DNA of 41,672 bases from Halovenus rubra (GTDB lineage Archaea; Halobacteriota; Halobacteria; Halobacteriales; Haloarculaceae). Within the stretch, counting starts at the first letter, position 1, and each line of letters opens with the position of its first letter. This document shows, piece after piece, positions 1 through 41,672 of the stretch. The position numbers were made by a program, and so were the translations under genes. The DNA lies in NCBI RefSeq assembly GCF_026586665.1, contig NZ_JAODIY010000006.1, forward strand, positions 60,148 to 101,819, in the 5' to 3' direction. Under the pieces are notes generated by a model that saw only the letters and a list, made by a program, of their open reading frames with translations, searched no databases and was not told the DNA's origin.

Positions 1-488
1 GTCAGCCAGCACGGGTCCTGAAAGTGGACGTCTGCATCAAGGTCGTAGAACAGTTCCTTGTCGACCCCGTCGCTCCACACTGCTCTGAGGTCATCACTCT
101 CGATCGACGCCCCATCGATGGCGTCATAGTAGTAGTTCATCGATGTCACGTACGCGTCGGGAGACCCGAGTGACGCGATGGCGTCCCTGTGACCGAACGC
201 AACCGCCATGTCGGCGTAGTGCGGACTGTATGCGTAGGCCGTCTCAGGGACCTCCTCGAAGATCACCTCGTCCATCGGTGAAAGTGTGACCGAGTAGCTA
301 TCGTCTTCCAACGTTGTAGTCTCACCCGGAGTTGTGGTATCTCCCGCGGTCGTCTGCGTCGCCGATGACTCGGGCCCCGACTCCTCACTACAACCAGAAA
401 GCAACCCCCCACCAATGATTGCGCTGCCGTACTTCACGTAGTCGCGTCGCGTCGGTGTCGCAGTCGAATGCTCGTCTTCATCGTTCAT
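1..488 (-). CDS. ABC transporter substrate-binding lipoprotein (iron/siderophore type), N-terminal part
   Basis: Minus-strand reading frame starting at ATG 488 and running off the left edge of the window, so only about 162 residues are visible. The N-terminus has a twin-arginine stretch (RRDYVKY, residues 14-20), a hydrophobic segment and a lipobox LSGC with the lipid-anchored Cys at residue 33. It is followed by a Thr/Glu-rich linker, the usual layout of haloarchaeal Tat lipoproteins. The following part (SVTLSPMDEVIFEEVPETAYAY, of which the middle is typical) resembles the start of periplasmic-binding-protein folds that capture iron-siderophore or related metal chelates for an ABC importer. 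It begins one base after the stop of another binding-protein fragment, so the two are tandem paralogues. The substrate is inferred from family resemblance only; cobalamin or another metal chelate is possible. Confidence 0.7.
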   Translation of the reverse strand, partial: MNDEDEHSTATPTRRDYVKYGSAIIGGGLLSGCSEESGPESSATQTTAGDTTTPGETTTLEDDSYSVTLSPMDEVIFEEVPETAYAYSPHYADMAVAFGHRDAIASLGSPDAYVTSMNYYYDAIDGASIESDDLRAVWSDGVDKELFYDLDADVHFQDPCWL

Positions 489-489
489 A

Positions 490-1010
490 TCAGATGTCTC
501 CCTTGATGATGTCCGCAACCCGCTGGCGGTCGAACAGCTGGTCTTCGGTTGGGATTTCTGGATACGGTTCCCCGTTGACGTAGCCGGGCCACTCCCCGAA
601 CTGGTCGGGATAGAGCTGCTTGGCCGTCATCTCCAACTGGAAGAGATTCAGTATTGGTCCCTGTCGTCGCGCACCTTGGGCATACACCCGTCCTTCCTGC
701 ACAGCTGTGAGCTCACTGGCAACATTGTGGTTCTCGAGTCGCTGTCGGATTTTGTCGAGATTGTAGGAGCCTGTCATCGGCCCGAGGACGAGCAACACGT
801 CCGGGTCTGCTTCGAGGAGCAGTTCGTAATCGAGCGTGATGTTTCGGCCGTCGTCGCCGTATCCCTCACCGACGGCGTCAGCCAGTGCGTCCTCGGCTCC
901 CATCGGTCGAGTATGGGCGGCGTAGTAGCCGGGATAGTTCAGCTTGTATCCCCAACCACTGTCCTCGTCCGCCGAGAACAAGGTGATAAGCACCGGGACG
1001 TCGTTGACTC
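490..1010 (-). pseudogene. ABC transporter substrate-binding protein, 5'-truncated fragment
   Basis: A frame of about 173 residues that matches the C-terminal lobe of iron/siderophore-type substrate-binding proteins. Visible signs are a VNDVPVLITLFSADED core strand, a YKLNYPGYY stretch, a LLEADPDVLLVLGP element and the terminal helix pair near LNLFQLEMTAKQLYPDQFG. The frame is closed upstream by a TGA at about 1011-1013 and has no signal peptide or N-terminal lobe; the first usable start would be GTG at 993. It is therefore best read as the remnant of a gene cut near 1010, where the sequence becomes AT-rich and unrelated. It stops one base before the next binding-protein gene. It could still be expressed as a short protein, but it could not bind substrate as the full two-lobed family does. 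Confidence 0.65.
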
Positions 1011-1015
1011 GGAGT

Positions 1016-1323
1016 ACTGCTCACATCGTTCTGATCAGAGCGAAAAGGCGTTTTCTGATATTGTCAAAACTGGCTATTTATCTGGAACCCCTGTCATCAC
1101 GAGCCGGTTAGATGAAGCAAAAGCCATCGTGAGTGATGAAAGCAATAAAATCGTATATGATAGGTTAGATGCAGGTCCTCTCTCAATAGAAATCATGACA
1201 GGTGAAGAATGGCAGCAGCGTTCATCCGAATGCGGCTGCAAGCACCTGCGTCGCGCCGACTACGAGATCAAACAGGGCTGCGTTTCCCGACCAGACGGCC
1301 GACTCCCGACTGGGGCAGACTGA
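1016..1323 (+). pseudogene. Unrecognised ORF remnant (C-terminal fragment)
   Basis: From about 1016 the plus-strand frame becomes protein-like (FSDIVKTGYLSGTPVITS, then a SDESNKIVYDRLDAGPLSIEI region) and ends at the TGA after LPTGAD at 1323. The base composition is clearly more AT-rich (1020-1200) than the binding-protein fragment it abuts, and the frame upstream is only antisense to that fragment. This suggests the tail of an unrelated gene joined by recombination. I do not recognise the family. The last 35 residues are Cys/Arg-rich and look unlike the rest, so a second junction near 1205 is possible. Confidence 0.3.
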
Positions 1324-1328
1324 TCCTG

Positions 1329-1371
1329 ATTAACCAACATTTTATCCCATTCATTGCTCACGTTGGTTAAT
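1329..1371. terminator. 10-bp perfect inverted repeat, candidate 3' hairpin
   Basis: ATTAACCAAC at 1329-1338 is matched exactly by GTTGGTTAAT at 1362-1371, with a 23-base AT-rich loop. It lies just past the stop of the minus-strand gene ending at 1396 and just after the plus-strand remnant ending at 1323, a position that suits a shared transcription end or an operator-like palindrome. No U-run typical of archaeal terminators follows directly. Confidence 0.35.
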
Positions 1372-1395
1372 ACAGAGGGTTACAATCCCCCGCCA

Positions 1396-1944
1396 TCACG
1401 GGAGTTCTTCCGCTACGTCGATGAGTTCCTCCTCAGTCTGCCAGCGATACAGCCGTTTCTCCCGATCGAACAGCTCGAAGACGCCGTCCTGCATCCAGCC
1501 AAAGGGGTGTTTTTCATCTACGTACTTTCGCTTGAGGAGGTGACTCTTCGCGAAGAACTCCGTCGTGCCGACGAGCAACCCCTGCTTGACGAGGAAGTCA
1601 CTCGGCTCTTTTTCGGCGACACCTACTAGGTACGTCACGATGTCGGCGATGAGGCAGAACTTCTGGATACTGTTGTCCCACTCACCCCGGATATCGACCA
1701 TTCGGAAGGCGTAGGCGTCTTGCCGCCGATTGAGTCGATCGACCACGAGGTCCAGCCGGCGGATCGGCTCCCGGTCATAGTTTCCCAGCACGAAGTACGA
1801 CCGGTCGTTCTCGTAGACGGGCGTCAGCTCGCTCAAAGCGTGGAGAATCTCCTCGTTGTCCGCCAGTGAGATCTCTTCTTTGTCGAGTTGGTCCTTCGCA
1901 CTCTTCAGGACCTCCTCGGAAACGGGCGGCCCATCGTCGGACAT
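1396..1944 (-). CDS. Conserved haloarchaeal hypothetical protein
   Basis: A 182-residue acidic soluble protein with no signal peptide or membrane segment. Notable stretches are FVLGNYDREPIRRLDLVVDR in the middle and FGWMQDGVFELFDREKRLYRW near the C-terminus. I do not recognise the family. It is transcribed divergently from the winged-helix regulator at 2072, and a TATA-like box at 1967-1980 sits at the right distance from ATG 1944. The shared 127-bp intergenic region carries palindromic operator sequence, so the regulator very likely controls this gene. The pair may form a small regulatory module, but the role of this protein cannot be read from its sequence. Confidence 0.75.
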   Translation of the reverse strand: MSDDGPPVSEEVLKSAKDQLDKEEISLADNEEILHALSELTPVYENDRSYFVLGNYDREPIRRLDLVVDRLNRRQDAYAFRMVDIRGEWDNSIQKFCLIADIVTYLVGVAEKEPSDFLVKQGLLVGTTEFFAKSHLLKRKYVDEKHPFGWMQDGVFELFDREKRLYRWQTEEELIDVAEELP

Positions 1945-1966
1945 ATACGAACGCTTTCTGCGTCAG

Positions 1967-1980
1967 GAAATATAGTTTAT
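1967..1980 (-). promoter_or_regulatory. TATA box of the 1396-1944 gene
   Basis: On the minus strand the sequence ATAAACTATATTTCC lies 23-36 bases upstream of ATG 1944, the spacing expected for a leaderless haloarchaeal transcript. Confidence 0.5.
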
Positions 1981-1983
1981 GAA

Positions 1984-2045
1984 GTAAATTACCAACTCAA
2001 CTATAATATCTTACCGTGGAGTAATTTACCCATGGGTAAACTACT
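1984..2045. promoter_or_regulatory. Palindromic operator region for the divergent winged-helix regulator
   Basis: AGTAATTTACCC (2020-2031) and GGGTAAACTACT (2034-2045) form a 12-bp inverted repeat with 11 of 12 positions matching around a 2-bp centre. A further half-site GTAAATTAC at 1984-1992 is the exact reverse complement of GTAATTTAC at 2021-2029. The sites cover the promoter space of both divergent genes, which is how an autoregulating dimeric winged-helix repressor would be placed. Confidence 0.6.
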
Positions 2046-2071
2046 TGCCGATAGGGTGCGTATCGTGTCGT

Positions 2072-2485
2072 ATGAGCACTGAATTGGGGACTGCTGAAGG
2101 GATGGAATCCCGCGAACTCGTCCACTTTGTCACCCAACAGACGCGGTTCGCCCTCGTCAACAACATCCTCCAGCATCCTGACCAGCTCGCTTCGATGTAC
2201 GAACTCGAGGAGCTCAACCCTAGCGTGAGCGACGCCACCGTCTACAAACACATCCAGAAGCTCATCGACGCCGGCATCGTCACGGAGGTGTCCCTAGACG
2301 ACGACCAGCGCCGGCAGGGCTATCCCTGGAAGTTCTACGGGCTCACAGAGGAAGGCCAGGAGTTCCTCGACGACCACAACCTCCTCGCAGCAGAGGAGAC
2401 GCTCCAGCAGATCTACAACACCATCACAGACAAGCCTGAAAAGATGGTTAAGTACGAGAACGCTCCCCGTCCGGAAGAAGCGTAA
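2072..2485 (+). CDS. Winged-helix transcriptional regulator (PadR/ArsR-like)
   Basis: 137 residues from ATG 2072; a longer TTG start at 2045 is rejected because it would run through the operator half-site. The layout is that of small haloarchaeal winged-helix regulators: an N-terminal helix (SRELVHFVTQQTRFALVNNIL), a helix-turn-helix with the recognition helix around SDATVYKHIQKLIDAGIV, a basic beta-wing (DDDQRRQGYPWKFYGLTEEG), and a C-terminal helix that probably dimerises. It probably binds the palindromes immediately upstream and represses itself and the divergent gene at 1396-1944. No metal- or redox-sensing cysteines are present, so the inducing signal is not visible. Confidence 0.8.
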   Translation: MSTELGTAEGMESRELVHFVTQQTRFALVNNILQHPDQLASMYELEELNPSVSDATVYKHIQKLIDAGIVTEVSLDDDQRRQGYPWKFYGLTEEGQEFLDDHNLLAAEETLQQIYNTITDKPEKMVKYENAPRPEEA

Positions 2486-2633
2486 CTCCCGAAATATCGG
2501 CCCAAATTACCCCTCGAAATACGGCTCCGGAGAGCTGCGAGTGAAACCAGTCACTCTAGATAAAACTAATATCAAGGAAAATATATAAACTACGTGTTTG
2601 AGTATTAACAACGTAAACAGATGTGGTAATAAA

Positions 2634-2810
2634 CTACGCCCGGAAAGGCTGGTCTTGACTCCACTTCTTCACTTTCGGTGCGATTCGTTTCCCAATTGGT
2701 ACGTAGGACTTGGGTTCCGGAAAGTCATCCTGATAGTAAGGTTGGTCCGACTTGTCAAATGTGGCCCGCTGTGTGAACTCCTCGTATTCATCCTCTGGTA
2801 GTTCCCTGAA
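2634..2810 (-). pseudogene. C-terminal fragment of an unidentified protein
   Basis: A minus-strand frame of 58 codons bounded upstream by TGA (2811-2813) and ending at TAG 2634. It reads as a coherent, charged protein end (FRELPEDEYEEFTQRATF, then a KSYVPIGKRIAPKVKKW region) but has no start codon or ribosome site. It is probably the 3' remnant of a gene lost by rearrangement. I do not recognise the family. The rest of 2486-3002 contains no convincing gene. Confidence 0.35.
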
Positions 2811-2865
2811 TCAGGCGTGAGATTTGGCGGTCAAAACCACTGCGTAGAGGGTGTGAGACGTATTC

Positions 2866-2937
2866 TATGACACGCTGTTTGATTATCAGCCCCTTGCGCC
2901 TCATACTTGGTTCACGCTTTCATCGCGTAGCAGCGTT
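2866..2937. repeat. Repeat A, copy 1 (IS-end-like)
   Basis: About 70 bp similar to 17682-17752. The last 27 bp (2911-2937, ending GCGTAGCAGCGTT) match 17726-17752 at 24 positions. The 3' part contains short ACGCT/AGCGT complementary arms. It resembles a terminal segment of an IS200/IS605-type or MITE element, but the family is not certain. Confidence 0.5.
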
Positions 2938-3002
2938 CTTATTAACTAACTACTCCCCCGATTTACGTCGGTTCTAAATACTCAGAACGTACCTTTTCAG
3001 GT

Positions 3003-3287
3003 ATGACTGACACTAGGCAGTGGAGCAGACGGGCTGGGTACGCTTCTGTAGTTGGTGGTCTATTGGTAGTCGGCCTAACTATCAGCTGGGCACTTCGTTC
3101 CAGTGGGTTAACACTCCGGACGGGGATAACCATACTCGGTGCGGCAGGGATGACACTCAATGGTATCTTTTGGATACGTAACCCCGCGCCACCAGCGTCC
3201 GACCGCGAACGCGCTGTTGAAGTCATAAAAAACGGGCTGATTCTCGGACTTATTAACGGCGGAATCTATGTGCCTGAGCTGTTCTGA
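3003..3287 (+). CDS. Small membrane protein, unknown function
   Basis: A 94-residue protein starting at ATG 3003 with two or three hydrophobic segments (about residues 12-30, 38-54 and 76-90) separated by short charged loops, so it is probably an integral membrane protein. No family is recognised. Its last 11 codons lie inside the 185-bp direct repeat, and the second copy (19131-19165) preserves a matching reading frame ending YVTKLF and then a stop. A paralogous copy of this gene probably once existed there. The gene directly abuts the 3' end of a transposase fragment on the opposite strand. Confidence 0.5.
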   Translation: MTDTRQWSRRAGYASVVGGLLVVGLTISWALRSSGLTLRTGITILGAAGMTLNGIFWIRNPAPPASDRERAVEVIKNGLILGLINGGIYVPELF

Positions 3288-3437
3288 TCAAGCCTCGAAC
3301 ACTCCACAGAAGGACTCGACTATTGGGTAGTTGACCGTTGAGGCACTGTCTAGTTCAGAACCGGTCCAGCCGAAGTCGTGCCATCTAACGCTTGATTCGG
3401 TCGATGGCGGTTGTAGTCGTGTCCGAAGCGTCTCAGC
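3254..3437. repeat. 185-bp direct repeat, copy 1 (IS 3' end)
   Basis: Matches 19131-19313 in the same orientation with roughly 93 % identity. The central 113 bases (3301-3413) differ at only three positions. It includes the end of the small membrane-protein gene and, on the minus strand, the last codons of a DDE transposase. Confidence 0.85.
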
Positions 3438-3448
3438 CAGTGTTTTGG
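3350..3448 (-). pseudogene. Transposase C-terminal fragment (rve/DDE integrase type)
   Basis: On the minus strand the frame ending at TAG 3350 reads HWLRRFGHDYNRHRPNQALD and then GTTSAGPVLN. The motif Y-N-x-H-R-P-N-Q-A-L-D-G-x-T-P/S-A is the hallmark C-terminal end of IS3/IS481-type rve integrase transposases. Only about 30 residues remain, so it cannot be active. The same end recurs at 19227. Confidence 0.65.
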
Positions 3449-3536
3449 GCTTGATGAGTGAAGACAGGATCACCGGTGTTTCTCGGATTGGGCGAGAGTG
3501 CCACAAACCTATATTCATGACCGCTAATCTTATTGT

Positions 3537-4157
3537 ATGACCGAAGATGATACTGCGGATGGAACGGAGAAACCGGAGATTACGACATGGGATGGCGGAC
3601 TCAGCTGGATTGCGCATCCGGATGAACGCGGGCAGCGAACCAGTCATGCGCTTCAAACGGAGTCAGGCGTGTGGGTTATCGACCCTGTCGACATGGATGG
3701 CTTGGATGACCAACTTGCAGCCCTGGGCGACGTTGCTGGGGTGCTCGTTCTCTTGGATCGGCATACTCGCGATGCAGAAGCTGTCGCCGATCGACACAAT
3801 GTTGACATTCACGTCCCGGAGTGGATGACACTGGCTCGAAGCAAGTTGGAGTCACCAGCTGAACCTGTGGGGGAAACGCTGCCAGGGACGAAGTATACTA
3901 TCCATCAACTGATTGCGACCGACGAGTGGGAGGAGGCCGTCCTGGTTGACGATGCAGAGCAGACGCTTGTCGTTCCTGAAGCAGTTGGGACGCTTCCTGC
4001 GTTCGAAGGGGAGAGGCAACTCGGGATCCATCCAGGGGTAGACGACCCGCCGATGGCACTTCTGGATTGGGAGCCAAATCGAATCTTGGTCGGTCACGGA
4101 CAGAGCATTCATAGCGATGCTGATTCGGAGCTTCGAACGGTTTTAGATGACAAGTGA
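3537..4157 (+). CDS. MBL-fold-like conserved haloarchaeal protein
   Basis: A 206-residue soluble acidic protein. The pattern (SGVWVIDPVDMDGLDDQLA, then GVLVLLDRHTRDAEAVADR, then a late LVGHG) follows the metallo-beta-lactamase fold, in which a strand-DxD core is followed by the HxHxDH metal motif and a later histidine. Here the HxHxDH motif is reduced to LDRHTRDA, so most metal ligands are missing and the protein is probably not an active hydrolase, or it has altered metal binding. It stands alone between gene fragments, with its own AT-rich upstream region (TATTCATGACCGCTAATCTT just before the start). Stand-alone haloarchaeal proteins of this type are known but have no assigned role. Confidence 0.7.
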   Translation: MTEDDTADGTEKPEITTWDGGLSWIAHPDERGQRTSHALQTESGVWVIDPVDMDGLDDQLAALGDVAGVLVLLDRHTRDAEAVADRHNVDIHVPEWMTLARSKLESPAEPVGETLPGTKYTIHQLIATDEWEEAVLVDDAEQTLVVPEAVGTLPAFEGERQLGIHPGVDDPPMALLDWEPNRILVGHGQSIHSDADSELRTVLDDK

Positions 4158-4519
4158 GTGACTATGGTCTCTCATGGATGGGCCCATCCTCGAGACTTTG
4201 CCTCAGACTCCGTCACCTTGGTTTAGCCGTCGTGGGGCCGCTCTCAAACCAGAACCATTGGATAGAATTACCTCAACTAGACCGAAGAGCCGGAGGATTG
4301 GATGGACGGTAGGTGAATGGCACTCTCTCGGGGCTGAGGCTAGGTCAACAGATATCTGCTACACACATCCTGGGCCCAAAACTGGTGGACGTGACATTCT
4401 CACTGCTTAATGCGGAGGAGGATGTCAAATCGGTTGGTCAGTAGTATCGATAAACGCTTGCCGATGAAAGAATCACTAAATCCGTGATCTCTTATTCAAT
4501 CTAAATCGTAGTTGGGTAC
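4158..4519. other. Intergenic stretch without a recognisable gene
   Basis: About 360 bases between the MBL-like gene and the integrase remnant. Short frames exist on both strands, but none has a plausible start, protein-like composition or a recognisable motif. It is probably decayed sequence belonging to the fragment-rich zone. Confidence 0.4.
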
Positions 4520-4670
4520 TAAACGGCGTTCACTTACTTTCGGACCGCTCAAAGGCACTCCGCCACGCCGACCCAGAGACCACCAGCCGAATGTATGTCG
4601 ACGTGGAAGCCGGCGAAGTTGCTGATGTAACGGACGAAGTGTACTTGATACAGAAGGTTAGTGACGATAC
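4520..4670 (+). pseudogene. Tyrosine recombinase (integrase) C-terminal remnant
   Basis: The plus frame reads LSDRSKALRHADPETTSRMY followed by VDVEAGEVADVTDEVY. The pattern L-(G/R)-H-A-x-P-x-T-T-x-x-Y-x-x-V is the last catalytic box of XerC/XerD-like tyrosine recombinases, where the His and the final Tyr (here at about 4594-4596) are catalytic. The rest of the recombinase domain is absent upstream, so this is a dead fragment. It marks the neighbourhood as a former integration site of a plasmid, provirus or integrative element. Confidence 0.45.
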
Positions 4671-4714
4671 CGGTACTTTAGCCGCGATTACAGACTTGAT
4701 AGCGTTCCGAGTGC

Positions 4715-4939
4715 CTATGGCCAGTGGTCATCTGAGACAAACGCGTTTCCGGCTAGCGAGCCACCGAATGAGCCAATCCCACTGCTTTCAACTGAGTCCT
4801 GCATCGAGTAATACGGTGGATCTATAAGATGGGAAGCCTCCTCGTAGATGAGGTGTTCGAACTCGGGATGGTCGTTTGCACGGAGGCGGTCTTCTGTGAC
4901 TGATTGGCATATTACCGAACCCGGTGGTGAGTATATCAA
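4715..4939 (-). pseudogene. Acyl-CoA thioesterase/BAAT-type alpha-beta hydrolase C-terminal remnant
   Basis: The minus frame contains DRLRANDHPEFEHLIYEEAS, then HLIDPPYYS, then FGGSLAGNAFVSDDHWP, and is cut by TAG at 4715-4717. This matches the end of bile-acid-CoA:amino-acid N-acyltransferase/acyl-CoA thioester hydrolase proteins. There a conserved EHL-x-Y-E-x-A-x-H carries the catalytic His and is followed by FGG-S-P-A-G-N-A-x-A-x-x-x-x-W-P. The nucleophile region and N-terminal domain are missing. It is evidently a leftover of a chromosomal gene broken when mobile DNA arrived. Confidence 0.5.
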
Positions 4940-5240
4940 GACCGCTACCGAATTTCTTACAGCAGTAGTTCCAACTGTATCTAATCAGAAGGCCGTGGTG
5001 GATTTGCGCGCTAAAATAGAACGGAGGCTATGGGCAGTCAACTGTTTCTCGGTCTGATAGTTGCAGCTTGGAGGATAGTATTCGTGCTGTTACACCGGGC
5101 AACGTACTTGTTGATAGGATCAGACGGATGGTGTCCTCGGCTGTAATTCTTAGACTGTACGTTGTCTGGTATATATAATACAGCAAGTATTCATGAACTA
5201 AAAATGATGATTAATGCCGAATTACATAGCAAAATCCTAT
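4940..5240. other. Intergenic AT-rich stretch upstream of the toxin locus
   Basis: About 300 bases with increasing AT content toward 5280. A short plus-strand frame ends at 5057 (VVDLRAKIERRLWAVNCFSV region) and may be another gene tail, but it has no supportable identity. The last 100 bases serve as the promoter region of the giant toxin gene. Confidence 0.3.
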
Positions 5241-5248
5241 ATCATAAT

Positions 5249-5257
5249 GTTTTTATC
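5249..5257 (+). promoter_or_regulatory. Candidate TATA box of the giant toxin gene
   Basis: GTTTTTATC lies about 23-31 bases upstream of ATG 5280 in an AT-rich stretch, the standard spacing for a leaderless archaeal transcript. A second possible box (TATATCATAA) is at 5238-5247. Confidence 0.4.
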
Positions 5258-5279
5258 TAGACATGAAATTCAAAAAACA

Positions 5280-5413
5280 ATGAGAGATACACATACGATT
5301 ACTGTTGTATTGTTTATAATATTACTTGTTAGCTCACCTGTGGCATCAGCATACTCAGTAAGCCAGATGTCACAACAGACGGCACCGACAGTTGAGAACT
5401 ATCCAGAGAAAAC
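5280..5413 (+). CDS. Sec signal peptide segment of the giant toxin protein (in a different frame)
   Basis: ATG 5280 opens a frame reading MRDTHTITVVLFIILLVSSP then VASAYSVSQMSQ. It has a charged n-region, a strong hydrophobic core and a VASA-type signal peptidase site. The frame continues through PTVENYPEK at about 5406, where an AAAA run (5409-5412) precedes the start of the long open frame at 5414. Adding one A would join the two frames exactly (…ENYPEKNMLDQQS…). The segment is therefore most simply the missing export signal of the giant protein, separated by a one-base deletion, a sequencing error, or a slippage site. Without it the large protein has no visible export signal. Confidence 0.6.
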
Positions 5414-8400
5414 ATGCTCGACCAGCAGTCAGTCGATATGGCTTCACCTCTGGACAACGCACTCCAGGCGCCTGCACAGTTGTTACAGTTTGGACAAGCA
5501 GCAGCGAATGTTTCGGTAACGACGGCACATATCCATCACGAACGCGCTCTGAGACAGTTACAAGCTGAGCCAGATTCAGACCAGATTCTGCAGGCTCGGG
5601 AATTGTTGAACCAGTCGCTAACAGACTATCGAGGGAGCGTCCGAGTGCAGCGACACACGTCAAGCGTTTTCGCAAACGACACCCGTGTGTTGGAGCTTTT
5701 GGACAATTCGACTGTCTCCCAGGAAACCTACGAGACCATCTCAGCCAATCTCCTGCTCGGGGACGGGCTGACCGTGTCGACAGCGATTGATGATGCTCAA
5801 CGTGCGAGAGTCCAGACTGCCGAGCAGCTTCCAACCCAGACCAAACAGCGCGTCGAAACGCTGATTTCGGAGGCACAGTCGGAGTTCCAGGCTGCCAACG
5901 AGTCACTTGCAGCGGATGCTCCCAGTACTACGGCTCTCTCCCATTACGAACACGCTTGGCAGTCCGCACAGCGTGCACTCGATCTGCTGGACAGTGCCAC
6001 TAGCCCGAAAATAGATATCATCGAACAGCGGGTTACGGACAACGGCGAGCACGGAGTACTTCGCGGAGATATTTTTTCCATTCGGCCCTGGGAGCTGTCG
6101 AACATCACAGTTGCAGTCAATGGGACAGAACAGACCGTCAGCCTGGACACGCCATCGATCCCAGCCACGGACGCTCATTTTAATCATACGACACAAACAA
6201 CTGAGCCGGTTTCAGTGACTGTGTCTGCTGTCGATCAGCGTAACCCAGACACACAGCGGTCCTTCGAAAATGTAACCAGCACGGAGGATGGAACACTGAC
6301 GATTAGTAACGACACCGAGACAGTCGGACTGTCTCTGGAGACGGAACTTCTCGGAACAGAACTCTCGACGACATCGGCGGAAACGGTTACGTTCGACAAC
6401 CATACGCTTCAGACAATTACCAACGAGAGCGCAACGAACCTCTCCGAGCTGGACTACTGGGAGCGTGCCCACAGCCGCGCGAATAAAAGCGACACCACAC
6501 ACGAACACTGTGGCTGGCTCGGTCAGTGTACATCCTACTATTCCGAGGAATTTACAGTCGATTCTTACTCCGGTGACGTGATCAACGTCACAGTAAACTC
6601 TTCAGAGGCGGGCATCGAACTCAGCCTGCTCAGTCCATTTGGCTTTGCCGTTGCTGAGACGACTGCTGAGGCTGGTGAGTCGGCGAGCGTCACCACAAGA
6701 GCTAGCCACAATGGGACCTTCACAGTCCAAGTGCATAGCGCTACCTCACAGACGGCCATGAACTACACAGCGTCGGTCCGTCGGACAGAACGGCAGTTCG
6801 CGCCTGTTGTCTACTACGACCCGGTTACGATGGCTATTCAGGAGCAGGCGCCAACACAGACCACCGTACACACACCATGGCCTGACGGCACGTCTGACGA
6901 TCAGATACATGCAAGTACGGAAGACGATCTTAACCGCCCAACTCGTCCTAACAACTACAACTACACGGTTTCGCAACTTGTGCCAGGGACCAGCATCTCG
7001 TTTGCGGCAGCCTCGTATACGTGTACGCGTCCGGACCAGACTGCCTACAGTGGAACCACACAGAGCGTGCTCGGAACGCGGCACTACGACATGCCGTGTG
7101 CGACGGTGCAAGAGAGTGTCCGCAATCTCCAGATTCAAACGGCCCCACAGAAAGGCGAGAACACGGGCAACGTCGTGATCCTCCAAAATGGGGACCCGGT
7201 GCCGACACCTGCTGCAGCCAGTCCCGAACAGCGTAGTCTGCTCGAGATTCTTGGTGAAGAGCGGATTACTCCGGACAACCATCTGAATATTTCTGACCAC
7301 CAAGGCGTCGTGCTGTTCGAGCTAAGCTCACCAAATGCTGACTACGAAGATGCGTTTGGCTGGCCACAGGAGCCGGATTTCAACGACGCAGTCGTCCTGG
7401 TAAATCTTACTGGCAGTGGGGTTCAGGAAACAACCACGACGACGATGGTCGATTGGGATGGTCTCCCGACTGCGTACGAACGCGAGGTCACTGGAACTGC
7501 TCCAGACTCACCGAACAGTAATTCGTCTTACACCAGCCCCAATGAGTCGGCAAATGCGTTGTCAGATAGTGAAGAGGATTTCGACAATGATAACGCGACG
7601 AATGGCATGGAGTTCTTCTATGGAACGGACCCATTCGATGCCGATACAGATGGTGATGGTCTATCTGACGGGGTCGAAAATCGGTACATCCAGCTGAACG
7701 CGACGAATCCTGACACAGACAACGATGGCATAACCGATAGTGACGAGGATTTTGACGGTGATGGGCTCAAAAACGGTGTGGAGGCACAAACAAACGCAAG
7801 TCTCGTCGCTTCCGACACCGATCTGGACGGACTCATCGACACTGTTGAAATCCAGACACACGGAACTGATCCTGCCGATAAAGACACTGACGATGACGGA
7901 CTGATAGATCCAGAAGAACTCGAACTGGGAACGGATCCACTCGACCCCGACACTGACGAAGATGGCATTCTTGACGGTGACGAATCATACACGACAGCGA
8001 AAGAAAACGAGACACTTGGTGTCAGCGTCGAAGTGACCGGGCCAGGAAACATCGCAGACAGTGTCGAGATCGAGAACGCAAGCGAGCAGTTCCCCGCACC
8101 GACGGTGCAGAACTTGAGTGTCGGTTCGACTGTCGAAATCTCGGTCGACGATTCGCTTAGCGGCGCAAACTTGGCAATGAGATACGACGAGTCACAACTG
8201 AATGGCTCGGAGTCGAATCTCGCAGTCTATCGGTACAACGAGACACGTCAGACGTTCGTGCAACTCGATACCCAGGTCAATCCGACAAACAACACGGTGA
8301 CCGCGACAGGCGGGCCGACAACACAGGTTGCATCGAAAAGCACAGCGAAGGCAAGCAACGCCAATGCAGAGCCAGTGGAAGTTGATGATAGCTCGTCAAC

Positions 8401-11400
8401 GTACATCGTCGCGGACAGGGTTGCTTGGAACGAAGTGATGAGTCGTGAGCTACCCGATGTCGATATCGACGACAGTGAGTACATCGTCGATTCGCCACAG
8501 AACGTGAATATTAACGGGTTCGTTGTCCACCGCACGTTCGATGAAAAGACAGGCCGTCCACAGATTTTCATGTATCTCCACAAGGGCAACGAGAAAGTGT
8601 TCGGCTCGATGACGTTGGACAATGCAACGATCAACGGCTCGGTCAATATCAACACACAGGGACAAGGAATCGACAACCAAGGAGATAGATATCCCGAGGA
8701 AGGGAGCACAGACTCTCCGAACTGTGGAGCTGATGAAGTTTATTTCAAAACACACGAAGTTGACTTCAACCTCAACACGTGTAGTGCTCGCGACGGCTTC
8801 TTTACTGCCTACAATGTGAGTGGGGCAAACCCCACTGTTACGTTCAATATCCGGAACTACCAAGGACCGGCAAATAGGCCCATAACGTTGGGCGGTAACG
8901 GTCCGAGGCCGATTGTCCAAGGAGTGAAGCTACCGCTGACCAAGGAAAACGCAATCAATGATTCGGACGGTGACGGACTGCCTGACACTATCGAGGAAGG
9001 GGGACTGTTCATCGGCCCGACGAAGAATCTGGACAAAACGTTCGTAAAGACAGATCCAAATAACCCCGACACCGACGGTGACGGAGTTTCAGACGGCGAA
9101 GAAGTTAAAAAGCGTGGCGATAATGGCGACGGCGAATACTATCTCTTGGCGAGTGACCCAACAGAGAAAGATACTGACGGAGATGGATTGTCGGACAGTG
9201 AGGAAATGCAAGAGCGGACAATTCAGTACACGACTAGCCCCTCGACCACCACGGGCTATCTGGATGGCATCAATAGCGACGATCCAGACTTCGAGAAGTT
9301 AGAATCCAAGTACTTCACGCGGGGGAATGTCAGGTCGGATCCGATGCTGTTGGACACGGACGGCGACGGACTCTCCGATAGGAAAGAAGGTAAGCTTGGC
9401 ACAAATCCGAACGCAGCGGACACGACTGGTGACGATATCACTGATACTGTGGCCGTCGAGAACGGAATTAATCCAACGCTGTTCGACATCCAGCCACCGG
9501 AGATTGACGTGACCGACTGGGAATGGAAGAAGCCACCGATCCAGCTCAAAGTCGAGTACACTGTCAGCGCTGCCGTTACCGACAAGGCTGGGTTGAATGA
9601 ATCCACGGTGCTGAAAGACGGCAGCGTCGAAAAAACACACCCGCTGTCGGGCGAGTCGGATCGCATCGAGAGTGAGTTCACCGGTGGGGCCCTCGAAGGA
9701 ATTGCGGGGCATCTCAAAGGGACCAAAGTCTCTGTCAGGGCTACCGATCAACACGACAATACCGCCAGCAAGGTTGCGATCACCCGCTCGAACTTCTATG
9801 GCATGGCCGCCAAGGAACTGGCCAAACAGGGACTTGGAGGAGAACTTGTGGCTAAGTATCTCGGTGTCTTCTCCGGCTTTACCGTCGGCTCTGGCGAGAC
9901 CTTCAGCACGATTCGGATGTTCCTGGACGATCCGGTCGCCTACATCGAGTCGATGACAAAAATCCTCCAGGCGGTCAAACATCTCGACAAGATTCCAGAG
10001 CAGATCGACCAGCAACAGAAGCTGAACAACCCATTTGATGAAGACGACGAGACGACGAAATACCAGATCTATCGGGTCAACTGGTTTCGGGGCTATATCG
10101 GCTTTGCTGCCTTCCAGATGACTTCGCCAGGGGGACAGGTTGCCAAGGCACTGAAATCCTCCTCAAAACTCAACTCAGTCGTCAGTAAGGTCGACAGTAG
10201 CCGCTTGAGCAAAGCTGTCGAATTCGCACGCAAGGCAAACCTGAAAAAGCAGCGTGCCGTCGCGAAAACCAAGTTCAAAGTCCGCGAGCAGTTGCTCAAA
10301 GCGAAGGAGCTGACAAAATCCGGAGCAAATCGGCTGCTCGACGGTGCAAAAACAGCCAGTCAGGTGCTCCGTCGTGGAACGGTCAATAAACAGTTGGATA
10401 CCCAAACATTGCGGATTATGGCCGACGGCTCTGGCGATGTTGATGAGACATTCCGCCAGGCGGTCTACAGAGCAGCAGATGGTGACACAATTGATTCCTA
10501 CGACCAAATCGATCAAGCCATTCAAAAAACCGGCAAGTTGGATAGCGCGAAGAAGACGCGTGCCAAACAGTTGGTCATCGAGACTGACGGCGAGGGTCTG
10601 AAGCTCATCGGTGAACTTGATGACACGGCGGTAAAGAAACTGACGAGGATTGACGGGTCCGACGCGGATACCTTCCGGCAGTCGCTGGTCCGCCAGTACG
10701 CTGAGGGTGCCGTCGACGCAGCCGATATCCAACAGACCATCCAGCAGGTGCGAGAGCTTGACAGCGCCAAGCAACAACGAGCGATGCAGCTAGTCGAAGA
10801 GACGCCTGATGCGGGTGGTATCCAACTGCTTGATGAACTGGATACGGACAACCTGGGCTCACTCCTCTCTTCATGTGGAAGCTCGGTGCGAGCGTCTGTG
10901 GGCCCCCTACCAGCAGACAGCACCAGCGTGGAACCGACCACGTTGGGCTCGGGCACACGCTGTCCTGGCTTCCAACTGCTGAAAAATGCTGCTGACCCAG
11001 ACATCGACAACGCCAATCTGAACTCCTTGTTGGCCCAGCTTGACGATGCTCAGACCAAGACGCTTGCAAGAGGGTTGGCTAAGAAAGACAACCCAGGCGA
11101 GTTCCTCAACAAGATCGATCCGAAGACGATGAAACAACTCGGGAATGCCGAGACACCTGCAGGCCAGAATGTCTTCGATGTTGCGTACGATATCTCTGCC
11201 GATGGATACTCCCAGAGTGCGATCAAACAACTCGCTGACGCGGATCTCACCACGAGACAAACACAGCAGACCCTCTCAAAGCTCAACGCATACAAAGATA
11301 ATTATAAAACTTCGAATCCAAATGAAATCGCTGAGATCTATGGAGAAGTCGAACTCGAAGCGAAGCTGGGTGACGAATATGAGGTCGTCTCACAAGTCGA

Positions 11401-11734
11401 TGTCGACTATGCTAATACCGAAAGAGATACAGAAATCGACCAGTTGATAATCAAAGACGATACTGTCGTCGGAGCCGGACAACCAAAGAACCCTAAAAGC
11501 TCAAATGTCGATAACGCTCTACTAGACGCCAAGAAACAACACAACGAATTCGAGCGTTATCTTCGACAGTACGGAGTAGAAGATCTGTCTCGTCCGGAAG
11601 GTAAAGACCCCGAAATAACGCCCGACACCGTCAACAATAATCAGCTATATACACTGGGACCAACAAGTGAATTCGATATCAAGACGCTACAGAAAGACCA
11701 GATAAAGATAATTTACCAAGTATTCAGTTCCTGA
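5414..11734 (+). CDS. Giant exported polymorphic toxin: TSP3 repeats, pre-toxin helical region, nuclease-like tip
   Basis: 2,106 residues from ATG 5414 (plus the signal segment at 5280). Order: helical N-terminal part (1-220); beta-sandwich-like domains rich in N-glycosylation-type NxT/S sites (220-700); thrombospondin type 3 calcium-binding repeats with repeated DxDxDGLxD loops (about 717-860); further beta domains with a VADRVAWNEVM element (860-1180); a second TSP3 block (1182-1346); an Ig-like module (1363-1453); a hydrophobic/helical pre-toxin region from 1457 with two roughly 70-residue helical repeats (LDSAKxxRAxxLV); and a Cys-bounded linker. The C-terminal 145 residues form the toxin tip, whose E-I-D2009...Q2023-P-K2025 fits a PD-(D/E)xK nuclease core with Gln replacing Glu. 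The tip is more AT-rich than the body. A secreted or cell-wall-anchored antagonism protein is inferred from architecture; the target is unknown, DNA or RNA being likely. Confidence 0.75.
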   Translation: MLDQQSVDMASPLDNALQAPAQLLQFGQAAANVSVTTAHIHHERALRQLQAEPDSDQILQARELLNQSLTDYRGSVRVQRHTSSVFANDTRVLELLDNSTVSQETYETISANLLLGDGLTVSTAIDDAQRARVQTAEQLPTQTKQRVETLISEAQSEFQAANESLAADAPSTTALSHYEHAWQSAQRALDLLDSATSPKIDIIEQRVTDNGEHGVLRGDIFSIRPWELSNITVAVNGTEQTVSLDTPSIPATDAHFNHTTQTTEPVSVTVSAVDQRNPDTQRSFENVTSTEDGTLTISNDTETVGLSLETELLGTELSTTSAETVTFDNHTLQTITNESATNLSELDYWERAHSRANKSDTTHEHCGWLGQCTSYYSEEFTVDSYSGDVINVTVNSSEAGIELSLLSPFGFAVAETTAEAGESASVTTRASHNGTFTVQVHSATSQTAMNYTASVRRTERQFAPVVYYDPVTMAIQEQAPTQTTVHTPWPDGTSDDQIHASTEDDLNRPTRPNNYNYTVSQLVPGTSISFAAASYTCTRPDQTAYSGTTQSVLGTRHYDMPCATVQESVRNLQIQTAPQKGENTGNVVILQNGDPVPTPAAASPEQRSLLEILGEERITPDNHLNISDHQGVVLFELSSPNADYEDAFGWPQEPDFNDAVVLVNLTGSGVQETTTTTMVDWDGLPTAYEREVTGTAPDSPNSNSSYTSPNESANALSDSEEDFDNDNATNGMEFFYGTDPFDADTDGDGLSDGVENRYIQLNATNPDTDNDGITDSDEDFDGDGLKNGVEAQTNASLVASDTDLDGLIDTVEIQTHGTDPADKDTDDDGLIDPEELELGTDPLDPDTDEDGILDGDESYTTAKENETLGVSVEVTGPGNIADSVEIENASEQFPAPTVQNLSVGSTVEISVDDSLSGANLAMRYDESQLNGSESNLAVYRYNETRQTFVQLDTQVNPTNNTVTATGGPTTQVASKSTAKASNANAEPVEVDDSSSTYIVADRVAWNEVMSRELPDVDIDDSEYIVDSPQNVNINGFVVHRTFDEKTGRPQIFMYLHKGNEKVFGSMTLDNATINGSVNINTQGQGIDNQGDRYPEEGSTDSPNCGADEVYFKTHEVDFNLNTCSARDGFFTAYNVSGANPTVTFNIRNYQGPANRPITLGGNGPRPIVQGVKLPLTKENAINDSDGDGLPDTIEEGGLFIGPTKNLDKTFVKTDPNNPDTDGDGVSDGEEVKKRGDNGDGEYYLLASDPTEKDTDGDGLSDSEEMQERTIQYTTSPSTTTGYLDGINSDDPDFEKLESKYFTRGNVRSDPMLLDTDGDGLSDRKEGKLGTNPNAADTTGDDITDTVAVENGINPTLFDIQPPEIDVTDWEWKKPPIQLKVEYTVSAAVTDKAGLNESTVLKDGSVEKTHPLSGESDRIESEFTGGALEGIAGHLKGTKVSVRATDQHDNTASKVAITRSNFYGMAAKELAKQGLGGELVAKYLGVFSGFTVGSGETFSTIRMFLDDPVAYIESMTKILQAVKHLDKIPEQIDQQQKLNNPFDEDDETTKYQIYRVNWFRGYIGFAAFQMTSPGGQVAKALKSSSKLNSVVSKVDSSRLSKAVEFARKANLKKQRAVAKTKFKVREQLLKAKELTKSGANRLLDGAKTASQVLRRGTVNKQLDTQTLRIMADGSGDVDETFRQAVYRAADGDTIDSYDQIDQAIQKTGKLDSAKKTRAKQLVIETDGEGLKLIGELDDTAVKKLTRIDGSDADTFRQSLVRQYAEGAVDAADIQQTIQQVRELDSAKQQRAMQLVEETPDAGGIQLLDELDTDNLGSLLSSCGSSVRASVGPLPADSTSVEPTTLGSGTRCPGFQLLKNAADPDIDNANLNSLLAQLDDAQTKTLARGLAKKDNPGEFLNKIDPKTMKQLGNAETPAGQNVFDVAYDISADGYSQSAIKQLADADLTTRQTQQTLSKLNAYKDNYKTSNPNEIAEIYGEVELEAKLGDEYEVVSQVDVDYANTERDTEIDQLIIKDDTVVGAGQPKNPKSSNVDNALLDAKKQHNEFERYLRQYGVEDLSRPEGKDPEITPDTVNNNQLYTLGPTSEFDIKTLQKDQIKIIYQVFSS

Positions 11735-11751
11735 TTCCCAGAAAAGTCATA

Positions 11752-12234
11752 ATGAGCCGTAGATTCAGTATCGTGTATGGTGAAGAAAAATTCACACATG
11801 ATGAAGTGATAGACCTGTCGTTCGAACGTGATGAATTCATAAACCTAGGTGTCAAAATCAACCCTGGACAGGTCGCTCGGATGGGAAATATTGCCAATCA
11901 GTTAGGCGTCGATGGCGACCGTCTGCAGTGGCTGCTTGGCACCACTAAAGATGAAGAACCGAAATCACGTGGACTCGTCGATATCGAGGGTGAAGATCAG
12001 GACGAACTACTAGATCTTCTGGTCGAATTAAAATCAGAACTGGAGGACGATCTTGATCTAGGACAGATTGAGGCAGAGTTAGATACGCTCTCTGATTTGC
12101 CTCGGGGTGAGCAAATTGAAGCCGTTGGAGAGTATCGATACTACGGCCACAGAATGTATAGCATGAAGATCACGCAACTCATCGACCAGATTGAATTTGC
12201 CAAGGAGTATGACTTTCGCCACCGAATTATTTAA
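11752..12234 (+). CDS. Predicted immunity protein for the giant toxin
   Basis: 160 residues, acidic and helical, with no signal peptide, so it acts in the cytoplasm. It starts 17 bases after the toxin stop, is AT-rich like the toxin tip, and has no recognisable enzymatic motif. Adjacent, small, acidic proteins directly downstream of polymorphic toxins are normally their neutralisers. A leucine/acid-rich central helix (DELLDLLVELKSELEDDLDL) could pack against a basic nuclease surface. I do not recognise the family; the role rests on position and composition. Confidence 0.6.
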   Translation: MSRRFSIVYGEEKFTHDEVIDLSFERDEFINLGVKINPGQVARMGNIANQLGVDGDRLQWLLGTTKDEEPKSRGLVDIEGEDQDELLDLLVELKSELEDDLDLGQIEAELDTLSDLPRGEQIEAVGEYRYYGHRMYSMKITQLIDQIEFAKEYDFRHRII

Positions 12235-12345
12235 TTCAAAATCAATATATTCTGTATTTGATCATGGGAGAATTGATATGTGGGGCGCACCAATCTTTGT
12301 GGCGGTTGTAAGTGCTTCACTCTCATGCTAAATTTTGAGTAAATC

Positions 12346-13316
12346 ATGGGTCCTGACAGTTTCGGTCAACGATTTCAGCAACCACGAGATGACGGTGGTG
12401 GTAATTTCGATCCGAATATAATCCGGACTTCGATGAGAAGGCCTTCGCCAAGCAATTTGACGAACTTGAGGACGCAGAGGACGAAGTCATCGCTGCAATT
12501 GCTGATGGGGATATTCCAGTCTCTCAGTTGTCAAATGGCGAAGCCGCCAGTCTGCTCAAAGAATTCAACGAGATGAGAGAGAAGGCGGCAGAGAACGTCT
12601 TGCGAGATATCGACGAGGGGACAATCCCTTACGGGACGTTGGACGAGAATTTGGATCTGACACCTCAAGGCACACAGTACGATATCAATGTGGATACGTT
12701 TGCGGGCAGTGAGATTCAGTACAAGCGATTCAGCGGGGAGTACACCAAGACAGCAAAGGATATCGACACGAATGTGTGGTATTCCGACAGTCGGCAGCAA
12801 TTCGTCGACGAGTATATCGACGATCCGGACGATCTCGGCAGTGGTGAAATCGCTGAGAACTTCCAGTACAAATCGCTCTACGAGAAGAAAGGGTACGATC
12901 CACTCGACAGCAGTGATGGGTTCTACAAAGAAGAGATGAGTCCCACCCAAGCGGGTATCGACGGACTTGCCAAAGACGGCGACACATTCGTCATCACCGA
13001 AGCAAAATACTCTGCCAACAAGAAAGCACTGGGCTACGACCAGCTTAAATCAGACGCGAAGTACGGTAAGATCCAACTGGATGATGATTGGTTGCGAGGG
13101 ACTCTTGACACAATGAGAGAACAGGATACGATTGGCGAGGAGTTGGCGCAAGACCTAGAAGATGCCATTGAGAGCGGAAAGGTTCGCAAGGAAGTGGTAT
13201 TCGTCCGTGACACACCAGATAGTGCTGGCCGAACGCTTCGGAATCCGGACAACATCCAGACAGATATTAGTAGACCCGGCATCAGCAATATCGATATCAT
13301 CCATCTTCCACAGTAA
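12346..13316 (+). pseudogene. Orphan toxin tip, cassette 1 (PD-(D/E)xK-like nuclease), frameshifted near its start
   Basis: The frame from ATG 12346 reads MGPDSFGQRFQQPRDD then GGGNFDPN. It loses phase at about 12415-12422, after which another frame continues as YNPDFDEKAFAKQFDELED and runs to 13316; one missing T in AATATAAT would join them. If translation starts internally (TTG 12528), 262 residues remain. The domain has G-I-D145-G and E158-A-K160 (numbering from 12528), a textbook D-x(12)-ExK nuclease core. There is no export domain, so it is a displaced tip cassette of the kind that can recombine onto the giant gene. Its cognate immunity gene begins 2 bases later. Confidence 0.6.
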
Positions 13317-13318
13317 CA

Positions 13319-14125
13319 ATGAGAGAGATCACCCTCACAGAAGACGAAAAAGAGCGAGCCAAGAGTTCGGCAGAATATAATGAAAAACAACTCAGGAGGA
13401 AATATGACCAGGAATACTTTGAGGAAATTCCTGATGAAAAAGTCCCAACAGTATTATTTGGTAAGGCACTTGACCACGAGTTCCTGGCCAAGTATTCTCT
13501 GTTCGAGGGGAAAATCGAACAAGCCAGAGAACACTTCCAACAGTATATCGAGGCATTCGTGCAAAACTGTGAGAAGGTTGTAGTGACAGATGGCGTAGAA
13601 GGTGGGATTGTATTAGTACCTCTGAAATTACGAAACGCGCTCTATGCAGCGTTAATACTGGAAGACGAGACTGAGATTGAACGATTGACGACGAAGATTC
13701 TCGACCTTCCCCGAGAGGTAGAGTTCCCGTGGGAGGGTGTCGACGAGATGATTGCATTCGACGAAGAAGAATATCATCAGGCAAAGATCATTGCTATGCT
13801 CGTTCGTGGTGAAACCGAGGATCTCTCATCACATCTGGATGTGACTAACGAACTCCGCGAGGAGAAAGATGGGTTGGCCGCTCGATATCTGACTGGCATC
13901 GATACGTTCGCCAATGGAATTCTCGAAGAAGACGAAGCCACCATCGAAGCGGGAATCACGACGACCCTGAATGCCCATCACAATGACACCCATCAACACG
14001 AGAAACGGGACATCGAGGGCCTTATGATGTCTCTGGAAGCGACAGGACATTACAAACTTGCACACCGGCACGGCTTCGACGTTCGTCTCGACAGTCCGTA
14101 CATTCCCGATTCTGTCCACGAGTAA
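13319..14125 (+). CDS. Imm49-like immunity protein
   Basis: 268 residues, all-helical and acidic, with no signal peptide. It begins 2 bases after the cassette 1 toxin stop, so it is surely co-transcribed. The arrangement of tetratricopeptide-like helices with a central LVPLKLRNALYAALIL element and the ending HRHGFDVRLDSPYIPDSV match the pattern of the Imm49 family known from bacterial polymorphic toxin loci. In that family the last strand-like motif is followed by D-S-x-Y-(I/L)-P. The match is by eye only. Its role would be to bind and silence the nuclease tip just upstream. Confidence 0.65.
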   Translation: MREITLTEDEKERAKSSAEYNEKQLRRKYDQEYFEEIPDEKVPTVLFGKALDHEFLAKYSLFEGKIEQAREHFQQYIEAFVQNCEKVVVTDGVEGGIVLVPLKLRNALYAALILEDETEIERLTTKILDLPREVEFPWEGVDEMIAFDEEEYHQAKIIAMLVRGETEDLSSHLDVTNELREEKDGLAARYLTGIDTFANGILEEDEATIEAGITTTLNAHHNDTHQHEKRDIEGLMMSLEATGHYKLAHRHGFDVRLDSPYIPDSVHE

Positions 14126-14200
14126 GGAACGGTCTGTTCTGGGCCGAGACAGTTTGTACTATGCGCCGAACTGCGTGGGCGTCTCTTCACGATCGAGTAA

Positions 14201-15412
14201 ATTCAATATGGGACTGCAAAAATCGGCGCGTTGGATGGGGCGACACAACGCCGGGCGAAGCAGTTCATCGCGGACTCGCCTGATGGGAGTGCTGTCAGGC
14301 TCCTTCGCGAGTTCGACCGAGACACCGCCTCGACGTTCTTCTCGCTCGGTTGTTCTGCTGGCCCAAGCAGTTCCTCGACGACCGCGAGTACGACGGCACG
14401 CAGTTGTTTCGACGGTGAGGCGTTCCGTGAGGCGGTCAAGCAATCGTTCAAGGGCAATGGGAAGGTGACCTCGGGTGACGCGGCGGACGTTGTGGAGAAG
14501 ATCGAGCCGCTGAGTGACACCAAGCAGGCACGGGCGGCGGATCTGGTCGACCGTGCCAGCGGGGAAGGTGGTGCCGAGTTCCTCGCAGATGCCAGTAGCA
14601 CCACGATCAAAGACGTACTCTCATCCACCGTTGACGGTGTTGAGGATACTCTTCAAAAGAAGGTACGGGCCAGTCTGGCACAGTCGTACTCGCGTAATTA
14701 CTACACGTTGAGCACCGATGATAGTTGGGCAGACAAACTATATAATGTCGACGACTCAACCGAGGTGGCTGGCGAAATTGCCCGAGATATCGACACACTG
14801 AATAGTGGTAATGGAATCGACGGTGAGGTAAAAGGACTCGCTCGGACTCTCGCGAGCGATGATGACGGTGGCAGCGGTGCATATCTCGACGACCTCCCCG
14901 ACCCCGACGCATCTGACAATCCCAACTACGACCCCGCGTCACCCGTCAAGGGTGCCGCTCTCGAACTCCGGACGGCAAGACAGGCAGCCCACGACCTTGA
15001 CCCTGGTGAGAAAGTTCGGATGAGTGCCGCTCCGGATGTTAACTTCGATCTAGATTCGGACCAGATTGAAGATGTGGACGAAAAGGTCTATGCGGACTCT
15101 GAAAACAGTTTGGACGAGGAAGACGTTCTCACCTCAAATCCGGAATTCGACGCTGTCCAAGTAGTTACAGACGAGGACGGCGGTACGCAACTGGCCTATC
15201 TCGAGTCTAAAAACACGGGGGGAATTCCGAGTACGCCCAAGGTCCGAGAACAGGCGGCGCGGTTCTTCGCGACCCAGGTGGCAAAGGGCGCGGATATCGA
15301 AGACCTAGAAGTGACGTTTGTCACCCGCTCCGAGGAAGTGGCAACGGCACTGAACAAACGGATCGATGGGGATTGGTTCACCGCGAGGGCCAGTTCCACC
15401 AGCGACGGGTAG
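14201..15412 (+). pseudogene. Orphan toxin tip, cassette 2 (pre-toxin repeat plus nuclease-like domain)
   Basis: The open frame starts after TAA 14198-14200. The first candidate start is TTG 14231, giving 393 residues, but homology begins before any good start (KIGALDGATQRRAKQFIADS), so the 5' end is a recombination junction. It carries the same pre-toxin repeat as the giant protein (EKIEPLSDTKQARAADLVDR) and a Cys-bounded Ser/Thr linker (Cys at roughly residues 41 and 59). The tip contains a SGAYLDDLPDPDAS module and an EFDAVQVV...LAYLESKN core, again D-x(n)-ExK. It is closely related to cassette 3 and lacks an export module. It is silent unless recombined or unless TTG is used. Confidence 0.6.
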
Positions 15413-15455
15413 CGCACATAGACAGTATCTTATAGAATGGCTTAGAAATAAAAAC

Positions 15456-16118
15456 ATGACACTGGAATCAGTGTTTAGGGTAATTTTTCTTTCAGATTCG
15501 GCAGGAAAAAAGACGCTTGATGCACTTGTGTCGGCACTGGACACAGACGAAGAGACGCCGTCGTACAATAGACACAACGAGTATAGCGCCACTGTATTTG
15601 GGGAGTCACGCAGGTACGGGTTGGACTGGTTTTCTGGTGACATCTCTAAGATCGCCTACAACGAGGAGATTGTAACACTCGATCTCACGTGCTCGGTGCT
15701 GTTTCAAGGCGAGAGTCCAGGTCAGCAGCAATTCGAAGAAACGTTCGATCTCGTGCGCCAATTCTACCAGGGTATCGACGCCCAGTACGTTTTCGGAATG
15801 CACAGCGAGCGCATCGAGACGATTGGTCTTCCCGAGAACCGCAACGGTATTCGGTCGCCGATCAGCGACGAGTCACTTGCCCAGAACCGTATCGTTACTC
15901 CGACCTGGCTGATGCTCTTTCCACCGGCGATGGTCGAAGAGTACGGCCGGGAATGGCTACTGGACCTGCCAGCTGAACGAATTGAGGAACTCGACGATGG
16001 TACGATCATGATCGTTGCCACCACGGACATCTTCGATGCCGACTCGGATTTCGAAATCGCCAACGCCGTCGGTGAGGGTCTGCAACCGCTCGAAGATGCC
16101 TTCGCCGAGAAGCACTGA
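15456..16118 (+). CDS. Predicted immunity protein of cassette 2
   Basis: 220 residues from ATG 15456; an in-frame longer start would overlap the toxin stop and is less likely. Cytoplasmic, acidic. The C-terminal half, from YVFGMHSERIE through PTWLMLFPPAMVEEYGREWL to the end, is nearly the same as that of the immunity protein at 17818. The N-terminal 105 residues are different. The pattern resembles DUF3396/Imm52-like immunity proteins (a conserved hydrophobic W-L-M-x-x-P core), but this link is weak. Position directly after the cassette 2 tip and the matching pair at cassette 3 support the immunity role. Confidence 0.65.
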   Translation: MTLESVFRVIFLSDSAGKKTLDALVSALDTDEETPSYNRHNEYSATVFGESRRYGLDWFSGDISKIAYNEEIVTLDLTCSVLFQGESPGQQQFEETFDLVRQFYQGIDAQYVFGMHSERIETIGLPENRNGIRSPISDESLAQNRIVTPTWLMLFPPAMVEEYGREWLLDLPAERIEELDDGTIMIVATTDIFDADSDFEIANAVGEGLQPLEDAFAEKH

Positions 16119-16211
16119 CTGTGGAGACACAGCGGACAGTCAGCGAGACACTGCTCGGAGTGGCTTCGAGTAACGCGACCTCTAATTTTTCTCTATCTTG
16201 GCTCTGACTGA

Positions 16212-17745
16212 CTGTTCACGTGGAAACAGCCACCCGGGAGTCTGGCGCTGAGTGCGGGCGAGACAGAACTGTTTGGCACGCTCAAACGCGGCACCGACCT
16301 GGGCAAGCGTGCTGTCAGGACCAGCGCCAAAGTAGCCAAGACGACCGTCCAGCGGTACCGTATCTCCCGCGGGCTCAAACAACTCGACACGGATCAAATC
16401 GACAGAATCGACAGCCTCCCGAAAGCCCAACAACGCAGCATTGCTCGATACCTCGCAGAAGGAGGGGATCCGGCAGTCATCAAGCGAGCGCTGGACTCCA
16501 ACTGTGCGATTCCCGCTAGATCGAGCGTCAGCCCGACCCAAGCTTGTCCGAGCTTCGATCTGGATTCGCCGATCCGGAAACCCGACGACGAGGCGCTGAA
16601 GAACGACATCTTCGAGGCCGTGGGTGATGGCGACATGAGCAAAGAGACCGCGAACAAACTGGCCCGCGGGAATGTCCCCGAGGGGTACCGGCGTGCCGTC
16701 GTCGACGCGGCTGGTGAGATCAGGTGACGCAGGGACCGTTGTGCAGAAAATCGATTCGCTGGACGAAACCAAGCAAAAGCGAGCGATGGAGTTAGTCGAC
16801 CGTGCCAGCGGCGAGGGCGGTGCCCAGTTCCTCGCAGATGCTGCCACCGATACCACCGATACCACGATCGATGACGTGCTTGGGATGACCCTCGATACGA
16901 GTGACACACCGTATCCAGACGATCTCGCTGATCAGGTCCGTGTTGGGCTTGTGAAAGAACACTCGCGTGAGCATCTCAAACCAGACAACTGGGCAGGGAA
17001 GATCTATCCCGACGCAGATAGTTCGACAGAAGTTGCTGGCAAGATCGCCAAAGAACTCGATGAACTGGAAGATACTGAAGGTGTTGAGGGAATCATGCGG
17101 CTCCCTGCGAAGACAAATGGCGCGGGTAGTGGAGCATATCTTATTGATTTACCAGCTCCGGGAGCATCACAGAGCGCCGTTAAAGGAGCCTCGCTTGAGA
17201 TCCGTGTTGGTTCTGCCACAGCGGAAGGGTTGCTGGATGGAGAGACCCTCAGACTCAGCTACAAGCCAGATGTTGAATTCACAGATATCACAGATGAGGA
17301 AATTGATGGAGATCCGCTTGAAGAGATCGCTGAACGAGTCTATAATGACCCAGATAAGAAAGGAAGAGTGAAAAAACATCTTGGTATTGACGGGGATAGT
17401 GATGGCAAACAACCTGAATTCGATGTAATCCGAGAGTCATCCGACAGTGACAGAAAGACGGCTTACTGGGAGGCCAAAAATAGCAAAACTCTCCCCCCTA
17501 GCGAAATCAGAGATCAAGCAAGTCGCTATCTTGCCTACCGAATACTCAACGGCGATACTGATCTAAGTAATACGGCAATGGTTGTCGTTACTCGAACTGA
17601 GACACAGGCAAAAAACCTGAATAAAGCCTTTGATAGTTCGTGGTTCAAGGCTAAGCCAGCCAGCGATATTGATAGTGACCCAATGGCACGGTTCAGTTAT
17701 CGGTCTTGTGCGCCCCATGTTTTAGCTCACGCTCTCATGGCGTAG
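16212..17745 (+). pseudogene. Orphan toxin tip, cassette 3 (pre-toxin region frameshifted; altered C-terminus)
   Basis: After TGA 16209-16211 an open frame without a start codon encodes a pre-toxin segment (TLKRGTDLGKRAVRTSAKVA, then a Cys-bounded linker NCAIPARSSVSPTQACPSFD) and hits TGA at 16725. Homology resumes in the next frame as RSGDAGTVVQKIDSLDETKQ and runs to 17745, so one base has been lost near 16721-16725. The tip has a SGAYLIDLPAPGAS module and an EFDVIRES...TAYWEAKN core (D-x(n)-ExK) and resembles cassette 2. The last 18 residues (RFSYRSCAPHVLAHALMA) are encoded by repeat A, so the original C-terminus has been replaced. The tip becomes AT-rich from about 17060. Confidence 0.6.
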
Positions 17746-17752
17746 CAGCGTT
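17682..17752. repeat. Repeat A, copy 2 (overlaps the end of cassette 3 toxin)
   Basis: Direct counterpart of 2866-2937; the last 27 bp match at 24 positions (CTCACGCTCTCATGGCGTAG core). Here it supplies the last codons and stop of the third toxin tip. Confidence 0.5.
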
Positions 17753-17817
17753 TCCATCGAGTCACTACCGCGATATTGACCAATAATGGTAAATACTCTG
17801 GGAAACATGATAAATAT

Positions 17818-18465
17818 ATGAGCGAATGGGCAATATACATTACTCTTATCCTTCGTGAGGATTCGGAGATGGTGCTTTCTGATTTATTGGATTCTATCGA
17901 TGCTGAGGAAAAGTATAATTACTTTCATACGAATACTGAAGTATTATTAGAAAATAGATTGGAGGGGGCCAGTCTGAGTGTAAGAAATGATGATCTACAC
18001 GCATATTCCTACAATAAAAGTATAATCCTATTCCACGTACTTGGCGAGAGACTCGAGCGGTCATATGGAAGACAACTGCTCGACTCGGCACTGGCCTTCG
18101 TCCCGTACCTCTATCGAGAGTGTGATCCCGAGTATATGTTTGGGATGCACGACTGGCGTATTGAGAGGATCGGCGAGAATCAACCGCATGGGTTGCCGTC
18201 ACCAATCACTGAGGACGGACTCGCAGACAGGCGGATTGAGCATCCGACATGGTTGATGCTGTTCCCGCCCGCAATGGTTGAGACATACGGTCGGGACTGG
18301 CTGTTGGATCTCCCTGCCGAGACTGTCGAAGAGTTTGACGACGGGGCGATCATGACTGTTGCGACCGAGTCGATTCTTGACCACGACTCACCCACCGAGA
18401 TTGCCGAAGCAGTCAATGAGGCCATGGCTCCCATTGAAGACGCCTTCGAGCAGCGCGACCTGTAG
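17818..18465 (+). CDS. Predicted immunity protein of cassette 3 (paralogue of the cassette 2 immunity)
   Basis: 215 residues from ATG 17818, chosen over GTG/ATG-like starts upstream because a longer form would add a poor, low-complexity N-terminus. The C-terminal half (YMFGMHDWRIERIGE, HPTWLMLFPPAMVETYGRDW, LLDLPAETVEEFDDG) is strongly conserved with the protein at 15456-16118, while the N-terminal 100 residues differ. The DNA changes from AT-rich (17760-18030) to GC-rich after about 18040, exactly at this boundary. That points to recombination within the conserved half. The divergent N-terminus probably recognises the cassette 3 nuclease. Confidence 0.65.
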   Translation: MSEWAIYITLILREDSEMVLSDLLDSIDAEEKYNYFHTNTEVLLENRLEGASLSVRNDDLHAYSYNKSIILFHVLGERLERSYGRQLLDSALAFVPYLYRECDPEYMFGMHDWRIERIGENQPHGLPSPITEDGLADRRIEHPTWLMLFPPAMVETYGRDWLLDLPAETVEEFDDGAIMTVATESILDHDSPTEIAEAVNEAMAPIEDAFEQRDL

Positions 18466-18498
18466 AGCCGTTTGAAATTGCGTTCATGTTGGCTTATC

Positions 18499-19129
18499 AG
18501 TTGTTGGTAATACGATTTCTTTATTCAGTCTGAACCACGAATATTTGTCGGGCGATTCATCGTCGTTCATGGATTCACTCACGAGCGTAATCAGCCCTTC
18601 CTTTCTGATTCCTGACACTGTTCGCCGACCGGCTTCACGCGGAGTTTACCGAAGCCGTATCGGGAGTGTGAGCCGACCCCCGTGAGGCCGTTCTTTGCGG
18701 TCTCTACCGGGCGGTCACCGAGGTACTTCCGCTCACGTAGTCCGGGTGGCCGATGTAGTCCATCCACAGATCCCACAGCACTTGCTGAATCGCCGTCATC
18801 GGTCGCCTCCAGTCTGTGAAGTCCTCGATGTACTGGAGTGCAAAGCTCCAGGACTGCGTCCGCCGCAGGTTCGCATCGAGCGTCATGTCGTACTTGTCGC
18901 GGTCGGTGTCCAGCGGGTGCGCAGTTAGCCTGAGCGAGGGAAAGCAGTTCACGGCGGGGCGGTTCATGCAGGCCATTGAAGACGACCTCTACGGCCTCGA
19001 GATTCCTGCTAAAATCTCAGAATCTATAGATGTATTCGACCGGTTGTTTCTGTAGCCGCGCACCCGACTAAGGCGCCGATTTGGTTTCGACCCGAGAACT
19101 GAATAAAGAAACCGCACTACCAACTACTG
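18499..19129. mobile_element. 630-bp element with 31-bp terminal inverted repeats
   Basis: The left end AGTTGTTGGTAATACGATTT followed by CTTTATTCAGT (18499-18529) is matched by the reverse complement of 19099-19129 at 27 of 31 positions. The element is too short for a transposase and carries only a frameshifted minus-strand ORF remnant, so it is a non-autonomous (MITE-like) or decayed IS. It abuts the second copy of the small membrane-protein gene end, which it probably interrupted. No clear target duplication was found. Confidence 0.55.
18620..18976 (-). pseudogene. Frameshifted ORF remnant inside the 630-bp element
   Basis: The minus strand encodes LRLTAHPLDTDRDKYDMTLD, then LRRTQSWSFALQYIEDFTDW and VLWDLWMDYIGHPDY in one frame. 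The sense continues in another frame as RERKYLGDRPVETAKNGLTG and VGSHSRYGFGKLRVKPVGE. The switch is at about 18735. Both parts look like real, non-repetitive protein, so this was probably a single gene, now broken. I do not recognise the family; it may be the remains of the element's own or a captured gene. Confidence 0.35.
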
Positions 19130-19130
19130 T

Positions 19131-19313
19131 TAACGGTAAAACCTATGTGACTAAGCTGTTCTGATCGAGCCTCGAACACTCCACAGAAGGACTCGACTAT
19201 TGGGTAGTTGACCGTTGAGGCACTGTCTAGTTCAGCACCGCTTCAGCCGAAGTCGTGCCATCTAACGCTTGATTCGGTCGATGGCGGTTGCGTAGTGTCT
19301 GAAGCGTCTCAGC
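19131..19313. repeat. 185-bp direct repeat, copy 2 (IS 3' end)
   Basis: Second copy of 3254-3437, same orientation, about 15.88 kb away. The match includes the last 11 codons of a small membrane protein and the 3' end of a transposase. A one-base difference close to 19291 shifts the transposase frame. The repeat ends 6 bases before the stop of the AbrB-PhoU gene. Confidence 0.85.
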
Positions 19314-19318
19314 CGCCG
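19227..19318 (-). pseudogene. Transposase C-terminal fragment, second copy
   Basis: Minus-strand end NRHRPNQALDGTTSAEAVLN followed by TAG 19227. It has the same H-R-P-N-Q-A-L-D-G signature as the copy at 3350, preceded by LRRFRHY in a shifted frame. It is not functional. It marks the right border of the toxin region against the phosphate operon. Confidence 0.6.
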
Positions 19319-19319
19319 A

Positions 19320-20351
19320 TTAGGACGGGTTCGTTTCGGCGGTGCCGGTCTCAGCGAGTTCGCCGTCGCGGATAGCCATTCGAAGCGCGAAATCGGCGAT
19401 GTTACCGCCGTGCTCGGCTGTTCTTGCGAGGCTGTCGAGGGCGCGTGTGAGGCGGTAGTCGGCGTCACCAGATTTGAACAGCTGGCGGTCGAGGTCGGTT
19501 ATCCGCTCTCGTACAGCCCGGCGGGTGGCAAGGGTCTCTCCGGCAGGCGCAACACAGGCGTCGCCGATGATGATGCTGACGGCGTCTTTGATCACAGTGT
19601 GAACGTCCTGCGAAATGTCTTCGAGAGCTGTGACAATTGGCTCGTCAGGCTGGCCGTCGAGGCGGCCGGCGACAGTGCCAATTCGTTCGGCATGATCTGC
19701 CACGTGTTCAAGTTCGTTTGCGGTCACCCAGAGGCTGAATAGCTCGGGGCGTGTCAGCCCAAGCGCATCTATCTCGTCGAGCCGGGCCAGTCCTCGCTCG
19801 AAGTAGCGGTCGATCATAGCGTACAACCGGTCGGCTTGGTCGTCACGGTCGACCCACCGGTCGCCGGTTGTCCCGGTCGTGAGCGCGTCCATTGCGTCCC
19901 GGTACATCGACAAGGCGACGAACTGGAGCTGGCGGACCGACTGTCTGACGGACACCTCGTTGGCGTCGAGAAGCGTCTGAACCGTTACCTGTGATTCAGT
20001 CTCTTTGGCAACGGTCACGCCGGTCAGGGTCCGGGCGACGTGTTCGATGGCCCGGTGTTGCTCGTCGGTGTAGCCGTCGGGGTCTTCGAGGGCGACGGTC
20101 TCGACGCCGGCAGCGTAAGACGCCCGAAGCAACTGCTGTATTTCTGCCGGGTCGTCGTTTCCAACTTCCAGGGTGACACGGTTTGGCGGCGCAGTCCGCG
20201 GTTCTGGGGTCTGAATCACGAGTAGGCCGTCGATGTGCGTGTGGATGTTGACCGTCGTACCGGCCGTACAGCCCTCCGATTCGGCCCACTCTTTGGGTAG
20301 GGAAACGGTGAACGTGCCGCCGCCGACGCTCTGTATCTTTCGGCTTTCCAT
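19320..20351 (-). CDS. AbrB-domain PhoU-family phosphate regulator
   Basis: 343 residues. The N-terminal 45 residues form a SpoVT/AbrB swapped-hairpin DNA-binding domain (RKIQSVGGGTFTVSLPKEWA). The rest is two PhoU three-helix repeats with the conserved N-E-L-E-H-V-A-D-H-A-E-R-I motif (about residues 213-225) and a matching A-R-T-A-E-H-G-G-N-I-A-D motif (about 312-323), which bind metal clusters in PhoU. This fused architecture is known in haloarchaea. The last gene of the pst operon, it starts 2 bases after phoU stops. It probably links phosphate status to transcription, acting with the stand-alone PhoU. Confidence 0.85.
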   Translation of the reverse strand: MESRKIQSVGGGTFTVSLPKEWAESEGCTAGTTVNIHTHIDGLLVIQTPEPRTAPPNRVTLEVGNDDPAEIQQLLRASYAAGVETVALEDPDGYTDEQHRAIEHVARTLTGVTVAKETESQVTVQTLLDANEVSVRQSVRQLQFVALSMYRDAMDALTTGTTGDRWVDRDDQADRLYAMIDRYFERGLARLDEIDALGLTRPELFSLWVTANELEHVADHAERIGTVAGRLDGQPDEPIVTALEDISQDVHTVIKDAVSIIIGDACVAPAGETLATRRAVRERITDLDRQLFKSGDADYRLTRALDSLARTAEHGGNIADFALRMAIRDGELAETGTAETNPS

Positions 20352-20353
20352 AA

Positions 20354-21031
20354 TTAGTAGAGGAGTTCGGAATCAGTTTCGACCAGGTACAGCGTGCGTG
20401 CGGCAATGTTGACAGCGTGGTCGCCAACGCGTTCGAGGTCCCGCAGCGTAAGTAAAAGCCAAGATATGTCGTCGAGGAGTTGCTCGACCGCCCAGCCGTC
20501 GTCCGTGTCAGCCTCCCGATCGATGAGATCACGGGCGACAGTCTCGCTGGCTCGCTGACAGAGCACATCGACTTCGTCGTCGTCAGCCGCGATAGCGCGG
20601 CACTCCTCGACATCTTCCCGCCGGTAGGCGTCGATACTCCGTTCGAGCATCTCGGTGGCTTTGTGGCCGATTGTATCGACGTTGACATCGGGGACAAGCT
20701 GACGGTCGGCCGACTGTGCATACGCCGCGATATTCGTGGCGAGGTCCCCCGCGCGTTCGAGGTCAGTAAGAATCTTGAACGAGGCAGCGACAAAGCGGAG
20801 GTCGGTCGCGACCGGCTGCTGGAGGGCAAAGAGGTCGATACAGTCGGCTTCAAGGTCGAGATATAGCTCATTAATCTCGTCGTCGCCGTCGATGACAGAC
20901 TGTGCAACCTCGGGGTCAACAGTCCGGAGCGCGGTAAGCGCCACGTCGAGCCGCTCAACGACAAGGTCGCCCATGTCGACAACAGCATCCCGGAGTTCGT
21001 CTAGTTGTTGTTGGTACGACTCGCGTGACAT
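20354..21031 (-). CDS. phoU: Phosphate signalling protein PhoU
   Basis: 225 residues, the typical PhoU length. Two symmetric three-helix bundles carry the signatures LTDLERAGDLATNIAAYA (about residues 92-109) and LRDLERVGDHAVNIAARTLY (about 196-215). These E-R-x-G-D-x-A-x-N-I motifs bind metal and define the family. PhoU sits on the cytoplasmic side of the Pst transporter and damps uptake and phosphate-response signalling when phosphate is plentiful. The gene starts 3 bases after pstB ends and is followed by the AbrB-PhoU gene, so all belong to one operon. Confidence 0.93.
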   Translation of the reverse strand: MSRESYQQQLDELRDAVVDMGDLVVERLDVALTALRTVDPEVAQSVIDGDDEINELYLDLEADCIDLFALQQPVATDLRFVAASFKILTDLERAGDLATNIAAYAQSADRQLVPDVNVDTIGHKATEMLERSIDAYRREDVEECRAIAADDDEVDVLCQRASETVARDLIDREADTDDGWAVEQLLDDISWLLLTLRDLERVGDHAVNIAARTLYLVETDSELLY

Positions 21032-21034
21032 AGG

Positions 21035-21976
21035 TTACCCGAACTTCCCCGTGATGTAGTCTTCGACGCGCTGGCTCTCCGGGCTCTCGAATATCTTGTC
21101 TGTGTCGTCGTATTCCACGAGTTCGCCGCCGGTGAGGAACACAGCGGTCTGGTCAGAGATACGAGCGGCTTGCTGCATGTTGTGGGTGACGATGACGACG
21201 GTGTATTCTTTCGACAGTTCCTCGACGAGGTCCTCGATTTTCGACGTGGCGATTGGGTCGAGTGCCGAGGCCGGCTCGTCCATCAGGATAACCTCAGGAT
21301 CGACAGCCAGACAGCGGGCGATACAGAGCCGTTGTTGCTGGCCGCCCGAGAGGCCGAGCGCGTTGTCGTCAAGACGATCACTGACCTCGTCCCACAGGGC
21401 GGCCTGCTTCAGCGAGTGCTCGACGAGTTCGCCTTCCTTCGCCGTGTCGTCGCGACCGAACAGACGCGCGAGCAAACCTTTGTTGATGTCGCCGTGCTTG
21501 CGCGGGCCATACGAGATGTTCTCGCGGATGGATTTCGGGAAGGGGTTGGGCGACTGGAACACCATTCCAATACGTTTGCGTAGTTCGACGAGGTTAGCGT
21601 TGGGGTCGTATATCTCGGTCCCCTCCAACTCGACCGAGCCGTCGATGCGGGCGGCCTTGATGCGGTCGTTCATGCGGTTCAGACACCGCAAGTACGTTGA
21701 CTTGCCACACCCTGATGGGCCGATGAGTGCCGTGACACTTTTTTTTGGAATCTCCATCGAAACGTCCTTGAGCGCGTGGTCGTCGCCGTACCAGACGTTA
21801 AGATCCTCGACCGAAAGCTTCGCGTTGCCGTCGAAGTCGTACTGCCGCCACGCCTCGCGGATCCGCTCGTCGCTCTCGCCGGCGGTTGTCTCGGTACTCA
21901 GCGAGTCGGTTTCGATCGTCTGCCCGCTGTTCGTTTGCGTGTCAGTGCTTGCCTCCGTGTTGATGCTATTACTCAT
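21035..21976 (-). CDS. pstB: Phosphate ABC transporter ATP-binding protein PstB
   Basis: 313 residues, about 50 longer than bacterial PstB because of an acidic Thr/Ser-rich N-terminal extension. Walker [10 protein letters not shown] lies at residues 86-94, followed by the PstB-specific [10 protein letters not shown]. The Q-loop is [13 protein letters not shown], the signature [13 protein letters not shown] lies near 214, Walker [14 protein letters not shown] near 234, and the switch region is [15 protein letters not shown]. It powers phosphate import through PstC/PstA. It overlaps the end of pstA by 8 bases, which implies translational coupling. Confidence 0.95.
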
Positions 21977-24623
21977 AGTTGAGTTTCCTCCGGAAGTATG
22001 TCCGCGCCATGATACCGACCGCGTAGAACGTTAGCACCACCATCAGTAGGATGAACGCCGTTGCCCACCCCATCTGTGGTGACCCTGACACCCCGGCTGC
22101 GATGACAGCCCACACCTGTGTCGGCAGTGACGCCGAGGCTGTCATCAGAGCGTCGTTGACGATAAACGGCGGCTCCGAGACAAACTGGAAGCCGTCGATG
22201 ACGTTGACGCCGGCCTTCGCGTTCAGCGTCGACCCGAGGACGAGAATGAGTGGAGCAGTCTCACCGGCGATGCGGCCAACGCCGAGGATAACGCCGGTGA
22301 TAACGCCCGGCATCGCCGCCGGCAGAACAACGCTTTTGATGGTCTCCCACTGGGTCACACCCAGCGCAGCGCTGGCGTCGCGGTACTCGTCCGGGACAGC
22401 CTTGATGGACTCTCGTGAGGTGATAAGCACCAGCGGTAAGAGCATGAACCCAAGGACCAGCATCCCGGTCAGCAGAGACTCGTCGCCGCCCAGCCGTGGA
22501 ATCAGGAACGCCGCCCCGAACAGGCCAAAGACGATGCTTGGCGTGCTCCAAAGCGCGTTTGTCGCGGTTTCGACAACCGCGGTGAACCGGCCCTGCTCGG
22601 CGTATTCGGTAAGGAACACTGCTGCACCGACCCCGAGCGGGACCGCGAACAGCGTCGCACCGATGACCAGCCACACTGTACCGATGATAGCAGGCATGAT
22701 TCCGCCGGGCTCGGCCCCAAGCGGAATGTAGGCCTCCATCACCATCGGCCACGAGATACTGCCCTTGTTGGCGACGGAGACGCCCAGAACAGTGAACGAT
22801 GTGCTGGTAACAGCTACGTGCAGGCCTAATAGCGCGGTGAATCCGGCTGCACCGACGAGACCGAGTCGCCTCTCCTCGGCTAGGACCCGCCGGGTAATCG
22901 TCTCTTCGCTGGACCGCTTTGCGACGGTCGTAAGGGCCACCAGTGCAAGCGAGGCAACCGCGGCTCCGAGTGCGATTACCGGCACGAGGTTTACCGGACC
23001 GACCTGTGGATTGATGCCGGCAACGGGCTGGAGCAACAGGGTGGCCAGCAACAACCCGAGTCCGCCGAATACCCCCAGCGTGAACAGCGGAGCCTCGCGC
23101 TGTGCGCTGTCCGCCAACGTCGGTTCGTCGCTTGTGAGCACGCCGGCGAGCGGGTAGACTACGAGGCCGCTCGCGGCGACCGCACCGCCGACGACAGCGG
23201 CGAATCCAAGCGTGCCGCCGAGTGGCAGGCCAAACGGGGCAGGACCGAGAACCAAGAAGAGTGTGCTGAGCATGACAAACACGAGAACCACGGTCGGGAC
23301 CGCCCGTCGAATCAAGCGGGCCCGCTCGGACTGTACCCCGACTTTTCGAAGCGAGCCGAACGAACGGAAGAAGGCGACTGCAAGCACCATTGCCAGCGCG
23401 GTCAGCAGTAGCGTTCCGATTGTCGTGTCGGGCGTCACCGCGACCGCCGTATCGAGCGTCTTGCCCTGTCGGTTGACTTGAACGGTGTAATCGTAGACAT
23501 AGCGTAGCGGGGACCCGGTGACGAGCACGCTCGCAAACATCGCGGCGAGAGCGCCGACTGCCGCCAGCGGGAGGACCCGAAATAGCTGTCGAGCGCCACT
23601 GTTCCAATCATTCGTGCCTGCAGGTGTGCGAGCGAACTTGACTGCGACGAGAAGGGCTGGCGTCAGGAGAACCAGTGCGGTGAGTGCGCCGACTGTGAGT
23701 CCGTGGACGGCGTAGCCGGCCCCCTTGACCGTCACGAACACGACGATTGTCGCCATCACGGCCACCATCAAGAAGGCGTTGAGGTTGATGACGAGGAAGG
23801 CGCCGTACTCCCGGCCACGGGCACCGAACCCGGCCCGGCACTTGGCGGCCGACCAGGCCGACAAGAGCATCCCCGATAAAAGAAAGACAGGGATGACCGC
23901 CCCACCTGTAAAGCCACCGGAGAGCGTCTGCGGGTTCCATTGCCAGCCGACACCAATGGTGCCGGTCACGATTGTCAGTCCGAGCGCCCCAACGACAATA
24001 GCCGTTGGGAGCGTCGAGCCAAGGTCCTCGCGGGGGAGAATCGTCAGCAAGAACAGCCCGACACCGGCGACGGCGGCCCCGCCGAGCCACAGACGTGAGC
24101 CGAACCCGGTGAGCGCACCGCCGACGGCTGCCCCCATAACAAGACCGATCACGCCAAGCGCGCCCCCGGAGAGGAGCCCGGCGCTCATGTTTGGTTCCGC
24201 GTCTACGAGTTCAAGCCGGGAGGAGACACCGGCGGCAGTGATCGCCAGCGCCTCGGCCAGTAACATGATGCCGAGTAGCGTCGCCATCGTCACCGGAAGG
24301 GCCGTCGCAAAAGCGGTCAACGCAAGTGTCGAAACGACAAGTCCCAGTCCGACACCGCGCACCCGCTGTGAGGTGACCGGAACGACGTTGGCATAGGAGG
24401 CGAGGCTGGTGATTCCGACCGCCCCGACGACAACAGCAAGGAGCGTCCCAAACGCCGTGGTAAGGGTACTGCCGCTGGCACCAGGCGGGACCAGATTCAC
24501 GAGCGTGACGAATCCAAGCATGAAACCGACGACGCTCAGCGCGATTGCCGTATCGAGTCCCCGGTCGTAGATGTTCGACTCCGCACTGACAAGCTGATCC
24601 GTGGTTGCGTAGGCGTTACTCAT
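21969..24623 (-). CDS. pstA: Phosphate ABC transporter permease PstA with a very long N-terminal membrane region
   Basis: 884 residues, whereas ordinary PstA has about 280-300. The last 270 residues are the classical permease domain: a [20 protein letters not shown] start, the EAA-like loop [20 protein letters not shown] with the coupling motif, [20 protein letters not shown], and [13 protein letters not shown]. The first 600 residues hold many extra hydrophobic segments (more than ten) arranged as two similar halves, of unknown role. They may be an added membrane platform or sensor. The gene overlaps pstC by 4 bases (ATGA) and pstB by 8. Haloarchaeal PstA proteins are often enlarged, but I cannot say how common this length is. 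Confidence 0.9.
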
Positions 24624-25744
24624 TGTTGCCCCTTGAGTTTCCGCTGCATGCGTCGTTCGATGTACTGTGCGACGATACTCATGCTGGCGACGATGACGAA
24701 CAGCATGACGCCAGCGACGAACAGCACCTCAACAGTGCTCTCAGATGCGCTCCCGTACTGGGTCGCAATCAGGCTAGTCAGCGTCGTGTTCGCATGGAAG
24801 ATGTCGAACAGTGGGTCAGCGAACTGCGTCCCCGAGGCCATGATCGCGGCGACGGCCATCGTCTCGCCGATGGCCCGGCCTAGACCGAGGATGACAGCCG
24901 CGGAGATGCCCGAGAACGCCGCCGGGATGGAAATGCTCTTCATCGTCTGCCACTCGGTCGCGCCCATGGCGACGGAGCCGTCACCCATCGATTGGGGCAC
25001 ACTGGAGAGGGCGTCCTCGCCGACGGAGACGACCGTTGGTAGCGCCATCACACCGACGACGAGGCCTGCGATGAGGAAGCTCGCCCCGTCATCGAGGAAA
25101 TTCGTCTGGATGAAGCCATTCAGCACCTGAAAGCCGATGAACCCGTAGACGATAGAGGGGATGCCGGCTAGGATTTCCACGCCGGGCTTGATGATTTCTC
25201 GTAGGCGGTCGCTGGCGACCTCGGAGATGAACAGCGCGCCAAAGAGGCCGAGTGGCCCCGCCACCGCGCCCGCAATAATGGTGACGACCACCGTTCCCCA
25301 AATCATCGGTATTAGCGAGTACGCCCCGCTCAGAGGGTTCCAGAACGTCGAATCAGACGGGAGGACGCTTTCAAGCCAGAAGAACCAGCGGCTCTCTCCA
25401 TTATCCTGTTCTGGGACCAGTAGCAGATCGAGCCCATGATCAAGAAACGCTGGCAACGCTCTCGCGAACAGAAAGAAGGTGATGAACCCGACGGTCAGCA
25501 CTGTTAGTACCGTCGCGATCAGTGTGAGAATGCGTGCGACTTCGGCCTGGTAGGTAACCCATCCGACCGCCGTAACAAACACGAACGCGAGCAACATCGG
25601 CAGCGCTATCGCTGGCAGAAACAGGAAAGCAAAAATCGTCACTGCCAGTGTCAGTGCTATCGTGACAACGGCGTACGTCGCCCCATCGACTCTGTCTCTA
25701 CTCGACACCGACTTCCCTTTTTTTGTAGTTATGTCATCTGTCAT
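24620..25744 (-). CDS. pstC: Phosphate ABC transporter permease PstC
   Basis: 374 residues from ATG 25744 (a start 13 codons upstream is unlikely because MTDDITTKKGK follows directly). About six transmembrane helices. Conserved PstC elements are LFISEVASDRLREIIKPGVE, LAGIPSIVYGFIG, then SVGEDALSSVPQSMGDGSVA and GATEWQTMKSISIPAAFSGI, the cytoplasmic loop that contacts PstB, and GRAIGETMAVAAIM. It forms the phosphate channel with PstA. The gene begins 60 bases after pstS and overlaps pstA by 4 bases. Confidence 0.94.
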   Translation of the reverse strand: MTDDITTKKGKSVSSRDRVDGATYAVVTIALTLAVTIFAFLFLPAIALPMLLAFVFVTAVGWVTYQAEVARILTLIATVLTVLTVGFITFFLFARALPAFLDHGLDLLLVPEQDNGESRWFFWLESVLPSDSTFWNPLSGAYSLIPMIWGTVVVTIIAGAVAGPLGLFGALFISEVASDRLREIIKPGVEILAGIPSIVYGFIGFQVLNGFIQTNFLDDGASFLIAGLVVGVMALPTVVSVGEDALSSVPQSMGDGSVAMGATEWQTMKSISIPAAFSGISAAVILGLGRAIGETMAVAAIMASGTQFADPLFDIFHANTTLTSLIATQYGSASESTVEVLFVAGVMLFVIVASMSIVAQYIERRMQRKLKGQQ

Positions 25745-25804
25745 AGTATGGAAAATCGACCGAAACGGCCGACGGTCGTCCAACTATACCACAGTTGCGG
25801 GTGA

Positions 25805-26974
25805 TTACACCTGGTCGGGGAGCTTGGCGCGTTCTTCTTTGCGGCGGCGCTTGCCAAGCTTGAAGTAATTGTTCGGTCCGACGAAGGTGTCCTGACCGAA
25901 GTCGGAGAGAATCAGGTTGATGATAGCAGCTTCCTTCATCGAGGTCCCTTCCCACGTGTACATGTGGAGGTCCCGCGAGAGGGGGTATTCCGTCGAGTCG
26001 AGGCCGTTCTGGTCGTCCTGGTAGCTGTAGGTTGTTCCTTCCCACTCCAAGGAAATGGGGGCCAACCCGTCAGAATCGATGAACGCCAGCGCAAGGTAGC
26101 TAATAGCGTTGTCGGCCTGTCCAACGGCCTGGGCGAGGCGCTGGTTCTGGCCAAAGCGGGTGGCGACGGAGGTGTCCTCTTTGGGATTGCCAAAGACATT
26201 GGAAACAAAGGAGGTTCGCGTCCCGGAGCCCTTGACGCGGCCGAGCACCTGAATCTCTTTGTCCGGGCCACCGAGTTCGCTCCAGTTGGTGATTTCGCCC
26301 TTGTAGAGGCCTTTGAGCTGGTCACCGGTGACCTTCTCGATGCCAGCGTTAGCAATCTCTTCGGAGACGACCAGTGGCTGGCCGTCCACGCCGACGACGT
26401 GGTCGACAAACTGCTCGTAGGAGTCACGGTCCGGAAGTTCGTCCTCAACGTTTCCAGAGGAATTACCGAGGTCGTTCTGGCCGTTCATGACCTTCTCGAC
26501 GCCGGTTCCGGAGTGAGAGAGTCCAACGGTAAACTCGAACGGCGCCCCCTCCGCACCGCCAGCCTCGAACCCGTAGAGGCCTCCCCAGTAGTCGGCTAGG
26601 TTCTGGTCCGTGTCGATGCTGTACTTGTCGTGTGGCCAGTACTCGCTGTCGCTGGCCGGTCGGTTGGCGTTCCAGTATGAGGCAGCGGAGTTGGCGATAG
26701 GATACACCGTCGAGGAGCCTCCAGATTCGAGCGCCTTCGTGTCGCTAGAGTCTCCCTCTTGGCTCGTCTCCGTCTCGGTGGTCTCCGTTTTGGTGTCCTC
26801 CGTCTCGTTGGTCTCCGTCTCAGTGTCTGTGTCCTCGTCTGAACTTTCATCCGGCTCAGAGTCACTGCCCCCACTAGAACAGCCAGCGATTGCAGCGATA
26901 CTGGTCGCACCTGTCGTTGCGATAAATTTCCGCCGCGATACGAGGTCTGACAACCCGTTTGAGTCCTGCGCCAT
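25805..26974 (-). CDS. pstS: Phosphate-binding lipoprotein PstS
   Basis: 389 residues from ATG 26974. Twin-arginine signal with SRRKFIAT (residues 13-20) and lipobox IAGC with the lipidated Cys at 32, followed by a long Glu/Thr-rich linker typical of exported haloarchaeal binding proteins. The phosphate-binding loops are recognisable: GGSSTVYPIANSAASYW near residue 83, then LGRVKGSGTRTSFVSNVFG, where the S-G-T-R element contacts phosphate, and the QAVGQADNAISYLALAFI segment. It captures external phosphate for PstCAB. It is the first gene of the operon, so induction under phosphate limitation is expected from the family. Confidence 0.94.
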   Translation of the reverse strand: MAQDSNGLSDLVSRRKFIATTGATSIAAIAGCSSGGSDSEPDESSDEDTDTETETNETEDTKTETTETETSQEGDSSDTKALESGGSSTVYPIANSAASYWNANRPASDSEYWPHDKYSIDTDQNLADYWGGLYGFEAGGAEGAPFEFTVGLSHSGTGVEKVMNGQNDLGNSSGNVEDELPDRDSYEQFVDHVVGVDGQPLVVSEEIANAGIEKVTGDQLKGLYKGEITNWSELGGPDKEIQVLGRVKGSGTRTSFVSNVFGNPKEDTSVATRFGQNQRLAQAVGQADNAISYLALAFIDSDGLAPISLEWEGTTYSYQDDQNGLDSTEYPLSRDLHMYTWEGTSMKEAAIINLILSDFGQDTFVGPNNYFKLGKRRRKEERAKLPDQV

Positions 26975-26994
26975 CACCAGATTCCAGTGGGACC

Positions 26995-27009
26995 GATAAT
27001 AAATAACCT
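26995..27009 (-). promoter_or_regulatory. TATA box of the pst operon
   Basis: On the minus strand AGGTTATTTATTATC is 21-35 bases upstream of ATG 26974. The following 100 bases (27010-27110) are AT-rich, with repeated CAGCA/TGCTG motifs (27029, 27073 and 27087) that could be sites for a phosphate-responsive regulator. Confidence 0.45.
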
Positions 27010-27128
27010 TATAACAAACCTATATTTTCTGCTGTATTACTATATAGATAGAGTGTGGTAAACTCCCACAATCAGCAATTATATATCAGCAGTATTGTCT
27101 GCTTTAGGCCCTCGAAATTCCGGATACG

Positions 27129-27350
27129 CTAGACATATCCAATTTTGATGCCACACGCCCGACGGTTGAGTCGTTTCTTGTGGCGGTTCGCCCGTTTTGT
27201 ATGCCCACACAGCGGGCATTGCTGGCTGGTGTATTTTAACTCAACATCGTCTGATGGGATGCCGTACCACGAGGTTGTGTGAAGTCCGTGGGCATTGAGA
27301 CGCTCAGTCTCAACGACTGAGTTGTGAGTACGATTATAGTGAACCGCAAT
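27129..27350 (-). pseudogene. TnpB-like transposase C-terminal remnant
   Basis: The minus frame, open from TAA 27351-27353 to TAG 27129, ends with VELKYTSQQCPLCGHTKRAN and then RHKKRLNRRACGIKIGY. The Y-T-S-Q-x-C-P-x-C-G start of the zinc ribbon is typical of IS200/IS605/IS1341-type TnpB, just after its last RuvC-like region. The second CxxC pair is degraded and most of the protein is missing, so it is not active. It sits between the pst promoter and the ABC exporter genes. Confidence 0.5.
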
Positions 27351-27425
27351 TTACGACCGCTGATTGCTGAGGTTGGAACAAGAACGGTAGCGGGCGACTT
27401 TCACGAGCGTCGAAGAAATCGCTCG

Positions 27426-28340
27426 CTACTGGACCTCTGCTCGCGAACGACGCTTGAGAGACCGTGCTGCGATACCCCCTAAAACCACGTTGAACCCCAC
27501 GAGAATCAGGACGGCGGGGACGACGACAGCCCAGGGCGCCGGTAGCGAGGAGACGGTAACTACGGCGGCGACGTCTTCTCCGAGGAGGAGCGCTCTGATG
27601 GCGTCGACACCATACGTAATCGGGTTCACGATGGCGATTGTCTGAATCCATCCGGGGAGTGCCGGGAGTGGGAGGAACGCACTCGAGACAAACAGCAGCG
27701 GGAAAGTCAGCAGGTTCGCGATCATAATCGTCGCTTCCCGGTCACCAGTCACCAGTGCCACGATGTTCGAGAAAGACATAAACACGCCACCAAAGATCAC
27801 AGCGACGACAACCACACCGAGGAGACCAAAGATTCCGGTCCGTGCGAAGGTACCGAACGACGCGCCCGTCTTGAGCGTCAACAGCGCGAATCCCAGGCCA
27901 AGGATTATGAGCGTCTGGACCGCGATTCTGATTACCTCCGACAGAATCTTGCCGAGGAAAATAGCACTCCGATTCATCGGAGAGACGAGAATTGTTTCGA
28001 ACATTCCTGTCTCCATGTCATCGACCAGTCCAATCCCAGACACGGCCGCGGCGGCCAGCGCTGATTGTACGATGATCGCTGGCGTGAGATACGTCACGTA
28101 GTGAACGTCGGCCACAGTCTCTGCAAGAGCGGTACCAGCGATTGCGCCGAACACTTCAGCCACCAACACAAAGAAGATGACCGGCTGGATCAATGACGAA
28201 AACGTCACAAACGGATTGCGAGATGTCTTCAGGAGCCACCGCTCGAGGCTGAACCGAACGTCAGTGAGGGTATTGGTCCCGTCGGCCTTTCGAGCGGTGG
28301 TGGCACCCACGATGGGTCCATCATCTGAACTTGAACTCAT
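27426..28340 (-). CDS. ABC-2 type exporter permease
   Basis: 304 residues with six predicted membrane helices. It follows the ABC-2/DrrB pattern: an N-terminal amphipathic segment before RNPFVTFSSLIQPVIFFVLV, the GIGLVDDMETGMFETILVSPM loop with the conserved E-x-G-(T/M)-x-x-x-(I/L)-L-x-(S/T)-P motif, and the late LPLPALPGWIQTIAIVNPITYG segment. It pairs with the ATPase whose stop overlaps its start by 4 bases (ATGA), giving a two-gene exporter for a lipophilic or drug-like substrate. The substrate cannot be read from sequence. Confidence 0.9.
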   Translation of the reverse strand: MSSSSDDGPIVGATTARKADGTNTLTDVRFSLERWLLKTSRNPFVTFSSLIQPVIFFVLVAEVFGAIAGTALAETVADVHYVTYLTPAIIVQSALAAAAVSGIGLVDDMETGMFETILVSPMNRSAIFLGKILSEVIRIAVQTLIILGLGFALLTLKTGASFGTFARTGIFGLLGVVVVAVIFGGVFMSFSNIVALVTGDREATIMIANLLTFPLLFVSSAFLPLPALPGWIQTIAIVNPITYGVDAIRALLLGEDVAAVVTVSSLPAPWAVVVPAVLILVGFNVVLGGIAARSLKRRSRAEVQ

Positions 28341-29407
28341 TTCATGACCCTCTGTTTGGCCTCGGCCTCAGCCTCGGTTTTGGACGGTTCCTTGCCGTCG
28401 CTGTTGGACTGCTCACCGGTGAGTTGAACGAAGACATCATCTAGCGTAGGCGACCGGATATCGAACCCGGTGACGGTGATGTCGGCCTCGTGAAGAGAAA
28501 CGAACAGTTCACTCGTCCGCTCCCGTGCGTTCCTGTCTCTGATACGTAATCCAGACTCAGTGGTCTTGACGCTCGGGTCGTCGAAGACGTCCGACTGACG
28601 GACAACGCGCTCCGCGCTGTCGATACTCTGTGAGGACGTATCTGTCACTTCCAGTTTGAGGATGTCACCGCCAACGTCCGACTTCAGGGAGTCCGGCGTA
28701 TCCGTTGTGAGTAGCTGTCCGTCTTGGATGATCGACAGACGATCACAGAGTCGGTCGACCTCTTCGAGGTACTGCGTCGTCAGGAACACGGTTGTTCCGT
28801 GGTCGTTGATCGACTGGAGGTACTCCCAGAATGTAAGCCTCGCTTCGGGGTCCAAACCGGTTGTCGGCTCGTCGAGAAAAACCACGGGCGGCTGATGAAC
28901 AAGTGCGGTTGCGGCGTCCAGCCGCTTTTTCATCCCGCCCGAAAAGGTCTCGGCACGCTTATCGGCCACGTCGAGAAGGTTGACCAACTCAAGCAGTTCG
29001 TCAACACGCTGTGCCCGCTCGCCCTCCGGTACTCCGTAAATTTTGCAGGCGAAACGGACGTTCTCACGAGCAGTAAATTCTTTGTCCACGCTGGTTTCCT
29101 GAGACATATAGCCTATCGATTCACAGACAGCTGTCGGGTTTTCGGAAACGTCGTATCCGTTGATCTGCACAGTCCCTTGTGTGGGATGTAACAGCGTGAC
29201 GAGCGTTTTGATAGTCGTCGTTTTCCCCGCGCCGTTCGGTCCCAGAAATCCGAAAAACTCTCCCGAACGCACCGAGATATCTACGCCCTGAACGGCTTCT
29301 GTCCCATCTTCGTATGTGACATGGATGTCACGAGCGGTGATTGCGAGATTCTTCTCTCCAGGTCCATTCTCGTCGTCTCTGCTCGGGTTCGTATCTGTGG
29401 GTTGCAT
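28337..29407 (-). CDS. ABC exporter ATP-binding protein (DrrA/CcmA-like)
   Basis: 356 residues. Walker A GPNGAGKTT at 56-64, Q-loop near GYMSQETSVDKEFTARENV, signature FSGGMKKRLDAATALVHQP around 163-181, Walker B VVFLDEPTTGLDP, H-loop LTTQYLEEVDRLCDRL. The C-terminal 100 residues form the DrrA-type extension (FVQLTGEQ) found in drug- and daunorubicin-resistance ATPases. It starts the minus-strand exporter operon and probably uses the promoter region at 29408-29470, where TTTAAATAC occurs at 29465-29473. Confidence 0.92.
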   Translation of the reverse strand: MQPTDTNPSRDDENGPGEKNLAITARDIHVTYEDGTEAVQGVDISVRSGEFFGFLGPNGAGKTTTIKTLVTLLHPTQGTVQINGYDVSENPTAVCESIGYMSQETSVDKEFTARENVRFACKIYGVPEGERAQRVDELLELVNLLDVADKRAETFSGGMKKRLDAATALVHQPPVVFLDEPTTGLDPEARLTFWEYLQSINDHGTTVFLTTQYLEEVDRLCDRLSIIQDGQLLTTDTPDSLKSDVGGDILKLEVTDTSSQSIDSAERVVRQSDVFDDPSVKTTESGLRIRDRNARERTSELFVSLHEADITVTGFDIRSPTLDDVFVQLTGEQSNSDGKEPSKTEAEAEAKQRVMK

Positions 29408-29888
29408 GGCTAGATGGATTGTTCAGCATCTTTTCGTGCTAAGTCTGTCTCTCAGTGATATGGCAGTTTAAATACGAAGGCGCAGTGAGCGGATAATTTC
29501 ACGTAAGCAACGGTGGCTGAGTTAACGCCATCGTGATTTCAGGATTCAGCCCCACAAGGGTTCGTCTAAAACAATCATCGGCTAGGTCATCGCCAGAAAC
29601 CGTCCGATCCAGAAGTGTACCTGTTGATGAGTGACAGCCGACACATCAGCGACGAGCTTCAGAGCAATTGCTGTTCGTCTCGTCCAAGACCCTGTTCGTG
29701 AAGTCTGTGAAGCTTCCATTTTCTCGCTTCCGATATTTTAGATATTTCTATACTTCCTCTCTTACACCGACCTTTTCAGCAGGTGATCTGAAGAAGTCCT
29801 GTACTCAACTAGCCACTAACATATCTTCCGGACAACACAGGGATGGGACCTCGATACACGGCGACGCTACGGCAGTCCCTCAAAGAAA
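29408..29888. other. Intergenic region, no supportable gene
   Basis: About 480 bases between divergent operons. The half near the exporter holds its promoter. A short minus-strand frame (KLVADVSAVTHQQVHFWIG, around 29590-29670) reads like part of a protein and could be a transposase scrap, but nothing firm can be said. The 29720-29880 part is AT-rich and featureless. Confidence 0.35.
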
Positions 29889-29923
29889 GTTTTTATTCTC
29901 TGGCCGGTCGAAATCAAGACGTT

Positions 29924-29995
29924 ATGGTAACCCCAGACACCAGCCCGCGTCGCACCGAGCCGATGGCTGACGCCGCGCCCTGGAGGCTTCGATGA
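29924..29995 (+). CDS. Short upstream ORF coupled to the DUF4166 gene
   Basis: A 23-codon frame MVTPDTSPRRTEPMADAAPW then RLR and TGA. Its TGA overlaps the ATG of the next gene (ATGA at 29992-29995). A TATA-like TTTTTATTC at 29890-29898 lies about 26-34 bases upstream of ATG 29924, so a leaderless transcript would begin at this ORF rather than at the DUF4166 start. It may serve to deliver ribosomes to the downstream start. Whether the peptide itself matters is unknown. Confidence 0.35.
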   Translation: MVTPDTSPRRTEPMADAAPWRLR

Positions 29996-30663
29996 CCGGC
30001 GTTTACGAGCGGGCACTCGGCGACGATGTCGACGACCTCCATCTCAACGTCCGGGACCGCTACAGTCTCGGCCCCGAGGATGGCGTCACCGTCGGCCGCG
30101 GACGGATGGACATCTCTCGTGGAGTCCACACGCTGCCGGCACTGTACGCGATGACGGCCCGAGACATGCTCTTTCCCGAAGCTGGTGAGGACGTTCGCTT
30201 TGCTGTGACCACCGTTGGCTACGAACTCAACGGCCACGAGGCGATGACCACACGCCGAGTCTTCAACTTTGAGGACACCCGCCGGCGCTTCGATAGCGTG
30301 ACCGTGTGGGACGCCGAGAACGAACGGTTGCTGGATTACCTGGGGCGAGGAGGACCTATTGTGACGGAACTGCACCCCCGCGTTGAGAACGAAGCGCTGG
30401 TCGTTGAAGCGGGCCGCCAGTGGCTCCACCGCAAGGGCCAGTACCTCTCTTTGCCCGACGTGATGGCTGCCGGCGTCGAGGTCCGTGACCGCTATGACGA
30501 GGCCGGCGAACAATACCACGTCTTGGCGACCGTCAAGAACCCGCTGGCGGGTCACATACTTAGCTACCGGGGGAGCTTCACTCAGGCCGACGAAGACCGC
30601 AAGGACCACGAGCTCGAACAGCTCAAGCCGATTGCCCGGCTCCCAAAACTCCCGCCCGCATGA
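29992..30663 (+). CDS. DUF4166 domain protein
   Basis: 223 residues, soluble. The layout follows DUF4166: an N-terminal LHLNVRDRYSLGPEDGVTVG region, a GRGRMDISRGVHTLPALYAM strand-helix, then FNFEDTRRRFDSVTVWDAEN and TELHPRVENEALVVEAGRQW, ending in strands that form a lipocalin-like barrel in related proteins. DUF4166 genes are often next to YndJ-type membrane genes in bacteria such as Bacillus and in haloarchaea, as here. The two genes overlap by 4 bases (ATGA at 30660). The function is not established; a role at the membrane together with YndJ is inferred from this pairing. Confidence 0.7.
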   Translation: MTGVYERALGDDVDDLHLNVRDRYSLGPEDGVTVGRGRMDISRGVHTLPALYAMTARDMLFPEAGEDVRFAVTTVGYELNGHEAMTTRRVFNFEDTRRRFDSVTVWDAENERLLDYLGRGGPIVTELHPRVENEALVVEAGRQWLHRKGQYLSLPDVMAAGVEVRDRYDEAGEQYHVLATVKNPLAGHILSYRGSFTQADEDRKDHELEQLKPIARLPKLPPA

Positions 30664-31625
30664 GTACACCCACGCGCGATGGTACCGCTGCAACCGACTC
30701 GGTCCCCGCTGTCAGCGGCGTTGCCGGCCCCGACGCGAGCGCCGCGTTCGGTGCCACAATCTGGGCGGTCGCGGTGTTTGTCGGGGCGCTCGGAAGGGTC
30801 CCGAGAGCGCTCGCACTGGCACCCCTCGTGCTCGTCCCGCTTGGCGTGGGGATGGCTGCCCGTCGTCCGTTTCCCGGAGTCGCCGGCCAGTGTCTGCGTG
30901 TGGCGGTGTGGTGCCAACCTGTCGGCGCACTGGGATTTACCGCCTCACTCGCGCTTGACGTCACGGGCGTGACCGCCGCCGCGCTGGCTGCCCCGTGGCT
31001 GCTCGTTACCGGTCTGCTCGGACTGGCCGCGCTCTTTCGGACCACGGAGCGGGGCGGCTTCGCCCTGCCTGAGACAGCCATCGACGCCGGGCTGGCGTAC
31101 GTTTCCGTCGGCGCGGTCGCCCTATTGCTCTACCACCTCGATATTACCTTCTGGTTTAGCTCGACGATCATCCGCCTGACCGCCGTCCACTTCCATTACG
31201 CCGGATTCGTATTACCCGTTGTCACGGGGCTGACCGGCCGCAGCGGTCACCTAGACACCCGTTTGTGGAACACCCTTGTCAGCGTCATCCTGGCCGGGCC
31301 AGCCATCATCGCCGTCGGCATCTCTTTCTCGCCGCTCGTTGAGGTGGTTGCGGTGGGCGGGTTCACGGTCGCTGTGGCGCTGTTTGGCTGGTATGTCCTC
31401 TTTCATATCGTACCGACCCGGCCCCGCCGGCAGGCCGTCCTGCTCGGCGCGTCGGCGGTCGCGCTCCCAGTGTCAATGGCGCTGGCGCTTGGCTACGGTG
31501 TCGCAATCTTCTATGGGATGTCTCTGGGGCTCGACATCGCTACGATGGTCGCTCTACACGGTTCGCTCAACGCCTTTGGCTTCGCGCTGTGTGGGCTGGT
31601 CGGGTGGCGTCTCGACGGGACGTAG
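30660..31625 (+). CDS. YndJ-like membrane protein
   Basis: 321 residues with about nine to ten transmembrane helices. Two signatures recall YndJ: TAVHFHYAGFVLPVVTGL (about residues 177-194), with the conserved H-F-H-Y-A-G, and ATMVALHGSLNAFGFALCGL (about 296-315), with the conserved H-G-x-x-N-A-x-G-F. The intramembrane histidines could bind a metal or haem, but this is only inferred. It is translationally coupled to the DUF4166 gene. YndJ proteins have no known biochemical role. Confidence 0.7.
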   Translation: MSTPTRDGTAATDSVPAVSGVAGPDASAAFGATIWAVAVFVGALGRVPRALALAPLVLVPLGVGMAARRPFPGVAGQCLRVAVWCQPVGALGFTASLALDVTGVTAAALAAPWLLVTGLLGLAALFRTTERGGFALPETAIDAGLAYVSVGAVALLLYHLDITFWFSSTIIRLTAVHFHYAGFVLPVVTGLTGRSGHLDTRLWNTLVSVILAGPAIIAVGISFSPLVEVVAVGGFTVAVALFGWYVLFHIVPTRPRRQAVLLGASAVALPVSMALALGYGVAIFYGMSLGLDIATMVALHGSLNAFGFALCGLVGWRLDGT

Positions 31626-31727
31626 CGCGGCTATGACGAGAAAGTTTGGGGTAGGCTGTGCTCTGACTCTTTTCGTCGACGAGGATAGACGTCGGTGCGC
31701 TTGTCTTCTTCGACGTTACACGGCCGC

Positions 31728-31840
31728 TCATACTGGTGGCTGTAATTCTTTGAATCGCTGATTCCTGATTCGCCAGACGAGAGCACCTCTTTTAGAAAAT
31801 ACCAGGTTCGAATCTTCACATACTTACAGCCATCAGTATC
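31728..31840. repeat. 113-bp unit with inverted ends, copy 1
   Basis: Begins TCATACTGGTGGCTGTAA and ends TTACAGCCATCAGTATC. The two 17-bp ends are inverted repeats matching at 15 positions. A nearly identical unit follows at 31869 in the same orientation. It is a probable miniature mobile element or structured repeat. Confidence 0.7.
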
Positions 31841-31868
31841 AGCAGAGGTAACAATTTCCACGGATGAA

Positions 31869-31981
31869 TCATACTGGTGGCTGTAATTCTTTGAATCGCT
31901 AGTTCCTGATTCGCCAGGCAAGAGCCTCGCTGTTAGAAAATACCAAGTTCGAATCTTCACGTACTTACAGCCATCAGTATC
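31869..31981. repeat. 113-bp unit with inverted ends, copy 2
   Basis: Direct copy of 31728-31840, offset 141 bp, with roughly 90 % identity and a 28-bp spacer between copies. It has the same inverted ends (CATACTGGTGGCTGTAA / TTACAGCCATCAGTATC). Confidence 0.7.
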
Positions 31982-32118
31982 ATGAAGATATACTCCGGAC
32001 AGTTTCCTGTTTTGCCTGTAGGGTGCCCCCAACTTGGAACCCTGAGAGGGCGTCAGTCGGCGGCTTTAGCGCTTGTTCCGTACGAGAGTAAACTGTTTCA
32101 GAATCAGAAAAATTGCAC

Positions 32119-32129
32119 ACTTATATAAT
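32119..32129 (+). promoter_or_regulatory. TATA box upstream of the lipoprotein/channel operon
   Basis: ACTTATATAAT in an AT-rich stretch (32100-32150). It is about 30 bases upstream of a short ORF (ATG 32157, 17 codons, ending TGA 32208-32210) and 200 bases before the lipoprotein start. A second weaker box (GGATTTTAA at 32252-32260) is nearer. Which is used is not clear from sequence. Confidence 0.3.
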
Positions 32130-32334
32130 ACCTTCAGTGAAATAGACATAAATACATGAGTTCGCAGTTCGCCCTCGCCGGTAAACTCGGCTGTCCCAAA
32201 AGCGCATGAAAACTACTGGTTGCGCGCTCATCGACCGAATCGTGGTAAGTATGGGATTTTAACTCGGGTTCACCAGTACAGCGAGGATGGACACCACACT
32301 AACGCCGTTCGAACACGGGAAGACCTCTCAACAT

Positions 32335-33057
32335 ATGAACCGACGTACCTTCATTCGCACAAGCAGTATTGCACTCACAGGACTCGTCGCCGGGGCTGCC
32401 GGCTGTACGGACAGCTCGGACACTCCACCACCGCGCCGATCCAGCGTCATTGAAACAGTCGCTGTGGATACAGAAGCAGACCAACTCATGGTGGAACTTG
32501 AGCCAGCCGGGGATCGCTGGGTCCAAACCCGCCGTGATGTCGATGACAGTGACGTAACCCAACCACAGAGTGATACTGGCTCTCAGTCGTCAGTGTCTTT
32601 CTCGCTGATTGGCTCGGCCCGTGCCGCTAAAGGGCGGGGTACCACGAGTCGCGCCAGCACCAGCTACAGTTCAGCCCCCACAACGCATAAAGGCCGAGCA
32701 CATTACGGTGGTGGCGCATACGTTGGAACGTGGTATAACGACCATGACGACGAAGTTGAACAGTATCCAGTTACCGTCGATACTGTCGGTATGGCGTATA
32801 TCGGCGATGAAGAAACGTTTGAGGAACAAGACCCTGGGCCCGGCCCGCTCAACTGGGATGAAACTACTGATGACCCTAACGGTGAGGTCCGATTTAGCGC
32901 CAATCGGTCTCCGGGTTGGTATCGTATCGGGACTGAAGTCGTCATTCCTGGCGAGGAAAGCGTCGATCTTGGCTGGGAATCCATCGATGCGCGAATTGAA
33001 CCGGATGGCAGTGAACCAGCAGTCACAAAAGAGTGGAAACTGTCACCACGAATCTAA
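32335..33057 (+). CDS. Tat-exported lipoprotein, first gene of the channel/aminopropyltransferase cluster
   Basis: 240 residues from ATG 32335; an earlier in-frame start would place the signal peptide internally. Twin-arginine NRRTFIR (residues 2-8), hydrophobic core, lipobox AAGC with Cys 24. The mature part has a Ser/Thr/Ala-rich stretch with a GRAHYGGGAYVGTWYNDHDD segment and ends in beta strands. A Gly/Ser-rich middle followed by a W-Y-N-D-H-D-D acidic patch recalls DUF4247-like lipoproteins seen in bacterial clusters with DUF2617 and spermidine synthase, but this is a weak resemblance. It lies upstream of the membrane spermidine-synthase-like gene. Confidence 0.6.
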   Translation: MNRRTFIRTSSIALTGLVAGAAGCTDSSDTPPPRRSSVIETVAVDTEADQLMVELEPAGDRWVQTRRDVDDSDVTQPQSDTGSQSSVSFSLIGSARAAKGRGTTSRASTSYSSAPTTHKGRAHYGGGAYVGTWYNDHDDEVEQYPVTVDTVGMAYIGDEETFEEQDPGPGPLNWDETTDDPNGEVRFSANRSPGWYRIGTEVVIPGEESVDLGWESIDARIEPDGSEPAVTKEWKLSPRI

Positions 33058-33159
33058 CACCTGGATTTACCGTAACGTATCGCATTGGGTGAGTTTGACG
33101 CCGCTGTGTGTTGTCAGCCGTCATGCACGGGGCGAACTTGATATCTCCAATCATAACGT

Positions 33160-34956
33160 ATGCAAATAAAACCACTCATAACACCGTCGAAACAAAGCGT
33201 GTTACACGTCACAGCGCTCGTTGTTGCGCTGTGTAGCTTCGCGTACGAACTCGTTTATTCTGAACTGTTAACCATCATCTACGGCGGGACCGTGACCCAA
33301 TACGGTTTAACTATTGGGTTATTCTTCAGTTCACTCGGAATCGGATCGTACCTCTGCCAACACCTCGATGATAATCGTCCTTCGAATTTCTTCCGTGTTC
33401 AACTCTACCTTGCGTTCATCGCTCCGGCCGGGTTTCTGTTCATCTTGTGGCTGAACACTGCGAGCCCACTCGCTAACGTTCCATCAGTCATCCCGCAAGC
33501 TATCGCTCGAACACCAGTCATTGCTGTCGGCGTCTTGTCCGGCTTCGAACTCCCATTGCTGTTGTCGATGGTGAACAACACAGAGCAAGACACGATTGCC
33601 CACAGCGGTGTTGAACGCGCTCACAACGCGGTGAGTTCTGGCTGTCGCCGCGTCACCAGCGTATTATTTCACACTGCAAGTGGAGACAGTGACTACACAC
33701 AGTATTCGACGGTACTAGCAATGGATTATCTCGGCGGGCTTGCAGGTGCACTCATCTATGTCTTCTATTTGTACCCTGAACTCGGCCTAATCCCCTCCGT
33801 GTTCGTGCTGGCACTGCTGAATTGTGTTGCCGCTCTCATGTTCACACTGCGATTCAGCGCGCGTCCATGGGGAATCTTCAACAGTCAAGAATCTCCTGGT
33901 GTTGAATCTGCTGTTGGGACTCGTGAACACGCCGCAGTCTTTATTTCGTTATTGTTGCTGACGAGCGTTCTCGGCGGTGCTGTCGTCAGTCATGACACCG
34001 TTGACCAAGAACTCAGTGAATATTACATCGAAGACATCATCGAAGATGAATACCCATCTGACACCGTTGAAGCGTCCGTGTCCACCCTCTCTACAACCCA
34101 ACACCAGCAAATCGTTCAATACGAACGACGTTGGGTTGGTGACTCTGACAACAAATTATTCCCCGGGAGTTCTGAAGAGTGCCTCCGGTTAGACACCGCG
34201 ATTCAACTCTGTGACAGCTGGGCAAACTCCTATCATAATGGCCTCGTCGATGTTCCGATGACGATGTTTGAGAACTCAACCGCCACTGACGTGTTACTTC
34301 TTGGTGGCGGTGACTGGATTGCTGCTGACCATCTCCGTGAACACGGTGTTTCCGTTGATCAAGTTGATCTTGATGGTGAATTCATGGAGCAATCGAAAAC
34401 CAACGAGTACCTTTCCCAGTACCACAACGACGCCTACCAGTACGAGCACTTGGACTCACATCAACAAGATGCGTACACGTACCTTGCGAACACCGACGAA
34501 ACGTACGATCTTATTTTGCTTGATCTCCCCGGTGCAACATCGGATGATACGCTGCGGTTGTACACAACTGAGTTTTACGCGTTACTGAACGAACACCTCT
34601 CAACTGATGGTGTCCTCGGGACATGGACGTACTCACAGTACTCCTACGGTGACCATCACAAAGCGTACCTGAACACCGTCTCAGATGCCGGGTTCACGTC
34701 CCAACTCCCGTACTGGGCGTACGACGACCTCAACAACAACGGTGAGACGCAACTCGGTGAACGGTTCTACCTGTTCAGCACCGAAAAGCGCGCCAAATCA
34801 CTCACACCACACACTGGAAGTAACTATGTCCAACGGTACAGTGAGAGGTACAGCGAGGCATCGTGGCAGGATATCCCGACATACGACGGAGTTGAAGTGA
34901 ACAGCATCTTTGACCCGAATTACGACGTAATCATCGACTCATATCCAGACCCATGA
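33160..34956 (+). CDS. Membrane-anchored spermidine/spermine synthase-like protein
   Basis: 598 residues. The N-terminal half has seven or so transmembrane helices (for example SVLHVTALVVALCSFAYELV and GLFFSSLGIGSYLC, then segments at about residues 80-100, 112-135, 190-225 and 250-270), as in the multi-pass aminopropyltransferase family. The C-terminal part is a Rossmann methyltransferase-like fold: ATDVLLLGGGDWIAADHLRE, the VDQVDLDGEF acidic loop that binds the nucleoside, and YDLILLDLPGATSDDTLRLY with the spermidine-synthase D-L-P-D/G motif. Family members transfer an aminopropyl group from decarboxylated SAM. Substrate and activity here are unproven. It overlaps the next gene by 4 bases (ATGA at 34953). 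Confidence 0.82.
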   Translation: MQIKPLITPSKQSVLHVTALVVALCSFAYELVYSELLTIIYGGTVTQYGLTIGLFFSSLGIGSYLCQHLDDNRPSNFFRVQLYLAFIAPAGFLFILWLNTASPLANVPSVIPQAIARTPVIAVGVLSGFELPLLLSMVNNTEQDTIAHSGVERAHNAVSSGCRRVTSVLFHTASGDSDYTQYSTVLAMDYLGGLAGALIYVFYLYPELGLIPSVFVLALLNCVAALMFTLRFSARPWGIFNSQESPGVESAVGTREHAAVFISLLLLTSVLGGAVVSHDTVDQELSEYYIEDIIEDEYPSDTVEASVSTLSTTQHQQIVQYERRWVGDSDNKLFPGSSEECLRLDTAIQLCDSWANSYHNGLVDVPMTMFENSTATDVLLLGGGDWIAADHLREHGVSVDQVDLDGEFMEQSKTNEYLSQYHNDAYQYEHLDSHQQDAYTYLANTDETYDLILLDLPGATSDDTLRLYTTEFYALLNEHLSTDGVLGTWTYSQYSYGDHHKAYLNTVSDAGFTSQLPYWAYDDLNNNGETQLGERFYLFSTEKRAKSLTPHTGSNYVQRYSERYSEASWQDIPTYDGVEVNSIFDPNYDVIIDSYPDP

Positions 34957-35474
34957 CTGCAACACAGTTACACCTCGTCCAGACCAGTGATGAACAGTCA
35001 CTGGGTGACTACGACGTGAAAACCACCATGACTAAGACGTTACTCGGTGAAACAGCTACATTCGCCGTTATTGGGAGTTCACACTACATTGCCTGCCCGA
35101 CTCTCGGGTTCTATGAACTTCTGTCCTGTCGTGACCTTACCAGCGTTGACACGTTAACGATTCCACTGACCGTCGGTGAAACAGCCCAAATCACAGCTAC
35201 TCACGACACTATCACGACAGAAACGGTGATCAATGCGCAACCGCTGCGAGAGTTTCCCGGGCTAGAAGCTGCTGACATCGCCTACCAATTCAGTGAGCAG
35301 GCGTATACAACAATCACCGTGCGTGGGCAAACCGAATACGAAACCTATCATACGTACCCGGAGTACGACCTCGCGTTGTACAGTCGAACTATCGCACAGC
35401 ACCGGTCTCACGCCAACCGCAGCCAGCGGACTGAAGTACAGTCTCTCGGCGCTGATGCTAATCAAACACGCTAA
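34953..35474 (+). CDS. DUF2617-like protein
   Basis: 173 residues, mainly beta strands, soluble. The HYIACPTLGFYELLSC and late YETYHTYPEYDLALYSRTI (conserved (W/Y)-H-T-Y-P) elements match the pattern of DUF2617, a small family found in actinobacterial clusters with spermidine synthase, DUF350, DUF4178 and DUF4247. The match is by eye and moderate. Its position between the spermidine-synthase-like gene (4-base overlap) and the channel gene (17-base gap) supports it. Confidence 0.55.
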   Translation: MTATQLHLVQTSDEQSLGDYDVKTTMTKTLLGETATFAVIGSSHYIACPTLGFYELLSCRDLTSVDTLTIPLTVGETAQITATHDTITTETVINAQPLREFPGLEAADIAYQFSEQAYTTITVRGQTEYETYHTYPEYDLALYSRTIAQHRSHANRSQRTEVQSLGADANQTR

Positions 35475-35491
35475 TCCGTCAAACGATATCT

Positions 35492-37723
35492 ATGGATTCA
35501 CAACCTGACGTTTCGACCCAGGACACCGATGAACAGACCACGACCCAATGCACGTTCACGCTCGACCCAACCGATTCGGATGTTAGCGATGAGACATCGC
35601 TGACAGAGCCATGGGACTGCCCGCATGCGACACACTCAGACTTCGATCTGTGTCCGTTTCACTTGTCTGTAAGTGAGCGGGAAACAGCGGACATTAGCGA
35701 TGACGACATCGTCGAGTTAGCCGTTGAGAAACTCACAACGGGCACGCCTGCAGAGCGTGAACTTATCGGTACATCACTTCCTGAACTCCCGTTAGGGTAC
35801 CTTGACATCGAAAACACTACCCAACACCCACTTGATCTGCGTCACAGCACGATTCGCGGTGATATAACCGCGGTACAGACTCGGTTCGAAGAACAACTCG
35901 ACGTGCGACACAGCAACGTTGGCGGCTTCATCGCAGACGACGCTCGATTTGAAGATGGGGTCCTTGCAACAGACGCGTCATTTGATGGCGACGTATCTCT
36001 GTTTGAAGCGACCGTGAGCGATGGGAACGCCGAATTCAATAACGCACTGTTTGGTGGACATGTTGATTTCAATGAGGTCACGTTCACCGACGACGTAACG
36101 TTCGCTGACGCCGTGTTTGCAGGCGAATCCTCTTTTGCCGGCGCTGAGTTTCATGGCCGAGCCGCTGAAATCGATGACAAAACCACGTTCGAGAATGCCA
36201 CATTCAACGATGTTGCCAACTTCAAACACGCGAAGTTTGAATCAACCGTGTTTCACAATGTGTCTTTCGACGACGACGCGATATTCACTCATATCGCGGC
36301 TTCAGAATCGCTCCGATTCACTGATGCCGAATTCTCGGCTGATGCTGACTTCCGTGAAGCCACGTTCAATGGCGATGTAAGCTTCGACCAGGTTGTGTTC
36401 GGTGGAGGAGCGCAGTTCACCGGTGCCGAATTCTATGGTGGCGCTGCCGTTGTCACTGACGACGTGACGTTCAGTCACTCAGTGTTCGATGGCGGTACGA
36501 TGTTTGAACACTGTACATTCGGGTACGCAAGCTTTGAACACGCCACGTTCAACGATACTGTCACGTTCGAGCGGAGCGACTTTGCTGAGGACTTGACGTT
36601 CGCTGACGCAGCGTTCCAAGACACGGCAGACTTCGATGAGATTACCGTTAACGGTGACGCGGACTTTGCAACCACGACGTTCCATGCGAACGCTGTGTTT
36701 CGCGGCTCAGAATTCCGCGGCGGCACGAATCATCTTGAAGACGATGTGATTTTCGATGATGCTATGTTCAAAGGCGATGCAGACTTCCATGATGTACTGA
36801 TTTCTTCAGCATCGTTTATGAGAACTGAGTTCTACGGCGATGCGGGCTTTACTGACAGCGAATTTACTAATCGTCTCAACATGGAAGCCGTGTCACTCGG
36901 CACAGACACGTACGTAAACTTCACTGACGCCGTCATGCTTGATGGGTCCATTACCCAACCTAGCGATGGCTGGGTCAGATTCGACTTCACGCAAGCCACC
37001 ATCGGTGACGTCGAACTGGCAGCAGCCACGCAATCAGACCGTCGGGAACTCCTTGATTATTTCCGAATCTGTGATACAGACTTCGACGGGTTTGATTTCT
37101 CTGCACACACCGAATACCTTGACCGGAACGGATGGATACTCCACGAATTTGATTCCGGCGACTACCACGACGGCTACACGGTCTCTATGACGCCTGAAAC
37201 CATCGAACGGACGTATTTAAAGGCCAAGCGAAACGCATCCAATCAAAGTAACATCAAAGCCGCAGGTGAATTCCGCGTGAAACGCCAGCAGAATGCACGA
37301 AGTAAGTTCTTTGCCATTGCACGAGATGGGTCCGAAACTCTCCGAAACCGCGTCCGAAACGGACTGCGTGCCGCTGAGAATTACTTCCTCGGGGTTACAT
37401 GCGGGTACGGACTCCGACTCTATCGAATCGCTGTCGTGTTTATTCTGTTTCCGCTGCTGTCGGCTGGGCTCTTTGCGTTCGGCGGCCCGGTATTCGAGAC
37501 GGATGCTGGACAACTTAGCATTGCTGAAGCTCTCGGCGGTGAAAAGCTCCAAACTCTTGCGCTGAACGTGTACTTCAGTTATATCACGTTCCTCACCATT
37601 GGGTACGGGAACATCGCACCAGACGGCCTCGGCGCGCGCGCTGTCAGTGCGTTGCTTGTATACGCGAACGTGATTCTCGCCGGGCTTGTCCTGTACGCGC
37701 TCATCAAACGGAGCGAAGTATGA
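35492..37723 (+). CDS. Pentapeptide-repeat protein fused to a potassium-channel pore
   Basis: 743 residues. After a short His/Cys stretch (WDCPHATHSDFDLCPFHL, possibly zinc-binding, residues 42-60), residues 115-540 consist of about forty pentapeptide-like units of the form F-x-(D/N)-(A/V)-x with frequent ADF, ATF and AEF, which fold into a right-handed quadrilateral beta helix. Residues 600-743 contain two hydrophobic helices (about 637-665 and 712-735) around a pore loop with the filter T702-I-G-Y-G-N707, the potassium-selectivity signature. Such fusions are known in bacteria and archaea; the helix probably senses or gates. Cytoplasmic placement of the repeat is inferred. Confidence 0.85.
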   Translation: MDSQPDVSTQDTDEQTTTQCTFTLDPTDSDVSDETSLTEPWDCPHATHSDFDLCPFHLSVSERETADISDDDIVELAVEKLTTGTPAERELIGTSLPELPLGYLDIENTTQHPLDLRHSTIRGDITAVQTRFEEQLDVRHSNVGGFIADDARFEDGVLATDASFDGDVSLFEATVSDGNAEFNNALFGGHVDFNEVTFTDDVTFADAVFAGESSFAGAEFHGRAAEIDDKTTFENATFNDVANFKHAKFESTVFHNVSFDDDAIFTHIAASESLRFTDAEFSADADFREATFNGDVSFDQVVFGGGAQFTGAEFYGGAAVVTDDVTFSHSVFDGGTMFEHCTFGYASFEHATFNDTVTFERSDFAEDLTFADAAFQDTADFDEITVNGDADFATTTFHANAVFRGSEFRGGTNHLEDDVIFDDAMFKGDADFHDVLISSASFMRTEFYGDAGFTDSEFTNRLNMEAVSLGTDTYVNFTDAVMLDGSITQPSDGWVRFDFTQATIGDVELAAATQSDRRELLDYFRICDTDFDGFDFSAHTEYLDRNGWILHEFDSGDYHDGYTVSMTPETIERTYLKAKRNASNQSNIKAAGEFRVKRQQNARSKFFAIARDGSETLRNRVRNGLRAAENYFLGVTCGYGLRLYRIAVVFILFPLLSAGLFAFGGPVFETDAGQLSIAEALGGEKLQTLALNVYFSYITFLTIGYGNIAPDGLGARAVSALLVYANVILAGLVLYALIKRSEV

Positions 37724-37797
37724 CCGAAATCCTCATCGTTCACATACCTGCACGCAGTATCAACACATAACACGAAACCCGTACTCCTACTACAACA

Positions 37798-38757
37798 ATG
37801 ACTCAGCCAAATCAGACATATACCGGCGACGTAACGCTCAACGGTGATGAAACGCCACCAGTCGAAGTCACTGGCCCCGAAAATGTCTATCTCAGACACG
37901 ACAGCATCCGCGGAGACCTACAAATCACAAACGCAGAGTATGTATACACCGCTACTCCGGCAGGTGAAACCGTCGAAATTACCGACACAAACACGACTAT
38001 CACCGGCGATATTGAGGATGGGTACGCTGACCCTCAGGGTGTTAGCGGTGACGTTGTGGTTAGCAATGCTGAAGACGTATTCATTGAACACGGCGCTGTT
38101 GAGGGTGACGTACAAATCATCGGCGATGAACAGCGATTTACCACGCAATCTCCCACCCAGACCCCAAGCCTTGGCAGGCACGACACTGTAATTCAGGGCT
38201 GGAAGCGTTCACAGACGGTCCCTGACCCTGACGTTGGCGTAAGTGTTGTCGGCGCTCAAAATACTGTTACAATTCCAGACGTGGAGAATAACTTCGAACT
38301 ATACATCACCGGCGTTGACAACACCGTCAGAGTTGAGGGACACCGGATCACGGCCTCCATTCACTTTATCGGAGCGGACAACACTGTCGAAACCAGTCCG
38401 TACGTGAACACGACCGTGAAAACTGACACCGGAATCGATAATTCTGTCAACACCGATACCATCCCTGTCGAAGATCTGATTGAAACATCAAAGAAAGAAG
38501 CCTACAGCAATGCATTCATCGGCCGGAAAAAGATCATGTATCAACAACCAGCGCCCGAGCAACCACACTGCCCATCGTGCGGTGCGGACGCTGATGCAAT
38601 CATCGAACGATGTCGTGAAGACGCGTGGTTTCTGTTCCGTTATCCGATTTATCACTTCGAAGCCGACGGTGATGTGTACGAATGCGATGAATGTACAACC
38701 ACAGCGTTGAATGACGTATTGCTTACCGAACAAGAACGTAAACAAGCATTCCAGTAG
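37798..38757 (+). CDS. Beta-repeat protein with C-terminal zinc ribbon
   Basis: 319 residues. Residues 1-225 are built of short beta-strand repeats with recurring G-D-(V/L)-x-(V/I/L), NTV and DNTV turns (TGVDNTVRVEG, IGADNTVETSP), which suggests a solenoid or DUF3060-like fold. The C-terminus has C258-P-S-C261 and C296-D-E-C299, a zinc ribbon with a 34-residue insertion. There is no signal peptide, so it is cytoplasmic. It lies 74 bases after the channel gene and shares the repeated-strand style of that protein, so it is probably its partner. I do not recognise the exact family. Confidence 0.65.
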   Translation: MTQPNQTYTGDVTLNGDETPPVEVTGPENVYLRHDSIRGDLQITNAEYVYTATPAGETVEITDTNTTITGDIEDGYADPQGVSGDVVVSNAEDVFIEHGAVEGDVQIIGDEQRFTTQSPTQTPSLGRHDTVIQGWKRSQTVPDPDVGVSVVGAQNTVTIPDVENNFELYITGVDNTVRVEGHRITASIHFIGADNTVETSPYVNTTVKTDTGIDNSVNTDTIPVEDLIETSKKEAYSNAFIGRKKIMYQQPAPEQPHCPSCGADADAIIERCREDAWFLFRYPIYHFEADGDVYECDECTTTALNDVLLTEQERKQAFQ

Positions 38758-38829
38758 CTCTTTTCAGAGAGTGGAGCCGAACGACGACTTGTCTCTTCAA
38801 ATCTCTCTATGCGCCAAAAGTCACCGTCA

Positions 38830-38974
38830 CAGCACGCTTACCATCTGTGACTACATTCAAAATGACCATCTGACCCACGAAGAGGCATGGACGCTCATCA
38901 CGAGAATTAGCCTACATCAGTGCTGGAATAAGAGCCCCTACGGTACCAAGCTCATGAAACAACTCGACAACTAG
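38830..38974 (+). pseudogene. Unidentified short ORF tail
   Basis: A plus frame ending at TAG 38972 reads LTICDYIQNDHLTHEEAWTL then ITRISLHQCWNKSPYGTKL. It has a natural-looking amphipathic pattern but no good start codon of its own (it stays open into the previous gene in another frame). It is probably a gene tail. The rest of 38758-39219 holds no convincing gene. Confidence 0.25.
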
Positions 38975-39219
38975 GGACTCGTGTCCAGATTTGAGATTCG
39001 TTTCGACCAAAGACTGTACTGGTGCTGTGTTTCTCTCTTCATGGATTGTCGCCCGTCAATAAAGTACATAACCGACAGGCCCATGGAATAACGATAGTGG
39101 CCAGAGAAAATCGCCGGTCTGGGGACCACAAAGAGAGTACCGGCGAGTATGACTCTCGGCTGGACATTGCCAACAAACTCATTGACCCGGGAGATAACGA
39201 AGGGGTATTCAGCAGCCGG

Positions 39220-40134
39220 ATGAGCAATGTGGCAAAGCTTCTGTGTGCCTTTGCCCGCAAGCTTGGTGGGGATATTGACGAGGTATCTGACTTGCCATTT
39301 ACCGAGGAATCGGGCACCGACGGGATGCCGGAACAATTGTATGTCCGCCACGACGATGAGATGCTCAACCAGCTGACAAGCTGGCTGTTACAGCGCCAGC
39401 ATATCGGGCTCATCAGCCCCTACGGGACGGGAAAGACGGCACTTCGGGAGATTGCTGCTCGGGACCTTGGCAGTCGTGATGATTTCGTCGTGACGATGAT
39501 TGAGAACCCGAACGCGACGACAGAGCGGGGTCTCTACGAGACGGTCATCACGGGTGCGGACACGGCGGGGTACGAGATTGACACGACCAACTACTCGCAG
39601 ATTCGTGACGGAATTCCCTGGGCAACCGCCGAAACGCGTGAGGCCGTCGGCGAAGTTGTCCGAGCTGCAGCCGACGACGACGTGACCATTCTGCTGATCA
39701 TCGACGAGATTGAGGATTTTCCCGCGGAATTGCTTTCGCCGATGCAGACTGCCGCCGACCTGGGTGTGCGGCTGTTTTTGACTGGAACACCAGACGGAAA
39801 ACGGCGTCTCGCAAAGTTTCGGGACACGCTCGACTCCCGCGTACGCTACTATGAGCGGATTGAGCCGTTTTCGCCAATCGACGTTGCAGAATACATCTCC
39901 CGTTCGTTTGCGTACATGCGAAACGAATCTTACGAGGGACAGAATCCACCCTTATTTACTGCCGACGCGATCCGCCTTATTCACGATCTGACTGATGGAA
40001 ACCCGCGGGGGGTCCGGCTTGAGTGTATGGATCTGTTTGCTCGGGCAGCCTTTGTCTGGCGTCGTTCTGACCGGCCCGTCGAACGGATCAACATCACACC
40101 AGCACTCCGACGCCGCGGGATTTCGATGTCCTGA
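39220..40134 (+). CDS. AAA+ ATPase
   Basis: 304 residues from ATG 39220 (MSNVAKLLCAF); an upstream GTG 39022 would add 66 residues of doubtful quality. Walker A PYGTGKTA (around residues 68-75), Walker B ILLIIDEIEDF, sensor 1 RLFLTGTPDGKRRL, then an EPFSPIDVAEYISRSFAYM helical lid. The pattern is that of STAND/Orc1-like or ExeA-like AAA+ ATPases. After the ATPase core there is TDGNPRGVRLECMDLFARA, a C-terminal winged-helix start. No clear partner is adjacent, so the role (DNA replication, defence or transposition) is open. A further protein-like frame follows at 40125. Confidence 0.7.
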   Translation: MSNVAKLLCAFARKLGGDIDEVSDLPFTEESGTDGMPEQLYVRHDDEMLNQLTSWLLQRQHIGLISPYGTGKTALREIAARDLGSRDDFVVTMIENPNATTERGLYETVITGADTAGYEIDTTNYSQIRDGIPWATAETREAVGEVVRAAADDDVTILLIIDEIEDFPAELLSPMQTAADLGVRLFLTGTPDGKRRLAKFRDTLDSRVRYYERIEPFSPIDVAEYISRSFAYMRNESYEGQNPPLFTADAIRLIHDLTDGNPRGVRLECMDLFARAAFVWRRSDRPVERINITPALRRRGISMS

Positions 40135-40262
40135 GACTTACGCGAGACAGTGATCGTTTTGAACTCAACCTGTCGCGGTCAGGCTGGTTGAAAATTCGAC
40201 AAGAAATCGTCGAGACACAGGGACTGGAGCTGACGGCGTTTGTAAACACGAAAAAACGTTAA
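40125..40262 (+). pseudogene. Possible frameshifted C-terminal extension of the AAA+ ATPase
   Basis: After the ATPase stop at 40134 the neighbouring frame reads DVLRLTRDSDRFELNLSRSG then WLKIRQEIVETQGLELTAFV and NTKKR with TAA at 40260-40262. It overlaps the ATPase end, has no start codon, and looks like a real protein end. It may be the natural C-terminus, lost by a frameshift near 40120, or a small remnant of another gene. Confidence 0.35.
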
Positions 40263-40414
40263 CCACGATAAGGGCCGTCCGGAGTGGATTCATTGGTTAA
40301 CTACCGTTCTTAGGAGGTCAAACCCCCACATCACCACACTATTCAGTCTTCTCTGAACACCACCGCTGGAAGGGTACAAAACTACGAAGTGCCGCCAGCA
40401 GCTACAGCTCAGAT

Positions 40415-41446
40415 ATGGAATCTGTTCGTGAAGAATTTCGTTGGTTTGCAGACTGGGCAGCAGGGACTGCCCCACTGTATGAGGTTCTGGCTAGTCGTAC
40501 GGCAACAGATACACAACTCCTTCGGATTGCCGACGAATCTCCGGACAGCCAGCCGGCTCCAAACCTGCTTTTTGCCGCTGCCCATTATCTTCTGCTTGAT
40601 GATTCTTCACACCGACTCGCAGAGTTCTATCCAACCTGTGTTACGGACCCACGCAGCCCCGACAGAGAGGAGACATTTGAAGCCTTTCGCGATTTCATTA
40701 TGGAAAACGAATCAACAGTCCGGACGCTGATTCAATCACGACGGGTCCAAACAAATGCCGTTGGGCGCTCGGCTCTTCTGTTTCCGGCGTTCAAACAGCT
40801 TGTTGAGAACCATGCGGAACAACCTGTTGCACTTGTCGAAATCGGGAGCAGCGCTGGTCTCAACCTGTATTGGGACAAATACCAGTATCAGTACAACGGG
40901 TATGGAACATACGGGGCGTCTCACTCACCAGTACAAATTGAGTCAGACGTGCGTGGAAACACTGTGCCGCCGTTCTGGCGCTCGGAGCCAGAGATTGCAC
41001 AGCGCGTCGGTATCGACAGTAATCCACTCGATGTGACCGATTCGACTGACGCTGAATGGCTCCGCGCACTGGTCATGCCAGACCAACAGTGGCGAGTTGA
41101 CCGTCTCGACGATGCAATTTCGCTGGTTCGTAATGAACAACCAACCATTGTTGAAGGTAATGCGCTGGATGTCCTTCCTGAGATACTTGCAGACATTCCA
41201 AAAGAGTATGATATCTGTGTGTTCAGCACATTGGTACTGTACCAGTTTGAAACCGAACAGATTGCCTCTCTCCGCCGGCTGTTAAATCGGGCGAGTCAAG
41301 AGCGCACAGTCCACTGGTTATCAGACGTCCCAACTGGTGAACAGACTCCACCTACCTATCGTTCTGTTTCGTTCGATGATGAAATAACAACGCGAGAAAT
41401 TGCTGAGTACAAAGCCCATGGTGAATGGATTCGGTGGCGTGACTGA
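40415..41446 (+). CDS. DUF2332 family protein
   Basis: 343 residues, soluble. The family pattern is clear: FADWAAGTAPLYEVLASRTA at the N-terminus, PAPNLLFAAAHYLLL, the R-R-V-Q-T-N-A-V-G-R motif (about 109-118), and a Rossmann-like VALVEIGSSAGLNLYWDKYQ nucleotide-binding loop at 139-158, then a second DICVFSTLVLYQF strand. The glycine loop and the following acidic residues suggest SAM-type or related nucleotide binding, but no activity is known for DUF2332. It stands alone, with an AT-poor upstream region. Confidence 0.85.
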   Translation: MESVREEFRWFADWAAGTAPLYEVLASRTATDTQLLRIADESPDSQPAPNLLFAAAHYLLLDDSSHRLAEFYPTCVTDPRSPDREETFEAFRDFIMENESTVRTLIQSRRVQTNAVGRSALLFPAFKQLVENHAEQPVALVEIGSSAGLNLYWDKYQYQYNGYGTYGASHSPVQIESDVRGNTVPPFWRSEPEIAQRVGIDSNPLDVTDSTDAEWLRALVMPDQQWRVDRLDDAISLVRNEQPTIVEGNALDVLPEILADIPKEYDICVFSTLVLYQFETEQIASLRRLLNRASQERTVHWLSDVPTGEQTPPTYRSVSFDDEITTREIAEYKAHGEWIRWRD

Positions 41447-41491
41447 CTGAATCCCTGCTTTGCGGTGCTCTATCTTGATTCAGCGAGAGAA

Positions 41492-41559
41492 TCCCGCCCT
41501 TCCCGTGAGTGACGAGTGTTCCGACGCGCTGTCGGAACCGAGGAGCGAACAGGGCGGGA
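41492..41559. repeat. Nested palindrome, IS200/IS605-end-like
   Basis: Outer arms TCCCGCCCT (41492-41500) and AGGGCGGGA (41551-41559) are exact inverted repeats. Inside lies a second perfect hairpin, GTTCCGAC (41518-41525) GCGCT GTCGGAAC (41531-41538). Such hairpins occur at ends of IS200/IS605-type elements in haloarchaea, and a GC-rich outer stem with an inner hairpin would also suit a structured RNA. Confidence 0.55.
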
Positions 41560-41652
41560 GTGAATCGCGTAAGCTCTGTGCAACGAACCACTTGGTTTCT
41601 CCCTGCTGAATACCTCACGTCACAAGAGTTATCTGACTTGGGTATATTAGAT

Positions 41653-41672
41653 ATGGCAAGGCCAAATGGAGT
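41653..41672 (+). CDS. Possible start of a further gene (cut by window edge)
   Basis: ATG 41653 opens a frame (MARPNG) that leaves the window after 6 codons. A box GGGTATATTAG at 41640-41650 is close but too near for a leaderless start, so support is weak. Confidence 0.15.

Follow-up and report, generated by a model that had tools for sequence, protein, structure and literature searches.

Membrane-bound speE occurs in bacteria in clusters with DUF350, DUF4178, SPFH/PspA and speD (PMC11237479). The fusion of seven transmembrane (7-TM) segments to an aminopropyltransferase domain, and the conserved clustering with a membrane partner, are common to these systems and to the haloarchaeal locus described here, and some of the bacterial variants also carry a lipoprotein and an ion channel. 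In the actinobacterial DUF2617/DUF4247 variant (CCP45394/CCP45395, the former being the DUF2617 protein; PMC11237479), DUF2617 adjoins a lipoprotein and polyamine-type genes, as it does here. The comparison with this variant was made by published description, and Novosphingobium (L074) and Alteromonas (L075) were the bacterial examples compared.

In the window, a stretch of 41,672 nucleotides from Halovenus rubra, the five + strand reading frames of the locus are each present and each intact:

32335-33057, + strand: lipoprotein gene; RR Tat motif (RRTF), lipobox Cys24, no known domain
33160-34956, + strand: membrane aminopropyltransferase-like gene; 7 predicted TM segments and a spermidine-synthase-fold domain
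34953-35474, + strand: DUF2617 gene; beta-rich two-repeat fold, probable remote AdoMet decarboxylase homologue
35492-37723, + strand: channel gene; N-terminal Cys/His motif, pentapeptide beta-helix, 2-TM potassium-channel pore
37798-38757, + strand: beta-repeat/zinc-ribbon gene; C-terminal zinc ribbon (CxxCG ... CExC)

The start of the DUF2617 gene overlaps the end of the transferase gene by 4 nt. The first-pass annotation had described this five-gene group, and the intact reading frames and a grouping far beyond chance confirm it. It had also proposed an archaeal version of the bacterial membrane-aminopropyltransferase clusters, which holds, with the pentapeptide 2-TM channel replacing DUF350 and the bacterial channels. 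The haloarchaeal unit is without the DUF350, DUF4178, SPFH and speD of the bacterial clusters (searches of the five module proteins gave no match to DUF350 or DUF4178); in their stead it has the channel and the zinc-ribbon beta protein, and the gate Asp of its transferase is changed to Gly.

DUF2617 and the transferase were found in an identical set of 42 of 293 Halobacteriales genomes (log10 P ~ -51 for independent sets, phylogeny ignored). The Tat lipoprotein was present in 42/42 and the zinc-ribbon beta protein in 41/42 of these module genomes. In addition, 40 loci retrieved using the DUF2617 gene only contained the lipoprotein (39/40), the transferase (39/40), the channel (37/40) and the beta protein (38/40), and the distances of the five genes were correlated (Mantel r 0.75-0.91, 0/2000 permutations). 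The five-gene order noted earlier stands in part: the lipoprotein-transferase-DUF2617 core is fixed, with the lipoprotein gene immediately 5' of the transferase gene in every case, whereas the channel and beta protein genes differ in order and strand between loci. This switching would suit five unrelated neighbours, or family resemblances read into background sequence, but two unrelated families occupy the very same 42 genomes, two further families do so almost exactly, and the module genes diverge in a correlated manner; such a reading is extremely improbable, and the co-occurrence data rule out chance neighbours. The idea of one functional unit had been made to depend beforehand on co-occurrence of the five genes in other genomes; they do co-occur, so its own refutation test fails and the idea is borne out by the shared genome sets, the neighbourhoods and the correlated divergence. 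These results collectively demonstrate that the five genes move as one unit and diverge in step. The distribution is patchy (21/87 genera) and a megaplasmid location is frequent. The best explanation as a whole, which we advance tentatively and at slightly less than an even chance, is that this is a horizontally spread haloarchaeal envelope module.

The patchy, often megaplasmid-borne distribution would also suit the phage or toxin defence suggested at first pass, for instance an anti-virus or abortive-infection system in which infection would trigger the enzyme pair, the product would open the channel and the cell would be depolarised. The pentapeptide-plus-channel effector likewise resembles HalA of Hailong in a weak match (E 0.0025). 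However, the HalA model (NF051894) gave 17.1 bits against a cut-off of 250 bits, PADLOC on the other four proteins gave just a weak Mads2 match to the transferase Rossmann domain, the genes that directly flank the module encode ordinary metabolic functions or generic helicases, and no channel homologue was found in phage records. Neither PADLOC nor the neighbouring genes gave signs of a defence island around the module. The near-empty PADLOC result and the neighbours speak against the suggestion, and we consider defence quite improbable. Hailong membership is ruled out by the HalA score, and carriage by viruses was rejected as well, viral contigs containing no DUF2617 relative in addition to the phage result for the channel.

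The transferase matched Pfam Spermine_synth (PF01564) with 53.5 bits (cut-off 22.9), its 7 predicted TM segments span residues 14-270, and the solved structures closest to it are those of aminopropyltransferases (1uir, E 2e-22). The following features lie in its catalytic domain:

34180-34212, + strand: Cys341 and Cys351, invariant; possible disulphide
34303-34314, + strand: GGGD donor-binding motif, residues 382-385, invariant (D385 in 30/30)
34522-34533, + strand: gate motif D455-x-P457-G458, with Gly in place of the second catalytic Asp of D-x-x-D-P

Furthermore, D405 and D437 were each kept in 30/30 transferases. Of the features of a spermidine synthase (SpeE), the Spermine_synth domain and the GGGD/E motif are present and the second gate Asp is absent: G458 was found in 30/30 transferases, the catalytic gate Asp being replaced by Gly, whereas the bacterial membrane relatives retain a D-F/L-P-D-P gate. 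The Cys341/Cys351 pair is missing from the Novosphingobium relative, and the module transferase scored 210 bits against the NCBIfam equivalog for spermidine synthase (NF002956), below the cut-off of 472. The first-pass description of a spermidine-synthase-like membrane protein overlooked the altered gate. The invariant Gly could indicate an inactive transferase domain or other chemistry. Because of the 7 TM segments and the positive-inside pattern, the catalytic domain probably faces outward; a domain outside the cell would need export of decarboxylated AdoMet.

To our knowledge, DUF2617 has no known function. The copy in the window scored just below the Pfam cut-off (21.9 against 22.3 bits, E=2e-4), and DUF2617 (PF10936) was matched by 30/30 orthologues scanned (best E 8.8e-10), many of them above the cut-off. 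When DUF2617 was aligned with SpeD using hhalign, the probability was 65% and then 81.5% (E 1.1e-5, score 38.3); the best of 100 shuffles scored 19.4, and the other module families gave probabilities of <=0.4%. SpeD (2iii, E 0.19) was also the sole match at E <=10 in a PDB sequence search with DUF2617. Furthermore, a SpeD profile searched against 16,895 reading frames of the loci gave 25 weak matches, 20 of which were DUF2617, a family that makes up 0.5% of these frames. An HT[W/Y]PE core and a preceding F..G/A.T pattern are common to DUF2617 and the AdoMet decarboxylases (AdoMetDC; both prokaryotic SpeD and the eukaryotic class 2, in which two domains are fused), and DUF2617 may likewise consist of two repeats with one split active site. 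It differs from them in scoring below every curated cut-off (best member 14.2 bits, against 25 bits for the SpeD family, PF02675), in lacking the outer helices, and in a first half without a statistically supported match: hhalign of the N-terminal half with SpeD, and of the N-terminal repeat with its own C-terminal repeat, did not rise above shuffles. Judged by sequence, DUF2617 is related to the SpeD core through its C-terminal half, and the family is very probably a remote, previously unrecognised AdoMetDC (SpeD) homologue. The sequences compared are haloarchaeal, the plasmid search having given haloarchaea only and the genome contigs Halobacteria only.

PF02675 was found in 0/42 module genomes, and the control gave a match in 8/14 genomes. 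In a control search with DUF2617, matches came from Corynebacterium glutamicum and, among archaea, from Haloferax volcanii. Among seven bacterial loci that encode a full-length membrane transferase, speD lay within ~6 kb in 6/7 and DUF2617 occurred in 0/7. The first-pass reading had missed the resemblance of DUF2617 to AdoMetDC.

The residues of DUF2617 that may form an active site are as follows:

35079-35084, + strand: Ser43-His44, invariant; proposed pyruvoyl-precursor Ser, putative counterpart of SpeD S63
35127-35129, + strand: Cys59, invariant; putative counterpart of SpeD C83
35337-35363, + strand: YETYHTYPE motif, in which Thr131, His133 and Glu137 are invariant; lines up with SIHTWPE of SpeD (His68)

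Ser43, His44, Cys59, Thr119, His133 and Glu137 were invariant in 49 sequences. Thr119 and His133 align with SpeD residues, and the correspondence of Ser43 and Cys59 we infer; the register of Ser43 was chosen by hhalign of the N-terminal half, an alignment not above shuffles, and the residue preceding it is Glu in some members, not all. The roles of the pyruvoyl group, His and Cys in SpeD catalysis have been described (PMC10407285). Two AF2 models of DUF2617 had pLDDT values of 92 and 90, and with both models AdoMetDC ranked first, weakly, in PDB Foldseek searches (E ~0.02, TM <=0.46), the probabilities being 0.92/0.82 for 6bm7 with the two models and 0.96 for 1msv with the first. The fold match is suggestive only, because E exceeds 0.01 and TM is at most 0.46. 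A BFVD fold search gave weak matches only, with a phage SpeD at rank 16. The top Foldseek matches are trypanosome AdoMetDC/prozyme entries, which would accord with an AdoMetDC-like fold devoid of decarboxylase activity; DUF2617 would then act as a sensor or allosteric partner that binds AdoMet or a polyamine-like ligand, comparable to the catalytically dead prozyme, and the transferase would be an inactive receptor or catalyse another AdoMet-dependent reaction. The gate Gly of the transferases and the N-terminal half, which bears the proposed Ser and Cys and is not significantly SpeD-like, point the same way. However, catalytic residues are usually lost in dead enzymes, and here neither the six DUF2617 residues nor the donor-site acids of the transferase vary. 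We regard a non-decarboxylase as possible but doubtful.

The channel protein matched Pentapeptide_3 (143 bits, E 3e-42) and Ion_trans_2 (31.5 bits, cut-off 22.5), and its TM segments are residues 646-664 and 717-735. Its selectivity filter lies at:

37595-37612, + strand: TIGYGN selectivity filter; Thr702, Gly704, Tyr705 and Gly706 invariant across 27 sequences

Two TM segments and a TxGYG filter, the mark of Ion_trans_2 potassium channels, are thus both present, and K+-selective conductance is predicted. Known two-TM potassium channels (Ion_trans_2; KirBac and KCNT1 pores) likewise have a TIGYGN filter between the two TM segments, but their Kir or RCK regulatory domain is replaced here by an N-terminal region of ~640 residues that is mostly pentapeptide beta-helix. 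The channel belongs to a wider family whose relatives occur without the other module genes. Arg4, Gly23 and Cys24 of the lipoprotein were invariant in 30 orthologues. Unlike in the actinobacterial DUF4247 variant, the haloarchaeal lipoprotein fits no Pfam family and DUF350 is absent; a known Pfam lipoprotein family was ruled out, with 0/30 members matching. In the beta protein, C258, C261, C296 and C299 were invariant in 24 orthologues and DUF3060 was matched weakly in 24/24. Its assignment to DUF4178 was rejected, the only matches being weak DUF3060 and zinc ribbons.

Taken together, the module most likely makes an aminopropyl product in the envelope near the K+ channel, as far as its proteins can be read from sequence. 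We propose four steps, with certainty falling from the first to the last and with confidence in all of them jointly somewhat below one half. First, DUF2617 would substitute for speD and decarboxylate AdoMet or a related molecule via a pyruvoyl group from Ser43; its active site would combine Cys59 from repeat 1 with Thr119 and His133 from repeat 2, on the model of eukaryotic AdoMetDC, whose halves share one active site. Second, the membrane protein would use decarboxylated AdoMet to aminopropylate an acceptor other than ordinary putrescine, because the donor site is intact and the catalytic gate Asp is gone. Third, the catalytic domain would lie outside the cell, adjoining the Tat lipoprotein. 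Fourth, the cationic product, or a modified partner, would gate the pentapeptide K+ channel, and K+ flow and membrane potential would thereby respond to envelope or ionic stress, with the lipoprotein and the beta-helix as the putative sensor and the zinc-ribbon beta protein as a possible cytoplasmic partner. K+ channels regulated by polyamines have been described (PMC11107197).

In the strongest form of the proposal, DUF2617 would constitute a new AdoMet decarboxylase class in which two repeats are fused and a single active site is split between them; it would feed an outward-facing aminopropyltransferase, whose modification of an envelope molecule would control a pentapeptide-gated K+ channel. 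We think this rather unlikely. The genetically tractable H. volcanii carries a DUF2617 gene, so the decarboxylase idea can be tested. The fused two-repeat arrangement of AdoMetDC is found in eukaryotes and some bacteria and has so far been undetected in archaea (PMC10407285). If DUF2617 is a decarboxylase, it would supply the missing substrate for a membrane transferase family of unknown purpose, and a polyamine-type reaction would take place in haloarchaea without AdoMetDC. Archaea would then also have a two-repeat AdoMetDC relative, which would bear on the origin of the eukaryotic enzyme.

The run of five genes described in the first-pass annotation of this window (Halobacteriales genome G000, contig C45) was recovered with the same domain assignments (Spermine_synth, DUF2617, Pentapeptide_3 plus Ion_trans_2, and a zinc-ribbon beta-repeat protein), and its genes are separated by gaps of ~17-100 nt with one 4-nt overlap. 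The DUF2617 score of the window copy lies 0.4 bit below the curated cut-off, which many orthologues exceed.

32335-38757, + strand: module of lipoprotein, membrane aminopropyltransferase-like protein (transferase), DUF2617 protein, pentapeptide channel and beta/zinc-ribbon (beta) protein
33160-34956, + strand: transferase
34953-35474, + strand: DUF2617 protein
31728-31841 and 31869-31982: two 91% identical copies of a 114-nt direct repeat, located upstream of the module, with inverted arms of ~29 nt inside each copy
5414-11734: 2106-aa protein with TSP3 calcium-binding repeats
13319-14125: Imm49 immunity-like protein, resembling with the preceding protein a polymorphic toxin/immunity locus

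The five genes, proposed earlier to form one system, do co-occur across Halobacteriales. When 293 Halobacteriales genomes were searched with DUF2617 alone, 42 were positive, and the flanks of 40 fetched loci held the lipoprotein (39), transferase (39), beta protein (38) and channel (37), some missing partners being lost past contig ends. Exactly the same 42 came back when the transferase profile was run independently on the 293 genomes; the beta protein was found in 41 of them plus one further genome, and the lipoprotein was present in every one of the 42 and in three others. The channel profile matched 102 genomes, indicating that the channel is part of a wider family. Pairwise protein distances of the five genes were correlated (r 0.75-0.91; 0 of 2000 permutations as high). 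The lipoprotein-transferase-DUF2617 order was constant, while channel and beta protein varied in position. Carriers included Haloferax, Natrinema, Halorussus, Haloarcula, Halosimplex and Natrialba, with the module on chromosomes and megaplasmids, and sampling 393 genomes of the phylum gave no match beyond the order. That the five genes are one unit is virtually certain. One megaplasmid (G114, contig C2) holds two near-identical module copies (L061 and L062), one with its transferase gene split into two frames. In three loci of one genus (L065-L067, 5.7-10.3 kb), separate genes encode an N-terminal piece (80 aa) and a C-terminal piece of the beta protein, the latter holding the zinc ribbon.

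The earlier description of DUF2617 went no further than predicting a beta-sandwich enzyme in which two histidines, along with acidic residues, are conserved (PMC11237479). The first clue to its relationship was a weak AdoMet_dc match in one member (E 0.058). Using hhalign, 30 DUF2617 sequences matched 12 sequences of SpeD, the AdoMet decarboxylase (AdoMetDC), with a probability of 65% (E 6e-5), against 0.1-0.4% for control alignments of the lipoprotein and beta protein; with 49 against 45 sequences this rose to 81.5% (E 1.1e-5, score 38.3; 100 column shuffles scored <=19.4). The sole match of the DUF2617 profile at E<=10 among all PDB sequences was SpeD 2iii (E 0.19), and a SpeD profile run against 16,895 reading frames from 83 haloarchaeal loci gave 25 matches, 20 of them DUF2617, including the top seven. 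In addition, two members were modelled with AlphaFold (pLDDT 92 and 90), and both models placed AdoMetDC entries first in the PDB, though at no better than E ~0.02 and TM <=0.46. The second half of DUF2617 matches SpeD at sequence level: F..xA.T...YETYHTYPE aligns with F..xG.T...ESHISIHTWPE, His133 pairs with SpeD His68, Thr119 pairs with a position occupied by Ser/Thr, and the pyruvoyl Ser position is lost in this segment. Ser43-His44 and Cys59 in the first half are invariant in 49 sequences; because this half alone did not exceed shuffles against SpeD in hhalign, we infer the register of Ser43 and Cys59. In human AdoMetDC the active site is likewise shared between two fused halves. Given this parallel, the second-half match and the invariant Ser43 and Cys59, we propose that DUF2617 is related to AdoMetDC and consists of two repeats, with a complete active site split between them. 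A two-domain AdoMetDC fusion has been described (PMC10407285). Homology to AdoMetDC is highly probable, and the chances that DUF2617 is an active decarboxylase, a putative assignment, are evenly balanced.

No recognisable AdoMetDC was found in any of the 42 module genomes; the same search did detect one in 8 of the 14 genomes used as controls, M. jannaschii and Sulfolobus among them. Of the seven bacterial loci whose membrane transferase is full-length, six had speD within ~6 kb and none had DUF2617, and on a haloarchaeal plasmid ordinary speD lies two genes upstream of a soluble spermidine synthase gene (speE). Together, these results suggest that DUF2617 takes the place of speD. The plasmid, from Halobaculum rubrum (L200:6984-8762, canonical soluble speE and speD), is an exception to the absence of polyamine genes expected among haloarchaea.

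The roles given here to donor-site and gate residues of the transferase are those of their counterparts in spermidine synthases. Across 30 sequences, three acids of the donor site (D385, D405 and D437) do not vary, nor does D455, the first Asp of the gate. Unlike bacterial membrane relatives, which keep the gate D-F/L-P-D-P, all 30 carry Gly458 for the second gate Asp, so ordinary putrescine is an unlikely acceptor; Asp462, present in 28 of 30, might substitute. The Cys341/Cys351 pair is invariant in haloarchaeal transferases. Simple hydropathy predicted seven TM segments, and the positive-inside rule gave a cytoplasmic N-terminus and an external catalytic domain, for haloarchaea and bacterial relatives alike; we hold this predicted outward-facing domain tentatively. 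The extracytoplasmic prediction extends across the membrane-speE family (33160-34956 in the window; bacterial loci L074, from Novosphingobium, L075, from Alteromonas, and L076).

The channel comprises a Cys/His N-terminus, a long pentapeptide beta-helix and a 2-TM pore whose GYG filter is invariant; by profile, this pore is closest to KCNT1, TOK and KirBac. Since polyamines are known K+ channel regulators (PMC11107197), an aminopropyl product is a plausible ligand; that it gates the channel is rather doubtful. Near full-length homologues (G152:C4:64006-66114, G035:C1:1004165-1006285, G075:C1:2089013-2091145) occur in genomes with neither DUF2617 nor transferase, so this channel also has a role apart from the module.

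The phage or toxin defence role raised in the first-pass annotation gained no positive support. PADLOC gave no specific match on the module, defence-model matches among 83 neighbours were just generic helicases and similar broad families, the remaining neighbours were metabolic, and phage records and viral contigs held no homologue. The conserved haloarchaeal module is real and is a new variant of bacterial membrane-aminopropyltransferase clusters, with DUF2617 a strong lead as an unrecognised AdoMetDC relative.
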